A model generated the notes under the pieces. It searched no databases. It was not told the DNA's origin and was given only the letters and a program-made list of their open reading frames with translations. Of a stretch of DNA of 64,000 nucleotides, positions 1 to 64,000 are shown one piece after another. The position numbers and the translations under genes are program-made. The stretch is taken from the NCBI RefSeq assembly GCF_000687145.1, contig NZ_JMFG01000005.1:1-64000 (forward strand). Direction: 5' to 3'. The DNA comes from Thermoanaerobaculum aquaticum. GTDB taxonomy: Bacteria > Acidobacteriota > Thermoanaerobaculia > Thermoanaerobaculales > Thermoanaerobaculaceae. Position 1 is the stretch's first letter, and each line of letters begins with the position of its first letter.

Positions 1-753
1 GATTTGGTGGAGTTGGAGGTCCGGGAGCTCTTGAGCCAGTACGATTTTCCCGGGGATGAGGTGCCGGTGATTCGCGGGAGTGCCTTGAAGGCTGGGCTTG
101 CGGACTCGCCGGATCATCCGGATGCGAAGTGCATATGGGATTTGATTCAGGCTTTGGATGATTACGTGCCGGAGCCGGTGAGGGACATTGACAAGCCGTT
201 CTTGATGCCCATTGAGGATGTGTTTTCGATTTCGGGGCGCGGGACGGTGGTGACGGGGCGAGTGGAGCGAGGGATTGTGAAGGTTGGGGATGAGGTGGAG
301 ATTGTCGGGTTTCGGCCGACGTTTAAGCGGGTGGTGACGGGTGTGGAGATGTTCCGGAAGCTGTTGGACCAGGGGCAAGCTGGGGACAACATTGGGATCT
401 TGCTGCGGGGAACGGAGAAGCATGAGGTGGAGCGGGGCCAGGTGGTGGCGAAGCCTGGGAGCATTACGCCGCATGTGAAGTTCAAGGGGCAGGTGTACGT
501 TTTGACGAAGGAGGAAGGGGGGCGGCACACGCCGTTCTTTAACGGGTACCGGCCGCAGTTTTACTTCCGGACGACGGATGTGACGGGGAGTGTGAAGTTG
601 CCGGCGGGTGTAGAGATGGTGATGCCTGGGGACAACGTGGAGATCGAGGTGGAGTTGATCACGCCCATTGCGTTGGAGCAGGGTCTTCGTTTTGCCATCC
701 GCGAAGGCGGCCGAACCGTCGGCGCCGGCACCGTGACCGAGATTGTGGAGTAA
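1..753 (+). CDS. tuf: Elongation factor Tu, C-terminal part (5' end outside window)
   Basis: EF-Tu delivers aminoacyl-tRNA to the ribosome as a GTP complex in the cytoplasm. The frame is open from base 1, so the G domain lies upstream. What remains is the end of the G domain (VIRGSALKA near the start), then domain 2 ([12 protein letters not shown]) and domain 3 ([20 protein letters not shown]), ending in the typical TEIVE tail. It sits 4 nt before rpsJ, the usual order at the head of the S10 operon. Codon use changes abruptly near base 680: before it, G-ending codons (acg, ggg, ccg, ttg) dominate; after it, C-ending codons do, as in the neighbouring genes. Confidence 0.97.
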
Positions 754-757
754 GACC

Positions 758-1081
758 ATGGTCAAGGAAAGAATCCGCATTCGCCTTAAGGCCTACGATT
801 ACCGCTTGCTGGACCAGTCCACGGCGGAAATCGTGGACACCGCAAAGAGGACGGGAGCTGCGGTTTCCGGTCCCATACCGCTGCCAACCCAAATTCAGCG
901 CTTCACGGTGTTGCGTTCGCCCCACGTGGACAAGAAATCCCGGGAGCAGTTCGAGATCCGAACCCACAAGCGCCTTTTGGACATCCTCGATCCCACCCAG
1001 CAAACCGTGGATGCGCTGATGAAGCTTGAGCTCCCGGCCGGTGTGGACGTGGAGATCAAGGCTTTCGGCGGGAAGAAGTGA
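758..1081 (+). CDS. rpsJ: 30S ribosomal protein S10
   Basis: S10 is a head protein of the small subunit that also works in transcription antitermination with NusB. The 107-residue product carries the family core ([15 protein letters not shown] near the N-terminus and [12 protein letters not shown] around residue 60). The ATG at 758 is chosen because it lies 4 nt after the tuf stop and gives the normal N-terminus; an earlier in-frame TTG inside tuf is unlikely. It is the first gene of the S10 operon. Confidence 0.98.
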
Positions 1082-1091
1082 GGGGGAAGCC

Positions 1092-1715
1092 ATGGTGCGC
1101 GGGATTTTAGGCAGAAAGCTTGGGATGACGCAGATCTTCGATGAAAACGGCGAGCTGGTGCCCGTGACCGTGGTGCAGGCGGGACCCTGTGTGGTGGTCC
1201 AGGTTAAAACCCAAGCCAACGACGGCTACGATGCCGCTCAAATTGGCTTGGTGGAAGGCAAGCCGCCGCGGCACGTGCCGAAGCCTTTGGTGGGGCACTT
1301 TGCCAAGGCCCAGGTTCCGCCCACCCGCGTTTTGCGCGAGGTTCCGGTGGACGCTACAGCCGAAGTGAAGCCGGGGATGACCGTCCTTTGCGACATCTTT
1401 GCCCCGGGCGATGTGATCCGCGTGGTGGGGACCTCCAAGGGTAAGGGCTTCCAGGGGGCGGTGCGACGGCACCACTTCCGTGGTGGTGCGGCCTCTCACG
1501 GCTCCATGTTCCACCGGGCTCCCGGTTCCATTGGACCTTCGGCGTTCCCTTCCCGGGTCTTCCCTGGAACCAGGATGGCCGGTCGCATGGGCGGTGACAC
1601 CGTAACCCTCAAGCGGGTGAAGGTGGTGAAGGTGGACGTGGAAAACAACCTGCTGTTCCTCAAAGGCGCGGTGCCGGGCGGCCGCAAGGCTTTGGTGCGC
1701 CTGGTGAAGGCGTGA
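1092..1715 (+). CDS. rplC: 50S ribosomal protein L3
   Basis: L3 is an early-assembly protein near the peptidyl-transferase centre. The ATG at 1092, behind an AGGGGGAAG ribosome-binding site, gives 207 residues starting [16 protein letters not shown], the standard L3 N-terminus. The central loop containing [13 protein letters not shown] and [15 protein letters not shown] matches the extension that reaches into the ribosome core. A longer in-frame start inside rpsJ is rejected. It is followed by rplD with a 14-nt gap. Confidence 0.98.
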
Positions 1716-1729
1716 GGGAGGCAAAGCTC

Positions 1730-2356
1730 ATGAAACTGCCGGTTCGTAACTGGGAAAACAACGTCGTGGGCGAGGTGGAGGTGCCCGACGAGATCTTCGC
1801 GTACCCTCCCAGGCCGCACCTGGTGTGGGAGGTGGTCAAGGCTTACCTGGCCGGGCTGCGCCGTGGGACCCACGCCACCAAGACCCGGGGTATGGTTTCC
1901 GGTGGTGGCAAGAAGCCGTGGCGGCAAAAGGGCACAGGGCGCGCGCGCCATGGCTCCATCCGCTCGCCCCTTTGGCGGCACGGTGGAACGGTTTTTGGTC
2001 CCCAGCCTCGCGACTACACGCTGAAGGTCAACGTCAAAGCCAAGAAGAACGCGTTGAAGTCGGTGCTCTCCGAACGGCTGGCGCAGGGGCGGCTGCACGT
2101 TTTGGCCGATCTTGAGGTGCCGTCCCCCAAGACCAAGGAAATGGTGGCGCGGCTTTCCAAGCTGGGTTTGGCCGGGGAGAAGGTGCTGTTTGTGGATAGC
2201 TACGACAACCTGAACCTTCTTCTCGCTACCCGCAACCGTCCGGAGTTGGCCACCGAGGATGCGGGCCACGTGCACGTGTACGAGGTTTTGAACGCCAAAC
2301 ACGTGGTGTTCTCGCAGAAGGCCTTGCTGGCCTTGACGGAGGTGTTGGCCCAATGA
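1730..2356 (+). CDS. rplD: 50S ribosomal protein L4
   Basis: L4 lines the exit tunnel and in some bacteria represses its own operon. The 208-residue product has the L4 loop with [19 protein letters not shown] (about residues 60-80), the part inserted into 23S rRNA. The ATG at 1730 is preferred over the upstream GTG at 1712 because GGGAGG precedes it at normal distance. The stop overlaps the rplW start by 4 bases (ATGA), which indicates translational coupling. Confidence 0.97.
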
Positions 2357-2646
2357 AAGACCCGCGCGAGATTATCGTTCGTCCGCTCATTACCGAGAAG
2401 ACCTCGGCCTTGCAGGAGCAGGCCAACGTCCTTTGCTTTGAGGTGGCGCCGGAGGCCAACAAGATCGAAATCCGGCAGGCGGTGGAAAAGCTCTTTGGGG
2501 TCAAGGTGGTCTCGGTGCAGGTCGTCAACATGCGCGGCAAGCTGCGGCGCTACGGGCGCTTTTCGGGGTTCAGGCCCGACTGGCGCAAGGCTTACGTGCG
2601 TTTGGCTCCGGGCGAAAAGGCCCCGGAGTTCTTCGAGAAGGTGTGA
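2353..2646 (+). CDS. rplW: 50S ribosomal protein L23
   Basis: L23 sits at the tunnel exit and docks trigger factor and SRP. The 97-residue product begins [17 protein letters not shown], the conserved family start, and contains FGVKVVSVQVVNMRGK in the middle. Length is normal. The start overlaps the rplD stop by 4 bases; rplB follows after 11 nt. Confidence 0.98.
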   Translation: MKDPREIIVRPLITEKTSALQEQANVLCFEVAPEANKIEIRQAVEKLFGVKVVSVQVVNMRGKLRRYGRFSGFRPDWRKAYVRLAPGEKAPEFFEKV

Positions 2647-2657
2647 GGGGGTGAGGT

Positions 2658-3479
2658 ATGGCACTGCGCAGCTTTAAGCCCACATCGCCCGGTATCAGGT
2701 TCAAAACGGTTCTGGACTTTTCGGAAATCACCAAGGTCGAACCGGAAAAGAGCCTCACCCACGGCATTACCCGCTCCGGGGGCCGGAACAACGAGGGGCA
2801 TGAAACGGTTCGTTTCCGGGGGGGTGGTCACAAGCGCCTTTACCGCATCATTGACTTCAAGCGGGACAAGCGCAACATCCCGGCGAAGGTGGCGGCCATT
2901 GAGTATGACCCCAACCGCTCGGCGCGTATTGCCCTTCTCCACTACGCTGACGGTGAAAAGCGGTACATCCTGGCGCCCCTGGGTCTTAAGGTTGGGGATT
3001 CGGTGATTGCCGCCGAAAAGGCGGAAATTGTCCCCGGCAACGCCCTGCCTTTGGCCAACATCCCGGTGGGTGCCATGGTTCACAACGTGGAGCTGAAGCC
3101 AGGGCATGGCGGGCAACTGGTACGGGCCGCGGGTGCAGCGGCCCAGGTGATGGCGAAGGAAGGTAAGTACGTGACCTTGCGCTTGCCTTCGGGCGAAATG
3201 CGCATGGTGCTGGCCACCTGCTGGGCTACGGTGGGGCAGGTGGGCAACCTGGACCATGCCAACGTTTCCATTGGCAAAGCTGGGCGCACGCGGTGGCTTG
3301 GCCGCCGTCCCCACGTTCGTGGCACAGCCATGAACCCGGTGGATCACCCCCACGGTGGTGGCGAGGGGCGAACCAAAGGTGGGCGTCACCCCGTTTCTCC
3401 TTGGGGACAACCTACCAAGGGTTACAAGACCCGGCGCAACAAGCGCACGGATCGGTTTATCGTGAAGCGGCGGAAGTAG
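2658..3479 (+). CDS. rplB: 50S ribosomal protein L2
   Basis: L2 is a primary 23S rRNA-binding protein needed for subunit association and peptidyl-transferase activity. The 273-residue product starts [12 protein letters not shown] and contains the conserved C-terminal segment [17 protein letters not shown] (about residues 216-232), including the His implicated in function. The C-terminus is Lys/Arg rich. Length and position in the S10 operon are normal. Confidence 0.98.
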
Positions 3480-3489
3480 GAGGGGCACG

Positions 3490-3774
3490 ATGGCACGTTC
3501 AATCAAAAAAGGTCCCTTTGTGGACAATTACCTGCTCAGTAAGGTGCAAAAGCTCAACGAAACCCGTCAGCGGCAGGTCATCAAGACGTACTCCCGTCGC
3601 TCCACGATCGTGCCGGAGATGGTGGGGCACACCATTGCCGTGCACAACGGGCAAAAGTTCATTCCGGTGTTTATCACAGAAAACATGGTGGGGCACAAGT
3701 TGGGCGAGTTTGCCCTGACCCGCACGTTCCGGGGACACGCGGGCACCAAGAAAGAGAAGGGCGCGGCTCACTGA
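3490..3774 (+). CDS. rpsS: 30S ribosomal protein S19
   Basis: S19 forms a head complex with S13 and contacts the A-site region and the inter-subunit bridge. The 94-residue product begins [16 protein letters not shown], the family signature, and holds [17 protein letters not shown] in the middle. An AGGAGGGGC ribosome-binding site precedes the ATG. It lies between rplB and rplV as expected. Confidence 0.98.
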
Positions 3775-3785
3775 TGGGGGGTGCC

Positions 3786-4127
3786 ATGGAAGCAAAAGCG
3801 CAACTCCGTTATTACCGAGGCTCGGCACAAAAAGTGCGGTTGGTAGCCGATCTCATCCGTGGCCAGCAGGTGACCAAGGCCTTGGCCACCCTGCGCCTCA
3901 CCAAGAAGCGCTGCGCTCGAGACCTGGAAAAGCTGCTGCGCTCAGCGGTGGCGAACTTCGAGCAGAAGAGCCCGGGTGTGGACTCGGGTCGTTTGGTGAT
4001 CCGGCGGGTGCAGGTGGACCAGGGGCCCAGCTGGAAGCGCTTCCGCGCCGGCTCTATGGGCCGGGCGTTTCCCAGGCTGCGACGCACCTGCCATATCGTT
4101 TTGGAAGTTGCGGATTTGCAAGGCTAG
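3786..4127 (+). CDS. rplV: 50S ribosomal protein L22
   Basis: L22 has a long beta-hairpin that lines the exit tunnel. The 113-residue product contains SAQKVRLVADLIRG near the N-terminus and the hairpin region GPSWKRFRAGSMGRAF near residues 80-95. The ATG at 3786 follows GGGGGGTG; a start 12 nt earlier overlapping the rpsS stop is possible but would place the ribosome-binding site poorly. Confidence 0.97.
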   Translation: MEAKAQLRYYRGSAQKVRLVADLIRGQQVTKALATLRLTKKRCARDLEKLLRSAVANFEQKSPGVDSGRLVIRRVQVDQGPSWKRFRAGSMGRAFPRLRRTCHIVLEVADLQG

Positions 4128-4136
4128 GAGGTTAAT

Positions 4137-4784
4137 GTGGGCCAGAAGACACACCCCTACGGTTTCCGCTTAGGTTACAACCGCACCTGGCGGTCGCGCT
4201 GGTATGCGGAGAAGGACTACGCCAAATTGTTGCACGAGGATTTACGGCTGCGCAAGGAGCTCAAAGAGCGCCTTGCCCACGCCGGTGTGGCGGAGGTGGA
4301 TATCGAGCGCACGGCCAACCGCATCCGCGTGACCATCATGGCGGCGCGGCCGGGGATCATCATCGGGCGCAAGGGTGCGGAGGTGGATAAGCTGGGCGAG
4401 GAGCTGCGCAAGCGCTACGGCCAGGATATCCACATCAACATCCAGGAGATCCAGCGGCCAGAAATCGAGGCGCAGCTCATCGCTGAGTCGGTGGCCCAGC
4501 AGCTGGTGCGGCGGGTTACGTTCCGGCGGGCCATGCGGCGGGCCATGGAAAACGCCTTGCGTTTTGGCGCCCAGGGTGTCAGAATCCGGTGCTCCGGGCG
4601 CTTGAACGGCGCCGAAATCGCCCGGTCCGAGTGGTACCAGGAGGGGCGGCTTCCTCTGCAAACGCTGAAAGCGGCCATTGATTACGGGTTTGCAGAGGCC
4701 TTTACCACGTACGGTGTGATTGGCGTTAAGGTTTGGGTTTACAAAGGCGAGCTACACCGCTCACGCGTGTTTCGCCGCCTGTAG
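4137..4784 (+). CDS. rpsC: 30S ribosomal protein S3
   Basis: S3 is part of the mRNA entry site and has helicase activity together with S4 and S5. The 215-residue product starts from GTG ([15 protein letters not shown]) behind a strong AGGAGG. The KH domain has the GxxG loop in [13 protein letters not shown] near residue 80, and the C-terminal domain contains [17 protein letters not shown]. The C-terminus ends shortly after [13 protein letters not shown], so it lacks the longer tail seen in some bacteria. Confidence 0.98.
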
Positions 4785-4802
4785 GAAACGCGAGGTGCTG
4801 CC

Positions 4803-5219
4803 ATGTTGATGCCGAAGAAGGTCAAGTTCCGGAAGCAGCAGCGGGGCCGCCGCCGGGGCATCGCCACCCGTGGCAACACGGTGGCCTTTGGTGACTACGG
4901 CTTGCAGGCCCTGGAGCCGGGCTGGATTACCGCCCGTCAAATTGAGGCGGCGCGTATTGCCATGACCCGGTACGTGAAGCGCGGTGGGAAGATCTGGATT
5001 CGCATTTTCCCTGACAAGCCGGTCACCAAGAAGCCCCTGGAAACCCGTATGGGAAAGGGTAAGGGGGCGCCGGAGGAGTGGGTGGCGGTGGTCAAGCCGG
5101 CGCGCATCCTCTACGAGATGGAAGGGGTAAGCGAGGAGGTGGCCCGCGAAGCGATGCGGCTGGCTGCCCACAAGCTTCCTATTAAGACTCGCTTTGTGGT
5201 ACGGGGGCATGTGCGATGA
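4803..5219 (+). CDS. rplP: 50S ribosomal protein L16
   Basis: L16 helps position tRNA in the A site. The 138-residue product begins [16 protein letters not shown]; the ATG at 4809 (MPKKVKF) is an equally plausible start. The conserved core includes [19 protein letters not shown] and [13 protein letters not shown]. Its last 4 bases overlap the rpmC start (ATGA), suggesting coupled translation. Confidence 0.97.
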
Positions 5220-5413
5220 AGGCCAAACAGCTGCGTGACCAATCCATTGAGGAGCTGCGGCGCACCGAGGCGGACCTTTTGGAGCAGCTCTTCAAGCTGC
5301 GTTTCCAGCGGGCCACGGGGCAAATGGAAAACCCCGGCAAGATCCGCCAGGTGCGGCGGGACATTGCCCGCGTGAAGACCGTGTTGCTGCAGCGATTGCG
5401 GGAAGTGGAGTAG
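5216..5413 (+). CDS. rpmC: 50S ribosomal protein L29
   Basis: L29 lies by the tunnel exit next to L23. The 65-residue product is helical, begins [16 protein letters not shown] and contains the conserved [16 protein letters not shown] segment. Its start overlaps the rplP stop, and only 3 nt separate it from rpsQ. Confidence 0.97.
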
Positions 5414-5416
5414 CGT

Positions 5417-5680
5417 ATGGAAAACCGTGGAGAATCGCGGAAGACCGTTAAAGTCGGTACGGTGGTATCGCTGGCTGGGGCCAAAAGCGTGGTGGTGCAG
5501 GTGGAGAGCATGGTCATGCACCCGCTGTACCACCGGTTCGTGAAGCGCTCTCGCAAGTTCATGGCCCACGACGAGAACGGCGAATGCGGGCTGGGCGATA
5601 AGGTGCAAATCGTGGAGTGCCGGCCCTTGTCCCGGCGCAAGCGCTTTCGCGTGCAGCGGGTCATTGAGCGGGCGAAGTAA
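5417..5680 (+). CDS. rpsQ: 30S ribosomal protein S17
   Basis: S17 is a primary 16S rRNA-binding protein with an OB fold. The 87-residue product carries GTVVSLAGAKSVVVQVE near the N-terminus and the family signature around GDKVQIVECRPLSRRKRFRV (residues about 58-77). Length is normal. It sits between rpmC and rplN. Confidence 0.97.
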   Translation: MENRGESRKTVKVGTVVSLAGAKSVVVQVESMVMHPLYHRFVKRSRKFMAHDENGECGLGDKVQIVECRPLSRRKRFRVQRVIERAK

Positions 5681-5692
5681 GGGGGGTGAGCC

Positions 5693-6064
5693 ATGATCCA
5701 AATGCGAACGATGCTCAACGTGGCGGATAACTCGGGAGCTAAGAAGCTCATGGCCATTCGCCATTTGGGCGGCTCATCGGTGGGTCGTTACGCCAAACTC
5801 GGGGACATCGTGGTGTGCTCGGTGAAAGAAGCGGCCCCTGACTCAGACATCAAAAAGGGCTCGGTGGTGAAGGCGGTTATCGTGCGCATGCGGCGCACCC
5901 ACCGCCGCAAGGACGGCTCGTACATCCGCTTCGACGACAACGCTGCGGTGCTCATCAACAACCAACGGGAACCCATTGGCACCCGCGTGTTCGGGCCGGT
6001 GGCCAGGGAGCTCAGGGAGCGCCGCTTCATGAAGATCGTGTCCCTTGCCCCCGAGGTCCTGTAG
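5693..6064 (+). CDS. rplN: 50S ribosomal protein L14
   Basis: L14 binds 23S rRNA and forms an inter-subunit bridge with 16S rRNA; it is also the docking site of silencing factor RsfS. The 123-residue product starts [18 protein letters not shown] and contains [11 protein letters not shown] and [20 protein letters not shown], typical of the family. A GGGGGTGAG ribosome-binding site precedes the ATG. It is the first gene of the spc segment, but no separate promoter is visible. Confidence 0.98.
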
Positions 6065-6073
6065 GAGGCAACT

Positions 6074-6400
6074 ATGGGCGGGTTCAAGATCAAGAAGGGT
6101 GACCAGGTGCTGGTGATTGCCGGCAAGGACCGCGGGAAGAAGGGAAAGGTCCTGCGGGTGGACCGCCAGCGGGGGCGAGTGGTGGTGGAACACGTGAACA
6201 TGATCAAGAGGCACACCCGTCCCAACCCGCGGGCCGGGGTGCAGGGTGGCATCGTGGAGCGGGAAGCCCCCATCCACATTTCCAACGTGATGGTCATTTC
6301 CCCGGACTCGGGTCGCCCGAGCCGGGTGGGGATTAAGGTGCTCGAGGACGGCCGCCGCGTGCGGTATGCCAAGGTAGATGGCGCGATTCTCGACCAATAA
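6074..6400 (+). CDS. rplX: 50S ribosomal protein L24
   Basis: L24 starts assembly of the large subunit. The 108-residue product has the KOW motif in [21 protein letters not shown] (split over residues 4-24) followed by [16 protein letters not shown]. The region [22 protein letters not shown] is the usual exposed loop. Spacing to rplN and rplE is 9-12 nt. Confidence 0.97.
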
Positions 6401-6412
6401 AGGGAGGGTACG

Positions 6413-6955
6413 GTGGCGCGCTTAAAGGAGAAGTACGAAAAGGAAGTGGTTCCCAAGCTCGTTGCCGAGTTTGGGATTAAAAACCCCATGGCGGTCCCCA
6501 GGATCGTCAAGGTGGTCTGCAACATTGGCATTGGGGAGGCGTCCCGCCAGCCCAAGCTGATGGAGCAGGCCCTGGAGGAGTTGGCGGCGATCACCGGCCA
6601 AAAGCCGGTGGTGCGCAAGGCCCGCAAGTCCATCGCCCAGTTCAAGCTGCGGGTGGGCATGCAGGTGGGCTGCATGGTGACGTTGCGGCGGGAGCGCATG
6701 TACGAGTTTCTGGATCGCTTGCTCAACATTGCCCTGCCCCGTGTGCGCGACTTCCGCGGTCTTTCACCCCGCGGTTTCGATGGGCGCGGGAACTACACCT
6801 TGGGGATCAAGGACCACCTGATCTTTCCCGAGGTGGACTACACCAAAGTGGAACGACCCAAGGGCATGAACGTAACGGTGGTGACAACGGCCGAAACGGA
6901 TGACCAGGCTCGGTTCTTGCTGGCCGAGCTCGGCTTCCCCTTCGCCAAGAGTTAG
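6413..6955 (+). CDS. rplE: 50S ribosomal protein L5
   Basis: L5 binds 5S rRNA and contacts the P-site tRNA. The 180-residue product starts at GTG behind AGGGAGG. It contains [15 protein letters not shown] near residue 30 and the signature [19 protein letters not shown] near residue 63; [17 protein letters not shown] is in the C-terminal half. All match the family. Confidence 0.97.
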
Positions 6956-6965
6956 GAGGCAGGAA

Positions 6966-7151
6966 GTGGCACGGACGTGTTTTTTTGCCAAGGCCGCGAG
7001 GAAGCCCAAGTTTAAGGTGCGGCACCGCAACCGCTGCAAGCTCTGCGGGCGGCCGCGTGGGTACATGCGCAAGTTTGAGCTCTGCCGTATCTGTTTCCGC
7101 AAGCTGGCCCTGGAGGGGTACCTCCCCGGGGTCACTAAGGCGAGCTGGTAG
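6966..7151 (+). CDS. rpsN: 30S ribosomal protein S14, zinc-binding type
   Basis: S14 is a head protein of the small subunit. The GTG at 6966, behind GGAGG, gives a 61-residue product, the length of the short zinc-binding form rather than the roughly 100-residue zinc-free form. Two CxxC pairs, Cys24-Cys27 (CKLC) and Cys40-Cys43 (CRIC), would bind zinc. A longer in-frame start inside rplE is rejected. Confidence 0.97.
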
Positions 7152-7160
7152 GGGGTGGCC

Positions 7161-7559
7161 ATGACCATGACCGACCCAATTGCCGACTTTCTTACCCGCA
7201 TCCGCAATGCGGTAATGGCGGGCAAGGATCGGGTGGACGTCCCGGCCTCTCGCCTCAAGCTGGAGCTCACCAAGATCCTCAAGGAGGAGGGGTTCATCCG
7301 CACCTTCAAGGTCCTGGAGGAGGGGCCGCAGGGAACCATCCGCCTTTACCTCCGTTACTCTCCTGAGGGTGAGCCGGCCATCCACGGCATTGAGCGGGTT
7401 TCTCGTCCGGGACGCCGGGTGTATATGGGTGTGGACGAGCTGCCTTCGGTGCGGAGGGGAATTGGGATTGCCGTGGTTTCCACCTCCAAGGGTCTCATGA
7501 CCGACGCCCGGGCCCGCGAGCTGCGCGTGGGCGGCGAGGTCATGTGCAAGGTTTGGTAG
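7161..7559 (+). CDS. rpsH: 30S ribosomal protein S8
   Basis: S8 binds helix 21 of 16S rRNA and often represses the spc operon. The product of 132 residues begins MTMTDPIADFLTRIRNA; the ATG at 7167 is an alternative start two residues later. The C-terminal signature GIGIAVVSTSKGLMTDARAR is present at about residue 100. Confidence 0.97.
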   Translation: MTMTDPIADFLTRIRNAVMAGKDRVDVPASRLKLELTKILKEEGFIRTFKVLEEGPQGTIRLYLRYSPEGEPAIHGIERVSRPGRRVYMGVDELPSVRRGIGIAVVSTSKGLMTDARARELRVGGEVMCKVW

Positions 7560-7568
7560 GGGGTGGCT

Positions 7569-8111
7569 ATGTCACGGGTAGGAAAAAAGCCAATTGAGAT
7601 CCCCAAGGGGGTTGAGGTTCACGTGGGCAACGGTGTGGTGCAGGTAAAGGGGCCCAAAGGCAGCTTGCTGCAGCCGATTCCTGCCGGAATCGCGGTAACG
7701 GTGGAGGAAGGCAAGGTGGTGGTGACCCGGGCCTCCGACGAGCAACAGCTGCGGGCGCTCCACGGCACCACCCGGGCCCTTTTGGCCAACGCCATTGCCG
7801 GTGTTTCTCAGGGCTTCAAGCGGGAGCTGGACATCGTGGGTGTGGGGTACAAGGCCGAAATTAAAGGCCCCCGGGAGCTGGTGTTCACCCTGGGTTACTC
7901 GCACCCGGTGAATTTCCCGCTGCCCGAGGGCATCCAGGTGTCCTACGACGCCAAGGCCAACCGCCTCACCCTGGAGGGCATTGACAAGCACCTGGTGGGT
8001 CAGGTGGCAGCGCGGATCCGCATGCTGCGGCCACCGGATCCCTACAAGGGCAAGGGCATTAAGTACGCGGACGAGGTCTTGAAGCTTAAGGCTGGGAAGT
8101 CGGGAGCGTGA
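7569..8111 (+). CDS. rplF: 50S ribosomal protein L6
   Basis: L6 lies near the factor-binding site at the base of the L7/L12 stalk. The 180-residue product starts [15 protein letters not shown] and has the two repeated alpha/beta domains; the C-terminal signature is in [18 protein letters not shown]. The ATG at 7569 follows GGGGGTGG; an earlier GTG two codons upstream lies inside that ribosome-binding site. Confidence 0.97.
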
Positions 8112-8113
8112 GT

Positions 8114-8482
8114 ATGGCTCGCTACGAAGATCGTAAGTCACGCAGACGGCGAATCCACTGGCGGATTCGCAAGGTGGTCCATGGCACTCCTGAGCGGCCG
8201 CGCCTGGTGGTGTACCGCTCCTTAAACCACGTGTACGCCCAGGTGGTGGACGACGTGGCGGGGAAAACCCTGGTGGCGGCTTCCACCCTCGAGAAGGAGC
8301 TGCGGCAGGGCTTGTCCCACTGCGGCAACAAACAGGCGGCGCGTGTGGTGGGACGCGCCATTGCCGAAAGGGCCAAAGAAAAGGGCATTACAACCGTTGT
8401 TTTCGACCGGGCGGGCTTCCGCTACCACGGTGTGGTAAAGGAACTGGCTGATGCCGCTCGCGAAGCAGGTTTGCACTTTTAG
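8114..8482 (+). CDS. rplR: 50S ribosomal protein L18
   Basis: L18 binds 5S rRNA together with L5. The 122-residue product has a basic N-terminus ([17 protein letters not shown]), then [20 protein letters not shown], and the conserved end [20 protein letters not shown]. The ATG at 8114 follows GGGAGCGTGAG; the GTG at 8108 is less likely. Confidence 0.97.
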
Positions 8483-8491
8483 GGGCGCGCT

Positions 8492-9025
8492 ATGGAAGAT
8501 CGCGAATACCAACTGATTGATCGGGTGGTACACGTCAACCGGGTGACCAAGGTCGTGAAGGGGGGCAAGAACCTCTCGTTCTCGGCACTGGTGGTGGTGG
8601 GCGACGGCAACGGCCGGGTGGGCTTTGGCACCGGCAAGGCCAGAGAAGTTCCCCAAGCCATCAAGAAAGCCACGGAACAAGCGAAGAGGGCCATGATCGA
8701 GGTACCGCGTGAGGGAACCACCATCCCCCATGAGGTCATTGGGCACTTTGGCGCGGGGAAGGTCATCCTCCGGCCCGCTTCTCCCGGTACCGGTGTCATT
8801 GCCGGGGGCACGGTTCGCGCCATCATGGAAGCGGCGGGGATCGGCGACATCCTCACCAAATCCCTGCGCTCCACCAACCCCTATAACCTGGTGCGCGCCA
8901 CCTTTGCTGCCCTGGAGCAGCTCACGCCCAAGGAAAAAGCTCTGGCCCTGCGGCGTATGGAGGAAACGGCCGAGCCACCTGAAACCGAGGTGCCCAAGGG
9001 ACCCATTCCGGAGGTTGAGGTATGA
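8492..9025 (+). CDS. rpsE: 30S ribosomal protein S5
   Basis: S5 acts in decoding fidelity and mRNA unwinding. The 177-residue product has an N-terminal double-stranded-RNA-binding fold ([20 protein letters not shown], about residues 14-33) and the C-terminal domain with [17 protein letters not shown]. Its last 4 bases overlap the rpmD start. Confidence 0.97.
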
Positions 9026-9240
9026 CGCCGCGAGCGAGAAAAGAGAAAAAGCAAGGGCTTTTGCGCATCACTCAGGTGCGCAGCCGTATCGGTAACCCCA
9101 AGAAGGTGGCGGTGGTGCTGACCCGCGGCCTGGGCCTCGGGCGTATTGGAAAGTACGTCATCCTGCCTGACAACCCGTACACCCGCGGGATGATCGCCAA
9201 AGTACCGCACCTTGTGCGCGTAGAACCCTACGAGGAGTAG
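9022..9240 (+). CDS. rpmD: 50S ribosomal protein L30
   Basis: L30 is a small large-subunit protein. The 72-residue product has the L30 motif [16 protein letters not shown] followed by [18 protein letters not shown]. It is about 10 residues longer at the N-terminus than the shortest homologues, with a basic lead (TPRARKEKK). It overlaps rpsE by 4 bases and ends 3 nt before rplO. Confidence 0.96.
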
Positions 9241-9243
9241 CCT

Positions 9244-9690
9244 ATGGAACTCTCAAATCTCACGCCGAGAAAGGGCGCAACCAAAGACCGCAAGCGCGTG
9301 GGGCGGGGTCCGGGCTCCGGTCACGGGAAAACCGCCGGTCGTGGGCATAAGGGCGCTCTCTCCCGCTCGGGCACCCGTCGTCGCCGCAACTTTGAAGGCG
9401 GACAGATGCCGCTGGTGCGGCGCTTGCCCAAGCGCGGGTTTACCAACATCTTTGCCAAGGAAATGGCCATCGTGAACCTCGAGCAGCTGGAGCGCTTTCC
9501 AGCGGGGACCGAGGTGACCCCGGAGCTTCTGGTGGCCGAGGGCCTCGTGAAGAAGCTGGGGGATGGCGTCAAAATCCTGGCCAAAGGGCAAATTACCCGG
9601 CCCCTGGTGGTGAAGGCCCACAAGTTTTCCGCGCAAGCCAAGGCTGCCATTGAAGCCGCCGGCGGACGCTGCGAGGTGCTGGCCCCATGA
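9244..9690 (+). CDS. rplO: 50S ribosomal protein L15
   Basis: L15 is a late-assembly large-subunit protein. The 148-residue product has the Gly/Arg-rich N-terminal extension ([18 protein letters not shown] near residue 22) and the C-terminal signature around [20 protein letters not shown]. Its stop overlaps the secY start by 4 bases (ATGA). Confidence 0.97.
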
Positions 9691-11069
9691 TCGAGAGCCT
9701 GCGCAACATCTTTGCCATTCCCGACCTGCGCAAGCGGGTCCTGTTTACCTTCCTTTTGCTGGCGGTTTACCGGTTGGGGTCGTACATTCCGGTGCCCGGC
9801 ATTAACCCGGAAGCGCTGGAGGAGTTCACGCGGCAAGCCCAGGGCACCATCCTCGGGTTTTTGAACCTCTTTTCCGGTGGTGCTCTGGGGCGCATGACCG
9901 TGTTTGCCCTGGGCATCATGCCCTACATTTCCGCCTCCATCATCCTGCAGCTTTTGACGGTGGTTTGGCCTTACCTAGAGAAGCTCTCCAAGGAAGGGGA
10001 GTTGGGGCGGAAGAAGATCACCCAGTGGACCCGCTACGGGACGGTGATCCTTTCCATCATCCAGGGCTCCGGTATTGCCGTGTTTCTGGAAAAGACCACG
10101 GCCCCGGGGGGTGCGCCGTTGGTGCCTCACCCCGGTTGGGGTTTCCGTTTCCTTACGGTGCTGACCCTGGTCACCGGTACGGCCTTCGTCATGTGGCTGG
10201 GTGAGCAAATTACCGAACGGGGAGTTGGCAACGGCATCTCCCTCATCATCTTTGCGGGCATTGTGGTGGGGTTGCCCCGGGCCATTCTGAACACCCTGGA
10301 GGACATCCGCACCGGTGCCATGAGCATCTTCACCGCCGTGATCTTTATCGTCTTTGCCTTTGCGGTGGTGGCGGCCATTGTGCTCATGGAACGGGCCCAG
10401 CGCCGCATCCCGGTGCAGTACGCCAAGAGGGTGGTGGGCCGCCGCATCATGGGTGGCCAGAGCACCTACCTGCCGTTGCGCCTGAACACCGGCGGCGTGA
10501 TCCCGGTGATCTTTGCCGCGTCCATCCTTTCGTTCCCTCAGACCCTTTCCCAGCTCTTCCAGCACCCATGGGTGGCCGCGGTGTCGCGGGCGCTGGCTTA
10601 CGGCGAGCCTCTTTACAACCTCTTCTACGTGGCCTCCATTATCTTCTTCTGCTACTTCTACACCTCCATCATCTTCAACCCTGAGGACACCGCCGATAAC
10701 CTGCGTAAGTACGGTGGCTTTATCCCCGGTGTGCGCGCCGGTCAGCCCACCGCCGATTTCATTGACCGCGTCCTCACCCGCATCACCTTCGTGGGTGCCA
10801 TTTACCTGGCGCTGGTGGCCATTCTCCCGGAAATCCTCATCGTTGGCTTCAAAGTGGCGCCCATCCCCGTTATTGGGCCGTTCCTTGATTCGCTGTTGCC
10901 GCGGTGGTTCACCGAAGGTTTGGGGGTGAAGTTCTACTTTGGCGGCACCTCGCTGCTCATCGTGGTGGGTGTGGCCATGGATACCGTGGCGCAAATCGAG
11001 GCGCAACTGGTGATGCGGCACTACGAGGGCTTTGTGAAGGGTCGGCGGTTGCGGGGTCGGCGAGGCTAG
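9687..11069 (+). CDS. secY: Preprotein translocase channel subunit SecY
   Basis: SecY is the membrane channel of the Sec translocon, working with SecE, SecG and SecA. The 460-residue product has about ten hydrophobic helices. The conserved start of helix 1 ([13 protein letters not shown]), the helix 2 plug region ([21 protein letters not shown]) and the last cytosolic segments ([10 protein letters not shown]-like tail) are visible. It overlaps rplO by 4 bases and is followed at once by adk, as in many spc operons. Confidence 0.98.
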
Positions 11070-11070
11070 G

Positions 11071-11742
11071 ATGGTGACCCGGGCTTTGGATGTGGTGCTC
11101 TTGGGCCCGCCCGGTGCGGGTAAGGGGACGCAAGCCAAGCGTTTGGCCGCCACCTTCAACCTTCTGCACATCTCCACCGGTGACCTGTTGCGGGAGGAAG
11201 TGGGCAAGGGCAGCGAGTTGGGCCAGCAAGCGGCGAGCTACATGCAAAAGGGCGAGCTGGTCCCCGATGATCTGGTGGCGAAAATGCTGGTCACCCGCCT
11301 GCACAGCCAGCAGGGCTTGGCGGGTTGTGTGTTTGACGGCTACCCCCGGACCCGGGCGCAAGCTGAGCTTTTGGACGGGCTTCTGGCGGAACTGGGGCGC
11401 CGGGTGGACGTGGCGGTGTACCTGGAGGTTCCCGACGACGAGGTGGTGGCGAGGCTGGGCGGGCGTCGTTCCTGCCCCTCCTGCGGTGCGGTGTACCACC
11501 TGCGCACCCAGCCTCCGGCCCGGGATGGGGTTTGCGATGTGTGCGGCAGCCAGCTGGTGGTGCGGGAGGACGATAAGGAGGAGGTCATCCGCCAGCGGCT
11601 GGCCGTCTACCGCACCCACACCGAACCGCTTCTGGAGCTCTACGGTGGGCGTGGGGTGCTGGCCAGGGTTCCCGGCCAGGGCACACCTGAGGAGGTGTTC
11701 CTGCGGCTTGCCGACGCCGTGCGGGGAGGGCGCGAGCGTTGA
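11071..11742 (+). CDS. adk: Adenylate kinase, zinc-LID type
   Basis: Adenylate kinase interconverts ATP+AMP and 2 ADP in the cytoplasm. The 223-residue product has the P-loop GPPGAGKGT at residues 12-20, the AMP-binding region STGDLLR at 35-41 and DGYPRT at 89-94. The LID has four cysteines (Cys135, Cys138, Cys155, Cys158), so it should bind a structural zinc. It starts 1 nt after the secY stop and overlaps map. Confidence 0.97.
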   Translation: MVTRALDVVLLGPPGAGKGTQAKRLAATFNLLHISTGDLLREEVGKGSELGQQAASYMQKGELVPDDLVAKMLVTRLHSQQGLAGCVFDGYPRTRAQAELLDGLLAELGRRVDVAVYLEVPDDEVVARLGGRRSCPSCGAVYHLRTQPPARDGVCDVCGSQLVVREDDKEEVIRQRLAVYRTHTEPLLELYGGRGVLARVPGQGTPEEVFLRLADAVRGGRER

Positions 11743-12491
11743 TGGTCCTCAAGACCCGGGCGGAGCTGGCGGTGATGCACAAGGCCAACGCTTTAGTGCA
11801 GGAAACCCTGCGCATGCTTGCCGATCACGTGCGCCCCGGGGTTTCCACCGCCGAGCTTGACCGGCTGGCCGAGGACTTCATCCTCGCCAAGGGCGCCAAG
11901 CCCGCATTCAAGGGGTACCACGGCTATCCCGCTACCCTCTGCACCTCGGTGAACGACGTGATCGTCCACGGGATTCCGTCCGAGCGTTGCATCCTCAAGG
12001 AGGGGGACATCATTTCCCTGGACTGCGGGGTAGTGGTGGATGGGTTTTACGGCGATGGGGCGGTCACTTTGCCGGTGGGGAAGATCTCCCCAGAGGCCCA
12101 GCGCCTCCTGCAGGTCACCCGCGAGTGCCTGGAGCTGGCGGTGAAGGAAGCTCGCCCCGGACGGCGGCTGGGCGATGTGTCGGCAGCCATCCAGAGGCAC
12201 GCCGAGGAGGCAGGTTTCTCCGTGGTCCGGGAGTTCGTGGGCCACGGCATTGGGCGCTCGCTCCACGAGGACCCGCAGGTTTGCAATTACGGAGTCCCCG
12301 GTACGGGGCCCGAGCTGAGACCCGGTTTGGTACTGGCCATCGAGCCCATGGTCAACGAAGGTAGCCCCCATGTGCGCGTGGACGCCGATGGCTGGACAGC
12401 GCGCACGGAAGACGGTAAACTTTCCGCCCATTTTGAGTACTCCGTGGCCGTCACGGAAAACGGCCCCTGGGTGCTCGGAGTGGAAGGGTAA
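11742..12491 (+). CDS. map: Methionine aminopeptidase, type I
   Basis: This enzyme removes the initiator methionine from nascent proteins with two metal ions. The 249-residue product shows the type I pattern: His in KGYHGYPATLCTSVN, the metal-binding Asp in DIISLDCGV and DGFYGDGAVT, His in FVGHGIGRSLHE, and Glu in AIEPMVNEG and HFEYSVAVTE. The ATG at 11742 overlaps the adk stop; the TTG three bases earlier is unlikely. Confidence 0.97.
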   Translation: MVLKTRAELAVMHKANALVQETLRMLADHVRPGVSTAELDRLAEDFILAKGAKPAFKGYHGYPATLCTSVNDVIVHGIPSERCILKEGDIISLDCGVVVDGFYGDGAVTLPVGKISPEAQRLLQVTRECLELAVKEARPGRRLGDVSAAIQRHAEEAGFSVVREFVGHGIGRSLHEDPQVCNYGVPGTGPELRPGLVLAIEPMVNEGSPHVRVDADGWTARTEDGKLSAHFEYSVAVTENGPWVLGVEG

Positions 12492-12500
12492 GGAGTGGGG

Positions 12501-12719
12501 ATGGCGAAAGAGGAGGCCATCGAGGTCATGGCCACCGTTGTGGAAGCCTTGCCCAACGCGGTGTTCCGCGTTGAGCTGGAAAATGGTCACACGGTGCTCG
12601 CCCACATTTCTGGGAAAATGCGGAAGCACTTCATCCGCATTCTCCCTGGGGACAAGGTGCTGGTGGAGCTTTCACCGTACGACCTGACCCGCGGGCGCAT
12701 CGTGTACCGCTACCGGTGA
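12501..12719 (+). CDS. infA: Translation initiation factor IF-1
   Basis: IF-1 binds the ribosomal A site during initiation. The 72-residue OB-fold product starts [19 protein letters not shown] and contains [24 protein letters not shown]. The ATG at 12501 has AAGGAG eight bases upstream; the in-frame GTG at 12495 lies inside that site. Its place between map and rpmJ is typical. Confidence 0.97.
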
Positions 12720-12729
12720 GGAGAGGGGT

Positions 12730-12843
12730 ATGAAAGTTCGTTCGTCGGTTCGTCGGATTTGCGCGAAATGCAAGATCGTCCGTCGCAAAGGGGTCATTCG
12801 CGTGATTTGCGAAAACCCCAAGCACAAGCAACGGCAGGGTTAA
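12730..12843 (+). CDS. rpmJ: 50S ribosomal protein L36
   Basis: L36 is the smallest large-subunit protein, with a zinc ribbon. The ATG at 12730 behind GAGAGGGG gives 37 residues beginning [15 protein letters not shown] and ending HKQRQG. Cys11, Cys14, Cys27 and His32 form the zinc site of the C+ form. The gene is too short for most ORF thresholds but is certain from sequence and position between infA and rpsM. Confidence 0.96.
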
Positions 12844-12855
12844 GGGAGGAAGACT

Positions 12856-13239
12856 GTGGCCCGCATTGTTGGTGTTGATTTGCCGCCAAACAAGCACGTG
12901 GAGATCGGCCTCACCTACATCTACGGCATTGGCCGTTCGCTGGCCAAGAAGATCCTGGCCAAGGCCGGTGTGGACGGGATGGTCAAGTGCAAGGACCTCT
13001 CCGAAGATGAGGTGCGCCGCATTGCCCGGGTCATCCAGGAAGAGGACATCAAGGTTGAGGGTGACCTGCGCAAGGAAATAGCCATGAACATCAAGCGCCT
13101 CATGGAAATCGGCTGCTACCGTGGGGTGCGGCACCGGCGGGGTTTGCCGGTTCGGGGCCAGCGCACGCATACCAACGCCCGCACCCGTAAGGGCCCGCGG
13201 CGGGCAACGGTGGCCAAGAAGAAGAAGGTAGCCAAGTGA
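12856..13239 (+). CDS. rpsM: 30S ribosomal protein S13
   Basis: S13 contacts the P-site tRNA and the large subunit from the head. The 127-residue product starts at GTG behind GGGAGG ([19 protein letters not shown]). The helix-two-turn-helix part is in [14 protein letters not shown], and the C-terminal signature [21 protein letters not shown] is nearly complete. It opens the alpha-operon segment. Confidence 0.98.
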
Positions 13240-13255
13240 GGAGGGTGAAGTAACC

Positions 13256-13651
13256 ATGGCAAAAACGCAAGGAGCAAAAAAGCCCCGGCGGCGTGAAAAG
13301 AAAAACGTGCCTCATGCGGTGGCCCACATTCAGGCCACCTTCAACAACACCATCGTGACCATCACCGACCCTTCGGGGAACACCATTTGCTGGAGCTCGG
13401 CCGGGCGCATTGGTTACAAGGGATCCCGCAAGGGCACCCCCTACGCCGCGCAGCTGGCGGCCCGCAACGCCGCCGAGCAAGCGCAGGAGCACGGGGTGCG
13501 GTCGGTGGACGTGCACATCAAGGGCCCCGGGGCCGGACGGGAATCGGCCATTCGGGCGCTGGCCGCCTCGGGCTTGGAAATCAAGAGCATTAAGGACGTC
13601 ACCCCCATTCCTCACAACGGTTGCCGTCCGCCCAAGCGGCGCAGGGTGTAA
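13256..13651 (+). CDS. rpsK: 30S ribosomal protein S11
   Basis: S11 forms part of the platform near the mRNA exit. The 131-residue product has a basic N-terminal tail, [18 protein letters not shown] at about residue 23, and the C-terminal signature [21 protein letters not shown]. Spacing to rpsM and rpsD is 16-18 nt. Confidence 0.98.
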
Positions 13652-13669
13652 AGGTTTAAGGAGGAACAC

Positions 13670-14296
13670 GTGGCAAGGTACACAGGACCGGTTTGCAAGC
13701 TTTGCCGGCGGGAAGGCATGAAGCTCTTCCTCAAGGGGGAGCGGTGCTTTAAGGAAAAGTGCGCGGTGGAGCGGCGGGCTTACGCCCCTGGGGAGCACGG
13801 GAAGCGCCGCAACAAGATGCAGCCCTACGGCCTGCAGCTGCGGGAAAAGCAAAAAGTGCGTCGCGTTTACGGCGTGCTGGAGGCCCAGTTCCGGCGCTAC
13901 TTTGAAGAGGCGGCGCGGCAAAAGGGCGTCACCGGCGAGAACCTGCTCCGCCTGTTGGAGCTGCGCCTGGACAACGTGGTGTACTCGCTGGGCTTTGCGT
14001 CTTCCCGGGCCCAGGCCCGGCAGCTGGTGCGACACGGGCACATCCTGGTCAACGGGCGGAAGGTCAACATTCCGTCGTTCTCCGTGAAGCCGGGCATGGA
14101 AATCGCGCTGCGCGAGAAGATGCGCTCCAACCTCTTCGTTCAGGAAGCGCTGGAAACCGCCCAGGCCCGGGGCGTGCCCCCGTGGCTGGAGCTGGATGCC
14201 GAAAACTTCAAGGGGAAGGTCCTGGCCCTGCCCACCCGCAGCGACATCCGCACGCCGGTACAAGAGCAACTGATCGTCGAGCTGTACTCGCGGTAA
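13670..14296 (+). CDS. rpsD: 30S ribosomal protein S4, zinc-binding type
   Basis: S4 starts 30S assembly and in many bacteria represses the alpha operon. The 208-residue product starts at GTG behind AAGGAGG. Cys9, Cys12, Cys26 and Cys31 match the zinc-binding form. The S4 RNA-binding domain is at about residues 98-130 ([20 protein letters not shown] and [17 protein letters not shown]). Confidence 0.98.
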
Positions 14297-14305
14297 GGAG
14301 GGGTC

Positions 14306-15247
14306 ATGAGAACCTTGGAAATTGTTAAGCCCCAAAGCGTGGAGTTTGACCGCAAGGCCTCCACGACCACCTATGGGGTTTTCACAGCACAGCCCTTTGA
14401 GCGCGGCTGGGGGGTGACGGTGGGCAACGCCCTCCGTCGCATCCTGCTGTCGTCCATTGAAGGTGCGGCGGTGACCGCGGTGCGCATCAACGGCGTGGCT
14501 CACGAGCTGGACAGCGTCCCCGGCCTGGTGGAGGACGTCACCGACTTCATCCTCAACCTCAAGCGGGTGCCGCTGCGGCTGCACTCGGGGGTGAAAACCA
14601 CCGCCACCATTTCCGTCACCGGCCCGGGAACCATCACCGCTGCCGACATTAAGGCCGGCTCCGAGCTGGAGGTGGTGGATCAAAGCGTGTATCTGGGCCA
14701 GCTTTCGGAGAAAACCAAGCTGGAGGCCGAGCTCATCATTGAGCGCGGGCGCGGGTGGGTCCCTTCGGAGGAGCGGCGGGATGAGGAGCGGGGCATTGGC
14801 TTTATCCCTGTGGATGCTTCCTTCTCACCGGTGCGGAAGGCCAACTTCCGCATTGAGCCGGCCCGTGTGGGGCAAGCCACCGACTACGAAAAGCTGATCC
14901 TGGAAATTTGGACTAACGGCGCCATCACCCCACACACTGCCCTGGTGGAAGCGGCGCAGCTCCTTTCCGAGCATCTGGCCATCTTTGGGACTCAGGCGCC
15001 GCTGGCAGCAGCGGCGGCGGGCGGAGCTGCCGGGAAGCTGGGGCAGGGGATTGAGGTCCTGGAGCTCGCCAAGGCCACGGAAACGGCCTTGCGCAACGCC
15101 GGCATTCTCACCCTCCGCGACCTGGTGGCACGCACCGAGGATGAGCTTCTGGAGCTGCCGCGGCTGGGTAAAACCGCCGTGAGCGCCATCAAAAAGGCCT
15201 TGGACCGCGAGGGGCTGGCCCTGGGCATGCCCGTTTCGGGCGCGTAA
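14306..15247 (+). CDS. rpoA: DNA-directed RNA polymerase alpha subunit
   Basis: The alpha dimer nucleates RNA polymerase assembly and its C-terminal domain contacts promoter DNA and activators. The 313-residue product has the N-terminal domain with GWGVTVGNALRRILLSSIEG at about residues 34-53, then an Ala/Gly-rich linker (APLAAAAAGGAAGK) and the helix-hairpin-helix C-terminal domain with AGILTLRDLVARTEDELLEL. Length is normal. Confidence 0.98.
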   Translation: MRTLEIVKPQSVEFDRKASTTTYGVFTAQPFERGWGVTVGNALRRILLSSIEGAAVTAVRINGVAHELDSVPGLVEDVTDFILNLKRVPLRLHSGVKTTATISVTGPGTITAADIKAGSELEVVDQSVYLGQLSEKTKLEAELIIERGRGWVPSEERRDEERGIGFIPVDASFSPVRKANFRIEPARVGQATDYEKLILEIWTNGAITPHTALVEAAQLLSEHLAIFGTQAPLAAAAAGGAAGKLGQGIEVLELAKATETALRNAGILTLRDLVARTEDELLELPRLGKTAVSAIKKALDREGLALGMPVSGA

Positions 15248-15268
15248 CGGAACATAAGGAGGCGAACC

Positions 15269-15688
15269 ATGCGACACAACCGCGCTGGCAGAAAGCTCGG
15301 CCGCGTTTCCGAACACCGGCGGGCCCTGTTCCGCAACCAGTTGCTTTCGCTTATAAAGCACGAGCGCATCATCACCACCTTGCCCAAGGCCAAGGAGCTT
15401 CGGCCCATTGCCGAACGCATGGTGACCTTGGGGCGCAAGAACTCGGTTCACGCCCGTCGTTTGGTGAACCGCTGGATTTCCGATCGGGACCTCATCAAGA
15501 AGCTGTTTTCGGAAATCGCCCCCCGCTTTGCCACCCGCCCCGGCGGTTACACCCGGATTGTGAAGCTCGGACCTCGCAAGGGCGATGGGGCCGAGCTGGC
15601 CATCCTGGAGTTCGTGGATTACAAGCTGCCGGAAGCCAAGAAGGCCAAGGAAGCGAAAGAAGAAAAGGCCAAGGAAAAGAGCGCCTAA
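15269..15688 (+). CDS. rplQ: 50S ribosomal protein L17
   Basis: L17 lies at the tunnel exit. The 139-residue product begins MRHNRAGRKLGRVSEHRRAL and has LLSLIKHERIITTLPKAKEL. The last 20 residues form a Lys/Glu-rich charged tail (AKKAKEAKEEKAKEKSA). No terminator follows directly, so transcripts may run on into the next gene. Confidence 0.97.
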   Translation: MRHNRAGRKLGRVSEHRRALFRNQLLSLIKHERIITTLPKAKELRPIAERMVTLGRKNSVHARRLVNRWISDRDLIKKLFSEIAPRFATRPGGYTRIVKLGPRKGDGAELAILEFVDYKLPEAKKAKEAKEEKAKEKSA

Positions 15689-15729
15689 GTTGGGCGTGGG
15701 TGGCGCTAAAAAATCTGGGGACTGAGCCG

Positions 15730-16506
15730 ATGAACCTGAAAAAGGTCGTATTGGCTTTGCTGCTTCTCCTGGGGATAGGGGTCCCCCAGGTGGGTGCGGT
15801 TTCCATGGGGCTGCCAGCGCTCACCCCGGATTTGAGCGTTTTGCCGCTCTACAGCTTCCGGATTGATTTTGGGGCCCTGACCGTGTTGCAAATGCGTTCC
15901 CTGCGCTCCCAGCGACCGGGCGACCTTTGGGGGCCGTACCTGGCCATTACCTACGGGGCGGCGCCCAACGCTGAGCTTTCGGTGGACGGCATGATTTACA
16001 AAGTTTTCGAACCTGAACGGGGCAAGGGTTCCAGCGCCGTGGGCGACTTTGCGGTTTGGGGGAAGTTCATCCTGGGCGATGCCCGAGAGCGCTTGAAGTA
16101 CGGGGTGCGGTTCGGCGCCAAGCTGCCCAACACCCCCTCCAACAAGGACTTCGGCACCAACCAAACGGACTTCTTCATGCACGTTTTTGCCGGTGCTCCT
16201 TTCCGCGGCTGGGAAGTGTCGGCCTTTGGGGGGATCGGCATCCTGGAGCGCCCCCGCGGCGAGGAGTCCCAGGACGACATCGCCATGGTGGGTGTGCTGG
16301 GGAAGCGGCCTTTCGGCAAGGGAACCCTTCGCGTGGAAGCCCAGGGTTTTACCAAATCGCGAATTTACGGGGACAACTGGGCTCTGGCGGCCAACCTGGA
16401 ATGGCCCGTTTCGCCTTCCTTTGCCGTCCTCGGTGGCGGCCAAATTTCCAAAGGCCGCTTTTACGGTTCCGGCGAGATCCGCATCGGCCTCGTGGCCCGG
16501 TTTTAG
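15730..16506 (+). CDS. Putative outer-membrane beta-barrel protein
   Basis: I do not recognise a named family. The 258-residue product (ATG at 15730) has a signal peptide with a Lys-Lys start and hydrophobic core (VVLALLLLLGIGVPQVGA, cut near residue 24). The mature part alternates polar and hydrophobic residues, rich in Gly and aromatics (for example YGVRFGAKLPNT, FMHVFAGAPFRGWEVSAFGG), and ends with an amphipathic strand closing in phenylalanine (RIGLVARF), the classic outer-membrane sorting end. It resembles the transporter-type barrels often annotated as unknown outer-membrane proteins. It lies between the ribosomal cluster and a strong terminator. Confidence 0.75.
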   Translation: MNLKKVVLALLLLLGIGVPQVGAVSMGLPALTPDLSVLPLYSFRIDFGALTVLQMRSLRSQRPGDLWGPYLAITYGAAPNAELSVDGMIYKVFEPERGKGSSAVGDFAVWGKFILGDARERLKYGVRFGAKLPNTPSNKDFGTNQTDFFMHVFAGAPFRGWEVSAFGGIGILERPRGEESQDDIAMVGVLGKRPFGKGTLRVEAQGFTKSRIYGDNWALAANLEWPVSPSFAVLGGGQISKGRFYGSGEIRIGLVARF

Positions 16507-16532
16507 AGCAAACCCAACATCCGCAACCCTCC

Positions 16533-16558
16533 CCCCGGTAAAACACCGGGGTTTTTTT
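16533..16558 (+). terminator. Rho-independent terminator
   Basis: A 7-bp perfect stem (CCCCGGT / ACCGGGG) with a 5-nt A-rich loop is followed by seven T residues. It lies 27 nt after the stop of the outer-membrane protein gene and would end transcription from the ribosomal cluster and that gene before the efflux promoter. Confidence 0.9.
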
Positions 16559-16609
16559 GTTTCTCCTTGGTAGCCGACCCGTCACTGCAGGAACAGGCCT
16601 TCGGCCCCC

Positions 16610-16638
16610 TTGACACCGGATTTGATCTCTTGTATAAC
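16610..16638 (+). promoter_or_regulatory. Sigma-70-type promoter of the efflux operon, with overlapping palindrome
   Basis: TTGACA (16610-16615) and TATAAC (16633-16638) are separated by exactly 17 bp, the best housekeeping promoter in the window. The start codon of the TolC-like gene is 21 nt downstream of the -10 box. A perfect 10-bp palindrome, ACCATATGGT (16637-16646), overlaps the end of the -10 box and the predicted start of transcription, a good position for a repressor such as the ArsR-family protein encoded at the end of this operon. The repressor link is inference. Confidence 0.85.
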
Positions 16639-16658
16639 CATATGGTGATGGAGGGAGC

Positions 16659-17993
16659 ATGAGACGTGGAGTTTGGATGCTCGTGTGTTCTTTGGGGCTT
16701 TGGGCCAGCAGCACATGGGCCCGGGAGTTGAGCCTGGAAGAAGCCATGCGTCTGGCGCGGGAGCGGCAAGCCACGGTGCAGGCGGCCAAAGCCGAAGAGG
16801 AAGCGGCCGCGCAGCGCGTGAATCAAGCCAAGGGCTTCCGCCTTCCCAGCCTGCGCTTCGATGAGGTGTTCATCCGCACCGACTCACCGGCTGAGGCCTT
16901 TGCCCTCAAGCTCAACCAGGAGCGCTTTTCCTTTCCAACCTTCATGACCACAGATCCCAACCGCCCGAAAAAGCTGGACACCGCCATTTCCCGCTTTGAG
17001 CTGCAGCTGCCGGTGTACACGGGCGGGGAGCTCTCTTCCCGGATCGCCCAAGCCCAGCGCTTTGCGGAAAGCAAAACGCTGGCCAGACAGTGGGCTGAGC
17101 GGCAAGCGGCCCTGGCTGCGGCGGAGGCCTACGTGATGCTGGCCCAAGCCCAGGAGTACGTGGCGTTGCTGCAGAAGGCTCGCGACACGGTGGCGGCCCA
17201 TGTGGCTTTGGCCAAGGCGTACGTGGATCAGGGCATGCTGGTGGAAGCCGAGTACCTGCGGGCGCAGGTGGAGCTTTCACGGCTTGAAGACCTCTTGGCG
17301 CAGGCCAAAGGCCAGGAAGAAGTTGCGCAAGCCAACCTGGCTTTCCGGCTGGGCCTGGAGCAAACGGAGCGCTTTGAGATTAAGCCCTTGGCATTGCCTG
17401 CCGGGCCCGCTGGTGGCCTTGAGGAGTACCTGGCCACCGCGGAAGCCCGCCCCGATGTGAGGGGGGCCGAGGCCATGGTTAAGGCCGCGGAGCTGGAAGC
17501 CCAGGTGAAAAAGGCCGCCTTCCTGCCCAAGGCGGGGATCGTGGCCCGAGCTGACTGGGTGGACGACACGCTCTTTGGCACCCACGGCGACAGCACCACG
17601 GTAATGGCCGTGGTGGGAGCCAACCTCTTTGCCGGCGGGTCTGACCGTGCGGCGGTGGCGGCCGCCCGGGCCGAAGCGCGCGCGGGAAGCGAGCAGGTGA
17701 GGTTTGCCCGCCAGGGGGTGGCGCTGGAAGTGCGGCAAGCGTACGTGGAAGCGCAGGTGGCGGTGGCACGGGTGGCCACCGCCCGCAAAGCCCTGCAGGC
17801 CGCGGCGGAGGTGGAACGGGTCACTACCGAGCGGTTCCGGCAGGGGGTGGTGAAGATGATTGACCTTTTGGACGCCGACACCGCCCGGCGGGAAGCGGAA
17901 ACGCGAGAGCTGGTGGCGCGAGCTGAAGCGCACCTGGCCCTTTTGCGCCTGGCCGTCAAAGCCGGCCGGGAACCGGAATCGGCGCTGCAGTAG
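16659..17993 (+). CDS. TolC-family outer-membrane efflux protein
   Basis: Forms the outer-membrane and periplasmic exit duct of an efflux pump. The 444-residue product has a signal peptide (cut near residue 21, after STWA), then the two repeated coiled-coil halves typical of the outer membrane efflux family: long Ala/Glu/Gln-rich helices at about residues 130-240 and 330-440, with FAGGSDRAAVAAARAEA marking the start of the second half. First gene of the operon, directly behind the promoter at 16610; the adaptor gene follows after 21 nt. Confidence 0.93.
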   Translation: MRRGVWMLVCSLGLWASSTWARELSLEEAMRLARERQATVQAAKAEEEAAAQRVNQAKGFRLPSLRFDEVFIRTDSPAEAFALKLNQERFSFPTFMTTDPNRPKKLDTAISRFELQLPVYTGGELSSRIAQAQRFAESKTLARQWAERQAALAAAEAYVMLAQAQEYVALLQKARDTVAAHVALAKAYVDQGMLVEAEYLRAQVELSRLEDLLAQAKGQEEVAQANLAFRLGLEQTERFEIKPLALPAGPAGGLEEYLATAEARPDVRGAEAMVKAAELEAQVKKAAFLPKAGIVARADWVDDTLFGTHGDSTTVMAVVGANLFAGGSDRAAVAAARAEARAGSEQVRFARQGVALEVRQAYVEAQVAVARVATARKALQAAAEVERVTTERFRQGVVKMIDLLDADTARREAETRELVARAEAHLALLRLAVKAGREPESALQ

Positions 17994-18014
17994 GTTTTTC
18001 GCAAGGAGGAGATC

Positions 18015-19088
18015 ATGAGCAAGACGTGGGTTTGGGTTTTGACCTTGGGAGTTTTGGCTGCGGGTTGCAAAGGGGGAAAGGACCACGTGGCGGCCCCCGC
18101 CCAGGAGGTAGGGAGCGTGAAAGCCCGCGTGGTGGCGGTCAATGCCGTCACGAAAAAGGAGCAGCACGCGGTGATGGGCACGGTGGAAGCGGAAAAGACC
18201 GCAGCGGTGTCCTCTCGCGTGATGGCCACGGTGCTGGCGGTTCACGTGAAACCGGGAGATCGGGTGCGCAAGGGGCAAGTGCTGGTGGACATCGATCCCG
18301 AGACCGCCAAGGGCCAGGAGGCTCAGGCCCGCGGGGCTTTGGCGCAAGCTCGTGCGGCATTGGCCTTGGCTGAAAGGAACTTCCAGCGCTTCAAGGCCCT
18401 TTACGAGGCCAAGGCCGCTTCTGAACTGGAGCTCGATATGGCCAAAATGCTGTACGAGCAAGCCAAAGGAGCGGTAGAGCAGGCGGAGGGTGCGGTGGCA
18501 GCAGCCAGCTCCGTGGCCAGGGAAAGCCGGGTGGTGGCGCCCTTCGACGGTTACGTCACCGCCAAGCTGGTGGAAGCGGGGGACCTGGCGGCGCCCGGCC
18601 GACCGCTGGTGATGCTGGAGTCGGCCACCGGTAGGCGCTTGGTGGTTACCGTGCCCGAGGGCACGTGGTCGCAAGTGGCCTTGAGCCTGGGCCAGGAAGT
18701 GCCGGTGACCCTGGATGCCCAACCCGGAAGGGCGTTTACCGGAAAGGTGGTGGAAATCACGCCCTCAGCTGATCCCGCCACGCACTCCTTCACGGTCAAG
18801 CTGGCCCTGGATCAAGAGGGGGTTCCGGCCGGCTCGGCGGGGCGTGCCCTGCTGCCCGGGGCCCAGCGTCAGGCCTTCCTGCTACCCAAGGAGGCGGTCC
18901 TCAACGTGGGCGGCCTCACCATGGTGGTGGTGGTGGATGCCCAGGGCCAGGCGCGATCCCGGGTGGTCACCATGGGACCGGAGGAAAACGGGATGGTGGA
19001 GGTGCTTTCCGGCCTTTCGGGGAGCGAACGGGTGCTGGTGGATCTGCCCCAGCCCCCAGCGGATGGAGCGCGGGTGGAGGAGGTGTAA
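18015..19088 (+). CDS. RND efflux periplasmic adaptor, lipoprotein
   Basis: Membrane fusion protein linking the RND pump to the TolC-like duct. The 357-residue product has a lipobox LAAGC with Cys18, so it should be a lipoprotein. It has the split lipoyl/biotinyl-like domain (VMATVLAVHVKPGDRVRKGQ at about residues 71-90, and SRVVAPFDGYVTAKLVEAGD at about 173-192) around a coiled-coil hairpin, then beta-barrel and membrane-proximal domains. Strong GGAGGAG ribosome-binding site. The substrate cannot be read from sequence. Confidence 0.93.
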   Translation: MSKTWVWVLTLGVLAAGCKGGKDHVAAPAQEVGSVKARVVAVNAVTKKEQHAVMGTVEAEKTAAVSSRVMATVLAVHVKPGDRVRKGQVLVDIDPETAKGQEAQARGALAQARAALALAERNFQRFKALYEAKAASELELDMAKMLYEQAKGAVEQAEGAVAAASSVARESRVVAPFDGYVTAKLVEAGDLAAPGRPLVMLESATGRRLVVTVPEGTWSQVALSLGQEVPVTLDAQPGRAFTGKVVEITPSADPATHSFTVKLALDQEGVPAGSAGRALLPGAQRQAFLLPKEAVLNVGGLTMVVVVDAQGQARSRVVTMGPEENGMVEVLSGLSGSERVLVDLPQPPADGARVEEV

Positions 19089-19091
19089 GCC

Positions 19092-22000
19092 GTGAACGGG
19101 GAAAAGAACAACCTGCAGCTTACAAAAAGGGAAGCCATGCGGCTGCGCATGGCCAGGCGCCCGCTGGGGGCCTCCGGCCGAATTGCCAAGGCTTTCCTTG
19201 AGTCCAAACTCACGCCCCTCTTGGTGGTGTTCTCTTTGCTCCTGGGTGCCTTTGCGGTGATGGTCACTCCGCGGGAGGAAGAACCGCAAATCAAGGTGCC
19301 CATGGTGGACGTGTTTGTGGGCTTCCCGGGGGCCACCGCGCAGGAGGTGGAACGCCGGCTCATCACCCCGCTGGAGAAGGCCCTCTACGAGATCCCCAAC
19401 GTGGAGTACATCTACTCCACCTCCCAGCCTTCAGGGGGCATGATCATCGTGCGCTTCCTGGTGGGCACGGACCCCGACCAGGCGGTGGTGCGGGTGCACA
19501 GCAAGCTGGCGGAGCTTACCCCGACGCTGCCGGCGGGGGCGATGCCACCGGTGGTGGCGCCTCGCTCCATTGACGACGTGCCGGTGGTGGCCTACACCCT
19601 CTGGTCGCCCTCGGAGCCGCCGGTAGCCTTAAGGCAGGTGGCCGAAGAGCTCAAGAACGAGCTCACCCGCCACCCCCGGGTGGCGCAGGTGTGGGTGCTG
19701 GGAGGGCAGCGGCGGGTGGTGCGTGTGACCTTTGACAAGGATCGCTTGGCCGCCCATCACGTGTCTTTGCTCCAGGCCTACCAGGCGGTGGCTGGCCTGA
19801 ACTGGAGCTTGCCGGCAGGCTCCTTTGCCCAGGCCGACCAGGAAGTGCTGGTGGACGTGAGCGCGTTCTTCCGCTCGGCGCAAGAGGTGGCCAATGCGGT
19901 GGTGGCGGTGTACGCTGGCCGACCGGTTTACCTCAGGGACGTGGCCGAGGTGGCCGATGGCCCCGAGGAACCCAACCAGTACGCGTGGATGATCGGTGGC
20001 CCCGCCGGCCACGAAAAGGGCTTGCCTGCCGGCTTGGTGGCGCCGGCGGTGACCGTGGCGGTGGCCAAAAAGCCCGGCACCAACGCGGTGCAGCTGGTGC
20101 GGGAGCTGGACAGCCACCTGACCACGCTGCAGGGCAAGGTGATCCCCTCTTCGGTGCGCGTCACCAAGACCCGGGACTACGGTTTTACCGCCAACGAGAA
20201 GTCCTCGGAGCTCATCGAGCACATGGCCATTGCCACCTTTGCCGTGGTGCTGTTGATGGCCTTCGCGTTAGGGCGAAGGGAAGCCATCGTGGTGGCGGTG
20301 GCGGTGCCGGCAACCCTGGCTCTGACGCTGGCATCCTCGTACCTCTTTGGCTACACCCTCAACAGGGTCACGCTCTTTGCCCTCATCTTTGCCATCGGCA
20401 TCCTGGTGGATGACGCCATCGTTGTGGTGGAGAACATCCACCGGCACTACGAACTGGGGTGGGCGCCTCCGCGCCAGGCCACGGTGTACGCGGTGGACGA
20501 GGTGGGAAACCCCACCATCCTTGCCACCTTCACGGTGGTGGCGGCCCTTTTGCCTCTGGCCTTTGTGTCGGGGTTGATGGGCCCATACATGCGCCCCATC
20601 CCCATTAACGCTTCGGCGGCCATGCTGTTCTCTTTGCTGGTCGCCTTTGTGGTTTCCCCGTGGCTTACCTTCAAGCTCTTCCGCAAGTGGGCGGAAGCGC
20701 ATTTGTCTGGCGAAGCGGAACCCGATGCAGAAACCCCTGAGGAAAGCAAGCTGCACCGTTTCTATCAAAAGCTCTTCACGCCACTTCTGGCTTCGGCCTG
20801 GCGACGGTGGGCGCTTTTGGCCGGAGTGGTGGTGTTGCTCCTGGGATCCATGGTGCTGGTGGTCCTCAAAGTGGTGACGGTAAAGATGCTGCCGTACGAC
20901 AACAAGAGCGAGCTGCAGGTGGTCATTGATATGCCCGAGGGCAGCACCTTAGAAGCTACGGCGGCGGTAGCCCGGGAGCTGGCGGAAACCCTCAGGCAGG
21001 TCCCGGAAATCACCGACATGCAGGTTTACGTGGGAACTTCGGCCCCCTTTAACTTCAACGGCCTGGTCCGCCATTACTTCCTGCGCTCAGGGCCGCTGGT
21101 GGCGGACATCCAGGTCAACCTCTTGCCCAAGCACCACCGTTCCCGGGCCAGTCACGACATTGCCAAGGCGGTGCGGGAGCTTTTGCAACCGGTGGTGGCA
21201 AAGACCCCGGCCAACGTCAAGGTGACCGAGGTGCCTCCCGGCCCGCCGGTGCTTTCCACGCTGGTGGCGGAAGTTTACGGCCCGGAGCTGGAGGTGCGGC
21301 TGGCCCTGGCGCAGGAGGTGCGGAAGATCTTTGAACAAACCCCGGGCGTTGTGGACGTGGACTGGTACGTGGAGGACCCGGCGCCGAAGCTGGACCTGCG
21401 GGTGGATCGGGAAAAGGCCATGCGCGCCGGCATCACACCGGAAATGATTGCCCGCGCCCTGCGGGTGGCCCTGGATGGGGCGGAGGTGACGCTTCTCCAC
21501 GACGAACGCTCGCGTACTCCGGTGCCTCTGGTGTTTAGGCTGCAGCGGGCCCAGCGCTCCAGTGTGGCCAGCCTCCTGGACGTGCGGTTGCACGGAGCCG
21601 CCGGCCAACTGGTGCCGCTTTCCGAGCTGGTGACGGTGGTTCCCACCAGCCGTGAGCGCTTCATTTACCACAAGAACCTGCGGCCGGTGACCTACGTGGT
21701 GGCGGAAATGGCAGGCGTTCTGGAAGCGCCGGTGTACGGCATTCTCGCCATGGAGCGGCAAATCGCCAGCCTCAGGGGTCCCGATGGCCAGCCCATCGAG
21801 GTGATCTCCACCCATTTGCCCGCCGACAACACCCGCTACAGCCTCAAGTGGGATGGGGAGTGGCACATTACCTACGAGGTGTTCCGCGATATGGGTGTGG
21901 CCTTTGCGGTGGTTTTGGTGCTCATTTACCTGCTGGTGGTGGGGTGGTTCCGCTCCTTCGTAACTCCCCTCATCATCATGGCGCCCATCCCCCTCACGTT

Positions 22001-22394
22001 GGTGGGCATTCTCCCCGCTCACGGCTTGTTTGGCGTCTTCTTCACCGCTACCTCCATGATTGGCTTTATTGCTCTGGCGGGGATCATCGTCCGCAACTCG
22101 ATTTTGCTGGTGGACTTCATCAACCTGGAGCTGGGATCCGGTGAAACCCTGGAAAACGCCGTGATCAAAGCGGGGGCGGTGCGCTTCCGGCCCATTGCTC
22201 TCACCGCGGCAGCGCTGGTGGTGGGCGGGGCTGTCATCCTTCTGGACCCCATCTTCCAGGGGCTGGCGGTGGCGCTGATTTCGGGGGTGGTGGTCTCCAC
22301 CATGCTAACGTTGGTGGTGATTCCGCTCTTGTACTTCATGTACGTGAGGACCGTGGGGGTGGAGAAGGTAATCTCCGCCAACGGCGACGAGTAA
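19092..22394 (+). CDS. RND-family efflux permease (AcrB/CzcA superfamily)
   Basis: Proton-driven inner-membrane pump of 1100 residues, starting at GTG 3 nt after the adaptor gene. It has the RND layout: helix 1 near residues 35-55, a large periplasmic loop (PREEEPQIKVPMVDVFVGFPG), helices 2-6 with GILVDDAIVVVENIHRHYE, a second large loop, and a C-terminal helix block (IGFIALAGIIVRNSILLVDF). The helix 4 motif has Asp-Asp, as in drug-type pumps, rather than the CzcA or CusA pattern, so a metal substrate is not proven. The partner genes downstream (ArsR, zinc ribbons) nevertheless suggest a toxic inorganic or thiol-reactive substrate. Confidence 0.95.
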   Translation: MNGEKNNLQLTKREAMRLRMARRPLGASGRIAKAFLESKLTPLLVVFSLLLGAFAVMVTPREEEPQIKVPMVDVFVGFPGATAQEVERRLITPLEKALYEIPNVEYIYSTSQPSGGMIIVRFLVGTDPDQAVVRVHSKLAELTPTLPAGAMPPVVAPRSIDDVPVVAYTLWSPSEPPVALRQVAEELKNELTRHPRVAQVWVLGGQRRVVRVTFDKDRLAAHHVSLLQAYQAVAGLNWSLPAGSFAQADQEVLVDVSAFFRSAQEVANAVVAVYAGRPVYLRDVAEVADGPEEPNQYAWMIGGPAGHEKGLPAGLVAPAVTVAVAKKPGTNAVQLVRELDSHLTTLQGKVIPSSVRVTKTRDYGFTANEKSSELIEHMAIATFAVVLLMAFALGRREAIVVAVAVPATLALTLASSYLFGYTLNRVTLFALIFAIGILVDDAIVVVENIHRHYELGWAPPRQATVYAVDEVGNPTILATFTVVAALLPLAFVSGLMGPYMRPIPINASAAMLFSLLVAFVVSPWLTFKLFRKWAEAHLSGEAEPDAETPEESKLHRFYQKLFTPLLASAWRRWALLAGVVVLLLGSMVLVVLKVVTVKMLPYDNKSELQVVIDMPEGSTLEATAAVARELAETLRQVPEITDMQVYVGTSAPFNFNGLVRHYFLRSGPLVADIQVNLLPKHHRSRASHDIAKAVRELLQPVVAKTPANVKVTEVPPGPPVLSTLVAEVYGPELEVRLALAQEVRKIFEQTPGVVDVDWYVEDPAPKLDLRVDREKAMRAGITPEMIARALRVALDGAEVTLLHDERSRTPVPLVFRLQRAQRSSVASLLDVRLHGAAGQLVPLSELVTVVPTSRERFIYHKNLRPVTYVVAEMAGVLEAPVYGILAMERQIASLRGPDGQPIEVISTHLPADNTRYSLKWDGEWHITYEVFRDMGVAFAVVLVLIYLLVVGWFRSFVTPLIIMAPIPLTLVGILPAHGLFGVFFTATSMIGFIALAGIIVRNSILLVDFINLELGSGETLENAVIKAGAVRFRPIALTAAALVVGGAVILLDPIFQGLAVALISGVVVSTMLTLVVIPLLYFMYVRTVGVEKVISANGDE

Positions 22395-22412
22395 GAAAGG
22401 GGGGTTAAGAAC

Positions 22413-22601
22413 ATGACGATTAACGAAGCGTTGCGAGCCATTGCCGGGTTTTTCGTGCTGGTTTCTCTGGCCTTGGGGCACTGGGTCAACCCGAACTTTT
22501 ACTACTTCACGGCCTTTGTGGGCCTGAACCTGCTGCAGTCGGCGTTCACCAAGTGGTGCCCCATGATCAGCCTGTTGCGGGCCTTGGGCTTAAAGGAGTA
22601 G
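22413..22601 (+). CDS. DUF2892 (YgaP transmembrane-type) small membrane protein
   Basis: A 62-residue protein with two predicted membrane helices (AIAGFFVLVSLALGHWV and FYYFTAFVGLNLLQSAF) and the typical DUF2892 end with a single Cys (TKWCPMISLLRALGL). This domain is common in small proteins and in rhodanese YgaP, and often sits beside RND pumps and ArsR regulators; its function is not known. Strong AAAGGGGGG ribosome-binding site; same operon as the pump. Confidence 0.88.
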   Translation: MTINEALRAIAGFFVLVSLALGHWVNPNFYYFTAFVGLNLLQSAFTKWCPMISLLRALGLKE

Positions 22602-22605
22602 CGCC

Positions 22606-22893
22606 ATGAAGTTTTTGATGATCATTGTGGATGAAAGCAAGAAGGAAGAGCTGGAGGTGCTGCTCAACCGGGTGGGGGTGGAGGGCTACACCGAAATCCC
22701 CCGGGTGGTTGGGGTCGGCACCACCGGACCCCGGTTGGGCTCCCGCGCCTTCCCCAAGACCTCGGCGCTCATCTTCACGGTGCTTTCCGAAAGCACTCTG
22801 GAAACGCTTCTCTCCACCCTGCGGGAGTTCTGCCGGGAGTGTGGGGAAAAGCTGAAGCTGGTGTCCTGGGATGTTAACGAGGTGAAGTTGTGA
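22606..22893 (+). CDS. P-II-like / DUF3240-type regulatory protein
   Basis: A 95-residue protein with a ferredoxin-like fold pattern (MKFLMIIVDESKKEELEVLL, then a loop and VSWDVNEVKL at the end), similar to the small P-II-like proteins encoded next to RND efflux pumps. It lacks the classical P-II T-loop tyrosine signature. It contains a Cys pair (CRECG near residue 80) that could bind metal or respond to thiol stress. It overlaps the ArsR gene start by 4 bases, so the two are translationally coupled. Confidence 0.72.
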   Translation: MKFLMIIVDESKKEELEVLLNRVGVEGYTEIPRVVGVGTTGPRLGSRAFPKTSALIFTVLSESTLETLLSTLREFCRECGEKLKLVSWDVNEVKL

Positions 22894-23333
22894 AGCGCCG
22901 ACGGATCCAGCTGACCCCCGCCACCCTGGCGCAACTTGCCCAAATATTGGCAGAAAGTTATATTGCGGTTGGGGGGGCGAACGTGGATCCCAAAGCTGAG
23001 CTGTTGTTTGAAAAGATCGCTGATAGGCTCAGATCCTTAGCCGATCCCACGCGACTGGCGATTCTTCACCTGCTGCAGAAGGGCGAGATGCGGGTCACCG
23101 ACATCCTTGCCGAAGTGGGCGGCAGCCAGGCTAACGTCTCCAAGCATCTGGGCGTCTTGCGGCAGGCGGGGTTTGTCACGTGTCGGCGGGACGGTGTCAA
23201 CATTTACTACTCGGTGGCCGATAGTTCGGTCTTTCAAATTTGCCGGGCCATTTGCGATGGCATCGAGCGCGCTGCTGAGGAAGAGAGAGAAGCCATTTCC
23301 CACGCCCGCAGGGTCCTGGGAGAGGGGGGGTAA
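22890..23333 (+). CDS. ArsR/SmtB-family transcriptional repressor
   Basis: A 147-residue winged-helix DNA-binding protein, GTG start overlapping the preceding stop. The ArsR core is clear: LRSLADPTRLAILHLLQKGE at residues 47-66, recognition helix SQANVSKHLGVLRQAGFV at 79-96, wing RRDGVNIYYSVAD at 99-111. The ELCVCD metal box of ArsR is absent; cysteines are at 98, 118 and 122, so the last two, in the C-terminal helix, may form the sensing site. An N-terminal extension of about 35 residues is unusual. It probably represses the operon through the palindrome at 16637-16646. Confidence 0.92.
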   Translation: MKRRRIQLTPATLAQLAQILAESYIAVGGANVDPKAELLFEKIADRLRSLADPTRLAILHLLQKGEMRVTDILAEVGGSQANVSKHLGVLRQAGFVTCRRDGVNIYYSVADSSVFQICRAICDGIERAAEEEREAISHARRVLGEGG

Positions 23334-23335
23334 GG

Positions 23336-23512
23336 GTGCTGGAGGGCTTGGTCTTTCTGGGGTTCATGGTGTTTTGGGTGGTGCTCCAGGCCTTTATCCT
23401 GCCCAAACTCGGGGTGCCCACCTGAGCGGCCCCCCGACCGACCGGTGGTCGGTCTGCAGGTCAGGACAGCTGCAACGTGACGGGCGATTCTAAGGAGGAA
23501 GCTGAGCGATGA
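23336..23512 (+). CDS. Candidate selenoprotein: small one-helix membrane protein with in-frame UGA
   Basis: GTG at 23336, 2 nt after the ArsR stop and behind AGGGGGGG, opens a frame with one strong membrane helix (LVFLGFMVFWVVLQAFIL, residues 5-22) and the motif LPKLGVPT, then TGA at 23423-23425 (residue 30). Reading TGA as selenocysteine continues the frame for 28 more residues, including Cys46, to a TGA at 23510-23512 that overlaps the next start as ATGA, the coupling pattern seen throughout this window. A perfect hairpin with a GGT loop lies 18 nt after the UGA. Total 58 residues. If the UGA were a true stop, a 29-residue membrane peptide would remain. I do not recognise a named family; a role in the efflux or detoxification operon is inferred. 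Confidence 0.72.
23436..23454 (+). promoter_or_regulatory. SECIS-like hairpin 1
   Basis: GACCGACC and GGTCGGTC form a perfect 8-bp stem around a GGT triloop (23444-23446). The loop begins 18 nt after the UGA at 23423-23425. Known bacterial SECIS elements lie directly after the UGA, with a short apical loop starting with G, about 16-37 nt away. As duplex DNA the same palindrome could instead be a protein-binding site. Confidence 0.7.
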
Positions 23513-23706
23513 GCGAAAAGCAGGAAAAACACCGGCAAGAGCCGGCCTGTCCCGCGTGCGGCGGGCATCTGCGGCCGGTTCCCACGTGAGGGATGCTGCT
23601 CTGGCGGTGCCAGAGCTGCGGTCGCATCATGTCCACCGACGAAGCCTTTCCCCAGGGCATCCCCAGCAACATTTGGGATCAGCTTTGGGGGCGTTGCGGA
23701 GGGTAG
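23509..23706 (+). CDS. Candidate selenoprotein: zinc-ribbon protein with in-frame UGA
   Basis: ATG at 23509 behind TAAGGAGG opens a frame with CPACG (Cys14, Cys17), TGA at codon 27 (23587-23589), then RCQSCGR (Cys34, Cys37), a Trp-rich tail (SNIWDQLWGRCGG, Cys63) and TAG. The two CxxC pairs that form a zinc ribbon lie on opposite sides of the UGA, so the protein makes sense only if the UGA is read; the reading frame and spacing are intact. A perfect hairpin with a GGT loop begins 9 nt after the UGA. Total 65 residues. Alternatives are a nonsense mutation or an independent 37-residue product from the ATG at 23593. Family not recognised; role in the efflux operon inferred. Confidence 0.75.
23598..23616 (+). 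promoter_or_regulatory. SECIS-like hairpin 2
   Basis: GCTCTGGC and GCCAGAGC form a perfect 8-bp stem around a GGT triloop (23606-23608). The loop begins 16 nt after the UGA at 23587-23589. Stem length, loop sequence and spacing match hairpin 1 although the stem sequences are unrelated, which indicates selection on structure. Confidence 0.75.
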
Positions 23707-23708
23707 CT

Positions 23709-23912
23709 ATGCCGCTTTACGAGTACCAGTGCGAAGCCTGCGGGCATCGCTTTGAGGTCTGGCAACGCATGGGGGCCGGAAGCCAGGGCGTGTCCTGCCC
23801 CCAGTGCGGCAGTCAAGAGGTGAAGAAGGTTTTATCCACCTTTGCCAGCAGCACGAGCGCCAGTGCCCCCTGCGGGTCCTCGGCCTCCTCTTGCTCCAGC
23901 GGCTTTTCTTGA
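23709..23912 (+). CDS. FmdB-family zinc-ribbon protein
   Basis: A 67-residue protein starting MPLYEYQCEACGHRFEV, the hallmark of the FmdB/CxxC_CxxC_SSSS family. Cys8, Cys11, Cys30 and Cys33 form the zinc ribbon, and the rest is a Ser/Cys-rich tail (STSASAPCGSSASSC). The molecular role of the family is unclear; the name comes from a putative regulator of formamidase. It starts 2 nt after the preceding stop in the efflux operon. Confidence 0.9.
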   Translation: MPLYEYQCEACGHRFEVWQRMGAGSQGVSCPQCGSQEVKKVLSTFASSTSASAPCGSSASSCSSGFS

Positions 23913-23921
23913 GGGATCTAA

Positions 23922-23940
23922 AAGGGCTCGGCGAGCCCTT
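23922..23940 (+). other. Intergenic hairpin after the FmdB-type gene
   Basis: AAGGGCTC and GAGCCCTT form a perfect 8-bp stem around a GGC triloop. It lies between the FmdB-type and DUF302 genes. There is no T tract, so it is at best a weak terminator; it may set mRNA ends or processing. Confidence 0.6.
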
Positions 23941-23999
23941 AAAGGCAGGGTTGGGCCTGGCAGACCAGAAGGAGTAAGACGCTGCGGGAGGGAGCAGAC

Positions 24000-24404
24000 A
24001 TGCGGGAAACATCCGTTGCTTTTGAGGAGAAATCTCAGTTTGGTTTTGAAGAAACCGTGGAAAGGGCAAGGCAAGCCCTGGCGGAGAGGGGCTTTGGCGT
24101 CCTCTGCGAAATTGACGTGCAGGCCACGCTCAAGAAGAAGCTGGACGTGGATCGGCCCCCGTACCTGATCCTTGGCGCCTGCCATGCCCCTTCCGCCCAC
24201 CAGGTGCTTTCCGCCGAGCCCCAGGCCGGCGTTCTCCTGCCCTGCAACGTCACGGTTTCCGTGGAGGAGGGTCAGGTGGTTGTGCGGGCCATGCGGCCCC
24301 AGGGGGCGCTGGCGGTTTTCAACCGCCCGGATTTGGCGCCGGTGGCCGACCACGTGGGCGAGCTCCTGCGGCAGGTGGTGGCCTTTGCCGCCGGCGGGCA
24401 GTAA
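24000..24404 (+). CDS. DUF302 domain protein
   Basis: A 134-residue cytoplasmic protein matching DUF302: FGFEETVERARQALAERGFGVL near residue 15, LILGACHAPSAHQVLSAEP near residue 55, and LLPCNVTVSVEEG. The HVxGACxP-like motif with Cys and His is kept. The family is often encoded beside redox or sulfur genes and has no proven function. It is the last + gene of this run; the convergent tyrosine phenol-lyase gene ends 16 nt further on. Confidence 0.87.
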   Translation: MRETSVAFEEKSQFGFEETVERARQALAERGFGVLCEIDVQATLKKKLDVDRPPYLILGACHAPSAHQVLSAEPQAGVLLPCNVTVSVEEGQVVVRAMRPQGALAVFNRPDLAPVADHVGELLRQVVAFAAGGQ

Positions 24405-24420
24405 CGCCGAACGCCTTGAT

Positions 24421-25887
<1,467 letters not shown>

Positions 25888-26310
25888 TTACCTTCGAGCT
25901 TCGGCGGGTTTTGCGGCGACCAGGTTGATGTGCTGGGCGCCGGCCAGGCGGGCGGCATCCAGCACCTTCATGACCGTGCCGTAGGGGGCGCCTTTGTCCC
26001 CGCGGATGGTGACGCTGCGCTCGGCCTGCCCTTTGAGCAGCGCGCGAATTTCTGCCTCCAGGCGCTCTTCGCTCACCACCCTGTTGGCCACGAGAATTTC
26101 GCCGGTGCTGGTGACGAGAATTTCCGCTTCCTGGGGTTTTGTGGTTTTGGCAGCTTCGGCGGTGCGGGCCTCGGGGAGCTGCAGCTTCAACCGCTCGGGG
26201 GTTACAAACTGCGTGGTTACCGCGTAAAACAGCAGCAGCTGGAAAACCACGTCAATGAGCGGGGAAATGTCAATGCGCGGGGCTCGGGAGCGGGGCCGGG
26301 AAAAGCGCAT
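25888..26310 (-). CDS. exbD: ExbD/TolR-family biopolymer transport protein
   Basis: Partner of ExbB in using the proton gradient to energise TonB. The 140-residue product has a short basic N-terminus, then RIDISPLIDVVFQLLLFYAV (about residues 12-31) containing the functionally important Asp in the single membrane helix, and a periplasmic domain ending in LDAARLAGAQHINLVA. It starts 3 nt after the exbB stop. TolR of a Tol system is an alternative, but the upstream TonB-type gene favours ExbD. Confidence 0.92.
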   Translation of the reverse strand: MRFSRPRSRAPRIDISPLIDVVFQLLLFYAVTTQFVTPERLKLQLPEARTAEAAKTTKPQEAEILVTSTGEILVANRVVSEERLEAEIRALLKGQAERSVTIRGDKGAPYGTVMKVLDAARLAGAQHINLVAAKPAEARR

Positions 26311-26313
26311 GGC

Positions 26314-26928
26314 TTAGCTCTCCTGCTTGGGGCGGCGGACCAGGTGGAGGAACTCCAGCGTCCGGGCTTCAATGGCCTGCACCAGGCTCTGCGCTTTGCC
26401 TTCCAGGTAAGCGTGGAGGAACAGCATGGGGATGGCAATGATGAGCCCGGCGGCGGTGGTAATGAGGGCCTGGGCAATGCCGGCGGAGAGCTGTTCCCCA
26501 CGCACGGTGCCGGCCAAAGACACCGCTTCAAACACCTGAATCATGCCCAGAACCGTGCCCAAAAGCCCCAGAAGCGGCGCTGCCGCCACCACTGTGGCCA
26601 GCGCCCCTAAGCCCCGCTCCAGAAAGCGCAGCTGGTGACGCCCGGTGTCTTCCAAGAGCTCTTTCAGCTCGTCGTAAGGGGCGTGCCGGTTGTCCAAGAG
26701 CGTGGTCACCAGCACCGGCAAGGGCCCGGTGTGGCCGGCGCAGTACTCCCGGGCGCGGGTGAATTCGCCGGCGGCGAGAAGCTCGCCCAAAACCGCCATT
26801 TGCGCTGGGTCGAGGAAGTTCTTCTCGCGAAGCACCAAAAGCCGTTCCACGACGATAGCCAGGCCCAAAAGCGACAGGGCCAACAGCGGGTACATGACCG
26901 GACCACCGCGGAGAAACCATTCGAGCAC
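26314..26928 (-). CDS. exbB: ExbB/TolQ/MotA-family proton channel protein
   Basis: Inner-membrane proton-channel subunit. The 204-residue product has three membrane helices: VMYPLLALSLLGLAIVVERL near the start, then LATVVAAAPLLGLLGTVLGM and LITTAAGLIIAIPMLFLHAY, the conserved MotA/TolQ core. The GTG at 26928 is chosen because AGGAGG lies 6 nt upstream; the TTG at 26934 is too close to it. Order tonB-exbB-exbD on one strand indicates a TonB-energising operon. Confidence 0.92.
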   Translation of the reverse strand: MLEWFLRGGPVMYPLLALSLLGLAIVVERLLVLREKNFLDPAQMAVLGELLAAGEFTRAREYCAGHTGPLPVLVTTLLDNRHAPYDELKELLEDTGRHQLRFLERGLGALATVVAAAPLLGLLGTVLGMIQVFEAVSLAGTVRGEQLSAGIAQALITTAAGLIIAIPMLFLHAYLEGKAQSLVQAIEARTLEFLHLVRRPKQES

Positions 26929-26939
26929 GGGCAACCTCC

Positions 26940-27854
26940 TTAGCTGTCCTCAGGCGGACGGACATTGTAGTAAAAGGTGATGATCACCCCTTCCCTTTCC
27001 ACCCCCACCTCCTTGGGCAGCGGCGGCAGGGGAGAGGCGTTGAGGATTGCGTCACGAGCGGCAAAATCCATGGGGGGGTGGGACGAGTCTTTGAGGATCG
27101 TAAGGCCGGTGACCCTCCCGTCCTTTTCGATAAAAAAGCGAATGCGCACCACGCCCGGCACCCCCAGCTGGGCCAGCTCGGGGATCCGCCAGTGATAGCG
27201 GATTCGCCGCAGCATTTCGGCAGCGTAGGGCCCCCAGTCGTACCACTGGGTGTCAAAGGAAAGGGGGCCCAGGTCCACCTGCCCCCCTTTTCGGTCGGGA
27301 AGGACCCCCAGGCCCGGGGAGGAAAAGGGGTTCAAGCCGCGGAGGGCGGGCCTGGGCTCGGGAGCGGCCGGCTGGGGGATGGGTTTTTCCTCACGTCTTG
27401 CAAAGATCCCTGAACCCTCGTCATCGGCTTTCTCCACCGGGTTGCGCTCACCCGAGCTTTGTGGGGCCTGTTGGCTTGGGGACGGCTGCTGGGCGGACGA
27501 GGACGGGCGCGAAGGGGTTTCCTGGCTTTCGAAAGGGGAGGGTGGGGCCACTCGCAGCTCGGGGCTGGTGCCGGAAACGCCGGGTCTTTCGGCTTTTTCC
27601 CCGCTGCCGCCGTGGGCCCGGCGGGAAAGGTCCGAAGCGGGGGCGTCCGGGCGGCTCGGTTGCTCTTCCCTTTGGTTGGGGAGCTCCACCAGCTCAAAGC
27701 GCAGCGGTGGTTCCTCCTTTTGCGCCTGTACCACCGGTTTGGCGGCCACCGGGTTCACGGGGGTGAGACGCTCGGGCAGGAGCAGCAGCAGGAGGTGCAG
27801 GAGCAGCGAAAGCTCCAGCCCCAGGCGGAACCGGCGATCGGCAAACCAACCCAT
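26940..27854 (-). CDS. tonB: TonB-family energy transducer
   Basis: Carries energy from ExbBD to outer-membrane receptors. The 304-residue product has one N-terminal membrane helix (LGLELSLLLHLLLLLLPERL, about residues 11-30), a long Pro/Ser/Glu-rich spacer (residues 45-190), and a C-terminal TonB domain starting at MLRRIRYHWRIPELAQLG with GVVRIRFFIEKDGRVTGLTI, ending ITFYYN. No TonB-dependent receptor is in the window. Confidence 0.88.
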   Translation of the reverse strand: MGWFADRRFRLGLELSLLLHLLLLLLPERLTPVNPVAAKPVVQAQKEEPPLRFELVELPNQREEQPSRPDAPASDLSRRAHGGSGEKAERPGVSGTSPELRVAPPSPFESQETPSRPSSSAQQPSPSQQAPQSSGERNPVEKADDEGSGIFARREEKPIPQPAAPEPRPALRGLNPFSSPGLGVLPDRKGGQVDLGPLSFDTQWYDWGPYAAEMLRRIRYHWRIPELAQLGVPGVVRIRFFIEKDGRVTGLTILKDSSHPPMDFAARDAILNASPLPPLPKEVGVEREGVIITFYYNVRPPEDS

Positions 27855-27904
27855 CCGCTGGCAATCCTACAAGAAACGTGCCACCAAATGTGAGTTTGCC
27901 ACCA

Positions 27905-27930
27905 GAGAAAAGGGCGCCGAGCTGGCGCCC
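27905..27930 (-). terminator. Likely intrinsic terminator of the fumarase operon
   Basis: GGGCGCC and GGCGCCC form a 7-bp stem with a 5-nt loop (27912-27930). Read on the minus strand it is followed by TTTCTCT. It lies about 70 nt beyond the fumarase beta stop and before the TonB gene. Confidence 0.55.
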
Positions 27931-27999
27931 CGCGGTTGCAGCTGCTGCTTTCAGTGGACAGCGGCCCGATCTAGGAAGCCCGGGATAGCCACACCCTGG

Positions 28000-28587
28000 C
28001 TACGCGCTCAACCCCAAAAGGCTCTTCAGCCTTTCCCCGCTTTGCCCCTCGATTTCCCTGTGCAGGGAGTTGCCGTGGGCGTCCATGGTGACCACCACCG
28101 GGAAGTCCTCCACCTCGATGACCCAAAGGGCTTCGGGAACCCCGAACTCCTCAAGCATGAACACGGTTTCCACGCGCTTGACGCACTGGGCCAGCACCTG
28201 CGCGGCCCCGCCAATGGCGTGGAAGTAAACGGCACCGTGCTTTTTTAAGCCCTCCAGGGTCTTGGCGCCCATGCCCCCCTTGCCGATGACGCCGCGGACG
28301 CCGTACATGCCGATCACGTCCGCCTGGTAGGGTTCCTCGCGGGCGGAGGTGGTGGGCCCGGCAGCCACGAAGGTGTAGGTGCCGTCCGGGTTTTTGCGAA
28401 CCACCGGTCCCACGTGGTAAATCACCGAGTCCTTGAGGTAGGGAGCCACTTCCTGGCGGAAGGCCTTCACCAGCCAGTGGTGGGCGGCGTCCCGGCCGGT
28501 GATGACCCGCCCGGAAAGCTCCACAAAATCGCCCACCCGTAAGGAACGAATGGTGGCTTCGTCGGTGGGAAGCGTCAGTCGAGCCAT
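28000..28587 (-). CDS. Class I fumarate hydratase, beta subunit (C-terminal domain type)
   Basis: Second subunit of the two-part iron-sulfur fumarase, which hydrates fumarate to malate; L(+)-tartrate dehydratase is a close relative and cannot be fully excluded. The 195-residue product (ATG at 28587) shows the family pattern: LRVGDFVELSGRVITGRDAAH, then FVAAGPTTSAREEPYQADVI and GKGGMGAKTLEGLKKHGAVY. It overlaps the alpha subunit gene by 13 nt. A longer frame upstream of 28587 is only the alpha gene in another frame. Confidence 0.9.
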   Translation of the reverse strand: MARLTLPTDEATIRSLRVGDFVELSGRVITGRDAAHHWLVKAFRQEVAPYLKDSVIYHVGPVVRKNPDGTYTFVAAGPTTSAREEPYQADVIGMYGVRGVIGKGGMGAKTLEGLKKHGAVYFHAIGGAAQVLAQCVKRVETVFMLEEFGVPEALWVIEVEDFPVVVTMDAHGNSLHREIEGQSGERLKSLLGLSA

Positions 28588-29459
28588 GTGATTTCCCCCT
28601 TGGGGCTGATGCGCGCCCCGGCGCGACGGTTGGCCCAGCACATGTAGGAAACCGAAACGAAGTACGAGGCAGGCAAGCGCCCCAAATACCCGATCTTTAC
28701 CCCCAACACTGTGGTCTTTCCGCCAAAGCCCATGGGGCCGATGCCCAGCTCGTTGGCTTCCTTGAGGAGGCGTTGCTCCAGCGCATCCAGCTCAGGGATG
28801 GGGTTGCGGTCATCCAGGCGCCGCAGAAGCTGCCGCTTGGACTCCACGTAACCGGAGCCGCGGTCGCCGCCAAAGCAAACCCCCAAGATCCCCGGGGCGC
28901 AACCCTTGCCTTGCGCCTTGTGCACGGCGTCTAGCACGCAGCGCCGCACCCCTTCCAGGTTGCGGTCGGCTCCCAGGGCGGAGTTGGGCAGCGAGTACTG
29001 AGCCCCCACGTTTTCGCAGCCGCCCCCTTTGAGGATGAGGTGTACCTCCAGGTCCTCCTCGTCCCATTCCTCGCAGTGAACCGTGGGAATGCCGGGGGCC
29101 GCCCCGTTGCCGGTGTTTTTCTCGGTCAAGGGGTCCACAGCGTTGGGGCGCAGGAGCTGCTTGGCCGTGGCTTGCTTCACCGCTTCGGTGAAGGCACGGG
29201 TGAGCATCCTGGTGGAAACCCCCACGGGGTGGTGGATCCACACCAGCGGCGTTCCCGTGTCCTGGCAAATGGGTTGCCATGCCCCGCCTGCCAGCTCCAC
29301 GTTGCGAAGGATGGTGTCCAGCGCTTTTTGCGCCAGAGAGCCCGCTTCTTCCTTCTCCCGGGCCTGGCGCAGGGCCTCCACCACATCCGGTGGGAGTTGG
29401 GTGGAGGCGTGGGCAATGATGTCCACGAACTTTTCGGTGAGCTCACGTTCCTGCCACAC
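28575..29459 (-). CDS. Class I fumarate hydratase, alpha subunit (N-terminal domain type)
   Basis: Holds the [4Fe-4S] cluster of the two-subunit fumarase. The 294-residue product has three conserved cysteines in the expected places: Cys65 (PICQDTGTP), Cys148 (GGGCENVG) and Cys187 (KGCAPGILG), plus the signature GGDRG and MGFGGKTTVLG. Start is GTG behind GGGGAGGGA. Oxygen-sensitive class I fumarases are typical of anaerobes. Tartrate dehydratase is the alternative. Confidence 0.9.
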   Translation of the reverse strand: MWQERELTEKFVDIIAHASTQLPPDVVEALRQAREKEEAGSLAQKALDTILRNVELAGGAWQPICQDTGTPLVWIHHPVGVSTRMLTRAFTEAVKQATAKQLLRPNAVDPLTEKNTGNGAAPGIPTVHCEEWDEEDLEVHLILKGGGCENVGAQYSLPNSALGADRNLEGVRRCVLDAVHKAQGKGCAPGILGVCFGGDRGSGYVESKRQLLRRLDDRNPIPELDALEQRLLKEANELGIGPMGFGGKTTVLGVKIGYLGRLPASYFVSVSYMCWANRRAGARISPKGEITWLD

Positions 29460-29561
29460 GAGCGTCCCTCCCCTTGCAATAGTACACCCTTTCTCAAGCT
29501 TCGGTCATCACGAAAGGAATTGACAAATAATAGAGATGGCGTCTCATTTGTAAATTTGAGC

Positions 29562-29590
29562 TTGCCAATACCGCCAAGCAGGCGTAGTAT
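29562..29590 (+). promoter_or_regulatory. Sigma-70-type promoter of the kor operon
   Basis: TTGCCA (29562-29567) and TAGTAT (29585-29590) are 17 bp apart, in the 154-bp divergent region between the fumarase and kor genes. The korD start codon is 24 nt downstream of the -10 box. Confidence 0.65.
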
Positions 29591-29613
29591 GGCTGGCGAG
29601 GGGGGGACGAACG

Positions 29614-29886
29614 ATGGCTGACGAACCCGCCAAGAAACCCAAGGGGACCATCATTTTAAACAAGGAAATTTGCAAAGGGTGCTCCTTCTGCATTGACTTT
29701 TGCCCAACTCACTGCCTGGAGTTTTCCAAGGACTTTAACCGCAAGGGCTACCACTACCCGGTGCTGGCGCGGCCGGAGGATTGCACCGGCTGCGATCTCT
29801 GCGGCTTGTACTGCCCGGATTACGCCATTTTCGGGGTGAAGTTCAAGGATCTGGAAAAGCTGGCCACATCGGCGCCGGCTGCGTAA
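29614..29886 (+). CDS. korD: 2-oxoacid:ferredoxin oxidoreductase, delta (ferredoxin) subunit
   Basis: Electron-carrier subunit with two [4Fe-4S] clusters. The 90-residue product has the two motifs CKGCSFCIDFC (Cys20, 23, 26, 30) and CTGCDLCGLYC (Cys57, 60, 63, 67), each followed by Pro. It is the first gene of a four-subunit operon in the order delta-alpha-beta-gamma. The upstream 150 bp is the divergent promoter region. Confidence 0.93.
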   Translation: MADEPAKKPKGTIILNKEICKGCSFCIDFCPTHCLEFSKDFNRKGYHYPVLARPEDCTGCDLCGLYCPDYAIFGVKFKDLEKLATSAPAA

Positions 29887-29903
29887 CGTAAGGAGGCCAA
29901 AAG

Positions 29904-31061
29904 GTGCACGCGGACCCAAAGGGTGTGCTGACTGGGTTGCACTTTATTGACGGGGACCACGCCGCCTGTGAAGGCGCCATTGCTGCCGGCTGTCGGTTTG
30001 CGGCGGGTTACCCCATTACCCCATCCACCGAAGTGGTGGAGCGCTTTGCCGCCCGCATCCCCCTGGTGGGCGGCGTTTTCATTCAAATGGAGGACGAAAT
30101 TGCCTCCTCCATTGCCATTCTCGGCGCGGCGTGGGCGGGTCATAAGGTCATGACCGTCACTTCGGGCCCGGGGCTTTCGCTGATGATGGAGCACATCGGC
30201 TACGCGGCCATGACCGAGACCCCCTGCGTTTTTGTGGATGTGCAGCGGGGTGGACCGTCCACCGGGCTGCCCACGCTGCCGGCGCAGGCGGACATGATGC
30301 AGGTGCGGTGGGGGTCCCACGGCGATTACAACATCATTGCTCTTTCCCCCAACTCCCCCCAGGAGTGCTTTGACCTCATGATCAAGGCCTTCAACCTGGC
30401 GGAGCTCTACCGCACGCCGGTGTTTTTCATGATGGATGAGGTGGTGGGCCACATGACCGAGCGGGTGGCCATCCCGCGCCCCGAGGACATCGAGGTGGTC
30501 CCCCGCCGGTGGACCAGCCGGAAGCCGGGGGAGTACAAGGCCTACGAGCCGGGGGAGGACCTGGTCCCGGAAATGGTGAAGGCGGGCGATGGGTACCGAG
30601 TTCATGTGACCGGTCTTACCCACGACGAACGGGGCTACCCGGCCATGAACCCGCAAGCCCAGGACAAACTGGTGCGGCGGCTGGTGGACAAGATCCGCAA
30701 GAACGCCCACAAGCTGGTGGATGTGCGCGGGGAAAACCTGGAAGACGCGGATGTGGTGGTGATTTCCTACGGCATTACCTCCCGTATCGCCGCTGCTGCT
30801 GTGGAGGAGGCCCGGGCGGCCGGTCTCAAAGTTGGCCATCTCCGGCTTGTGATTGTGTGGCCATTCCCCGAGCAGCTGGTGGCCGAGCTGGCCAGCCGGG
30901 TGAAGGCGTTTGTGGTCCCCGAGCTCAACCTGGGGCAAATGGTGCGGGAGGTGGAGCGGGTGGTGGCGGGGAGGGCCCAGGTGGTTTCCGTTCCCCACGC
31001 CGGCGGTACCGTGCATCAGGTGGAGGACATCCTGGCCAAGATCTTGGAGGTGGCGAAATGA
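29904..31061 (+). CDS. korA: 2-oxoacid:ferredoxin oxidoreductase, alpha subunit
   Basis: With the beta subunit it decarboxylates a 2-oxoacid, probably 2-oxoglutarate, to the acyl-CoA with reduction of ferredoxin. The 385-residue product starts at GTG behind GGAGG. The pyrimidine-binding part has AAGCRFAAGYPITPSTEV (residues 27-44) and FIQMEDEIASSIAILGA, the transketolase-like C-terminal domain is present, and SGPGLSLMMEHIG is conserved. The order and sizes match KorABCD rather than pyruvate oxidoreductase, though substrate specificity is inferred. Confidence 0.92.
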   Translation: MHADPKGVLTGLHFIDGDHAACEGAIAAGCRFAAGYPITPSTEVVERFAARIPLVGGVFIQMEDEIASSIAILGAAWAGHKVMTVTSGPGLSLMMEHIGYAAMTETPCVFVDVQRGGPSTGLPTLPAQADMMQVRWGSHGDYNIIALSPNSPQECFDLMIKAFNLAELYRTPVFFMMDEVVGHMTERVAIPRPEDIEVVPRRWTSRKPGEYKAYEPGEDLVPEMVKAGDGYRVHVTGLTHDERGYPAMNPQAQDKLVRRLVDKIRKNAHKLVDVRGENLEDADVVVISYGITSRIAAAAVEEARAAGLKVGHLRLVIVWPFPEQLVAELASRVKAFVVPELNLGQMVREVERVVAGRAQVVSVPHAGGTVHQVEDILAKILEVAK

Positions 31062-31945
31062 GCAGCGCAGCCGTCAACATTGAGCTCCCCCAGTTGCAAA
31101 ACCCGCTCATGCAGTACCTGCGGCAGGACCGCATCCCGCACATTTGGTGTCCCGGTTGCGGGATTGGCACCTCGCTCAACGCCTTCATCCGCGCCTTGGA
31201 CGAGATGCAGTTTGACCTCAACAAGCTGGCGGTGATTTCGGGGATCGGCTGCACGGGACGGGTGGCCGGTTACCTCAACGTGGACTCCTTCCACACCACC
31301 CACGGGCGGGCCATTCCCTTTGCCACTGGCCTCAAGCTGGGAAACCCGGACCTCAAGGTGGTGGTGTACTCCGGTGACGGCGACCTCTTTGCCATTGGCG
31401 GCAACCACTTCATCCACGCGGCTCGCCGCAACATGGACCTGATGGTGGTGTGCGTCAACAACTTCACTTACGGCATGACCGGTGGCCAGGTAGCCCCCAC
31501 CACCCCGCTGGGTGCCACCCAAACCACCATGCCTTACGGCAACTTTGAGCCGCCGTTCAACCTCCCCTACCTGGCCGACTCCTGCGGGGCGGTGTACGTG
31601 GCGCGGTGGACCGTGTACCACGTGCGGCAGCTCACGCGGGCTTTTAAGGAAGGGCTTTCCAAGAAGGGTTTCGTGTTCATCGAGGTGCTTTCTCCCTGCC
31701 CGACCCTTTACTCCCGGCGGAACCGCCTGGGCGACGGGGTGGAGCAGCTCAAGTACTACAAGGAGCGCTCGGTGGTGAAAAACGGAGCGGACACCCGCGA
31801 GGTGGGTCTTACCTTCCAGGGGGACATCGTGGTGGGAACCTTCGTAAACCGGGAACGGCCCACCTGGCTTGACGCCATGAACGAGCATTTCTCCCAGCGC
31901 TTTGGCGATCGTTACCAACGGTACGGGGTGCGCCATGAGGACTGA
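31058..31945 (+). CDS. korB: 2-oxoacid:ferredoxin oxidoreductase, beta (TPP-binding) subunit
   Basis: Binds thiamine diphosphate and Mg. The ATG at 31058 overlaps the korA stop by 4 bases and gives 295 residues. WCPGCGIG (Cys31, Cys34) opens the catalytic part; GDGDLFAIGGNHFIHA and NNFTYGMTGGQ form the TPP/Mg site. A much longer in-frame extension upstream runs antisense-like through korA and is rejected. Confidence 0.94.
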   Translation: MSSAAVNIELPQLQNPLMQYLRQDRIPHIWCPGCGIGTSLNAFIRALDEMQFDLNKLAVISGIGCTGRVAGYLNVDSFHTTHGRAIPFATGLKLGNPDLKVVVYSGDGDLFAIGGNHFIHAARRNMDLMVVCVNNFTYGMTGGQVAPTTPLGATQTTMPYGNFEPPFNLPYLADSCGAVYVARWTVYHVRQLTRAFKEGLSKKGFVFIEVLSPCPTLYSRRNRLGDGVEQLKYYKERSVVKNGADTREVGLTFQGDIVVGTFVNRERPTWLDAMNEHFSQRFGDRYQRYGVRHED

Positions 31946-32501
31946 AATTCGCGTGGGTGGTTTGGGAGGGCAGGGGGTGATCCTCTGCGGCATGATCATC
32001 GGTAAGGCGGCTTCTATTTTCGACGGCAAGCACGCCACGCTCATTCAAGCCTTTGGCCCGGAAGCGCGGGGCAGTGCCGCTTCGGCACAGGTCACGCTTT
32101 CCGACGAACCCATTGGCTACCCTTACGTGCGCCGTCCGGACGTGCTGGTGGTGATGTCGCCGGACGCGTACAGCACCTTCGTCCCCACCCTCAAGGAAGG
32201 TGGCACGCTGCTTTACGAAAGCGAGCTGGTGCGCCCCGACGACGCGCTGCCGGCAGGGGTTAAAGCCTTGGGGGTTCCGGCCACCCGCCTGGCCGAGGAG
32301 CTGGGGCGCCGGCTGGTGATGAACATCGTCATGGTGGGCTTTTTTGCCGCCACCACCAAGCTTGTCTCTTACGAGGCGGCAAAAAAGGCGGTGCTGGATT
32401 CGGTTCCCAGGGGCACCGAGGAGCTCAACCTTAAAGCTTTTGAAGCAGGTTTTAACTACGGACAGAAGCTGGTTTCTGGGGAGGACAGCCGTGTGGCCTG
32501 A
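31935..32501 (+). CDS. korC: 2-oxoacid:ferredoxin oxidoreductase, gamma subunit
   Basis: Gamma subunit of the complex, 188 residues from the ATG at 31935, overlapping korB by 11 nt. It has the family start EIRVGGLGGQGVILCGMIIG (residues 4-23) and FGPEARGSAASAQVTLSDEPI, which contributes to the CoA/ferredoxin interface. The GNAT gene starts inside its last codons. Confidence 0.93.
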   Translation: MRTEIRVGGLGGQGVILCGMIIGKAASIFDGKHATLIQAFGPEARGSAASAQVTLSDEPIGYPYVRRPDVLVVMSPDAYSTFVPTLKEGGTLLYESELVRPDDALPAGVKALGVPATRLAEELGRRLVMNIVMVGFFAATTKLVSYEAAKKAVLDSVPRGTEELNLKAFEAGFNYGQKLVSGEDSRVA

Positions 32502-33084
32502 GGCATCCAACAAAACCCTCCTGCGCGGCGGGCAGGAGGTCACCATCCGTCCCATGACCGCCACCGACGCCGAAGCTCTTCACCGCTTCTTCCTGGCCCT
32601 TCCGGAAGAAGACCGGCTCTTTTTGGAGGACGACGTCACCAAGCCGGCGTTCGTTCAGCAGCTGCTTTCCGAGCAGGAAGCCGGTCGGGCCTTCCCGATG
32701 GTGGCTGAAGCCGGCGGGGAAATCGTGGGGTACGGCGTTTTGTACCGCCCCCTTTTCGGGTGGAGCACCCACGTGGGGCGGGTGCGCATGGCGGTGGCCC
32801 GGAGCTTCCAACGGCAGGGGCTGGGGACCGCCATCCTCCGGGAGCTGGTGCGCAAGGCCCAGGGCCTGGCTCTCGACAAGCTGGTGGCGGAGGTGGTGGA
32901 AGACCAGGTGGGGGCGCTGCGGGCCTTTGAGCGCCTGGGCTTTCACCGGGAGGCCACGCTGGCCGACCACGTTCGCGACCTAAGCGGGAAAAAGCGGGAC
33001 TTAGTGATCCTCGCCAACGACGTGGCCCACATCTGGGAGCACATGGAGGCTCTGGTCGCCGACTTCGAACCCTCCGCGGGTTAA
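32491..33084 (+). CDS. GNAT-family N-acetyltransferase
   Basis: Acetyl-CoA-dependent acyltransferase with unknown substrate. The GTG at 32491, behind GGAGG and overlapping the korC stop, gives 197 residues. The GNAT core is complete: VTIRPMTATDAEALHRFF at the start, VRMAVARSFQRQGLGTAILR with the acetyl-CoA loop (QRQGLG), and ALRAFERLGFHRE. Such proteins also occur fused to acetyl-CoA synthetase (ADP-forming), so an acylation role near kor is possible. Confidence 0.88.
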   Translation: MWPEASNKTLLRGGQEVTIRPMTATDAEALHRFFLALPEEDRLFLEDDVTKPAFVQQLLSEQEAGRAFPMVAEAGGEIVGYGVLYRPLFGWSTHVGRVRMAVARSFQRQGLGTAILRELVRKAQGLALDKLVAEVVEDQVGALRAFERLGFHREATLADHVRDLSGKKRDLVILANDVAHIWEHMEALVADFEPSAG

Positions 33085-33199
33085 AGGGCTTTCAAACCGG
33101 CTGGCCTTTGGGCATAGAGTCACCGCCCGCAAAATCAAAAGCGGCTAGCCGAGGCCCAGCCCGGAAAAAACGAGAGACCTTTCCCGCTAAAACGCGAGC

Positions 33200-33307
33200 T
33201 TACTTCTTGGAAAAGCTCTCCTTGGGAGCCCCGCAGTTAGGGCACTGGGCGGGACGGCAGCGTCCTTCCACCTCTTTTTTACACTTGGCACAAACCCACA
33301 CTGGCAT
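33200..33307 (-). CDS. RCKP-type rubredoxin-like mini protein
   Basis: A 35-residue protein, start ATG at 33307 behind GGAGGTGC. It reads MPVWVCAKCKKEVEG, RCRPAQCPNCGAP and a basic tail FSKK. Cys6, Cys9, Cys22 and Cys25 can bind one iron or zinc, and the RCRP motif matches the short RCKP-type rubredoxin-like family. It lies alone between the convergent GNAT gene and the divergent mgsA gene. The roughly 115 bp between it and the GNAT gene show no other clear signal. Confidence 0.82.
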   Translation of the reverse strand: MPVWVCAKCKKEVEGRCRPAQCPNCGAPKESFSKK

Positions 33308-33381
33308 AGGCACCTCCGTCGCGGGTATTCTGCCCATGCGTGCCGGCGTTGTCGAGTGTTACGCCGGCGGGAGGGGAAGGG

Positions 33382-33867
33382 ATGCTCAAGCATTTGGAAA
33401 GCGGCAACGTAAGTGTGCTGCCGGAGCGCAAGCGCATTGGCCTGGTGGCCCACGACAACAAGAAACAGGACCTGGTGGAATGGGCCCGTTTCAACCGGGA
33501 AACGCTAGCCCAGCACGACCTTTACGCCACCGGCACAACCGGGGCTTTGCTTTCCCGGGAGCTGGGCCTCCCCGTGACCCGCTTGAAGTCTGGACCCCTG
33601 GGGGGAGACCAGCAAATGGGTGCCATGATTGCCGATGGCCTCATTGACATCCTGGTGTTCTTCTGGGATCCCTTGGAACCCCTGCCCCACGACCCTGACG
33701 TCAAGGCGCTTTTGCGCATTTCCGTGGTTTGGAACATCCCCGTGGCCTGCAACCGCGCCACTGCCGATTTTCTGATTTCCTCGCCGCTGCTTTCCGAAGC
33801 TTACCCCCGCATCGTGCCGGATTACTCCTCCCACGAAACGCGGTTTTTGCACGCGGAAAAGGGGTAA
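33382..33867 (+). CDS. mgsA: Methylglyoxal synthase
   Basis: Converts dihydroxyacetone phosphate to methylglyoxal and phosphate, a bypass of lower glycolysis under phosphate limitation. The 161-residue product (ATG at 33382 behind GAGGGGAAGGG) keeps the active residues: His24 (LVAHDNKK), Asp76 (GPLGGDQQ), Asp96 (FFWDPL), His103 and Asp106 (PHDPDVKALLR). The first 15 residues are longer than in E. coli only by about five. Confidence 0.95.
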   Translation: MLKHLESGNVSVLPERKRIGLVAHDNKKQDLVEWARFNRETLAQHDLYATGTTGALLSRELGLPVTRLKSGPLGGDQQMGAMIADGLIDILVFFWDPLEPLPHDPDVKALLRISVVWNIPVACNRATADFLISSPLLSEAYPRIVPDYSSHETRFLHAEKG

Positions 33868-33869
33868 GC

Positions 33870-35198
33870 TCAGGCTTTGGGTAAGTTTGCCGCGGCGCGA
33901 CCCACGCATTCGTAAGCAAACCCCGCTTCCCGCATCTTGTCGGGTTCGTACACGTTGCGGAGATCCACCACCAGCGGCCTGGCCAAAAGCCCCTTGAGCC
34001 GTTCCAGATCCAAAGAGCGGAACTGGTTCCACTCGGTGATGATGACCAGGCAGTGGGCACCCGTGGCGGCATCGTAAGCGTCCTGACAGTACTCCACCGT
34101 GGCCGGCAGAACCTCTTTGGCGTTGTCCATGGCTGCCGGGTCAAAGGCCCGCACCCGGGCTCCTTCCTTGACCAGGGCGGTGACGATGGGGATGGCCGGA
34201 GATTCCCGCATGTCGTCGGTTTCCGGTTTGAAGGCCAGCCCCAAAACGCCAACCGTAAGGCCGGAAACGCTGCCACCGCAGGCGGTGCGGATCTTGTCCA
34301 CCATGCGCGCTTTGATCTTTTCGTTGACCTCCACCACGGTTTCCACGATGCCAAAGCGGTATCCGGCCTGACGGGCAATGTCGGTGAGGGCCCTCGTGTC
34401 CTTGGGGAAGCAGGAGCCGCCGTAGCCGGGTCCCGGATGCAAGAACTTGGGGCCAATGCGCCGGTCCAAGCCCATCCCCTTGGCCACGTGGTGCACGTCA
34501 GCCCCCAGCTTTTCGCACAAAATCGCGACCTCGTTGATGAACGTGATTTTCGTGGCCAGAAACGCGTTGGAGGCGTACTTGATGAGCTCGGCCGACTCTA
34601 CGTTGGTGATCACAAAGGGGGTTTCGATGAGGTAGAGGGGGGCGTAAATGTCCTTCATGATGGCAATGGCCTGGGGATCCCGGGCACCGATGACCACCCG
34701 GTCGGGGCGCATGAAGTCCTCAATGGCCGAGCCCTCCCGCAAGAACTCGGGGTTGGAAACCACCGAAAACGGGAAGCGGCCGCCGCTTTTTTCCCGGATG
34801 ATCTGCTCGATGAGCTGGCCGGTGCCAATGGGCACCGTGGACTTGGTGACCACCACCTTGTAGCCGTTGAGGTGGGCGGCAATGGTTTCCGCCACCTCGA
34901 TGACGTAGGAAAGGTCGGCGGAGCCGTCCTCCCGGGGTGGGGTGCCCACGGCAATGAAGATCGCCAGGGCCCGCTCCACCGCTTCCGCCACGTTGGTGGT
35001 GAAGCGCAAGCGCCCGGCTTTGGCGTTTTTGGCAATGAGCCCATCCAGGCCCGGCTCGTAAATGGGGACTTCCCCCCTTTGCAGCATGGCGATCTTCTTT
35101 TCGTCTTTGTCCACGCAGGTGACGTCCATGCCGAAGTCGGAAAGGCAAGCCCCGGTGACCAGACCCACGTAGCCACTACCCACAACCGCAATGTGCAT
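33870..35198 (-). CDS. ugd: UDP-glucose 6-dehydrogenase
   Basis: Oxidises UDP-glucose to UDP-glucuronate with NAD. The 442-residue product starts MHIAVVGSGYVGLVTGACL (Rossmann GxGxxG), and has the catalytic Cys in GYGGSCFPKDT at about residue 260, with the acyl-transfer Lys region in KYASNAFLATKITFINE. The ATG at 35198 is preferred to the longer frame from 35216. The product would feed the UDP-glucuronate epimerase-like gene at 42052. Its stop is 3 nt from the convergent mgsA stop. Confidence 0.95.
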   Translation of the reverse strand: MHIAVVGSGYVGLVTGACLSDFGMDVTCVDKDEKKIAMLQRGEVPIYEPGLDGLIAKNAKAGRLRFTTNVAEAVERALAIFIAVGTPPREDGSADLSYVIEVAETIAAHLNGYKVVVTKSTVPIGTGQLIEQIIREKSGGRFPFSVVSNPEFLREGSAIEDFMRPDRVVIGARDPQAIAIMKDIYAPLYLIETPFVITNVESAELIKYASNAFLATKITFINEVAILCEKLGADVHHVAKGMGLDRRIGPKFLHPGPGYGGSCFPKDTRALTDIARQAGYRFGIVETVVEVNEKIKARMVDKIRTACGGSVSGLTVGVLGLAFKPETDDMRESPAIPIVTALVKEGARVRAFDPAAMDNAKEVLPATVEYCQDAYDAATGAHCLVIITEWNQFRSLDLERLKGLLARPLVVDLRNVYEPDKMREAGFAYECVGRAAANLPKA

Positions 35199-35229
35199 GC
35201 TGCCTCCTTGGCCCAAGGGCCGGGAAATT

Positions 35230-37428
35230 TTACCGTGCTTTAGGCCCGGAGGAGGGGGAAGGGGCGCTTAAGTTCCGGAGAAAGTGCTGGTAGATGGCTG
35301 AAAAGAGCTGCAACCGCTCGTTTTTTCCCAGAATCCCGTGGTCCTTGTTGGGGTAAAGGTACAGCGTGTAGTGTTTTCCGGCCTTGATGAGCTCGGCAAT
35401 GAAGTTGAGGGTGTTTTGCCAGTGTACGTTGTCGTCACCGGTGCCGTGGGCCAGGAAAAGCGCCGCTTGCAGGTTTTGGGCCGCAAAAATTGGGGAGGAT
35501 TCCTTGTAGCCTTCGGGGTTGTCGCTGGGGAGCTTGAGGTAGCGCTCGGTGTAAATGGTGTCGTAAAGTCGCCAATCGGTCACCGGCGCCACGGCTGCCC
35601 CGGCGCGGAAGGCGTTGGAATGGGTCAGCGCGTAAAGCGTCATGTACCCCCCGTAAGACCAGCCCCAAATGCCAAGGCGCGTGGCATCCACAAAGGGCTG
35701 TTGGGAAAGCCACTTCACCCCCGCCAGTTGGTCGGCGAGTTCGGTTTTCCCCAATCGGCCAAGCAGGGCCCGCTCGAAGTTCCGGCCACGGGCGGTGGAG
35801 CCGCGGTTGTCCAGGGAAAACACCAAAAAGCCCTCCTGGGCCAGGAAGTGATGGAAAAGCCCGGTGCGCCCGCCCCACCCGTTGCGCACCACCTGGGCGT
35901 GGGGCCCCCCGTACACGTACACCACCACCGGGTAGCGCTTTTTGGGGTTGAAGTGGGCTGGCTTCAAAAGCGAGGCGTAAAGCGGCGTGCCGTCGGCAGC
36001 CGCAAGGGTGAGGAACTCAACGCTTGCCAGCTCAAAGCGGTCCAGCTGCGCTGGTTTGTCGTAAGGGATGAGACGCAGGGTCTTTCCTTCCGCGGACAAC
36101 AGGCGATACTCGGGAAGACGGGTAGCGGTGGAGTAGGCATCCAAAAAAGCCCGACACCCGGGGGCGGCCCGCAAGCTGTGGGTGCCCGCCTCCTGGGTCA
36201 GCCTTTCCACCGCACCGCCGGCCACCGGCACCCGGTAGAGGTGGCGCTCCAGGGGGGAAGCTTGGGTGCTTGTGAAGTACACGAAGCGCTGGTCAGGGGA
36301 CAGGCCCAGGACCTCGGTAACCTCCCACTCCCCTGAGGTAAGCGGCACCGGTTGGGTTTCTCCCAGGTCCACGCGGTAAAGATGGCGGAAGCCGGAGCGC
36401 TCGGAGCCGAAGATCACGGCACCGTTTTCCAAAAACAGGAGGTCATCCTCCACGTTGATCCACGCCTCGTCGTGCTCGCGGAGCAGCACCCGGGCGCTCC
36501 CCAAAGGCCAATCGAAGCGCACCAGCTCGGCGTTTTTTTGCAGCCGATCCAGAAACAGCAGCCAAAAGCCGTCGCTTTTTGGCAAAAAGCCGAAGCGGGC
36601 CACGTACTCCCGCTGGGGTCCCTGGAAGCTGAGGCTCAGGCTTTGAGGTGCTGAGCCTTCTTGGGCGGGGACGGTGGTCACCGTCACCGAAACCCTGGCG
36701 TTGGCATCGCCGGCTTTGGGGTAGCGCAGCCAGCTCACCTGGGGGTGGGTGGGGGACAGGTCCACCAGCGGATAGGTGGGGACTGGGGTCAGGTCGAAGG
36801 AAAGGTAAAGGAGCTTTTGGGAGTCGGAAGACCACGCGTAGCCCTTGCTTTCGCGGTTGTAAAGCTCCTCGGTGTAAACCCAGTCCAGCTTCCCGTTGAG
36901 CTTGGTTTCGCTGCCGTCAAAGGTGAGGCGGTGCTCCCGGCCGGAAGCCAGCTCCACCAGGTAAAGGTCGTTAGCCCGCACGAAGCTCACCCACTGGCTG
37001 TTGGGGGAAAACTCCGCCAGCTCCTCCTCTTCCGGGGTGCGGGTGAGGCGGCGGAGGCTTTTGTCCTCGAGGTTCAAGAGGAAAAGGTCCCCCTCTTGGG
37101 TGAGCAAGAGCTTCTGGCCGTCGGGGGCAATTTGGAAGGAGCTCAAGACCAGCTTGAGGTCCTCTTCCCCGATCACCTGGAGCTGGCTTTGCCGGACCAG
37201 CTCCTGCCGGTGGCCCTGCCAGTCCTCCCGGACCAAAAGCTTGTCGTCCCCTTCGCTGACCACCCGCAAAAAGCCGGTGCCGTCGGGGAGAAAGCTCACC
37301 CTTGGCGGTGCTCCCTCCAGCGGTTCCCCGGCAAAAATTGCCTCAAGGGTGAGTTTTTCCTTGCCCCACGCCGGGCTTAGCAAAGCGACCAGGGAAAAAA
37401 CCAACGCCGCGCTTCGTTTGCTGGACAT
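35230..37428 (-). CDS. S9-family peptidase (dipeptidyl peptidase IV type), exported
   Basis: Serine peptidase that removes X-Pro or related dipeptides, probably periplasmic. The 732-residue product has a signal peptide (SAALVFSLVALLSPAWG), a beta-propeller N-terminal domain of about 450 residues (DPPIV_N type, with the double-Glu-like TEELYNRESKGYAWS), and an alpha/beta-hydrolase domain. The catalytic triad is Ser591 (GWSYGGYM), Asp665 (GTGDDNVHW) and His697 (NKDHGI). Fits a protein- or peptide-degrading lifestyle. Confidence 0.93.
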   Translation of the reverse strand: MSSKRSAALVFSLVALLSPAWGKEKLTLEAIFAGEPLEGAPPRVSFLPDGTGFLRVVSEGDDKLLVREDWQGHRQELVRQSQLQVIGEEDLKLVLSSFQIAPDGQKLLLTQEGDLFLLNLEDKSLRRLTRTPEEEELAEFSPNSQWVSFVRANDLYLVELASGREHRLTFDGSETKLNGKLDWVYTEELYNRESKGYAWSSDSQKLLYLSFDLTPVPTYPLVDLSPTHPQVSWLRYPKAGDANARVSVTVTTVPAQEGSAPQSLSLSFQGPQREYVARFGFLPKSDGFWLLFLDRLQKNAELVRFDWPLGSARVLLREHDEAWINVEDDLLFLENGAVIFGSERSGFRHLYRVDLGETQPVPLTSGEWEVTEVLGLSPDQRFVYFTSTQASPLERHLYRVPVAGGAVERLTQEAGTHSLRAAPGCRAFLDAYSTATRLPEYRLLSAEGKTLRLIPYDKPAQLDRFELASVEFLTLAAADGTPLYASLLKPAHFNPKKRYPVVVYVYGGPHAQVVRNGWGGRTGLFHHFLAQEGFLVFSLDNRGSTARGRNFERALLGRLGKTELADQLAGVKWLSQQPFVDATRLGIWGWSYGGYMTLYALTHSNAFRAGAAVAPVTDWRLYDTIYTERYLKLPSDNPEGYKESSPIFAAQNLQAALFLAHGTGDDNVHWQNTLNFIAELIKAGKHYTLYLYPNKDHGILGKNERLQLFSAIYQHFLRNLSAPSPSSGPKAR

Positions 37429-37482
37429 CCCTTACCTCCCCGGCGATTGTAGCCGCTTAAGGCGGGTTCCGTACAATGAGCT

Positions 37483-38898
37483 GTGCGCTTCCGCTTGCCC
37501 TGGTGGGTTTTGCCCGCTTTGCTGGCGTTGGCCTTGAGGCTCGCCGCCACCCTCACCCTGCGCCCCTGGCACGACGAGTACTTCACCGCCTGGGCCGCCA
37601 GTTTGCCCTGGAGCGAGCTTCTGGCCGCTTTGCGCTGGGACTCAGGGCCACCGCTTCCTTACCTTTTGGCCAAGCTCGTGTCCCTGGCCGGCATCCCGGC
37701 GCTTGTGGCCGCCCGCGGGCTTTCGGTGGCCGCCGGGGTTTTGGCCACGCTTTTTGTGGGGCTGGCGGCCCGGCGGTGGGTGTCCGCTTCGGCCGGTCTT
37801 TGGGCTTGCTGGCTTTTTGCCCTGCATCCCCTGGCGGTGATGTGGGCTGCCGAGGGGAGGGCCTACGGGCTTTTGAGCTTGGCAGTGGCGTGGAGCTTGT
37901 GGGTGCTGGGTGAGCAGGAGGCGCAGGGAAGGCGCTGGCTTGGCCTGGCCGCTGCCCTGGGGTTTGGGCTTTACACCCACGCCTTGGGTGTGGTCTGGCT
38001 TTTGGCGGTGCTGGCGTACGGGGTTTTGGCCCGCAGGACTGCTGTGGTTTGGGCCTCAGGGGCCGCGGTGCTCAGCTTTTCGCCGTGGTTTTTTGTGATG
38101 CTGCAGCAACCCCCCGAGGCGGTGGCGTGGATGGCGTCGTCCCTTCGGGATGTGCCCGCTTGGGCGCGGTGGCTGGGGCCCTTGCGGCTTTTGCCGCCGC
38201 TTTCGGGCTGGGCCTACACGCTGGAAGCCCCTTCCGTGAGCGGGTATTGGCAGCTGATCGCTGCTGTTGTCAGCCTGGTTTGCTTGGCTTTGGCCCGGGG
38301 CTGGCTTTGGGTGCTGGGGGCCCTCCCCGCCGGTCTTTTGGCCGTGGGATGGTGGATGGGGCTTCCGGTGTACTACCCCGGGCGCGGGGAGGCGGTGCTG
38401 CTGGCCCCCTTTCTTGCCCTTCTCGCCTCGGGTATCGTGCGCAGCTCCCGGGCTTTGGGAGCAGCCCTTTTGGCCTTGAGCCTGGGGGGTAGCGTGGCGG
38501 TGGTGGCACACTTTTGGCAAACCCCACCGCGCCCCGAAGAGCGCATGGCGGAGGTGCTTTTACGGCAAGGTCGTTCCGGGGTTTTGGTGAGCACCGGCTG
38601 GTGGTGGCTTTCCATGCGCTACTACCTGCCGGCTTCTTGGCAGGTGCTTCACCTCCCCAAGGCCGCCCTCCAGCACCCGGGGTGGTTCGTGCCGGGGCGG
38701 GAAAAGATCACCGAAGGCGAACTCAGCGAGGCTTGGCAAGAGCTTGTGGCTGCTGGAGCACGGGGGGAAGGCGCGGGGCTGATCGTGACGCCCAGTTTGC
38801 GAGAAGCGCAAGAGCTGCGATCCTGGGGAAAACGGTTGGGGTGGCAGGCTTTGAGCTTTCCCGGAGGCGAGCTTTGGATCCCGGGGCAAGGTCGTTGA
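37483..38898 (+). CDS. GT-C-type glycosyltransferase, membrane protein (GT39-like)
   Basis: A 471-residue protein with about 9-10 membrane helices, then a soluble C-terminal part. Near the N-terminus, RPWHDEYFTAWAA carries the Asp-Glu pair of lipid-linked-sugar glycosyltransferases of GT-C fold, and AAEGRAYGLLSL is the second conserved loop. Probably transfers a sugar from a polyprenyl phosphate to an envelope acceptor. Start is GTG only 5 nt after TACAAT, so the mRNA may be leaderless. It overlaps the next gene by 4 bases. Confidence 0.78.
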   Translation: MRFRLPWWVLPALLALALRLAATLTLRPWHDEYFTAWAASLPWSELLAALRWDSGPPLPYLLAKLVSLAGIPALVAARGLSVAAGVLATLFVGLAARRWVSASAGLWACWLFALHPLAVMWAAEGRAYGLLSLAVAWSLWVLGEQEAQGRRWLGLAAALGFGLYTHALGVVWLLAVLAYGVLARRTAVVWASGAAVLSFSPWFFVMLQQPPEAVAWMASSLRDVPAWARWLGPLRLLPPLSGWAYTLEAPSVSGYWQLIAAVVSLVCLALARGWLWVLGALPAGLLAVGWWMGLPVYYPGRGEAVLLAPFLALLASGIVRSSRALGAALLALSLGGSVAVVAHFWQTPPRPEERMAEVLLRQGRSGVLVSTGWWWLSMRYYLPASWQVLHLPKAALQHPGWFVPGREKITEGELSEAWQELVAAGARGEGAGLIVTPSLREAQELRSWGKRLGWQALSFPGGELWIPGQGR

Positions 38899-40589
38899 CG
38901 GCAGGCTCTGCCCACCGCCTCCTGGCGGGTCTGGTGGCTGTCGCTTGCTTAGCCTCCGCTGCCGCCGGCTGGTGGAACTCCGCCACCAACGATGAGCCTT
39001 ACTTCACCTTGGGCGCCTACGCGGCGGTGGCCGGCGAAGGGCTGTGGGTAGTGGAGCATCCCCCGTTGTACAAGCTGGCGGCGGGCATCCCTTTGCACTC
39101 CCTTCCCCTTAAACCACCCGCTCACCCCGATGCGGTGGCGTTTTCCCGCCTGCCCGATGTGATCCACGCTTTTCTCCACGAAAACAACGTGCCGGCGCTG
39201 ACGATCCTGCGGGTAGCTCGGTTAGGGATGCTGGTGTTCCTGGTGCTTCTCCTTTGGGGTGTGTTCCGCCTTGGGGAGGTCATTGCCGGCCCGGGGGTGG
39301 GCTTAGCGGCCGCTTTTGCCCTGGCCTGCCAGCCTTTGGTTTTGGGCCACGCCTTTGTGGTGCACACCGATGTGCCGGCGGCAGCCTGCTGGGTCTGGGC
39401 ATGCGTGTATCTGGAGACGTTTTTGGCAGGCCAATCCCCAGCTTGGGCTGGCTTAGGCGTGTGGTTGGGCCTCGCGCTGGCCGCCAAGCACTCCGGGGTT
39501 TTGCTTTTGCTCTTGGTGGTCCTGCGGGTTTTGGTAGCCCGGCTGCACCACAAACCTGTGGCGTTTTTGCGCTTGCTGGGAGCGTTGGTATTGAGCTGGT
39601 TGGTCCCTTTTTTGATCACAGCTTGGACCTTGCGTCATGTGACGGTGGGGCTGGAGAAGATGCTGGTGCAGTTGGTGGCGCAAAAGCTTGCCGCCTGGTC
39701 CTGGGTGAGAGGGTTTTTCTCACCCTTGGCGGATTGGTGCCAGGCGTGCTGTCACTGGCTTCTGGGTTTCGCTTTCGTGTTGTGGAACAACACCTACGGC
39801 CAGGGGGTGAACTTCTTCTGGGGGGCATTTTCCACTCACGGCTTTGCCTTGTACTTCCCCGTGGTGCTTGTAGCCAAGCTCAGCTTGCCCTTTACCGTTT
39901 TTTGGGTGATGGCGCTGGGGCGTTGGCGTTCCCTGCCTGGGGGGATCCGCTGGCTGGCGCTGTACGTTTTGCTTTACCTGGTGGCTTCCCTGGGTTCAGC
40001 CTTCAACATTGGGGCCAGGCACCTGATGCCGGCGGTGGCGTTGCTTTCGCTTTTGGTGGGGTGGATGCTCTCGCAGTTAGGCAGCGGTTGGCGCGCCGCG
40101 GTGCTGGCCGCGCTGTTAGCGGCGCCGGCGGTCTCGTTTCCCCACTACATTTCCCACTTCTCGCTGTTGGTGGGCGGCACGCGGGGGGGCGAAAGGATCT
40201 TTAACGATTCCAACTTGGACTGGGGCCAGAACTGGGCACGCTTGGCCAAGCTGGCCAAAGAGAGGGGCTGGCAGCCACTTTACGCCGTTTACATTGGCCC
40301 GGATGACCCTGCGGGCTACGGCACCCCCATGGAAAACGTGCTTTTAACCGGAAGGCTCCCGGGTTCCGGGTACGTGGCGGTTTCTTCCTGGGCGGCCACC
40401 GTGGGTCCCCACTACCTTGCCTACAGCGGTTTTGTGGAGAACGCCCGCTTTCTTCGGGAGCTGCTGGGGTTCCTCAAGGGGTGCCCGATGGTGGGACAGG
40501 TGGGGGACAGCATCAGGGTTTACCGCTGCGGGGAAACGCCAGCATTGCCGCTAGCGCCAGGAGAGCCAGCGCCCACCCCCAGGGAGTAG
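38895..40589 (+). CDS. GT-C-type glycosyltransferase, large membrane protein (ArnT/PMT-like)
   Basis: A 564-residue protein with about 11 membrane helices. SATNDEPYFTLGAYAA and EHPPLYKLAAG near residues 30-65 are the Asp-Glu and substrate-loop motifs of dolichyl/undecaprenyl-phosphate-dependent glycosyltransferases. The TTG at 38895 overlaps the preceding stop (TTGA) and puts the first helix at residues 8-24; no better start is seen. Together with the preceding gene it likely modifies surface glycans. Its 3' end overlaps the convergent gene by 77 bp. Confidence 0.78.
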   Translation: MTAGSAHRLLAGLVAVACLASAAAGWWNSATNDEPYFTLGAYAAVAGEGLWVVEHPPLYKLAAGIPLHSLPLKPPAHPDAVAFSRLPDVIHAFLHENNVPALTILRVARLGMLVFLVLLLWGVFRLGEVIAGPGVGLAAAFALACQPLVLGHAFVVHTDVPAAACWVWACVYLETFLAGQSPAWAGLGVWLGLALAAKHSGVLLLLLVVLRVLVARLHHKPVAFLRLLGALVLSWLVPFLITAWTLRHVTVGLEKMLVQLVAQKLAAWSWVRGFFSPLADWCQACCHWLLGFAFVLWNNTYGQGVNFFWGAFSTHGFALYFPVVLVAKLSLPFTVFWVMALGRWRSLPGGIRWLALYVLLYLVASLGSAFNIGARHLMPAVALLSLLVGWMLSQLGSGWRAAVLAALLAAPAVSFPHYISHFSLLVGGTRGGERIFNDSNLDWGQNWARLAKLAKERGWQPLYAVYIGPDDPAGYGTPMENVLLTGRLPGSGYVAVSSWAATVGPHYLAYSGFVENARFLRELLGFLKGCPMVGQVGDSIRVYRCGETPALPLAPGEPAPTPRE

Positions 40590-42051
40590 CGGGGTTTCCC
40601 GACCACGCAACCTCCACGCGATGGTGTCCCTGGGGAACCGGAACCGCCACGATGCCCTCGGCCATGGCGGCAACCACCGGTTTCCCGTCTACACGGGCAC
40701 GCCAAAAGGGGTAGGCCAGCAGCCGAAGCTCCACCACGCCGGCATGTTCGGCTTCCACCACCACGGTGCGGCGCAAGGGCTGCCATTGCTGCACCGCCAC
40801 AGCGCCGGGAGCCAGGACCAGAGTTTCTTTGCCGAAGCGCTGCAGGTTCGTGGCCAAACTGCTGAACGCCGCCGGGCGGTTTTGAACCGCGTCCACCACT
40901 AACGGGTTTCCCGAAAATGCCCTAAAAACCTTCTCCCCCAGCTCCACCCAGCTTTCCCTGGCGGCAAGCGCGGGGTCTCGCACGAGTCCCAGAGGCGGCA
41001 TCCACAGATGGGGCAGGAGGAAGAGCACAATGGCAGCAGTACGCCGCTGGGTCGCAAGCGAAGAGAGGGCCCCGGGAAGCAGCAGCGAGACCGGAGTGAG
41101 GAAGCGCCAGGGAAACTGCAGGTATTTGAGTGGTGGAAGGGCGAGCCACAGGGGGTAGGTGATGGGGGTGGCCAGCAGGATGGCGATCCACACCAGAGCC
41201 CCCCGCCGTCGGTCGTGAAACCACACCATCAGGCCCACGATGCCCCAGGCCGCCGCAAGCCACCCTAAGCGGCGAACTGCAAAAGCGTCGTGGGGGCTCG
41301 GGGAAAAAAGGAAGTTCTTGGTGGCGCGAAAGATGTCGGAAGTAAGGCCTTCGTCCAAATTCACCAGCTGCCTTTCCAAAAAAAGCGGAACCCAGTGCCA
41401 GGCGCACAGGGCCAAGCCCGCCACCACCGGCAAGATGCGGCGCTGGAAGCCAGCAACGCTGGGTTTGGGAACGCCAACGCTCAAAACCACGAGGATGGCG
41501 GTCATCATGAAAGTGGGTGCATGCAGCAACCAAAGACCTGCCCACAGGAAAGCCTCAAGCCGTGCTGAGCCTCGGTCTTGAACGGCAGCTTCCAGCAGCC
41601 AAAGCGCTAGCGGAAGGGCTAAAACCTCGGAGGAAGCAGCGCGGTACACGAGCAGGAAGGGCACCAGCGGACTTGCCCACAGGAGCAACCCGCTGAGGGT
41701 GGGGGTTTTTGGATGCCATGCCCGGGCCACCATGAGAATCGCCGCTAGCGCCCCAAACCAGGCCAGCCGCAAGGCCTTGCCGATGTCACCCAGGATGAGC
41801 CCCAGGACCCCAACGACCACAGGTCCGCCGGGGCTGTAGAGGCGGATGCCGGGGCTGCCAAAGCCAGCGTTGAGGTCGGGCAGCCAAAGGGGGAGCTGCC
41901 CCTGGGCCAGGCAGCGGGCCACCTGCTGCGGCCACAAGATGTGCACGTAAATGTCGGGCCCGGCAGGCAGAAACGGCAGGAAAAGCGCGAGGCCAGCACC
42001 GGCGAGCAGCAAAAGGGTGAGAAACAAACGGTGCCGGAGGGCCTGGGTCAC
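40513..42051 (-). CDS. Multi-spanning membrane protein, YfhO/6-pyruvoyl-tetrahydropterin-synthase-related type
   Basis: A 512-residue protein with about 12 membrane helices in the first 330 residues, a soluble beta-rich region (about 330-480), and a last helix with a short basic tail. The start of the first periplasmic loop (AGPDIYVHILWPQQVARCLAQG) resembles the large YfhO/YfhO-like glycosyltransferase-related membrane proteins; I cannot assign an activity. The GTG start follows the epimerase stop with no gap (TAAGTG). Confidence 0.6.
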   Translation of the reverse strand: MTQALRHRLFLTLLLLAGAGLALFLPFLPAGPDIYVHILWPQQVARCLAQGQLPLWLPDLNAGFGSPGIRLYSPGGPVVVGVLGLILGDIGKALRLAWFGALAAILMVARAWHPKTPTLSGLLLWASPLVPFLLVYRAASSEVLALPLALWLLEAAVQDRGSARLEAFLWAGLWLLHAPTFMMTAILVVLSVGVPKPSVAGFQRRILPVVAGLALCAWHWVPLFLERQLVNLDEGLTSDIFRATKNFLFSPSPHDAFAVRRLGWLAAAWGIVGLMVWFHDRRRGALVWIAILLATPITYPLWLALPPLKYLQFPWRFLTPVSLLLPGALSSLATQRRTAAIVLFLLPHLWMPPLGLVRDPALAARESWVELGEKVFRAFSGNPLVVDAVQNRPAAFSSLATNLQRFGKETLVLAPGAVAVQQWQPLRRTVVVEAEHAGVVELRLLAYPFWRARVDGKPVVAAMAEGIVAVPVPQGHHRVEVAWSGNPATPWGWALALLALAAMLAFPRSGKP

Positions 42052-43008
42052 TTACCCCAACCGGTGGGCCTTAAACCACCGCACGAAGCGGCTGATGCCT
42101 TCCTCGATGGGCACTTCGGGTTGCCAGCCCCAGAGGCGCTTGGCCTTGGAAACGTCGGCAAAGGTGATGGGCACGTCGCCGGGCTGGAGGGGGAGCTCCT
42201 CCACCAGGGGGGGAACCCCCAGCTCCCGGGCGATGAGCTCGATGAGCTGTTGCAGCGTGGTGGTGCGGGAGCCACCCAAGTTGACGATTTCAAAATCCGC
42301 TTCGTGGTCGAAAGCTGCCATCACCCCGCGAACGATGTCGTCAATGTACGTGTAATCCCGGGCCATGCTGCCGTCCCCAAAGCGGGGGACGGGCTTGCCC
42401 TTGGCTAGAAGCTCGGTGAACTTGTAAATGGCCATGTCGGGGCGTTGCCGTGGGCCGTACACGGTGAAGAACCGCAATACCGTGACCTTGAGCCCGTAGA
42501 GGTGGTGGAAGGTGTAGCACATGAGCTCGGCGCCCCGCTTGGAAGCGGCGTAGGGGGAAATGGGGTAGGCAATGGGGTCCTCTTCGGAAAAGGGCACCTT
42601 GGAGTTAATTCCGTACACCGAGGAGGTGGAACCGAAGATGAAGGTGTACGCCCCAAACCGGTGGGCGGCTTCCAGGAGGTTCACGGTGCCCACCCCGTTG
42701 ACCTCCTCATAAAGCCGCGGGTTGGCAATGGAGGGACGCACCCCAGCCCGGGCAGCGAGGTGCACGGTGGTGGAAATTCCAAACTGGCGGTAGGTGGCAA
42801 ACACCAGATCCCGGTCGCGGATGTCCCCCTCCACCAGGTGAAACCTGGGGTTTTCAAGAAACGGCGCCACGTTTTCCCGTTTGAAGGCGGGGTTGTAGTA
42901 GTCGTTGAAATCGTCCAGGCAAACCACATCAAAACCGCGGTCCAAAAGCGCCTGGGTAACGTGCGAACCAATGAAACCGGCGCCGCCGGTGACCAGTACC
43001 GTGCGCAT
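42052..43008 (-). CDS. NAD-dependent epimerase, probably UDP-glucuronate 4-epimerase
   Basis: Extended short-chain dehydrogenase of 318 residues. Rossmann motif TGGAGFIGSHV (residues 7-17), the catalytic Ser-Thr region FGSTSSVYG and the YxxxK pair in YAASKRGAE are present. DDFNDYYNPAFKREN and the PRQRPDMA segment match UDP-glucuronate 4-epimerases; with ugd at 33870 this would make UDP-galacturonate. UDP-glucose 4-epimerase is the alternative. Its start lies directly next to the mlaD stop. Confidence 0.85.
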   Translation of the reverse strand: MRTVLVTGGAGFIGSHVTQALLDRGFDVVCLDDFNDYYNPAFKRENVAPFLENPRFHLVEGDIRDRDLVFATYRQFGISTTVHLAARAGVRPSIANPRLYEEVNGVGTVNLLEAAHRFGAYTFIFGSTSSVYGINSKVPFSEEDPIAYPISPYAASKRGAELMCYTFHHLYGLKVTVLRFFTVYGPRQRPDMAIYKFTELLAKGKPVPRFGDGSMARDYTYIDDIVRGVMAAFDHEADFEIVNLGGSRTTTLQQLIELIARELGVPPLVEELPLQPGDVPITFADVSKAKRLWGWQPEVPIEEGISRFVRWFKAHRLG

Positions 43009-44163
43009 TTAGCCTCCCCCTGGGGTGGGTGTGGCCGAAGCCCGCTCCCCAGCTTCTCGCCGGTTGCGTACGAACCAGCGCAGGAGCCGAGATTGTTGCA
43101 CACCGCGAACCACGCTTTCGAGGTCTTCGTAAAGCTGGGGGTCGTTCACCATGCGGCCGGCGCTGCCCTGCCCGCGGTCGAGCTTGTCGGCCACTGAGGC
43201 CAAGGCATGGGTGAGCTGGGCAAGGTCAGCAAGGAAGGAGTCGGCAAACTCCCTATCCCGCAAAAGACGGGGCAAGGTGCCTTGGCCGGTGGCCAGCTCC
43301 TGGGAGGCGGCGGCCAGGGCGGTGCTGGCCTGGGCCAGGCTGGAAAGGGTTTCGGTGAGCTTTTCCCTGCCTTTGGGGTCGCGCAGAATGGCAGCCAGCA
43401 CCGTATCCTCGCGGCCCACGTCTTGCTCCAGGCGGGTGGCGAGGGCCCGGGCGCTGCCGGCGGCGGCAGCCAGGTCGGCAAATACCTTTTCCCCTTCGGG
43501 GCCCACCGCCAGCTTGCCCAAAAGGCCTTGACCCTGGCGGATTTGGTGCATCACCGCACCGGTGTCGTCTAAGAGGGCGTTGAGCTTTTTGGAAAAGCCT
43601 GCGGCATCAAAGGGCTGGTTGACCAAAGCTCCCAGTGCCCCTTCGCCGCGCTCCATCTTTTCCAAAATGCGGCGCAACGAGCCGGTGATGGCCACCACGT
43701 TGCCGATGGCTTCGCCACCTTGGCTCAAAGCTTCGGCAATGTCGGTGGGCTCCACGCTAGGCACCATGCCGCCTTCGGGAACTAAAGGCTGCAGGGGGTT
43801 TCCTGAGGAAAGCTCCAGGTAACGGTCGCCCAAAAGCCCCAGGGTGCGGATGCGCACCCGGGAATCGGCGCGGATGCGGGCAGCCAGTGCCCTTCGCACG
43901 CGAAAGGTCACGGTAATGCGCCGCTGGGCCGGGTCCTCCGGTAAGTCCACCGACTCCACCACCCCCACCACCACGCCGTTCAGCCAAACCTGGGCTCCCG
44001 GCACCAGGCCGGCCACGTCTTGAAACTGGGCTTTGTAGGCCACGTGGCGGGTGAACATGCCTTGCTTTTTGCCAATGACCAAAATCACCAGCGCCAGCAG
44101 GACCAAAAGCGCAGCGGTGAAAAGCCCCACTTTCAAGCGACGGCGCGGATCAAGCTCCAACAT
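43009..44163 (-). CDS. MlaD/MCE-domain lipid-transport substrate-binding protein
   Basis: Periplasmic component of an Mla-type phospholipid transporter, anchored in the inner membrane. The 384-residue product (ATG at 44163) has an N-terminal helix (VGLFTAALLVLLALVILVIG), one MCE domain at about residues 40-115 (VAGLVPGAQVWLNGVVVGVV), and a long helical C-terminal part. It overlaps the ATPase gene by 14 nt, so permease, ATPase and MCE protein form one operon. Confidence 0.9.
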   Translation of the reverse strand: MLELDPRRRLKVGLFTAALLVLLALVILVIGKKQGMFTRHVAYKAQFQDVAGLVPGAQVWLNGVVVGVVESVDLPEDPAQRRITVTFRVRRALAARIRADSRVRIRTLGLLGDRYLELSSGNPLQPLVPEGGMVPSVEPTDIAEALSQGGEAIGNVVAITGSLRRILEKMERGEGALGALVNQPFDAAGFSKKLNALLDDTGAVMHQIRQGQGLLGKLAVGPEGEKVFADLAAAAGSARALATRLEQDVGREDTVLAAILRDPKGREKLTETLSSLAQASTALAAASQELATGQGTLPRLLRDREFADSFLADLAQLTHALASVADKLDRGQGSAGRMVNDPQLYEDLESVVRGVQQSRLLRWFVRNRREAGERASATPTPGGG

Positions 44164-44911
44164 AAAGCCCTCCTGCCCGCAAGAAGCGGGCAAGCTCCCC
44201 GCTTTCCTTTGCGGCTTCCTCGATGCTGCCCAAAAAACTGAAGACCCCCTGGGAAAGGTAGGCCAAGGTGCCACCCAGGCTTTTGGCCACCAGCAAATCG
44301 TGGGTCACCACCACCGACGTGGCGCAGGTTTCCCCGGCCACATCGCGGATGAGCTCGGTGATGGCTTCGCCGGTGAGGGGGTCGAGGCCGGCGGTGGGCT
44401 CGTCGTAGAGGATCACCTGGGGGTCCAGCGCCAGCCCCCGGGCCAGCGCCACCCGCTTGCGCATCCCGCCGGAAAGCTCGGAAGGCATGAGGTTTTCGGT
44501 GCCGCCCAACCCCACCCGGGTCAAAAGGTGCGCGACCTTGTCGCGGATTTCGGCCCGGGAAAGGCTGGTATGCTCCAACAGAGGAAAAGCCACGTTTTCG
44601 CCCACCGTTAGCGAGTCGAAAAGGGCCCCCTGCTGAAAGATGTACGAGACCTTGCGCCGCAGGGGGATGAGCTCCGCTTCCGGGCGGCCGGAGACTTTTT
44701 CCCCCAGCACCTCTACCTCCCCTGCGTCCGGCTGGAGCAAGCCGTTGAGGTGCTTTAAAAACACGCTCTTGCCGCTGCCGGAGCTGCCAAGGACCACGAG
44801 GAGCTTTCCGCAGGCTAGCTCCAAGCTGATGCCGTTGAGCACCTTCTTGCTCCCAAAGGCTTTGTGGACGTTGGCCACGCGGATGGCAATTTCCGGCGTT
44901 TGCACGCTCAT
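44150..44911 (-). CDS. ABC transporter ATPase, MlaF type
   Basis: ATPase of the phospholipid transporter, 253 residues from the ATG at 44911, which overlaps the permease stop (ATGA). Walker A is GSSGSGKS (about residues 39-46), then the Q loop in FQQGALFDSLTV, the signature ELSGGMRKRVALARGL, Walker B VILYDEPTAGLDP and the H loop VVVTHD. FQQGALFDSLTV and SGGMRKR are typical of MlaF. A much longer upstream frame is the permease gene in another frame. Confidence 0.93.
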   Translation of the reverse strand: MSVQTPEIAIRVANVHKAFGSKKVLNGISLELACGKLLVVLGSSGSGKSVFLKHLNGLLQPDAGEVEVLGEKVSGRPEAELIPLRRKVSYIFQQGALFDSLTVGENVAFPLLEHTSLSRAEIRDKVAHLLTRVGLGGTENLMPSELSGGMRKRVALARGLALDPQVILYDEPTAGLDPLTGEAITELIRDVAGETCATSVVVTHDLLVAKSLGGTLAYLSQGVFSFLGSIEEAAKESGELARFLRAGGLYVGA

Positions 44912-45717
44912 AGGGCCAAGAACAGCTTGGTGAGGAAAAAGTCCAGGGCTAACACGGAAATGGCAATGGCCACCACGGTTTCGGTGGTCACCTGTCCCAC
45001 GCCGTTGGCCCCTCCTTCCGCCCGGAAGCCGTTGAAACAGGCAATGAGGCCAATGTCGAAAGCAAAGAAAAAGCTCTTTCCAAAGCCCGAAAAGAAGTCG
45101 CCGTAGTCCAAAAGCCGCAGGGCATGGCGAAAGTAAAAAGCCGGACCAAGCCCCACCTCCCAAACCGAAATGAACATGCCACCGATGATGCCCACCACGT
45201 CGGCCAGCACCGTAAGCAGCGGCAGCCCCACCAGAAGCGCCCACATGCGGGGCACCACCAGCTTGCGGATGGGGTCGGCCCCCAGCGAACGCATGGCTTC
45301 CACCTGCTCGGTGACCGTCATGCTCCCCAGCTCGGCGGCAATGCCTGCTCCCACCCGGCCACCCACCATGAGGGCGGTGAGCACCGGCCCCAGCTCCCGC
45401 ACCAGGGAAATCGCCACCACCTCACCCATGTACAGCTTGGCGCCAAACTCCTCCAGGGCAAAGGTGGATTGCAGGGCCAGCACCATGCCTGTGAAAAGCG
45501 CAATAACTGCGGTCAGAGTAGTCGAATGAACCGCCAGCAGCTCCATTTGCCGGACGATTTCAGCCAGAGGGAAGGGCGGCGTGAACATCCGCACCACCGT
45601 ATCCCGCGCCAGCAAAGTTGCACCCCCCAGATACCGGACCCGCCGCCAGGTGAGGTCGTACAGCCGATCCGGAAGCGCGGCGAAGAGCTGCACCATTGAC
45701 TTCATGCCCCGCATCAT
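44908..45717 (-). CDS. ABC transporter permease, MlaE type
   Basis: Permease of the Mla system, about 269 residues from the ATG at 45717 (ATGs at 45705 and 45696 are also possible). It has the MlaE core: FTGMVLALQSTFALEEFGAK, ELGPVLTALMVGGRVGAGIAA and LGSMTVTEQVEAMRSLGADP, with about five membrane helices. Likely moves phospholipids between the membranes to keep outer-membrane asymmetry. It is the first gene of the operon and divergent from the acidic zinc-ribbon gene. Confidence 0.92.
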   Translation of the reverse strand: MMRGMKSMVQLFAALPDRLYDLTWRRVRYLGGATLLARDTVVRMFTPPFPLAEIVRQMELLAVHSTTLTAVIALFTGMVLALQSTFALEEFGAKLYMGEVVAISLVRELGPVLTALMVGGRVGAGIAAELGSMTVTEQVEAMRSLGADPIRKLVVPRMWALLVGLPLLTVLADVVGIIGGMFISVWEVGLGPAFYFRHALRLLDYGDFFSGFGKSFFFAFDIGLIACFNGFRAEGGANGVGQVTTETVVAIAISVLALDFFLTKLFLAL

Positions 45718-45767
45718 AAGGTTCGGGGTTACGGCCTGCAACCGCTTTTGACCGGCGCAATTGAGCC

Positions 45768-45773
45768 TATACT
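45768..45773 (+). promoter_or_regulatory. -10 box placed for a leaderless transcript
   Basis: TATACT ends only 5 nt before the ATG at 45779. The best upstream hexamer (TTTTGA at 45746) leaves a 16-bp spacer. If used, transcription would start at or next to the start codon. Confidence 0.4.
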
Positions 45774-45778
45774 AAGGC

Positions 45779-45967
45779 ATGGCCATTCCTGAGTACCTCA
45801 TTTGTTTGGAGTGTGAAACCCCCGTTTACGACTTCGAGTGGGCCAGCGGCAGGGTGGTGGAAGCGCTTTGCCCCCAGTGCGGCAACGATGACCCTGCTGC
45901 TTTTGCCACCGAGGAGGAGTTTGAGGAGTTGTCGGGGGCAGGTGAGGAAGAGGAAGAAGAGGAATAG
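45779..45967 (+). CDS. Small zinc-ribbon protein with acidic tail (paralogue 1)
   Basis: A 62-residue protein, family not recognised. LICLECETPVYDFEW at the N-terminus and LCPQCGNDDPAAFA at about residues 30-43 give two CxxC pairs (Cys9-Cys12, Cys31-Cys34), and the tail is poly-Glu. It is clearly paralogous to the protein at 47849: both share ICLECE, V-DF-W, CGN-DP-AFA and F-EEL. Possibly an rRNA- or protein-binding factor; function unknown. Only a weak ribosome-binding site (TAAGG) precedes the ATG, and the -10 box is 5 nt away. Confidence 0.75.
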   Translation: MAIPEYLICLECETPVYDFEWASGRVVEALCPQCGNDDPAAFATEEEFEELSGAGEEEEEEE

Positions 45968-46000
45968 GGCGAGCATATAATGGCCCCCGGGGGTTGAAGC

Positions 46001-47809
46001 ATGGTTCAAGTTCTTACCGGGCCTCGTTTGGTCCGTGCCGTAAGGGCCGGATCCCTGGCGGTTGTCAAGCAGCAGGAGGCCATTAACCGCATCAACGTGT
46101 TTCCGGTTCCCGACGCCGATACCGGCACGAACTTGGCTTCCACGCTGCGGGTTGCTGCGGTGGCGGTGAGGTTGCCGCCTTTTCCGGTGGGCCTGGCGGC
46201 CCGGAAGGTGGCGGATGCAGCCCTGGAGGGCGCTCGGGGCAACTCCGGGGCGATCATGGCCCAGTTCTTCCACGGGCTGGCGGAAGCCCTGCAAAACCAG
46301 GTTCGCTGCACCTCGCTGGAGTTTGCACAAGCGGTGCGTCGGGCGGTGGAAGCGGCCCAACAGGCCATGGCGCACCCGGTGGAAGGCACCATCCTTTCGG
46401 TGCTCAAGGCCTGGGCCGAAGAGGTGGATGCCGGTGTCCGCGATGGGGTAAGGGATTTTGGGGAGCTTTTGGCTCGCTCCCTAACCCGCGCCCGGCAAGC
46501 GCTGGCCCGCACCCAGGAGCAGCTGGAGGTTTTGAGGAAGAACAAGGTGGTGGACGCCGGGGCTCAGGGTTTTGTGTGCTTTTTGGAGGGGGTGGTGAGC
46601 TTTTTCCGCGACCGCCGGGCTGCCGACTTACGGCAGGTGGGGTTGTCCGAAAGCGCCGCCACGCCCTTTGCGGCGGCCCACGCGGAAATGGAAACCGCCT
46701 TCCGTTTCTGCTCGGAAGCTTTGCTTTCCGGGGAGCGCCTGGACCGGAAGGCCGTGGCACGCCTGATTGAGCCCTTGGGGGATTCGCTGGTGGTGGCGGG
46801 GGGTGGCTCCCGCTTGCGGGTCCACCTCCACACCAACGAGCCCCAGCGCCTCTTTGCGCTTCTCGGCACCGTGGGTACCGTGGAGAAAACCAAGATCGAG
46901 GACATGATCCTCCAGCAGTTGGTCCACCGCTCGCCGTACCGGGTGGGGTTGGTGACCGACTCTTCCTGCGATTTGCCGGAGTCCACGCTGGCCAGTACCC
47001 ACGTGGTGCGGGTGCCGCTTCACATCCTTTTTGGCGACCAGAGCTTTGCCGACGGTGTGGAGATCACCCCGGCGCAGTTCTACCAGCGCCTGGCCGCTTC
47101 GCCCATCCCCCCGAAGACCTCCCAACCGGCGGTAGGGGAGTACCGGAAGGTTTTCCAGCGCCTTTTGGAGCGGCACGAAGGCGTGGTGTGCGTGACGCTT
47201 TCATCGGGTCTTTCCGGCACCTACCAGGCGGCCCTGGCTGCCGCCAAGGAGGTGGACCCCCAGCGCATCCGGGTGGTGGACAGCAAGGGGCTTTCGGTGA
47301 CCTTGGGTTTGGTCATGGAGGAGGTGGTGGCCAAGGCGGCCGCTGGGGGTTCCCTGGAAGAAGTGGCGCAAGCTGCTGAACAGGCGGCCGCTCAAACGAA
47401 GCTTTTTGCCGCCATTCCCTCGCTGGACACCGCCGCCAAAAGCGGGAGGGTTTCCCCGGGCCTGGCCCGCCTTTCCAAGCTGTTGTTCCTGCGCCCCATC
47501 TTGACTTTGGATGAGGCCGGCAAGGCCACCAAGGCAGGGGTGCGCTTGGGCTTTGCCTCTTGCTTGCGGGGGTTGGTGAGCAAGGCAAGGGCCTTTGCCG
47601 GAGATTCGCCGGTAAAGCTCATGGTGGCCCACGCCAACGCCATTGGCGCGGCCCAGTACGTGGCCGAGCGGTTGTGTTCGGCCTTTGGGGTGGACGACAT
47701 CCCGGTGGTGAACCTCTCGCCGGTGCTGGCGGCCCACACCGGCCCGGGGAGCGTGGGCATTGCGGTGCGTCGGTTGAAGCCCCTTGCAGGGAAAAAGGAG
47801 GGAGATTAA
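46001..47809 (+). CDS. DAK2-DegV fusion, probable fatty acid kinase (FakA-FakB type)
   Basis: A 602-residue fusion. Residues 1-200 are a DAK2/FakA kinase domain (NVFPVPDADTGTN at about 32-44; EGARGNSGAIMAQF), residues 220-300 match the FakA middle domain (LGDSLVVAGG and VHLHTNEP), and residues 310-600 are a DegV/FakB fatty-acid-binding domain (VGLVTDSSCDLPE, KTSQPAVGEY, TLSSGLSGTYQAA). In Firmicutes FakA and FakB are separate and phosphorylate exogenous fatty acids. Here PlsY, which uses acyl-phosphate, is encoded two genes downstream, which supports an acyl-phosphate supply role. Activity is inferred. Confidence 0.85.
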   Translation: MVQVLTGPRLVRAVRAGSLAVVKQQEAINRINVFPVPDADTGTNLASTLRVAAVAVRLPPFPVGLAARKVADAALEGARGNSGAIMAQFFHGLAEALQNQVRCTSLEFAQAVRRAVEAAQQAMAHPVEGTILSVLKAWAEEVDAGVRDGVRDFGELLARSLTRARQALARTQEQLEVLRKNKVVDAGAQGFVCFLEGVVSFFRDRRAADLRQVGLSESAATPFAAAHAEMETAFRFCSEALLSGERLDRKAVARLIEPLGDSLVVAGGGSRLRVHLHTNEPQRLFALLGTVGTVEKTKIEDMILQQLVHRSPYRVGLVTDSSCDLPESTLASTHVVRVPLHILFGDQSFADGVEITPAQFYQRLAASPIPPKTSQPAVGEYRKVFQRLLERHEGVVCVTLSSGLSGTYQAALAAAKEVDPQRIRVVDSKGLSVTLGLVMEEVVAKAAAGGSLEEVAQAAEQAAAQTKLFAAIPSLDTAAKSGRVSPGLARLSKLLFLRPILTLDEAGKATKAGVRLGFASCLRGLVSKARAFAGDSPVKLMVAHANAIGAAQYVAERLCSAFGVDDIPVVNLSPVLAAHTGPGSVGIAVRRLKPLAGKKEGD

Positions 47810-47848
47810 ATTTCGCGCAAACCCGGTTTCCCCGGGGTGGAGGAATGC

Positions 47849-48097
47849 ATGCCGAGACCGGATTACATCATTTGCCTGGAATGCGAATCGGAAGTGGAGG
47901 ACTTCACCTGGCGGGACGGCGAAATCCGCCGGGCCACCTGCGAGGTGTGCGGCAACTCTGATCCCGACGCCTTTGCTTTGCCCGAGGACTTCGAGGAGCT
48001 TGACGAAGAGGAAGAAGAGGAGGATTGGGAGGACGAGGAGGAGGACGAGGATTACCTCGACGAAGAGGATGAGGACTTCGAGGAAGAGGAAGAGTGA
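47849..48097 (+). CDS. Small zinc-ribbon protein with long acidic tail (paralogue 2)
   Basis: An 82-residue protein from the ATG at 47849. The N-terminal half (IICLECESEVEDFTW, ATCEVCGNSDPDAFA) repeats the pattern of the protein at 45779 with two CxxC pairs, and the last 35 residues are almost all Glu and Asp. Family and function unknown. Its stop overlaps the plsY start by 4 bases (GTGA), so it is coupled to phospholipid synthesis. Confidence 0.8.
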   Translation: MPRPDYIICLECESEVEDFTWRDGEIRRATCEVCGNSDPDAFALPEDFEELDEEEEEEDWEDEEEDEDYLDEEDEDFEEEEE

Positions 48098-48702
48098 TTG
48101 CTTTTTCCCTTCTCGTTGCGTACCTCCTGGGCTCCATCCCCACAGCCGTTTGGGTAAGCAAGCTTTTCTTTGGCGTTGACGTTCGCGCCTTGGGGTCGGG
48201 AAACGCCGGAGCCACCAACGTGGCCCGCACCCTAGGGTGGGAGGCAGCGCTGCCGGTGGTGTTGGTGGATGTGGGCAAGGGCGCCTTGGCGGCGGCCCTG
48301 CCCAAGCTTTTTTGGCAGGGGTTTCCGGTCTGGTTGCCGTTGGCCTGCGCGGTGGCGGCGGTGGTGGGGCACACCTTCCCGGTTTTTGCCGGCTTTCGGG
48401 GTGGCAAGGGTGTGGCCACCGCCGGTGGCGGCCTTTTGGTATTGGCTCCGGCCTTGGTGGGTCTTGCGGCTCTTGTTTGGCTGGCGGTGGTGGTGCTCAC
48501 GCGCATCGTGTCGTTGGCTTCGCTGCTGGCAGCGCTAACGCTGGTGGTGGGTGCTTTTGCTTGGCCGGCCTTGGCGCCCTGGGGCATGAAGCCGCTAGCT
48601 TTATTGCTGTGCCTTTTTGTGTTTTGGACCCACCGGCAAAACATCCGTCGTTTGCTTTCGGGGCAGGAACCCCGTTTTACCTTTGGCAAACCCAAGCCAT
48701 AA
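48094..48702 (+). CDS. plsY: Acyl-phosphate:glycerol-3-phosphate acyltransferase
   Basis: First acylation step of phospholipid synthesis, using acyl-phosphate, in the inner membrane. The 202-residue product has five membrane helices and the three PlsY motifs: LLGSIPTAVWVSKL (residues about 11-24), LGSGNAGATNVARTLG (about 33-48), and the Gly-rich GFRGGKGVATAGG, followed by THRQNIRRLL. GTG start overlapping the preceding gene. Confidence 0.95.
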   Translation: MIAFSLLVAYLLGSIPTAVWVSKLFFGVDVRALGSGNAGATNVARTLGWEAALPVVLVDVGKGALAAALPKLFWQGFPVWLPLACAVAAVVGHTFPVFAGFRGGKGVATAGGGLLVLAPALVGLAALVWLAVVVLTRIVSLASLLAALTLVVGAFAWPALAPWGMKPLALLLCLFVFWTHRQNIRRLLSGQEPRFTFGKPKP

Positions 48703-48707
48703 AAAAA

Positions 48708-48728
48708 CTGGCGGGTTGTGCCCGCCAG
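48708..48728. other. Hairpin after plsY, A-tract on the left side
   Basis: CTGGCGGG and CCCGCCAG form a perfect 8-bp stem with a 5-nt loop. Seven A residues precede it on the + strand, so it has the form of a Rho-independent terminator only for minus-strand transcription; on the + strand the following bases are purine rich. No minus-strand gene ends here. Confidence 0.6.
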
Positions 48729-48748
48729 GAAAAGAAGGAGGAGGTTGG

Positions 48749-50047
48749 ATGCGTGCGGCGAGGTCGTGGCCGTTGCCCCTGGCCGCACTTTTTTGGCTAG
48801 CAAAATGCGTGCCAACCGACCGTGGAGCTAGCGGTCGATTAGAAGGGTAAATCCCCCAGGCATCAGAGACGCTCGGCTCTTGAACTTTTGCTCCCACTGT
48901 AACCCTTTGTTTTGGGACACCGTGTCCCCCGGCGAGGACAGCTCCTCGGGAAACGCTGGAAGGACCGCGCGGCGGGGGGCAGCTGGAGGGGCCGTCTCCG
49001 TCGTCGGGACCCGCGGGTGGGTTTGCGCAGCGGCAGGCTCGCTGTGAGGCCTTTTCAGTCAATTTTGCCGAGGTACTTGACAGCGAGGCCCGAGGTAAAA
49101 ACTGGGCCGCTATAACGGCTGCGGCCTGGACCATCCGCAATCGTGCGTTGGGCAGGGTTTTCGGGGTGTGGACGTCTTCAGGCGATTGGGCAGGGATCAG
49201 CCGCGACAGCTACCCCGGTGGGTGGTATTCCCACTCCACCTGCTCGGCACTCCCCTGCGGCGATTACCACCCGCAGTTTTGTGACCTTTCACGCTGGTAC
49301 TGCTGCGCGATCCATGGCGGAAAGCTTTCGGTGGGAGCTCTTCAATGGCAGTTCAACGACACCCACGTGCCCTGGTACGATCTGCAACAAACGGCCATTC
49401 ATTATGCTGCGTTTTACGTGATGAACGGGCTGGCTCCGGACATGAGCCAGCCGGGGCCGGGTAACCCCGGGTGGGTGCCGCCTGGGGTTTCAGGGTGCTT
49501 CGTGGGTTGCCCCCAGCCTTTGCCGGGCCCAAACCAGCGGCGGCTCGCGTGGTGCCTCTACGGGTCCAACTCCTTTGACACCAACCCAAATGGAGCCATG
49601 GAGTTCCGCAGCAGCTACTATCCGGCGCAAAACGCGGCTGACTGCAAGCAGCCCAAAGGAACGGTGTGTCCCGGGGGGCAAAATTACTTCTGGAATCGCC
49701 TTAACCACCAGCCGGTGGGCAAGAACGATCCGTTCTGGGACTACAGCAAGGTTACGGGATGCGCGGCTGACCCCGACACCCCGTGGGATACCGTGGACGT
49801 TGAGATTTGGGTGGAGGATCCCCCCAACAGCAGGAGTTGGAATTTCCTGGGCCGCGTGGGTGCATCGGAGGACTATGGCGGCACTTGCCAGATAAACGGG
49901 AAAAACTATGGACGTTACCGGAAGTTCAAGTTGAGCCTGCCCAGTAAGTACCGCATCGGTTCCTGGAGTTTTCGCTTCCGGGTGTGGGATACTTGGCCTA
50001 GCAAGAATAGCCCGGAGGGTTTCTACGAGTGGGTGGCGTTGCGCTAG
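48749..50047 (+). pseudogene. SleB-like cell-wall hydrolase, apparently disrupted at the 5' end
   Basis: ATG at 48749 behind a strong AAGGAGGAGG starts a signal-peptide-like stretch (RSWPLPLAALFWLAKC) that is stopped by TAA at 48848 and TGA at 48881, both in the frame that then stays open from 48884 to 50047. Within it, EVLDSEARGKNW, AAAWTIRNRAL and AIHYAAFYVMNGLAPD match the SleB/cell-wall-hydrolase pattern (EARGE, VxNR, and the C-terminal Ala-rich helix). Many cysteines suggest an exported protein. No ATG, GTG or TTG occurs in frame between 48884 and the TTG at 49148, which would cut off the catalytic Glu. Either a recent pseudogene, an unusual start codon, or sequence errors. Confidence 0.5.
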
Positions 50048-51024
50048 GTTGGATGGTTGGTTTAGCGGTGGCGTTGCCGCGGGGTGCAACGCCCTGTACC
50101 TGGTTTTTGGAGGGGGATGACTTATTCGGTCCGGTTCAGGAGGTGGTTCTCACCCGAACCGAGGGGAACGAGACGCGCACCATCCTGCTCCGCTACGACC
50201 GGGAAGGGTTTCCCGTGGCACGCTTGGCCAAGCCGCCCCACTGGGGCCCTTTTGGTCCTGAAAAGTTCGTGTTCGGTTTCTCCTCGGATTTACTCCCGGC
50301 GGACTTTCGGGTTTTGAAGGTGGAGCGGAGTGGCGCTTCCACGTGGGTTTTGCGAGGAGCGGAAATGCCGCCGGAGTACCAGGTGCCATTTTCCCCACCG
50401 GGCGGTCCACGCCGGCCACCTTCCGGCCCGCATCTTGGCGGGTTTTTGCCGGGCGAGGCTCTTCCCCCGGGGTCCAAGGTGGTGGAACCCGGGGAAGGGC
50501 CCCCTATGGAAGAGCGGCGAGTGGTCCTGGAGTGGGACGCGAAAGCTCGCCGTTTGACCATGGCTCGCTATGAGTTTTCGCTTTTGCACACGTACGAGTT
50601 TTTCTTTGATGCCGACTGCCGGCTTTCCCTTATCCGGCACCTGGATGACCACGGGGAGCTCAAACGGGTTTTTTGGCGGTTTTACGAGGGGGGGTGTTTG
50701 GTCCGCGAGTACGTCTGGGACGTTAGGCCGGATGTGAGGAATGAGGCCCTGCAAACGTGGTGGGGGGCCTGGCTTGCCCGCAGCTGGGTTTACCTGCCTG
50801 GCGGGTTTACCACGTTCGAAATCAACACGGACCCGCAAAGGCCCGGAGTTGACCGGTTGGTCTCCATTGATGAGCTGGCTTTCGACCATTACGGCAACTG
50901 GACCCACCGCCGGGTGCGGAGCCGGGAGTGGGCAGTGTTTTGCCCGGTGGGTCCCCCGCCGTGCGATGGGGAGGTGGTGGAGACCCGTGTCATTACCTAT
51001 TACCCGGAGGATGCTCGCCAATAG
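50029..51024 (+). CDS. Hypothetical exported protein
   Basis: A 331-residue protein I do not recognise. The GTG at 50029 has GGAGGG upstream and gives a weak hydrophobic start (GVALGWMVGLAVALP); the ATG at 50053 is an alternative. The middle is Pro/Gly rich (SPPGGPRRPPSGPHLGG), then beta-rich sequence with many Tyr and Trp (YEFFFDADCRLSLIRHLDD; EINTDPQRPGVDRLV). The pattern of short repeats with Asp-Tyr-Gly-Asn resembles RHS/YD-like cell-surface proteins only loosely. It overlaps the damaged hydrolase gene by 19 nt, so the two were probably acquired or expressed together. Confidence 0.6.
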   Translation: MGGVALGWMVGLAVALPRGATPCTWFLEGDDLFGPVQEVVLTRTEGNETRTILLRYDREGFPVARLAKPPHWGPFGPEKFVFGFSSDLLPADFRVLKVERSGASTWVLRGAEMPPEYQVPFSPPGGPRRPPSGPHLGGFLPGEALPPGSKVVEPGEGPPMEERRVVLEWDAKARRLTMARYEFSLLHTYEFFFDADCRLSLIRHLDDHGELKRVFWRFYEGGCLVREYVWDVRPDVRNEALQTWWGAWLARSWVYLPGGFTTFEINTDPQRPGVDRLVSIDELAFDHYGNWTHRRVRSREWAVFCPVGPPPCDGEVVETRVITYYPEDARQ

Positions 51025-51258
51025 CGTTTCGATGGTTTCCGGTAGGGCGTAGCAGCCGCAGTGTCTTCCTGCGCAGGGTTTTGGAGAACAGCAGCCGCAG
51101 TTCACGGCTTCCCGGGGTAGGATTGGGGGAGTCGTCGGTTTTTTCCGGACAATTGGGAGGGCACCCCACGGGACGGCGGGCGGACTTGCGCAGGGGCGGG
51201 GGGTATGCTAAAAAAGCACCCGGCTTGTGAACGACGCTGGATGAGGGAGAGGACAGAC
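51025..51258. other. Intergenic region before acpP
   Basis: 234 bp without a convincing gene. The 11-mer GCAGCCGCAGT occurs twice (near 51053 and 51091). TATGCT at 51204-51209 followed by an A-run is the only -10-like element near acpP; no good -35 lies upstream. Confidence 0.5.
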
Positions 51259-51497
51259 ATGAACATTGAACAAAAGGTCAAGGACATCATCGTGCAGCAG
51301 TTGGGTGTGGATCCGGAGAAGGTGAAGCCGGAAGCGACCTTTACCGACGATTTGGGTGCCGATTCTCTGGATACCGTCGAGCTCATCATGGCCTTTGAGG
51401 AAGAGTTTGGGGTGGAAATCCCCGACGAAGCCGCCGAGAAGATCCGCACGGTGGGCGACGCCATCGCGTACCTCAAGGAGCACGTCAAGGAGTCTTG

Positions 51498-51498
<1 letters not shown>
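51259..51498 (+). CDS. acpP: Acyl carrier protein
   Basis: Carries acyl chains in fatty acid synthesis. The 79-residue acidic product (ATG at 51259) has the phosphopantetheine-attachment Ser36 in [15 protein letters not shown] and the typical helix [17 protein letters not shown]. Upstream in-frame codons lack a good ribosome-binding site. It overlaps fabF by 1 base. Confidence 0.97.
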
Positions 51499-52739
<1,241 letters not shown>

Positions 52740-52759
52740 GGCCGTACCCTCGGCCTGCG

Positions 52760-52788
52760 TTGCGGTGCAGCGCTATTCGTACTAGAAT
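52760..52788 (+). promoter_or_regulatory. Sigma-70-type promoter of etfBA
   Basis: TTGCGG (52760-52765) and TAGAAT (52783-52788) are 17 bp apart in the 85-bp gap between fabF and etfB. The etfB start is 36 nt downstream of the -10 box. Confidence 0.55.
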
Positions 52789-52824
52789 TCACAAGGGCGC
52801 GGCAGCGCCACGAAAGGGGGGGCT

Positions 52825-53613
52825 ATGAGGATTGCCGTGCTGGTTACCTACGTCCCCGACACCGCCTCCACCATCAAGGTGGGTCCGTCGGGAAAGAGCA
52901 TTGACGAGACGGGGATCAAGTGGATCATCTCGCCTTACGACGAGTTTGCGGTGGAGGAGGCCATCAAGCTCAAGGAAGCCAAAGGGGCTGAGGTCACCTA
53001 CATCACCTACGGACCGGAGAGGGACCAGCAGGTGTTGCGGGAATGCTTTGCCCGCGGCGGCGACAAGGGCGTGCACGTGGTGGGCACCGGCGCGGCCTTT
53101 GGCGACGCCTTTGCCATTGCCCAAATTCTCGCGGCGGCGGTGAAAAAGGCCGGGCCTTTTGATTTGATCTTCGCCGGGGTTAAAGGCGTGGGCAGCGACC
53201 AGGGCCTGGTGGGGGCCATGGTGGCGGAGCTTTTGGACATCCCCCACGTGGGTTCGGTTACCAAGATCGAGTACGGGGAGAAAAGCCTCACGGCCTGGCG
53301 GGAAATTGAAGGCGGCCAGGAGGTGGTGGAGGTTTCGCTGCCGTGCTTGATCACCGCCCAAAAGGGCCTCAACGAGCCCCGTTACCCCTCGCTCAAGGGC
53401 ATCATGGCGGCCAAGAAGATGCCGGTGGAAAGCGTGAAGGTGGCGGACCTGGGTGTGGATGAGGCAAGCGTGGGCGGGGCCACCTGCCGTTGGGTGGCGC
53501 TTTCGCTGCCACCGGCCAAGTCTTCCGGCAAGATCATCAACGGCGAACAGGACCCGCAAGCGGCGGCCCGGGAGCTGGCGCGGCTTTTGCGGGAAGAAGC
53601 CAAGGTCATTTGA
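52825..53613 (+). CDS. etfB: Electron transfer flavoprotein, beta subunit
   Basis: With EtfA it accepts electrons from acyl-CoA and related dehydrogenases. The 262-residue product starts MRIAVLVTYVPDT and carries ISPYDEFAVEEAIKLKEA and the conserved TAQKGLNEPRYPSLKGIMAAKK (split at about residues 173-194). Strong AAAGGGGGGG ribosome-binding site. etfA follows after 10 nt. Confidence 0.95.
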   Translation: MRIAVLVTYVPDTASTIKVGPSGKSIDETGIKWIISPYDEFAVEEAIKLKEAKGAEVTYITYGPERDQQVLRECFARGGDKGVHVVGTGAAFGDAFAIAQILAAAVKKAGPFDLIFAGVKGVGSDQGLVGAMVAELLDIPHVGSVTKIEYGEKSLTAWREIEGGQEVVEVSLPCLITAQKGLNEPRYPSLKGIMAAKKMPVESVKVADLGVDEASVGGATCRWVALSLPPAKSSGKIINGEQDPQAAARELARLLREEAKVI

Positions 53614-53623
53614 GGAGGCTGCC

Positions 53624-54595
53624 ATGGCGGGAATCCTCGTATTCGTGGAGCAGCGCGACGGTCAAATTCGCAAGGCCTCCCTGGAGGCTCTATCCGAGGC
53701 TAAGAGGCTAGCGCAAGCCAAGGGAATGCCGGTGTCGGCGGTGCTTTTGGGTTCCGGCGTGAGCCAGCTGGCGGCCGGCCTGGGGGAATGGGGCGCGGAA
53801 AAGGTGTTTGTGGCGGACCAGCCGGAGCTTGCCCAGTACTCCCCCCAGGCCTACGCCCAAGCCGTGGCGCAGGCCGTGGCGCAGGCCCAGCCGCAAGCGG
53901 TGTTTTTAGGGGCTACGGCCCTGGGGCGCGACCTTTCGGGGAGGCTGGCGGCCAAGCTCAAGGTGGGGTGCTTGCCGGATGTAACGGCGCTCAAGTGGGA
54001 CGGCGATACCCTGCAGGCGGTGCGGCCGGTGTACTCCGGAAAGGCTCTGGCCACCGTGGATGGCGGCCACGCCGTGCCGGTGGTGGTGACCACGCGGCCC
54101 AACGTGTTTGCCGCCCAAAAGTCGCCAACGACTGCTGAGGTGGTTTCCCTGCCGGCGGTGGCGGTGAGCGGTGGCTACCGGGTGAAGGAAGTGGTGACCT
54201 CCCAGGGGGGCGAGCTGGACGTGGCGGAAGCCGACATCATCGTTTCCGGCGGCCGGGGTTTGCGTGGGCCTGAGAACTTCGCGCTCATCCGCGAGCTGGC
54301 CAAAGTGCTGGGAGCGGCGGTGGGTGCCTCCCGGGCGGCGGTGGACGCCGGCTGGATTGACCACGCCCACCAGGTGGGGCAAACCGGCAAGGTGGTGTCA
54401 CCTACGCTGTACATTGCCTGCGGCATTTCCGGGGCCATTCAGCACCTGGCGGGGATGTCCTCCTCCAAGGTCATCGTGGCCATCAACAAGGACCCCGAGG
54501 CACCGATCTTCAAGGTGGCGGACTACGGGGTGGTGGGCGATTTGTTCCAGGTGATCCCGGCTTTAACGGAGGAAATCCGCAAGCTGAAGGCGTAA
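53624..54595 (+). CDS. etfA: Electron transfer flavoprotein, alpha subunit
   Basis: Binds FAD in the C-terminal domain. The ATG at 53624 behind GAGGAGG gives 323 residues. The FAD signature is seen in SGGRGLRGPENFALI, GASRAAVDAGWIDHAHQVGQTG, PTLYIACGISGAIQHLAGM, and NKDPEAPIFKVADYGVVGD. A longer in-frame extension from within etfB is not real. No ferredoxin-like or bifurcating extra domain is present. Confidence 0.96.
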   Translation: MAGILVFVEQRDGQIRKASLEALSEAKRLAQAKGMPVSAVLLGSGVSQLAAGLGEWGAEKVFVADQPELAQYSPQAYAQAVAQAVAQAQPQAVFLGATALGRDLSGRLAAKLKVGCLPDVTALKWDGDTLQAVRPVYSGKALATVDGGHAVPVVVTTRPNVFAAQKSPTTAEVVSLPAVAVSGGYRVKEVVTSQGGELDVAEADIIVSGGRGLRGPENFALIRELAKVLGAAVGASRAAVDAGWIDHAHQVGQTGKVVSPTLYIACGISGAIQHLAGMSSSKVIVAINKDPEAPIFKVADYGVVGDLFQVIPALTEEIRKLKA

Positions 54596-54678
54596 AGCCC
54601 GCACCGCTTCACGCCGGTAGAACTGTTGATCGCCGGAAAGCCGCGTGCTTTTTCCCCTGCGCCGTGGGCACCGCGAGC

Positions 54679-54707
54679 TTGCCGCGGCAGGGCGAAAGAC
54701 GTACAAT
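54679..54707 (+). promoter_or_regulatory. Sigma-70-type promoter upstream of the DUF883-like gene
   Basis: TTGCCG (54679-54684) and TACAAT (54702-54707) are exactly 17 bp apart; the start codon lies 24 nt downstream. Confidence 0.7.
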
Positions 54708-54731
54708 AGCTTTGCGGAACAGGAGGTGGCT

Positions 54732-55238
54732 ATGAGCGACGAGGAAAAAGGCAGGGTGGCCAAAAAGATCCAGGAAAAGCTGGACGAAACTGGGGAAGCT
54801 GTGCAGGAAGTGCTAGAAGCCGCCAAGGAGTCAGTAGGCCAAGCCGAAGAGGCCATGGAAAAGGCCAAGGAGGTTTTGGGGGAAGGCTACGGCAAGCTCA
54901 AGACCACTTCCGCCGAAGCGTACGCCAAGGCCAAGGAGTACCTGGCGGAAGCCAGGGCTGCCTTGGAAGTGGCCCGGGAGCGGGCCGGTCAGCTTTACGG
55001 CCGTTCGCGGGAGCTGGCTGAGGAGGCCTACCAAAAGGCCAAGCAGGAGTACGAAAAGCTAGCGGCCCAGCTGAAGAAGGGCTACGCCAAGGTCAAGGCC
55101 AAGGTGGAGGAAATTGACGTGAAGGAAATGCGGGACGATGTGGTGGACTACATCCGCCGCAACCCGGGTAAATCGGTGCTCATTGCCTTGGCCGTGGGTT
55201 TTGTGGTGGGTTACTTAGTGCGCAAGCGGGAGCCTTAA
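54732..55238 (+). CDS. DUF883/ElaB-YqjD-like helical protein with C-terminal membrane anchor
   Basis: A 168-residue protein from the ATG at 54732 (AGGAGGTGG upstream). It is nearly all amphipathic helix with Ala/Lys/Glu repeats (many copies of a YAKAKEY-like pattern at about residues 55-130), followed by YIRRNPGKSVLIALAVGFVVGYLV and a basic end. Short Arg-Asn-Pro then a Gly-rich helix is the mark of DUF883 proteins, which tether ribosomes or stress factors to the inner membrane in E. coli. Function here is inferred. Confidence 0.78.
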   Translation: MSDEEKGRVAKKIQEKLDETGEAVQEVLEAAKESVGQAEEAMEKAKEVLGEGYGKLKTTSAEAYAKAKEYLAEARAALEVARERAGQLYGRSRELAEEAYQKAKQEYEKLAAQLKKGYAKVKAKVEEIDVKEMRDDVVDYIRRNPGKSVLIALAVGFVVGYLVRKREP

Positions 55239-55242
55239 AACG

Positions 55243-55563
55243 ATGGACGACGAGATCCGCGACGAAGAAGAACGCCCGGAAGTTTACGAGCTGGAAGACC
55301 TGGAGGACGAGGAAGAGGAACCCGTCCGCCGGCAGAGGCTCGATGCCGATTTCCTGCTGGACAAGGTCATCCCCAGCGAAATTGACTGGCGGGATTTGGT
55401 CCGCCGTCACCCCCTGCTGTCGGTAGGTGTGGCCGCTGCCGTGGGTTTCCTCATTGGGCGCAGCAAGGGCGCAGCCATCGTGGCCGGTGCCTCGGCAGCG
55501 GTTACGTCAGCGGTCATGCGGCAGCTTTCCGGGGTTTTGGACACCGACGTCTTCGAGTTTTAG
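55243..55563 (+). CDS. Small acidic membrane-anchored protein
   Basis: A 106-residue protein, family not recognised. The first 30 residues are Glu/Asp rich (ERPEVYELEDLEDEEEE), then LVRRHPLLSVGVAAAVGFLIGRS resembles the C-terminal anchor of the preceding protein, followed by a second hydrophobic Ala-rich stretch. It starts 4 nt after the preceding stop, so the two form a pair, perhaps interacting through the shared anchor. Confidence 0.72.
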   Translation: MDDEIRDEEERPEVYELEDLEDEEEEPVRRQRLDADFLLDKVIPSEIDWRDLVRRHPLLSVGVAAAVGFLIGRSKGAAIVAGASAAVTSAVMRQLSGVLDTDVFEF

Positions 55564-55599
55564 CGGAAAAAAGCGGAATCCTTTTGCCGAAAGGCTGGA

Positions 55600-55628
55600 G
55601 CGGGGAGCGTCAGCGGGACGCTCCCCGC
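55600..55628. terminator. Shared hairpin terminator between convergent genes
   Basis: GCGGGGAGCGTC and its complement form a perfect 12-bp stem with a 5-nt loop. It follows the small acidic protein gene (+) and overlaps the last codons of coaD (-). The + side is followed by AAGTTTT. Probably ends transcription from both sides. Confidence 0.7.
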
Positions 55629-56110
55629 AAGTTTTCCATGGCGGCTAAAACCGGCGGTGGGACCAGGCCACGGATGTTGCCCCCTAACGCCCAAATTTCC
55701 TTGATGAGGCGGGAGGAAAGGTAGGAAAACTCCTCCTGGGGGGTGAGGAAAACCGTTTCCACTTCCGGGCACAGGCGGCGGTTCATGAGCGCCATTTGGA
55801 ACTCGTACTCGAAGTCCGACACCACCCGCATCCCCCGCAGCACCACCCGGGCGCCGGTGGCGCGCATGAAGTCCACCAAAAGGCCGGAAAACGAGGTCAC
55901 CTTGACCTGCGGCAGCTCGCTAAAGGTTTGGCGGATCAGCTCCACCCGCTCGTCCGGGGCGAAAAGCGGCTTTTTTTCGGTGTTTTCCAGCACCGCCACC
56001 AAAACCTGGGGGAAAAGCCGCACCGCCCGCCGCACGATGTCCACATGGCCCATGTGCAGGGGGTCGAAGCTCCCCGGGTAAACCGCCAAAAGCTGGGATT
56101 CGCCGTTCAT
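55610..56110 (-). CDS. coaD: Phosphopantetheine adenylyltransferase
   Basis: Fourth step of CoA synthesis (4'-phosphopantetheine + ATP to dephospho-CoA). The 166-residue product has the nucleotidyltransferase motif YPGSFDPLHMGHVDI with His19 and His22, and EFSYLSSRLIKEI near residue 130 with the Ser-Ser-Arg motif. Its start overlaps the propeller gene stop (ATGA). Confidence 0.96.
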   Translation of the reverse strand: MNGESQLLAVYPGSFDPLHMGHVDIVRRAVRLFPQVLVAVLENTEKKPLFAPDERVELIRQTFSELPQVKVTSFSGLLVDFMRATGARVVLRGMRVVSDFEYEFQMALMNRRLCPEVETVFLTPQEEFSYLSSRLIKEIWALGGNIRGLVPPPVLAAMENLRGASR

Positions 56111-58134
56111 GGCCCCTCCTCCACCGCCACCACCCGGCGGTTGTGGTGGTCGTCCACCACCCGCACCGAAAGCACGTGCTTGCCTTTGGCCACCGGCAAG
56201 CAGAAGAGCTCCCGGGGGGAGTCCAACAGCCCATCTTCGGGGGCCAGGGGAAGCCAGCTTTGCGCGTCGCGGTTGTACTCCGCCAGGGTGATGGGGGAAA
56301 GCTCGTCGGCCGCTTCAATGACCCAAAAGTCCCCTTCCCGGCGGAGCTTGAGGGAGGGCGGGGTGTTGTCCACCACAAACCAGGAGGAAACCGCGCTGCT
56401 CACCTCTGGTGTTTCGGGGTTGCCGGGGGCATCGGTGGCGGTGAGGCGGAAGCGGTACAGGCCGTCGGCCAGGGCCTGGGTATCCAGCGCCAGCTGCACG
56501 CTTTCCAGCTTCTGGCGCACCGGCCACCACTCCCCTCCCTGACGCTGGATGTCCAGGTCAAAACGCAGGGGATCGCCGTTGGGGTCGTCCACCTTCCAGG
56601 CCACGGTTTGAAAGCCCACCCGATAGTACCTCTTCCCCAGCTGGGCTTGGGTGTCCTTTTCGTCTTCCAGAGCGGTGAAGATGCCCACGAGATCCGGGTG
56701 GGAAACCTCCACGATGCGCTCGGAAGGCGGGGGGCTTTTGAGGTACACCTCCCCCGGAGGGAAAACCTTAAGCTCCTTGATTTGCGGGGGGAGGTTGAGC
56801 TGTCGGTAGGCAACTTGCACGCGGGAAACCTGGGCCTCGCCCGGGCCCAGCTCCAGCTTGAGCTGGAGAAAACGGGCCTGGGGTACGTTTGCCAGGGTTT
56901 CGGCGCAGGGGGTGGGCGCGGACCACGCACTCCAGGTGTCGTTGGGCTCCTGGCTGTTGCCAGAGCGAAAGCTGGCCCGACAGGCTCCGGAAACCGTGGC
57001 TGCAAAGCGCCCCCACTGCGCCGGTTGGCCGGCGTCCAGGGGCGCGGAGGTAAAGGTGCCCTGGGGCAAGCCGCGCCGCCTGAGCACCTTCACCGGCTCC
57101 TGGGTTAACACCAGGCGGCCCCCGCTGCCCAGGCGGGTGATCTGGCCGGCATCCACGGTGTCCAGCTGCACCGTAACCGTTTCCACCACCTGCACGAGCC
57201 GGCCCTCGAGACCCGTGCCCACCAGCACCGTGGGCCCATCCCAGGCCACGGTGAAGGCCAGCTCCTTGTCGAAGCGGGCCAAGGTGGTCACCGCCCCCTG
57301 CGGGGAGACCAGCAGCACCTCGCTGGTAAAGCGGCCGGTTTCGGGGCTGGGGGCGGTGGTGGAAACGCTCACCGAGGGTTGGCCTTCACCGGGCTTTTGG
57401 CCCAGGGTGGGGTCGCCGGTGAGGGCGGTGGCCACCACTGTCCCGTTGGCACCGGCGGCCAGGCTGGCAATTTCGGTAAAGCCCGAGTCGTACAAAACCC
57501 CCAGGTTAGTGCCGTCGTAGCTGAGGATAAGCCCCTTCCCCGAGGTGCCCACGATGAGCTTCCCTCCGGTGCTTGCCAGACACCGGGCGTGGCGGTCGGG
57601 GATTTCGGTGAGCAGCTCCAGACCCTTTGGCGAAAGCGTTAAAAGCCGGCCGGGGTTGCCGGCGGCCAACACCAGCTTGCCGGCAAAAAACGCGCTGTCC
57701 CACAGGTTGCCTTGGGCCAAGGTGGCCACCGTCTCGAGCTTGCCCTGGCGGAAGCGCACCACGGTGGCGGGAAGGGCGGTGGTGGCAAAGAGACTCCCGT
57801 CGGGAGCCACCACCAGCGAGGTAATCTGGTCGGCCTCGAGCTCCCCCAGAAGCTCCGCTCCCTTTTCGCCGATGCGGTAAAGGCGGGCGGGGTGCCCGGT
57901 GCCCACGTACACGTTTCCCTGGTTGTCTTCGGCCATGGCTTGAGCGAGGGGCTCGTTCAGGGTGGCCAGCGGCACCAGGGGCGGCAAAGCCTGCAGGCCG
58001 CCGTCGGGGCGCACCGCCACGCCGGTGGATCGCGAGCCCGCCAGGGTGGCAGGGGTGTCCAGGGTGAAAAAGCGGGTGGGTGCCGCCAGTGCCGGCACGG
58101 CGGCAAGAAAGGCTAGCAAAACACGCGCGCTCAT
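56107..58134 (-). CDS. Exported beta-propeller protein with C-terminal Ig-like domains
   Basis: A 675-residue protein, not assigned to a named family. The ATG at 58134 gives a signal peptide (ARVLLAFLAAVPALAAP). Residues about 50-370 contain repeats such as DNQGNVYVGTGHPARLYRIG and GGKLIVGTSGKGLILSYDG, the pattern of PQQ/NHL/WD-like beta-propellers. The C-terminal 300 residues look like fibronectin/Ig-like domains (PEVSSAVSSWFVVDNTPPSLK). It overlaps the S55 peptidase gene by 4 bases, so the two probably act together in the periplasm or at the cell surface. Confidence 0.75.
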   Translation of the reverse strand: MSARVLLAFLAAVPALAAPTRFFTLDTPATLAGSRSTGVAVRPDGGLQALPPLVPLATLNEPLAQAMAEDNQGNVYVGTGHPARLYRIGEKGAELLGELEADQITSLVVAPDGSLFATTALPATVVRFRQGKLETVATLAQGNLWDSAFFAGKLVLAAGNPGRLLTLSPKGLELLTEIPDRHARCLASTGGKLIVGTSGKGLILSYDGTNLGVLYDSGFTEIASLAAGANGTVVATALTGDPTLGQKPGEGQPSVSVSTTAPSPETGRFTSEVLLVSPQGAVTTLARFDKELAFTVAWDGPTVLVGTGLEGRLVQVVETVTVQLDTVDAGQITRLGSGGRLVLTQEPVKVLRRRGLPQGTFTSAPLDAGQPAQWGRFAATVSGACRASFRSGNSQEPNDTWSAWSAPTPCAETLANVPQARFLQLKLELGPGEAQVSRVQVAYRQLNLPPQIKELKVFPPGEVYLKSPPPSERIVEVSHPDLVGIFTALEDEKDTQAQLGKRYYRVGFQTVAWKVDDPNGDPLRFDLDIQRQGGEWWPVRQKLESVQLALDTQALADGLYRFRLTATDAPGNPETPEVSSAVSSWFVVDNTPPSLKLRREGDFWVIEAADELSPITLAEYNRDAQSWLPLAPEDGLLDSPRELFCLPVAKGKHVLSVRVVDDHHNRRVVAVEEGP

Positions 58135-59915
58135 GGGGCCTCCTGGGTAACCACGTCCAGGCTCACGCGAATGCCCCCGGAGAGGGGCCAGGGGTAAGGC
58201 CACCGCTGGCTGGTCACCAGGTGGGTGGTGAGGCGCTCCACGTTGCCCTGGGTCAGCGCCGAAGCGTAGGAAGCGGAAAGCGACGGGGGTAGGCCAGGGA
58301 GCGGGCCCTGGGGGAGGGAAAGCCCGGCCTCCCGGGTTTCCAAGGCGGCCACCAGATGGGAGCTGGGCTCCAGGCGGGAAAGCTGAGCGCAAAGCTGGCG
58401 GAAGTTTTCAGCTTGGGCCTTCTCGCTGCGCAAGGCGTAGTCGGAAAAGCTGGCGCCGTCGGCCACGATCAAGTCCAGCTTGCCGGCGGGCAGGTTCCTG
58501 GGGATGACCAGGGAGTACACCCGCCTTTCCACCGGCCCGCGGTAGGGTTGCAGACGAACCGCCACGGACAGCGCTTCCCCCGGCCGCACCTTCCGCCGTT
58601 GCGGGATGGCTTCCAGGATGGTGGCGCTGACGTGGGGGGAACGGGAAAGCTGCACGTCCAGGGCCGCCAAGGGGGGGGCAGGAAAGGGCGGGTTGGTGAG
58701 CAGGGCCACCAGCGCCCCCAGGAAGGTGGCTACCCGGCCAACGGCGTCGGCGCCGGCGGTGTTTTGCCGCAGGCTCACGGCGCTGCCGTCGGCAAAGCTG
58801 GCTTTGACCGTCATGTCCACAGTTAAATCGGCGTTAGGTCCCTGGTTGTAGCTGAGGCTGGTGGCCGCCAAAAAGGCCGCCAGCAGCGGTTGCAGCAGGG
58901 GCACATCGGCCAGGTAAAAGGAAAACTGTTTGCTTTCCTGGCTGCTCGCCACCGTCACCGTTACCGGCAACCCGGCGGGCGGTTTTCCCGCCACCGCCAC
59001 CATGCCAGCGGGCTGGTCCGCCAGGAACGTGCCAAAGGGTTTACCCACGGTGAAGATCTTGAAGGGCAAGGCGTAGTTGCTCTGGATGGCCAGCACCCTG
59101 GCGCGGGCGGCGGGCATCTTCACACTGCCCGCGGCAAAAAGCGGGTGGCCGAAGGCGTAGTAGGTGTCCCCATCCCTGGCGGTGAGGGTGCCGCCGGCGG
59201 CCAGCACCGCGTCTCCCCAAACCAAGACCGCAGCCACCATGTCCCCCGCTTGCGGGAGGGTTGAATCGGGAAGCGTTTCCGCTCCCCCCGGGACCGGGGC
59301 CAGCCCCAGCGGCCGCCACAGCTTTTCCGCCCAGGGTGATTCGGGAAAGCCGGCGGTGGCTAGCGGCAAGGGTTGGGGCGAGGGGAGTGGCGCAGCGGCG
59401 AGGGAAGCAAGCTCCAGCTCCCCCCGCAGGGCGGAAAAAAGCGTGGCAAGGGCGTTTTGTCGTTCCCAGCCGTCAGCCCCGAAGGAGCTTTTCGTCAGCG
59501 GGTTTTCCGCGACACCAGAAGCTGCGGAAAGGGACAGCGGCGAGGAGCCTGGGTTTTCCGCATCCACGGGGATGGCCTGCATGTCCTCAAAGGGCGTCAC
59601 CCCCGCCAGCGGCTCCCGGGCAAAGTTCCAGCCAAAGGCCACCGCCCCCACGAGCTTGCCGTCCACGTAAACGGGGGAGCCGCTCATCCCCGCCACCACC
59701 CCGGCATCGGCAAACCTGGGGTCGGAAAGCTTCACCAGAACGGCCCGCCGCCCCGGTTGGCTGGCGGGCAAGGTCCCCACCACCACCACGGGGATTTCGA
59801 TCCTCTCTCCGCCGCTCCATTCGGTGATGCAAACCCCGCGCTGGCCGGTTTGCACTTCGGCAAAGGGCATCACCGCCAGTCCGGCTGCCAAAAGCCAGGA
59901 AAGCACCAGCACCAA
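58131..59915 (-). CDS. SpoIVB-type peptidase S55 domain protein, exported
   Basis: A 594-residue protein with an N-terminal hydrophobic signal (LVLSWLLAAGLAVMPFAE). Residues about 25-110 match the S55 (SpoIVB) pattern: PRFADAGVVAGMSGSPVYVDG with the presumed catalytic Ser in GMSGSP (78-80), then LVGAVAFGWNFAREPLAGVTPFEDM. The remaining 450 residues are beta-rich and unassigned. In non-spore-formers such proteins are of unknown role. Start TTG at 59915 or GTG at 59912. It overlaps the propeller gene (ATGA) and lies 4 nt after aroF. Confidence 0.83.
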   Translation of the reverse strand: MVLVLSWLLAAGLAVMPFAEVQTGQRGVCITEWSGGERIEIPVVVVGTLPASQPGRRAVLVKLSDPRFADAGVVAGMSGSPVYVDGKLVGAVAFGWNFAREPLAGVTPFEDMQAIPVDAENPGSSPLSLSAASGVAENPLTKSSFGADGWERQNALATLFSALRGELELASLAAAPLPSPQPLPLATAGFPESPWAEKLWRPLGLAPVPGGAETLPDSTLPQAGDMVAAVLVWGDAVLAAGGTLTARDGDTYYAFGHPLFAAGSVKMPAARARVLAIQSNYALPFKIFTVGKPFGTFLADQPAGMVAVAGKPPAGLPVTVTVASSQESKQFSFYLADVPLLQPLLAAFLAATSLSYNQGPNADLTVDMTVKASFADGSAVSLRQNTAGADAVGRVATFLGALVALLTNPPFPAPPLAALDVQLSRSPHVSATILEAIPQRRKVRPGEALSVAVRLQPYRGPVERRVYSLVIPRNLPAGKLDLIVADGASFSDYALRSEKAQAENFRQLCAQLSRLEPSSHLVAALETREAGLSLPQGPLPGLPPSLSASYASALTQGNVERLTTHLVTSQRWPYPWPLSGGIRVSLDVVTQEAP

Positions 59916-59919
59916 AACC

Positions 59920-60963
59920 TCAAGAAGCCGCAGCCGCGCTTTGGGCTTGCGCCAGGTGGCGGCCGGTGAGCGGCAGGATCGTGGGCAGCTGGTTCATGAG
60001 CTGGGCCAGCTCCTCGGGGACAATGGCCTGAGCGCGGTCGGAAAGCGCCTGCATGGGGTTGTGGTGCACCTCGATCATGAGCCCATCGGCCCCCACCGCC
60101 GCGGCCGCCCGGGCCAGCGGCACCACCTTGTGCCGCTTGCCCGTGCCGTGGGAGGGGTCCACGATGATGGGCAGGTGCGAGAGCCGTTGCACGGCCACCA
60201 CCGCCGCCAGGTCCAGGGTGTTGCGGGTGTGGTCGGTGAAGGTGCGGATGCCCCGCTCGCACAGCACCACCTGGTAGTTGCCCTCCGCCAGCAGGTATTC
60301 GGCGGCCATGAGCAGCTCCTCCACCGTGGCTGCCATGCCGCGCTTGAGCAGCACCGGCTTTCGAGCTTTGCCCGCCAGCCGCAGCAGGGAGAAGTTCTGC
60401 ATGTTGCGGGCACCAATTTGGATCATGTCGCAGTACTCCACCACCAGCTCCAGGGACCTTTCGTCCAGGGCCTCGGAAACCGTGGGCATCCCCACCTCCC
60501 GGCTTACGTCCCGGAGGATCTGCAAGCCGGGCTCCCCCAGCCCCTGGAAGGTGTAGGGGGAGGTGCGGGGTTTGAACGCACCCCCGCGCAGGATATGGGC
60601 GCCGGCCTTTTTCACCGCTTGCGCGGTGGTAAGGGTTTGCTCCGGGCCCTCCACCGAGCAAGGGCCGGCCATCACCGCAAAGTGCCCACCTCCTACCGGC
60701 ACCCCACCCACCCACACCACGGTGTCCTCGGGTTTGACCTCCCGGCTCACCAGCTTGTACGGGTGGGAAACGGGAATGACCTCCAAAACCCCGGGCAGGT
60801 TCTCAAACAGGGACGGATCGAGAACGTCCCGGTTCCCGGTGATGCCAATGGCGACCCTCTGGGCGCCGGGAATGGCATGGGGTGTGAGGCCCAAAGCCTC
60901 AATGTGCCTTTTAACCTGCTCCACCTCTTCCTTGGTGGCGTTAACGGTCATGACGATCAGCAT
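59920..60963 (-). CDS. aroF: 3-deoxy-7-phosphoheptulonate (DAHP) synthase, type I beta
   Basis: First step of the shikimate pathway. The 347-residue product has an N-terminal ACT-like/ferredoxin-like domain (MTVNATKEEVEQVKRHIEAL, residues 5-24) as in Thermotoga-type enzymes, then the barrel: AGPCSVEG, GGAFKPRTSPYTFQGLG, QIGARNMQNFSLL, KRGMAATVEE, and DPSHGTGKR with the metal-binding His. The N-terminal domain suggests feedback control by an aromatic amino acid. It heads the minus-strand operon with three genes of no obvious aromatic role. Confidence 0.95.
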   Translation of the reverse strand: MLIVMTVNATKEEVEQVKRHIEALGLTPHAIPGAQRVAIGITGNRDVLDPSLFENLPGVLEVIPVSHPYKLVSREVKPEDTVVWVGGVPVGGGHFAVMAGPCSVEGPEQTLTTAQAVKKAGAHILRGGAFKPRTSPYTFQGLGEPGLQILRDVSREVGMPTVSEALDERSLELVVEYCDMIQIGARNMQNFSLLRLAGKARKPVLLKRGMAATVEELLMAAEYLLAEGNYQVVLCERGIRTFTDHTRNTLDLAAVVAVQRLSHLPIIVDPSHGTGKRHKVVPLARAAAAVGADGLMIEVHHNPMQALSDRAQAIVPEELAQLMNQLPTILPLTGRHLAQAQSAAAAS

Positions 60964-60991
60964 GACGATCCCCCCGACTGCCGGCTATACT
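60962..60991 (+). promoter_or_regulatory. Possible promoter of the 61016 gene
   Basis: TATACT (60986-60991) with ATGACG (60962-60967) 18 bp upstream, at the divergent start of aroF. The -10 is good, the -35 weak. Confidence 0.45.
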
Positions 60992-61015
60992 AGCGAAGAC
61001 GAGGAGGTTGTCAAC

Positions 61016-61747
61016 GTGAAAAGGCTCTTGGTGGCTTTGACAACGCTCATCCTAAGCGTGAGTGTGGCGCACGCCGTTTACGTGGTGTACCTGAAAAACG
61101 GCAAGCGGGTGGTGGCCCGGGAAAAGTACCAGGTGAAGGGCAAGCTGGCGATCATCACCTTGAAAAACGGCTCGGTGGTGTCGGTGCCTCTGGACCAGGT
61201 GAACGTAGAAAAGACCGAAAAGATTAACTCCTTGGGCCTGGGGGACGCTGAGCTTTTGGCCCTGGGCGAAGAGGGTCCTCCACCCCCCACGCCCACCCCC
61301 ACCCCAGCCATGACCACCATAGGGAAGCTCCGGGGAGAGCTGGCCAAGCCCACTGGGGAGGCAGCCAAACCCACCCCCACCCCGGGGATCACCTTGAGCG
61401 ACCGTCCTTTCAAGGACAAAGGTGTGGATCGCGCTTTCCAGGAGGGGCTGGAGCGCTACCACCTCTACCTTTACCGCACCAGCCAGGGGACCCGCCCCGA
61501 GTACTTTTACGTGGAGGTGCAGGTCAACGAGAAGGAAGTGCCCAAGGCCCTGGAAGCCATCTGCATGACCTATCACCTCTTGGTGCAGTCAGCCCCGGAT
61601 CGGGCTCCGGAAAGGGTGGAGCTGCGCTTGCTGAACGAAGCGGGCCGGGAAGCGGGTCTTTTCCGTATTGGTCCTGAACAGGCCGCCGAGCTGGCGGGGG
61701 GCAAGATCACCCCCGACGAGTTCTTCCTCAAGTACGTGCTCTTCTAG
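61016..61747 (+). CDS. Hypothetical exported protein with Pro/Thr-rich linker
   Basis: A 243-residue protein; no named family recognised. The GTG at 61016, behind GAGGAGG, gives a signal peptide (RLLVALTTLILSVSVAHA). Residues 20-65 look like a short beta domain that starts VYVVYLKNGKRVVAREKYQVKG, similar to the small domain found in many exported proteins of unknown role. A Pro-Thr linker (PPPPTPTPTPA) precedes a conserved-looking C-terminal domain (LERYHLYLYRTSQGTRPEYF). A DUF1684 gene follows after 5 nt. Confidence 0.65.
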   Translation: MKRLLVALTTLILSVSVAHAVYVVYLKNGKRVVAREKYQVKGKLAIITLKNGSVVSVPLDQVNVEKTEKINSLGLGDAELLALGEEGPPPPTPTPTPAMTTIGKLRGELAKPTGEAAKPTPTPGITLSDRPFKDKGVDRAFQEGLERYHLYLYRTSQGTRPEYFYVEVQVNEKEVPKALEAICMTYHLLVQSAPDRAPERVELRLLNEAGREAGLFRIGPEQAAELAGGKITPDEFFLKYVLF

Positions 61748-61752
61748 CGCTT

Positions 61753-62340
61753 ATGAAAAAGCCGCTGGTCTTTTGGGCTCTTGGAATTGCTTTGCTTTCC
61801 TGCTCGGCCCCGGTGCCGGAAGCCGAGCGCCGCTGGCGGGAGGGGAGGGAGGCGGCGGTACGGGAGGCCATGACCCCGGAACAAGCCAAAGCCTTCCCGG
61901 GGATTAAGTTCTTCCCTTACGACCCGGCCTTTAAGGTGCGGACCTTGCTTAAGCCCATCGTGCCGCCGGAAGCGGTTTCCATTGCCGCCTCCGACGGCTC
62001 GGTGCGCCCGGCCCACCGGGTAGGGCGGGTGGAGGTGGACCTCCCCACCGGCAAGGCCACCTTGACCGTGTACCAGCTGGACGACATCCGCGACCGCTAC
62101 CCCGACCACCTTTTCTTGCCCTTCCGCGATGCCCTGGCGGGCAAGGAGACCTACGGATCGGGGCGGTACCTGGAGCCCGTGAGGTTGGCGTCGGGGGTGG
62201 TGGAGCTGGACTTTAACCGCGCCTATAACCCCGACTGCGCCTTTGGCCTCACCGGCCGCTGCCCCATCACCCCGGAGGAAAACTGGCTTGCCATTCCGGT
62301 GCCGGCGGGGGAAAAGATGCCGGTAGGGGCCGGTCATTAG
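61753..62340 (+). CDS. DUF1684 lipoprotein
   Basis: A 195-residue protein with a lipobox (ALLSC, Cys17). It matches DUF1684: RRWREGREAAVREAMTPEQ, FFPYDPAFKVRTLLK, then DHLFLPFRDALAGKETYGSGRYLE and LDFNRAYNPDCAF with CPITPEENWLAIPVPAGEK. The family function is unknown. Its stop overlaps the next start by 1 base. Confidence 0.88.
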   Translation: MKKPLVFWALGIALLSCSAPVPEAERRWREGREAAVREAMTPEQAKAFPGIKFFPYDPAFKVRTLLKPIVPPEAVSIAASDGSVRPAHRVGRVEVDLPTGKATLTVYQLDDIRDRYPDHLFLPFRDALAGKETYGSGRYLEPVRLASGVVELDFNRAYNPDCAFGLTGRCPITPEENWLAIPVPAGEKMPVGAGH

Positions 62341-64000
62341 TGCTGGGCCTAGCCCTCGCCCTAGCTGCCGTTCTTCCCCCCGTGATCCCCGACCCGCGCC
62401 TGGGTTCTTCCCCATGGGCGATGGTGGACCTCCAGCAGCCGGCTGAGCCCCCAGAGGCCGCCGGGTACCTGCTCCCCGTGCCGGAAAAAGTCAATCAGGA
62501 GTGGCTGGACCGGCTGGTGGCCCTGGCGGCCCGGGGGGTGCCGGTGGTGGGCCTGGAGGTTCCCGGGGATGCCACGGTCATCCCGCACCTGGACGGGGTG
62601 GTGGTGGGCTCACCTCTCGAGGCGGAAGCCGTAAGGCGCTGCTGCCCCGCAACTGCACTGGTGGGGGAAGCTGCAAACCCCGCTGAAGCCATGGACAAGC
62701 TGCGCTGGGGGGTGAGCGTGTGGCTGGTGCCCGGCACCCCTCGCTGGGCGGAAGCCGTTGCTGGGGCTTTTCCCGAACCCCAGGCGGCCCGCTTCCAAGG
62801 TGGGGATTTGCCCACCGCCGCAGACCCCCACGACCTCTCCGTGCTGGTGGGGCTTTTTCCGGCTTTCCCCGGCGGCTGGGTGGAGCTGGCCAGCGACTGG
62901 GTGGCAAGCACAGCCACGCTCCTTCAGGACGGCGAAGAAGCGCAGCTGCCGGTGGAGGTAGCCGGGGGGCACGCGAGGGTTTACCTTTCGCCTTTGCCCC
63001 AAGGGGGGCTTTTGCGGTTTTCCCGGCCTTTGCCCCCGGGAGGCTTGCAGCAGGTGGAGGTCACCGCGCCACGGGAGCTCACGTTGGGGGAAATCCTCGC
63101 CCGTCATCACCGCCAGGTGGCCCTGCAAAATCGAATCGTTTCCAGCTTCCGCGGCTGGCAGCGTTTGCGGCTTCTGGTGGGGGTGGCTGAGCTTGACCGC
63201 AGCTTTGAGCTGGAGCTGGGTGGTCCGGTGTTCTTCACCCCCGATTTGGGCCGGGACTGGGAGCTTCGGGAGGCCCGGGTGAACGGCGCCGCTTGGCCGG
63301 TGGAGGAGCTCCCGGAGCTCCCCCTCATCCAGCCCAAGGCCCCGCCGGTACCGCCTTTGGCCCTGGAGCTCAACCCCTCCTACCGCTACGAGCTTTTGGG
63401 CCTGGGGCAGTGGGAGGGGCGTTCGGTGTACGTGCTGGCCTACCAGGGCGGGGAAGGCTCGGAGCGGCGGTGGGGTCGGGCTTACGTGGATGCCGCCACT
63501 TTTGGTTTGGTGGCGCTGGAGGCCTGGCAGCAAAGCCCCAAGCAGGAGGTGCGCCGCAGCCGAACGGTCACCCGCAACGCCCTCTTCCAGCGCGAAGGCT
63601 CGCCGTTGTGGCTTCCCTGGAAGGTGGAAGGGGACGACGTGGTGGCCAGCTTCGGAAGCATCTCCACGGTGCACCGCGAGCTCACCCTGGAAAACCTCGA
63701 GCTCAACGACTCCGAAGTGGCCAGGGGGCGAGCTGAAGCCTTCCGGGGCCCCCGGCCCATGCTCCGGGAGCGGCGGGGTGAGGTGGTTTTCTTAGAGCCC
63801 GACGGGGCCGGTGGCCGTCGGGAGGCCAGCTCCGGCCGCAAGCGGCAGTCCTTCCTTTTGGGTGGTGCCTTCTGGGATTCCAGCCTTTCCTTTCCGTTGC
63901 CGCTTCTGGGCTACCAGCTTTTGGATTTTTCCTGGCGTGGGGACCAGCAGCTCCGGCTTTTCCTGGCCGGCGCGGTGAACGACGTGGCCTGGAGCCGCCC
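62340..64000 (+). CDS. Large hypothetical exported protein (3' end outside window)
   Basis: A frame open from the GTG at 62340 through the window end (553 codons seen). It has a short hydrophobic start (LGLALALAAVLPPVIPD). Later parts include YELLGLGQWEGRSVYVLAYQG and VDAATFGLVALEAWQ near residues 345-400, resembling the LolA/outer-membrane lipoprotein-sorting fold found in exported proteins. Codon use matches the neighbours. The start overlaps the DUF1684 stop. Confidence 0.75.
   Translation, partial: MLGLALALAAVLPPVIPDPRLGSSPWAMVDLQQPAEPPEAAGYLLPVPEKVNQEWLDRLVALAARGVPVVGLEVPGDATVIPHLDGVVVGSPLEAEAVRRCCPATALVGEAANPAEAMDKLRWGVSVWLVPGTPRWAEAVAGAFPEPQAARFQGGDLPTAADPHDLSVLVGLFPAFPGGWVELASDWVASTATLLQDGEEAQLPVEVAGGHARVYLSPLPQGGLLRFSRPLPPGGLQQVEVTAPRELTLGEILARHHRQVALQNRIVSSFRGWQRLRLLVGVAELDRSFELELGGPVFFTPDLGRDWELREARVNGAAWPVEELPELPLIQPKAPPVPPLALELNPSYRYELLGLGQWEGRSVYVLAYQGGEGSERRWGRAYVDAATFGLVALEAWQQSPKQEVRRSRTVTRNALFQREGSPLWLPWKVEGDDVVASFGSISTVHRELTLENLELNDSEVARGRAEAFRGPRPMLRERRGEVVFLEPDGAGGRREASSGRKRQSFLLGGAFWDSSLSFPLPLLGYQLLDFSWRGDQQLRLFLAGAVNDVAWSR

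Follow-up and report, generated by a model that had tools for sequence, protein, structure and literature searches.

A predicted operon joining an RND efflux pump and an ArsR-family regulator to two predicted selenoproteins in Thermoanaerobaculum aquaticum

A 64,000-nt window of Thermoanaerobaculum aquaticum (contig NZ_JMFG01000005.1, positions 1 to 64,000; this is the whole stretch of DNA analysed, and all coordinates refer to it) contains a predicted operon in which an RND efflux pump and an ArsR-family regulator are accompanied by two short UGA-containing genes, here called U1 and U2. Comparison of sequences gives good support to the reading of both UGAs as selenocysteine, and U1 belongs to a widespread family of membrane selenoproteins for which current catalogues yielded no match. 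The role of the operon is more conjectural, and we give about an even chance to the proposal that it is controlled by ArsR and answers reactive sulfur (persulfides, polysulfides) or thiol-attacking compounds, with U1 serving as a membrane selenol relay.

The predicted operon and its candidate promoter

The ten genes occupy positions 16659 to 24404, all on the forward strand. They encode, in order, a TolC-type outer membrane channel (16659–17993; PF02321, 139.6 bits), an RND periplasmic adaptor (18015–19088; TIGR01730, 207.9 bits against a cut-off of 94.9), an RND pump of the drug (HAE) type (19092–22394; PF00873, 525 bits), a DUF2892 or YgaP-like two-helix membrane protein (22413–22601; PF11127, 49.2 bits against a gathering score of 25.3) whose nearest solved structure is YgaP 2mpn, a P-II-like protein of the PG0541 transporter-associated family (22606–22893; PF00543, and NF045581 at 57.1 bits against 45), an ArsR-family regulator with a C-x3-C motif in its last helix (22890–23333; NF033788, 90.8 bits against 55), U1 (23336–23512), U2 (23509–23706), an FmdB-type zinc ribbon (23709–23912; PF09723, 67.9 bits; TIGR02605, 72.8 bits) and a DUF302 protein (24000–24404; PF03625, 78.1 bits) with TT1751 as its nearest solved relative. 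The Pfam families OEP, HlyD_D23, ACR_tran, YgaP-like_TM, P-II, HTH_5, Zn_ribbon_8 and DUF302 all score above their gathering thresholds. Each gene lies where the original prediction had placed it or a few bases off. The view of a single operon is supported as a prediction by gene content and order, both of which are conserved in evolution. Intergenic distances read from the sequence are, in gene order, 21, 3, 18, 4, −4, 2, −4, 2 and 87 bp, and the stop codon of U1 overlaps the start of U2 as ATGA.

A predicted promoter, TTGACA-N17-TATAAC, was recognized by eye on the forward strand at 16610–16638; it was not flagged by a promoter scanner because the scanner requires the −10 element to end in T. 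At 16634–16649 lies a 16-bp near-palindrome, ATAACCATATGGTGAT, which has no strand and is a candidate ArsR operator; it is unique in the organism's whole genome when up to one mismatch is permitted. Similar sites are present in two relatives, the TolC gene of one (L064) being preceded by the same promoter and a palindrome, ATAACCATATRGYGAT, and a variant occurring in the other (L063). A search of an anti-phage library returned nothing beyond generic HTH matches of the ArsR protein.

Gene neighbourhoods and the proposed response to reactive sulfur

The neighbours of U1 were counted at 68 loci by six-frame searches with profiles built from those same loci, an approach used because a greedy ORF caller misplaces some genes in GC-rich loci. 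Within 3 kb of U1, DUF2892 is found at 26 loci, FmdB and DUF302 at 19 each, rhodanese, MBL-rhodanese or persulfide-dioxygenase types at 11 and thioredoxin at 10, whereas at 6–9 kb the same sulfur and thiol types (DUF2892, DUF302, rhodanese, thioredoxin) are few or absent. Nearly all of these neighbours are co-directional and their order is fixed. One U1 homologue with cysteine in place of selenocysteine (in genome G187) adjoins both a YgaP-like protein and an ORF that by eye resembles a CoA-disulfide-reductase/rhodanese fusion. Twelve of the 68 loci have no searched gene within 5 kb, and six more have sensor kinases alone. An RND gene lies within 3 kb at 15 of the 68 loci, always upstream of U1 and in the same direction. 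At most loci U1 is pump-free and is not tied to the pump, an outcome that in part matches what the original prediction had named as evidence against it. No rhodanese was found within 3 kb in the 15 pump-type loci, and the sulfur link thus reaches the pump only via shared partners. Of the original interpretation, the redox and thiol theme is supported, and so is the option of a sulfur species as target.

The C-x3-C motif is common to the ArsR proteins of pump-type and rhodanese-type U1 loci, with both cysteines invariant in all seven U1-linked ArsRs chosen for comparison; in the 147-residue protein described here they are C118 and C122. The SqrR/BigR persulfide sensors were considered as a family for it; in a profile alignment the first cysteine (IMCYL in SqrR) is replaced by histidine (RLAILHLL), and membership was rejected because this cysteine is missing. 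The score against the BigR model is 53.1 bits, with a cut-off of 155.

In the mechanism that we propose, ArsR would sense the compound via its C-x3-C helix and then free the candidate promoter palindrome. U1 would be a one-helix membrane protein with its selenocysteine near the membrane face, probably on the cytosolic side, and usually with a cysteine five residues on. In the chemistry that we infer for U1, a selenyl-sulfide would form when U1 captures sulfane sulfur or an electrophile, and U1 would then hand on or reduce the captured species with the help of DUF2892, thioredoxin, DUF302 and the small zinc/thiol proteins. The pump, being of the drug type, might export the resulting amphiphilic product, and the P-II-like protein may adjust the pump.

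An alternative, which we consider unlikely, is that the pump exports a soft metal or metalloid, that ArsR is a metal sensor and that the selenoproteins bind metal. The ArsR protein does score as HTH_metalloreg and its C-x3-C motif could bind soft metals; moreover, published sources report that Geobacter PII-NG/czcABC is Co-induced (PMC7726332), that most selenocysteine-containing transport proteins belong to metal and metalloid resistance (a 2026 review, PMC13188914) and that tributyltin induces E. coli ygaVP (PMC9774250). However, simple metal efflux, as originally suggested, is disfavoured because the pump is of the HAE/drug type and not CusA/CzcA, scoring 260.5 bits against TIGR00914 and thus far below the cut-off of 701.45, and the neighbours of U1 are sulfur and thiol proteins. 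The nearest solved relatives of the pump are MexK, followed by 6vej and MdtB, and the metal pump ZneA ranks about twentieth.

U1 could also serve membrane transporters as a small accessory subunit, with selenocysteine as a redox switch, a role that its size and its single helix would suit. AcrZ is such a small accessory protein, acting on AcrB, and U1 lies downstream of the pump genes, always co-directional, at the 15 pump-type loci. Nonetheless, 53 of the 68 loci have no RND gene within 3 kb, and we regard this role as improbable.

Selenocysteine and the U1 family

U1 is predicted to be a 58-residue single-TM selenoprotein with a GTG start and a UGA as codon 30 at 23423–23425, and U2 a 65-residue dual-CxxC selenoprotein with an ATG start and a UGA as codon 27 at 23587–23589. 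Each UGA is followed on the forward strand by a SECIS-like hairpin of 8 bp with loop GGU, that of U1 at 23436–23454 (18 nt after the UGA, −12.8 kcal/mol) and that of U2 at 23598–23616 (16 nt, −13.4 kcal/mol), and the genome carries SelA, SelB, SelD and tRNA-Sec(UCA). Codon conservation, SECIS-like hairpins and the selenocysteine machinery show the UGAs to be more than chance, and the prediction of two selenoprotein genes stands.

The conservation is extensive. At the U1 site, 67 of the 68 phylum loci examined have UGA and one has Cys, and a scan of GTDB genomes in which eight codons were allowed met this codon at 79 of the 80 loci, while the true stops of U1 genes are mixed (TGA 42, TAA 37, TAG 25 and 2 incomplete; n = 106). 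For U2, all five matches carry TGA and the surrounding motif is intact in three. A SECIS-like hairpin lies 3′ of the U1 UGA in 62 of 105 homologues, compared with 2–9 of 105 in shuffled controls and 94 of the 787 TGA codons that serve as ordinary stops. A strong SelB match is present in 64 of 68 UGA-U1 phylum genomes (absent from four) versus 130 of the 229 remaining genomes, and a second check found SelB over the cut-off in 17 of 19 UGA-U1 genomes, L148 and L113 being without. Third-position bias is weak downstream of the U1 UGA in a codon-position test (40%, versus 57% upstream). Of the genomes with Cys-U1, G187 has no SelB over the cut-off and L124 has one, so that a strict Sec/Cys swap is not supported. 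That the UGAs are ordinary stops, leaving U1 as a 29-residue membrane peptide and U2 broken, is barely credible: selenocysteine is predicted from sequence and 43 of 105 U1 homologues fail the hairpin criterion, but UGA is exclusive at the U1 site, two Cys variants are known, the cysteine at U+5 is kept in 55 of 67 homologues, hairpins exceed controls and U1 is associated with SelB.

U1 proteins have a single TM, about 54 residues and the motif LP[RK]xG[VI]xT-U-x4-C; the cysteine at U+5 is absent from 12 of 67 phylum homologues, the window's U1 included, and in no more than 72% of 105 does net charge point to a C-terminus on the cytosolic side. The U1 profile matches 70 of 297 phylum genomes. 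The 68-locus study omits three of the 71 matches (G029:C24 and G081, which carry TGA, and G294, a fragment without the Sec site), and a BLAST set retains 28 after removal of the motif-less L034 and L042. Records span delta-proteobacterial, acidobacterial, planctomycete, spirochaete and other groups. The 32 U1 proteins scanned have no meaningful match among Pfam and NCBIfam models, the motif matches no entry in a 119-family selenoprotein table, and neither U1 nor the gene set is described in the literature searched, a comparison outside which Haft and Tolstoy 2025 falls. As a separate observation, the tail that ends YgaP-like proteins (LGIxTC) might have given rise to U1; GxxTC occurs in none of 52 distinct DUF2892-like tails from the loci collected at that stage and is present in the DUF2892 protein adjoining the Cys-U1 of L249.

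We tentatively suggest, as somewhat short of an even chance, that U1 is an undescribed, nearly Cys-free family of minimal membrane-anchored selenols, spread over many phyla, which relays sulfane sulfur or electrons among YgaP-like proteins of the inner membrane, efflux pumps and thiol proteins of the cytosol. If so, U1 would be a selenium-dependent branch of reactive-sulfur defence, and its neighbours link selenium with reactive-sulfur handling and drug-type efflux. Methods that need Cys homologues would tend to overlook such a family. It would enlarge the selenoproteome, and these small, testable proteins bear on why selenocysteine persists where cysteine is hardly ever used.

Relation to known systems

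Parts of this arrangement have counterparts elsewhere. U2 has the same order of CxxC, Sec and CxxC as the dual CXXC (seleno)protein NF041197 (OS_HP3, DW), but scores 24.7 bits, and two other U2 proteins 25.4 and 18.2, below the cut-off of 40. The Tso operon (Haft and Tolstoy 2025, as cited in PMC13188914) likewise places several selenoproteins (three) with an ArsR-type regulator; however, U1 and U2 match no Tso model and the ArsR scores below the TsoR cut-off. E. coli pairs YgaV, a sulfide-responsive ArsR-family repressor, with the membrane protein YgaP (PMC9774250), whereas the operon described here has no rhodanese domain and lacks the first SqrR cysteine, and adds an RND pump and selenoproteins. 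Finally, the P-II-like protein exceeds the NF045581 cut-off and has an RND neighbour, as the PG0541/PII-NG definition specifies, and DUF2892 and/or P-II lies near the pump at 17 of 20 additional loci with a pump, three of them incomplete. PII-NG adjoining RND has already been described (Sant'Anna 2009, as cited in PMC7726332). In contrast to the PII-NG/PG0541 systems, the operon here combines a drug-type pump with selenoproteins, DUF2892, ArsR, FmdB and DUF302.

U1 as a family with a UGA codon

All ten genes of the original prediction (TolC, adaptor, RND pump, DUF2892, P-II-like, ArsR, the UGA-containing U1 and U2, FmdB and DUF302) are found at 16659-24404, co-directional and tightly packed, and every family name is upheld by Pfam. 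U1 (UGA at 23423-23425) is a family. BLAST with the window U1 protein gives matches in 30 of 297 phylum genomes; two were discarded because the motif is absent, and TGA occupies one common position in all 28 that remain. A profile built from 32 members gives 71 matches in 70 of the 297 genomes, 69 of them with TGA, the others being a Cys form in genome G187 and a fragment in G294.

There are several features of the family. First, in the 68 phylum loci sampled (the 71 matches minus G029:C24, G081 and G294) the site is Sec in 67 (slightly shifted in L290) and Cys in one, with Cys five residues later in 55 of 67 motif matches and Met immediately after it in 39. Second, a GTDB pattern scan permitting TAA, TAG, TAY, TGA, TGY and TGG at the site yields 79 TGA and one TGC at 80 loci among the matches listed (at least 118 stretches); since an ATG following the site and a Cys at the fifth position were built into the pattern, it is uninformative on those two residues. 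Third, the true stop codons are mixed (42 TGA, 37 TAA, 25 TAG and two cut off among 106 genes, with at least one locus, L066 = L161, counted twice), and a 19-residue hydrophobic stretch scores above 1.6 in 102 of the 106. Finally, a SECIS-like hairpin follows the UGA in 62 of 105 U1 genes, compared with 2–9 of 105 once the sequence is shuffled, 94 of 787 where a long ORF ends at an ordinary TGA, and 7 of 105 for stretches lying before the UGA. The U1 and U2 hairpins both have 8 bp and a GGU loop, lying 18 nt (−12.8 kcal/mol) and 16 nt (−13.4 kcal/mol) past their UGAs (that of U2 at 23587-23589), inside the limits of the bacterial SECIS model as given in the available part of PMC13188914 (loop of 3–9 nt, 4–16 bp, G in the first two loop bases, 16–37 nt).

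By eye, the Cys form in G187 (L261 / L249; G187:C1, around 110131-110277) adjoins an ORF reading as a CoA-disulfide-reductase/rhodanese fusion, with a YgaP-like protein (end LFGISTC) and an LmbE-like ORF as further neighbors.

Selenocysteine decoding

The genome carrying the window (G000) decodes selenocysteine, since SelB (main piece 311.9 bits; 340.7 including in-frame neighbors), tRNA-Sec (79 bits, anticodon UCA), SelA (464.8 bits) and SelD (G000:C4:1976-2899, 344.4 bits) are all present; a TGA lies within the SelD gene, making SelD another predicted selenoprotein. An identical, equally scoring SelB-like GTPase stretch at two contig starts (G000:C5:178-480 and C31:178-480) probably reflects a tuf gene duplicated at the ends of contigs.

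Strong SelB is present in 64 of 68 phylum genomes with UGA-U1; it is over cut-off in 194 of all 297, and in 130 of the 229 outside that set (Fisher p = 8e-10, counting genomes as independent and ignoring kinship). The four without it are G055, G118 (86% complete), G127 (64%) and G242. Beyond the phylum, SelB is over cut-off in 17 of 19 UGA-U1 genomes. None is over cut-off in G187, and the other Cys-U1 genome (that of L124) has one.

A conserved yet modular neighborhood

The neighborhood of U1 is conserved yet modular. Within 3 kb of U1 at the 68 loci are DUF2892 (26), FmdB (19), DUF302 (19), RND (15), rhodanese and MBL-rhodanese types (11), thioredoxin (10), P-II (9), ArsR (9), TauE (5) and U2 (3). 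Density per Mb falls with distance (0–3, 3–6 and 6–9 kb): 52.7, 0 and 0 for FmdB, 50.1, 0 and 4.2 for DUF302, and 44.8, 15.2 and 0 for rhodanese. Order and strand are fixed, with RND (15/15) and P-II (10/10) upstream and co-directional, and FmdB downstream in 20/20 (19 co-directional). Three layouts recur: pump-DUF2892-P-II-(ArsR)-U1-FmdB-DUF302, rhodanese/MBL-rhodanese-TauE-U1-DUF302, and DUF2892-U1-thioredoxin-FmdB. The full layout including U2 is found in the window and the related loci L063 and L064. The predicted linkage of U1 to this pump holds in part: a comparison of coordinates by hand places U1 within about 2 kb of this subfamily of pumps in 13 of the 28 genomes, and pump genes without U1 are also found.

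In Desulfobacterota records U1 is often followed by an ECF sigma factor. Such a gene is directly after U1 in L088, L093, L115, L122, L130 and L156, joined in most of these six by an anti-sigma-like zinc protein, a context unlike that in Acidobacteriota.

Upstream of TolC is TTGACA-N17-TATAAC, overlapped by the palindrome ATAACCATATGGTGAT, which has a single match in its own genome with up to one mismatch allowed; L064 has the same arrangement and L063 a variant. The FmdB/DUF302 gap contains a hairpin without a T run (23922-23940, AAGGGCTCGGCGAGCCCTT), perhaps an attenuator inside the operon. A convergent 460-aa ORF (24421-25803, minus strand) resembles by eye tryptophanase / tyrosine phenol-lyase, and its product could generate indole or phenol.

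Comparison with known systems

The 32 U1 members have no meaningful match in Pfam or NCBIfam, and comparison by motif finds no U1 counterpart in the 119-family table in the available part of PMC13188914; U2, with its dual CxxC, is similar to NF041197 in layout, not in score. Against the NCBIfam PG0541 'transporter-associated' model the P-II-like protein scores 57.1, above the cut-off of 45. The pump is of the drug-type RND class, with MexK its nearest solved relative, then 6vej and MdtB, and the metal pump ZneA about twentieth; against the CusA/CzcA model it scores 260.5, far under the cut-off of 701.45.

A C-x3-C in the last helix is invariant in seven chosen U1-linked ArsRs from pump-type and rhodanese-type loci (seven of 14 ArsR labels, the other seven being more distant), and in a profile alignment the window ArsR has His at the place of the first cysteine of SqrR. 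Because of these findings, together with the precedent of E. coli ygaVP (in the portion available of PMC9774250) and studies of YgaP (likewise for PMC4730233), we favor, as a reading not proven, that the operon may be thiol- or sulfur-responsive.

Follow-up and report, generated by a model that had tools for sequence, protein, structure and literature searches.

Predicted zinc-ribbon and membrane-anchored selenoproteins encoded side by side in an ArsR-associated RND efflux operon of Thermoanaerobaculum aquaticum

Gene content of the locus

The window analysed here, the first 64,000 nucleotides of contig NZ_JMFG01000005.1, carries on its forward strand a series of genes that includes two short reading frames, each interrupted by an in-frame UGA codon. 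The series starts with an outer-membrane-factor-like gene (16659-17993, named from its sequence only), followed by those for an RND efflux adaptor (18015-19088; TIGR01730), an RND permease (19092-22394; ACR_tran), a YgaP-like transmembrane (DUF2892) protein (22413-22601; PF11127, 49.2 bits), and a P-II-like transporter-associated protein of the PG0541 family (22606-22893; NF045581, 57.1 bits against a cut-off of 45). The ArsR/SmtB metalloregulator (22890-23333; NF033788, 90.8 bits), a conserved neighbour, lies directly upstream of the two UGA-containing genes, referred to here as TMU (23336-23512) and ZRU (23509-23706). Directly downstream of ZRU is an all-Cys zinc ribbon of the FmdB family (23709-23912; TIGR02605, 72.8 bits), and then a gene for a DUF302 protein (24000-24404; PF03625, 78.1 bits). 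This operon order is preserved across genera and families. TMU adjoins ZRU on its upstream side in 20 of the 23 genomes that encode ZRU, and FmdB adjoins it downstream in all 22 examined; genomes G018, G020, and G024 have an ArsR-ZRU-FmdB arrangement without TMU and with no RND genes nearby.

In the ArsR regulator, many relatives carry a Cys residue in the motif GE[RKL]CV.[DE][IVL]L, which the genus of the window lacks (GEMRVTDIL or GPMRVTDIL); most of the Cys pairs located further along (ICxxxC) are retained. A 118-codon open reading frame in another frame (23556-23912) crosses from ZRU into FmdB, and an automated pipeline may annotate this frame as an elongated FmdB, hiding ZRU.

Layout and predicted structure of ZRU

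The ZRU gene is preceded by the Shine-Dalgarno sequence AAGGAGG (23492-23498), 10 nt 5' of an ATG codon that overlaps the TMU stop (ATGA, with the TMU TGA at 23510-23512). Its frame, 23509-23706, translates as MSEKQEKHRQEPACPACGGHLRPVPT, an in-frame UGA, and GMLLWRCQSCGRIMSTDEAFPQGIPSNIWDQLWGRCGG, and is closed by a TAG (23704-23706). Translation bears out the preliminary description, which had reported CPACG, UGA, and CQSCG in a single frame of 65 residues with the UGA as codon 27. This codon (23587-23589), the predicted selenocysteine (Sec) site, lies in the context PVPT-U-G between the first zinc knuckle, CPAC (C14 and C17; 23548-23559), and the second one, CQSC (C34 and C37; 23608-23619). 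The full reading is an intact zinc ribbon of the form CxxC-x9-U-x6-CxxC with a C-terminal CGG, in which Cys63 (23695-23697) is a candidate resolving thiol for Sec27.

The AlphaFold2 model of ZRU, built from the alignment of 23 sequences, is a small ribbon of medium confidence (pLDDT 77.7) with predicted strands at residues 20-25 and 30-34, i.e., two CxxC knuckles on a β-hairpin, as in the zinc-ribbon fold. Sec27 is placed in the turn between the strands, and a helix (residues 53-60) connects to the Cys63-containing tail. Matches to known folds and profiles (Pfam, PDB sequences, and Foldseek) are weak, with a best fold-match E value of 0.085, and belong mostly to the zinc-ribbon class, including ZifS, Rpb9, and eL43.

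The upstream gene, TMU

TMU starts with a GTG codon, ends with the TGA at 23510-23512, and reads MLEGLVFLGFMVFWVVLQAFILPKLGVPTUAAPRPTGGRSAGQDSCNVTGDSKEEAER, a predicted membrane-anchored selenoprotein with Sec30 in LGVPTUA. The in-frame UGA (23423-23425) is conserved in the homologues. TMU is more widespread than ZRU, being found in 45 of 110 genomes versus 23 of 197; each of its 46 copies contains exactly one TGA. In the conserved core, a transmembrane-like segment precedes LPxxGVPTU[AGS]xPxP, and 24 of 25 sequences have a Cys residue 11 to 21 positions after the Sec. None of the 16 members tested matched an NCBIfam model, and the protein encoded in the window had no significant match in Pfam; judged by its sequence, TMU probably represents a separate, new family of selenoproteins.

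One TMU homologue (L054, contig C11 of G003), from a genome that lacks ZRU, has a Cys4 zinc ribbon (CQSCGGPLGPEDQRCPTCG) fused to its C terminus. This fusion points to joint action of the membrane Sec peptide and a zinc ribbon. Elsewhere in the T. aquaticum genome, the VPTU pattern matched at two further sites (on contigs C6 and C25), neither with a plausible Sec gene, which is at chance level (control, 5).

Hairpins downstream of the UGA codons

In bacterial SelB-dependent systems, the SECIS element is a stem-loop located just 3' of the UGA, inside the coding region, with GG opening its apical loop. ZRU has a SECIS-like hairpin at 23598-23616, in which the arm 23598-23605 (GCTCTGGC) pairs with 23609-23616 (GCCAGAGC) around the loop GGT (23606-23608). 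The stem begins at the 9th and the loop at the 17th nucleotide after the UGA, with 16 nt between, so that the coordinates agree with the 8-bp stem and GGU triloop described before, which had been placed 9 nt and 16 nt from the UGA, respectively. The TMU hairpin (23436-23454; arms 23436-23443 and 23447-23454) likewise consists of a GGU triloop on a stem of 8 bp, the loop starting 19 nt after the UGA. The same stem length and loop built from unrelated bases had been noted for the preceding gene, and this comparison stands; moreover, the upstream hairpin truly covaries, with 17 compensatory cells versus 4.4 in shuffled alignments, a value reached in none of 500 shuffles. This count covers 15 sequences with the loop at +19, leaving out those with other loop positions or bulges.

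The 46 nt from the ZRU UGA fold at -22.9 kcal/mol (z = -2.7), and 3 of 200 shuffles do as well. Compared with synonymous recodings of the same peptide, the hairpin of this single sequence gives P = 0.01 for energy and P = 0.05 for stem length; the energy comparison is weak in many homologues. Folding energy was not relied upon because z was -2.7 for ZRU but -0.9 for TMU and because of that weakness against recoding. By itself, the ZRU hairpin is modest evidence, and it is the cross-species evidence that decides.

Across genomes, synonymous sites 3' of the UGA are free almost everywhere in ZRU except in the hairpin, where the codons are frozen: CTC for Leu+4 in 23 of 23 sequences, CGG for Arg+6 in 22 of 23, TGC for Cys+7 in 23 of 23, and AGC for Ser+9 in 18 of 18. 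Just beyond the hairpin, Cys+10 is encoded by TGC in 16 sequences and by TGT in 7, and Gly+11 by all four codons. The position of the hairpin is constant, apart from three genomes with one inserted codon, in which it is shifted 3 nt later. The stem forms in 97% of the cells in the covariation count, with a single compensatory cell (L045); in the sequence L040 the stem contains a mismatch. It barely covaries because the peptide and the RNA constrain the same bases. The search of Rfam found no RNA family at the ZRU/TMU locus. In its GGU triloop and 8-bp stem, the ZRU hairpin shows no notable difference from SelB-type SECIS elements.

Conservation of the UGA codon and of the codons beyond it

A search with the full reading of ZRU found the gene in 23 of 197 related genomes, that of T. 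aquaticum included, and every match was interrupted by a TGA; sense codons, UAA, and UAG are all absent from this site. Such recurrence disposes of a sequencing error as the source of the UGA. Common to all 23 sequences are C14, C17, C34, C37, the flank P-[VLA]-P-T-UGA-G, LWRC, G50, P52, and W56, as well as a C-terminal Cys, with chains ending in CGG, CGD, or GC. The preliminary description would have failed if homologues carried random residues at this position and no hairpin; instead, the UGA is invariant, the hairpin is present, and its third codon positions are frozen. In pairs of sequences from within the genus, the 37 codons 3' of the UGA differ by 13 to 16 synonymous and 3 to 7 nonsynonymous codon changes per pair, which implies that they are translated in this frame.

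These data bear directly on the alternatives to Sec insertion. That the UGA is a real stop, ending a 26-residue peptide or marking a decaying, degenerate zinc-ribbon gene, agrees with table 11, which terminates the ZRU frame there. This reading is very improbable given the protein-level selection on the downstream codons and the conservation of LWRC, GxP, W, and the C-terminal Cys after the UGA in 23 genomes; besides, a pseudogene would not retain a UGA, and only that codon, at one position in several families. Also at odds with the comparison is termination followed by re-initiation at an ATG two codons after the UGA (23593), since this codon is an ATG solely in the query and G002 and encodes Ser, Thr, Ala, Gly, or Arg, none of them a start, in the other 21 genomes; re-initiation would also yield just half a zinc ribbon, and its likelihood is minimal. 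Another option, that the frame that matters is the overlapping 23556-23912 as an N-terminally extended FmdB, draws on the open frame and on similar extensions in several relatives; it is extremely unlikely, as most substitutions are silent when read in the ZRU frame, the extension arises as a side effect of ZRU codon conservation, and FmdB starts at its own ATG (MP[LI]YEY) throughout.

SelB-dependent selenoproteins usually have homologues with Cys in place of Sec, a supporting feature and no strict requirement. A check for Cys/Sec pairs at codon 27 found none among the close homologues, which all have UGA, and neither the search of the 197 relatives nor a profile search of 396 genomes from across the phylum yielded a Cys-containing form. 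The non-UGA matches in these searches were short or partial; L048 among them was read individually, together with L050 from the NF041197 search. The Sec/Cys pair argument is therefore missing for ZRU, no Cys form having been found in this subfamily. This absence suggests a role in which sulfur falls short.

Among GTDB contigs, a scan returned five loci of close relationship, each carrying the label Acidobacteria or Thermoanaerobaculia, as well as a single marginal match in Sodalis. All ZRU homologues belong to one class of one phylum, within a search of the whole collection that can reach only close relatives outside that class. The plasmid and viral contigs searched contained no relative.

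Selenocysteine machinery and the genetic code

The genome encodes a tRNA-Sec (79 bits, also called by ARAGORN), SelA (465 bits), SelB (658 aa, 340.7 bits), and SelD (344 bits), the last with a UGA of its own in the motif SCAGUAAK, so that an objection based on the absence of the Sec machinery does not hold. SelB was above the cut-off in 41 of the 47 genomes checked. The selD mRNA, as read from its sequence, has a possible hairpin, GGUCC-GGC-GGACC, with the loop ~18 nt after the UGA, i.e., between the ZRU and TMU distances; the ZRU hairpin is thus similarly placed. The predicted minimum-energy fold of selD has a somewhat different apex. In genome G000, bases 178-480 of contigs C5 and C31 (L012 and L013) give the same SelB-family match at identical coordinates near the contig start, as would be seen if an elongation-factor region were duplicated or collapsed.

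UGA serves as a normal stop codon in the neighbouring adk, PG0541, FmdB, and fumarase genes. Reading of the UGA as an ordinary residue, such as Trp, through an altered genetic code or decoding by a near-cognate tRNA, is compatible with the constant UGA in ZRU but has a negligible probability, given that UGA terminates these genes and TMU itself, that the conserved ZRU Trp codons are always TGG, that a hairpin is selected 3' of the UGA, and that the Sec machinery is complete. Judged from sequence comparison, it is very highly probable that SelB and tRNA-Sec insert Sec at UGA27 of ZRU under the direction of the GGU hairpin that follows 17 nt later.

Comparison with known selenoprotein families

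A total of 119 families or subfamilies of selenoproteins are listed in the review PMC13188914. The "dual CXXC motif small (seleno)protein," NF041197, appears there twice, as OS_HP3 (Table 1) with RxU and as "hypothetical protein DW" with GxU; the "hypothetical protein DW" of PMC12013277 is assigned to this model as well. NF041197 alone among the NCBIfam models matches all 23 ZRU homologues, and its members resemble ZRU in their small size and in having two CxxC pairs that flank one Sec with matching spacing. In a profile comparison, Sec aligned with Sec (probability 95.3). The ZRU query scored 24.7 bits against this model, below the cut-off of 40, and differs in its Sec context (PTU rather than the listed RxU or GxU), in its SECIS sequence, and in its location in an operon with ArsR, RND, and TMU genes. 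Given the Sec alignment and the score below the cut-off, ZRU is classified, from its sequence, as a divergent sister subfamily of the described NF041197 kind and not as a member by the curated test.

UGA-containing NF041197-like genes were also seen in other acidobacterial lineages (L127 above the cut-off, L128 and L049 below it). They have the spacing CxxC-x9/10-U-x6-CxxC, the same layout as ZRU; unlike them, ZRU has its own VPTUG-LLWRC signature and a GIP..W......C tail.

The FmdB-family selenoprotein (TIGR02605), with the motif UxxU, is included in Table 1 of PMC13188914. It is likewise a small zinc ribbon with Sec, and an all-Cys member of its family is the gene next to ZRU. In that selenoprotein, Sec replaces metal-binding Cys residues, whereas in ZRU all four ligand Cys remain and the Sec is additional; ZRU scored 15.5 bits against TIGR02605, and its Sec lies outside the CxxC motifs. 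The Tso operon is a precedent for several selenoproteins encoded beside an ArsR/SmtB-type regulator, TsoR, and the locus described here resembles it in that respect. The regulator in the window scored 50.8 bits against the TsoR model, below the cut-off of 115, and the NCBIfam comparison gave no match of Tso protein families to ZRU or TMU. The Tso families and NF045707 are both listed in PMC13188914. No description of the VPTU pair (ZRU and TMU) was found in the selenoprotein literature covered, a set outside which key work of Haft and of Zhang and Gladyshev lies.

Possible functions of ZRU and TMU

The two CxxC knuckles of ZRU would hold a metal ion, probably zinc. With the four ligand Cys complete without Sec, the latter is most likely an exposed selenol, available for redox exchange with Cys63 or TMU or for binding of a soft metal(loid). 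Located in the turn of the β-hairpin between the knuckles, Sec27 may pair with Cys63 as a selenenylsulfide or bind such a metal(loid) itself, and ZRU may act together with the membrane-anchored Sec peptide encoded just upstream.

The conserved gene order allows the tentative suggestion that ZRU and TMU assist the ArsR-controlled RND efflux operon as selenol-based accessories, acting in redox exchange or binding soft metals, with a function in some form of metal or thiol stress. Somewhat less probable, though to be taken seriously, is a Sec protein in which Sec27 serves structurally, as a metal ligand, or has a function that involves neither metal nor thiol stress, with the operon context merely historical. 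Zinc ribbons have many roles, and the three genomes with ZRU, ArsR, and FmdB lack RND genes nearby; against this, the association with ArsR and FmdB holds in every lineage examined, and the whole efflux operon is retained in most. A more specific form of the accessory role is unlikely but conceivable: membrane-bound TMU and cytosolic ZRU could be the Sec-containing halves of a selenol relay or a trap for soft metals, not described before, that supplies the ArsR-controlled RND pump in Thermoanaerobaculia and related groups, with the VPTU motif common to both proteins as the exchange site.

ZRU adds a selenoprotein subfamily below the threshold of current models, and the adjoining TMU matches no NCBIfam or Pfam family. 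As both genes are short and contain an in-frame UGA, standard gene-finding programs would overlook them or predict truncated products. A Sec pair, an ArsR sensor, and an RND pump in one conserved operon offer a concrete, testable setting for the role of selenocysteine in metal-handling neighbourhoods.
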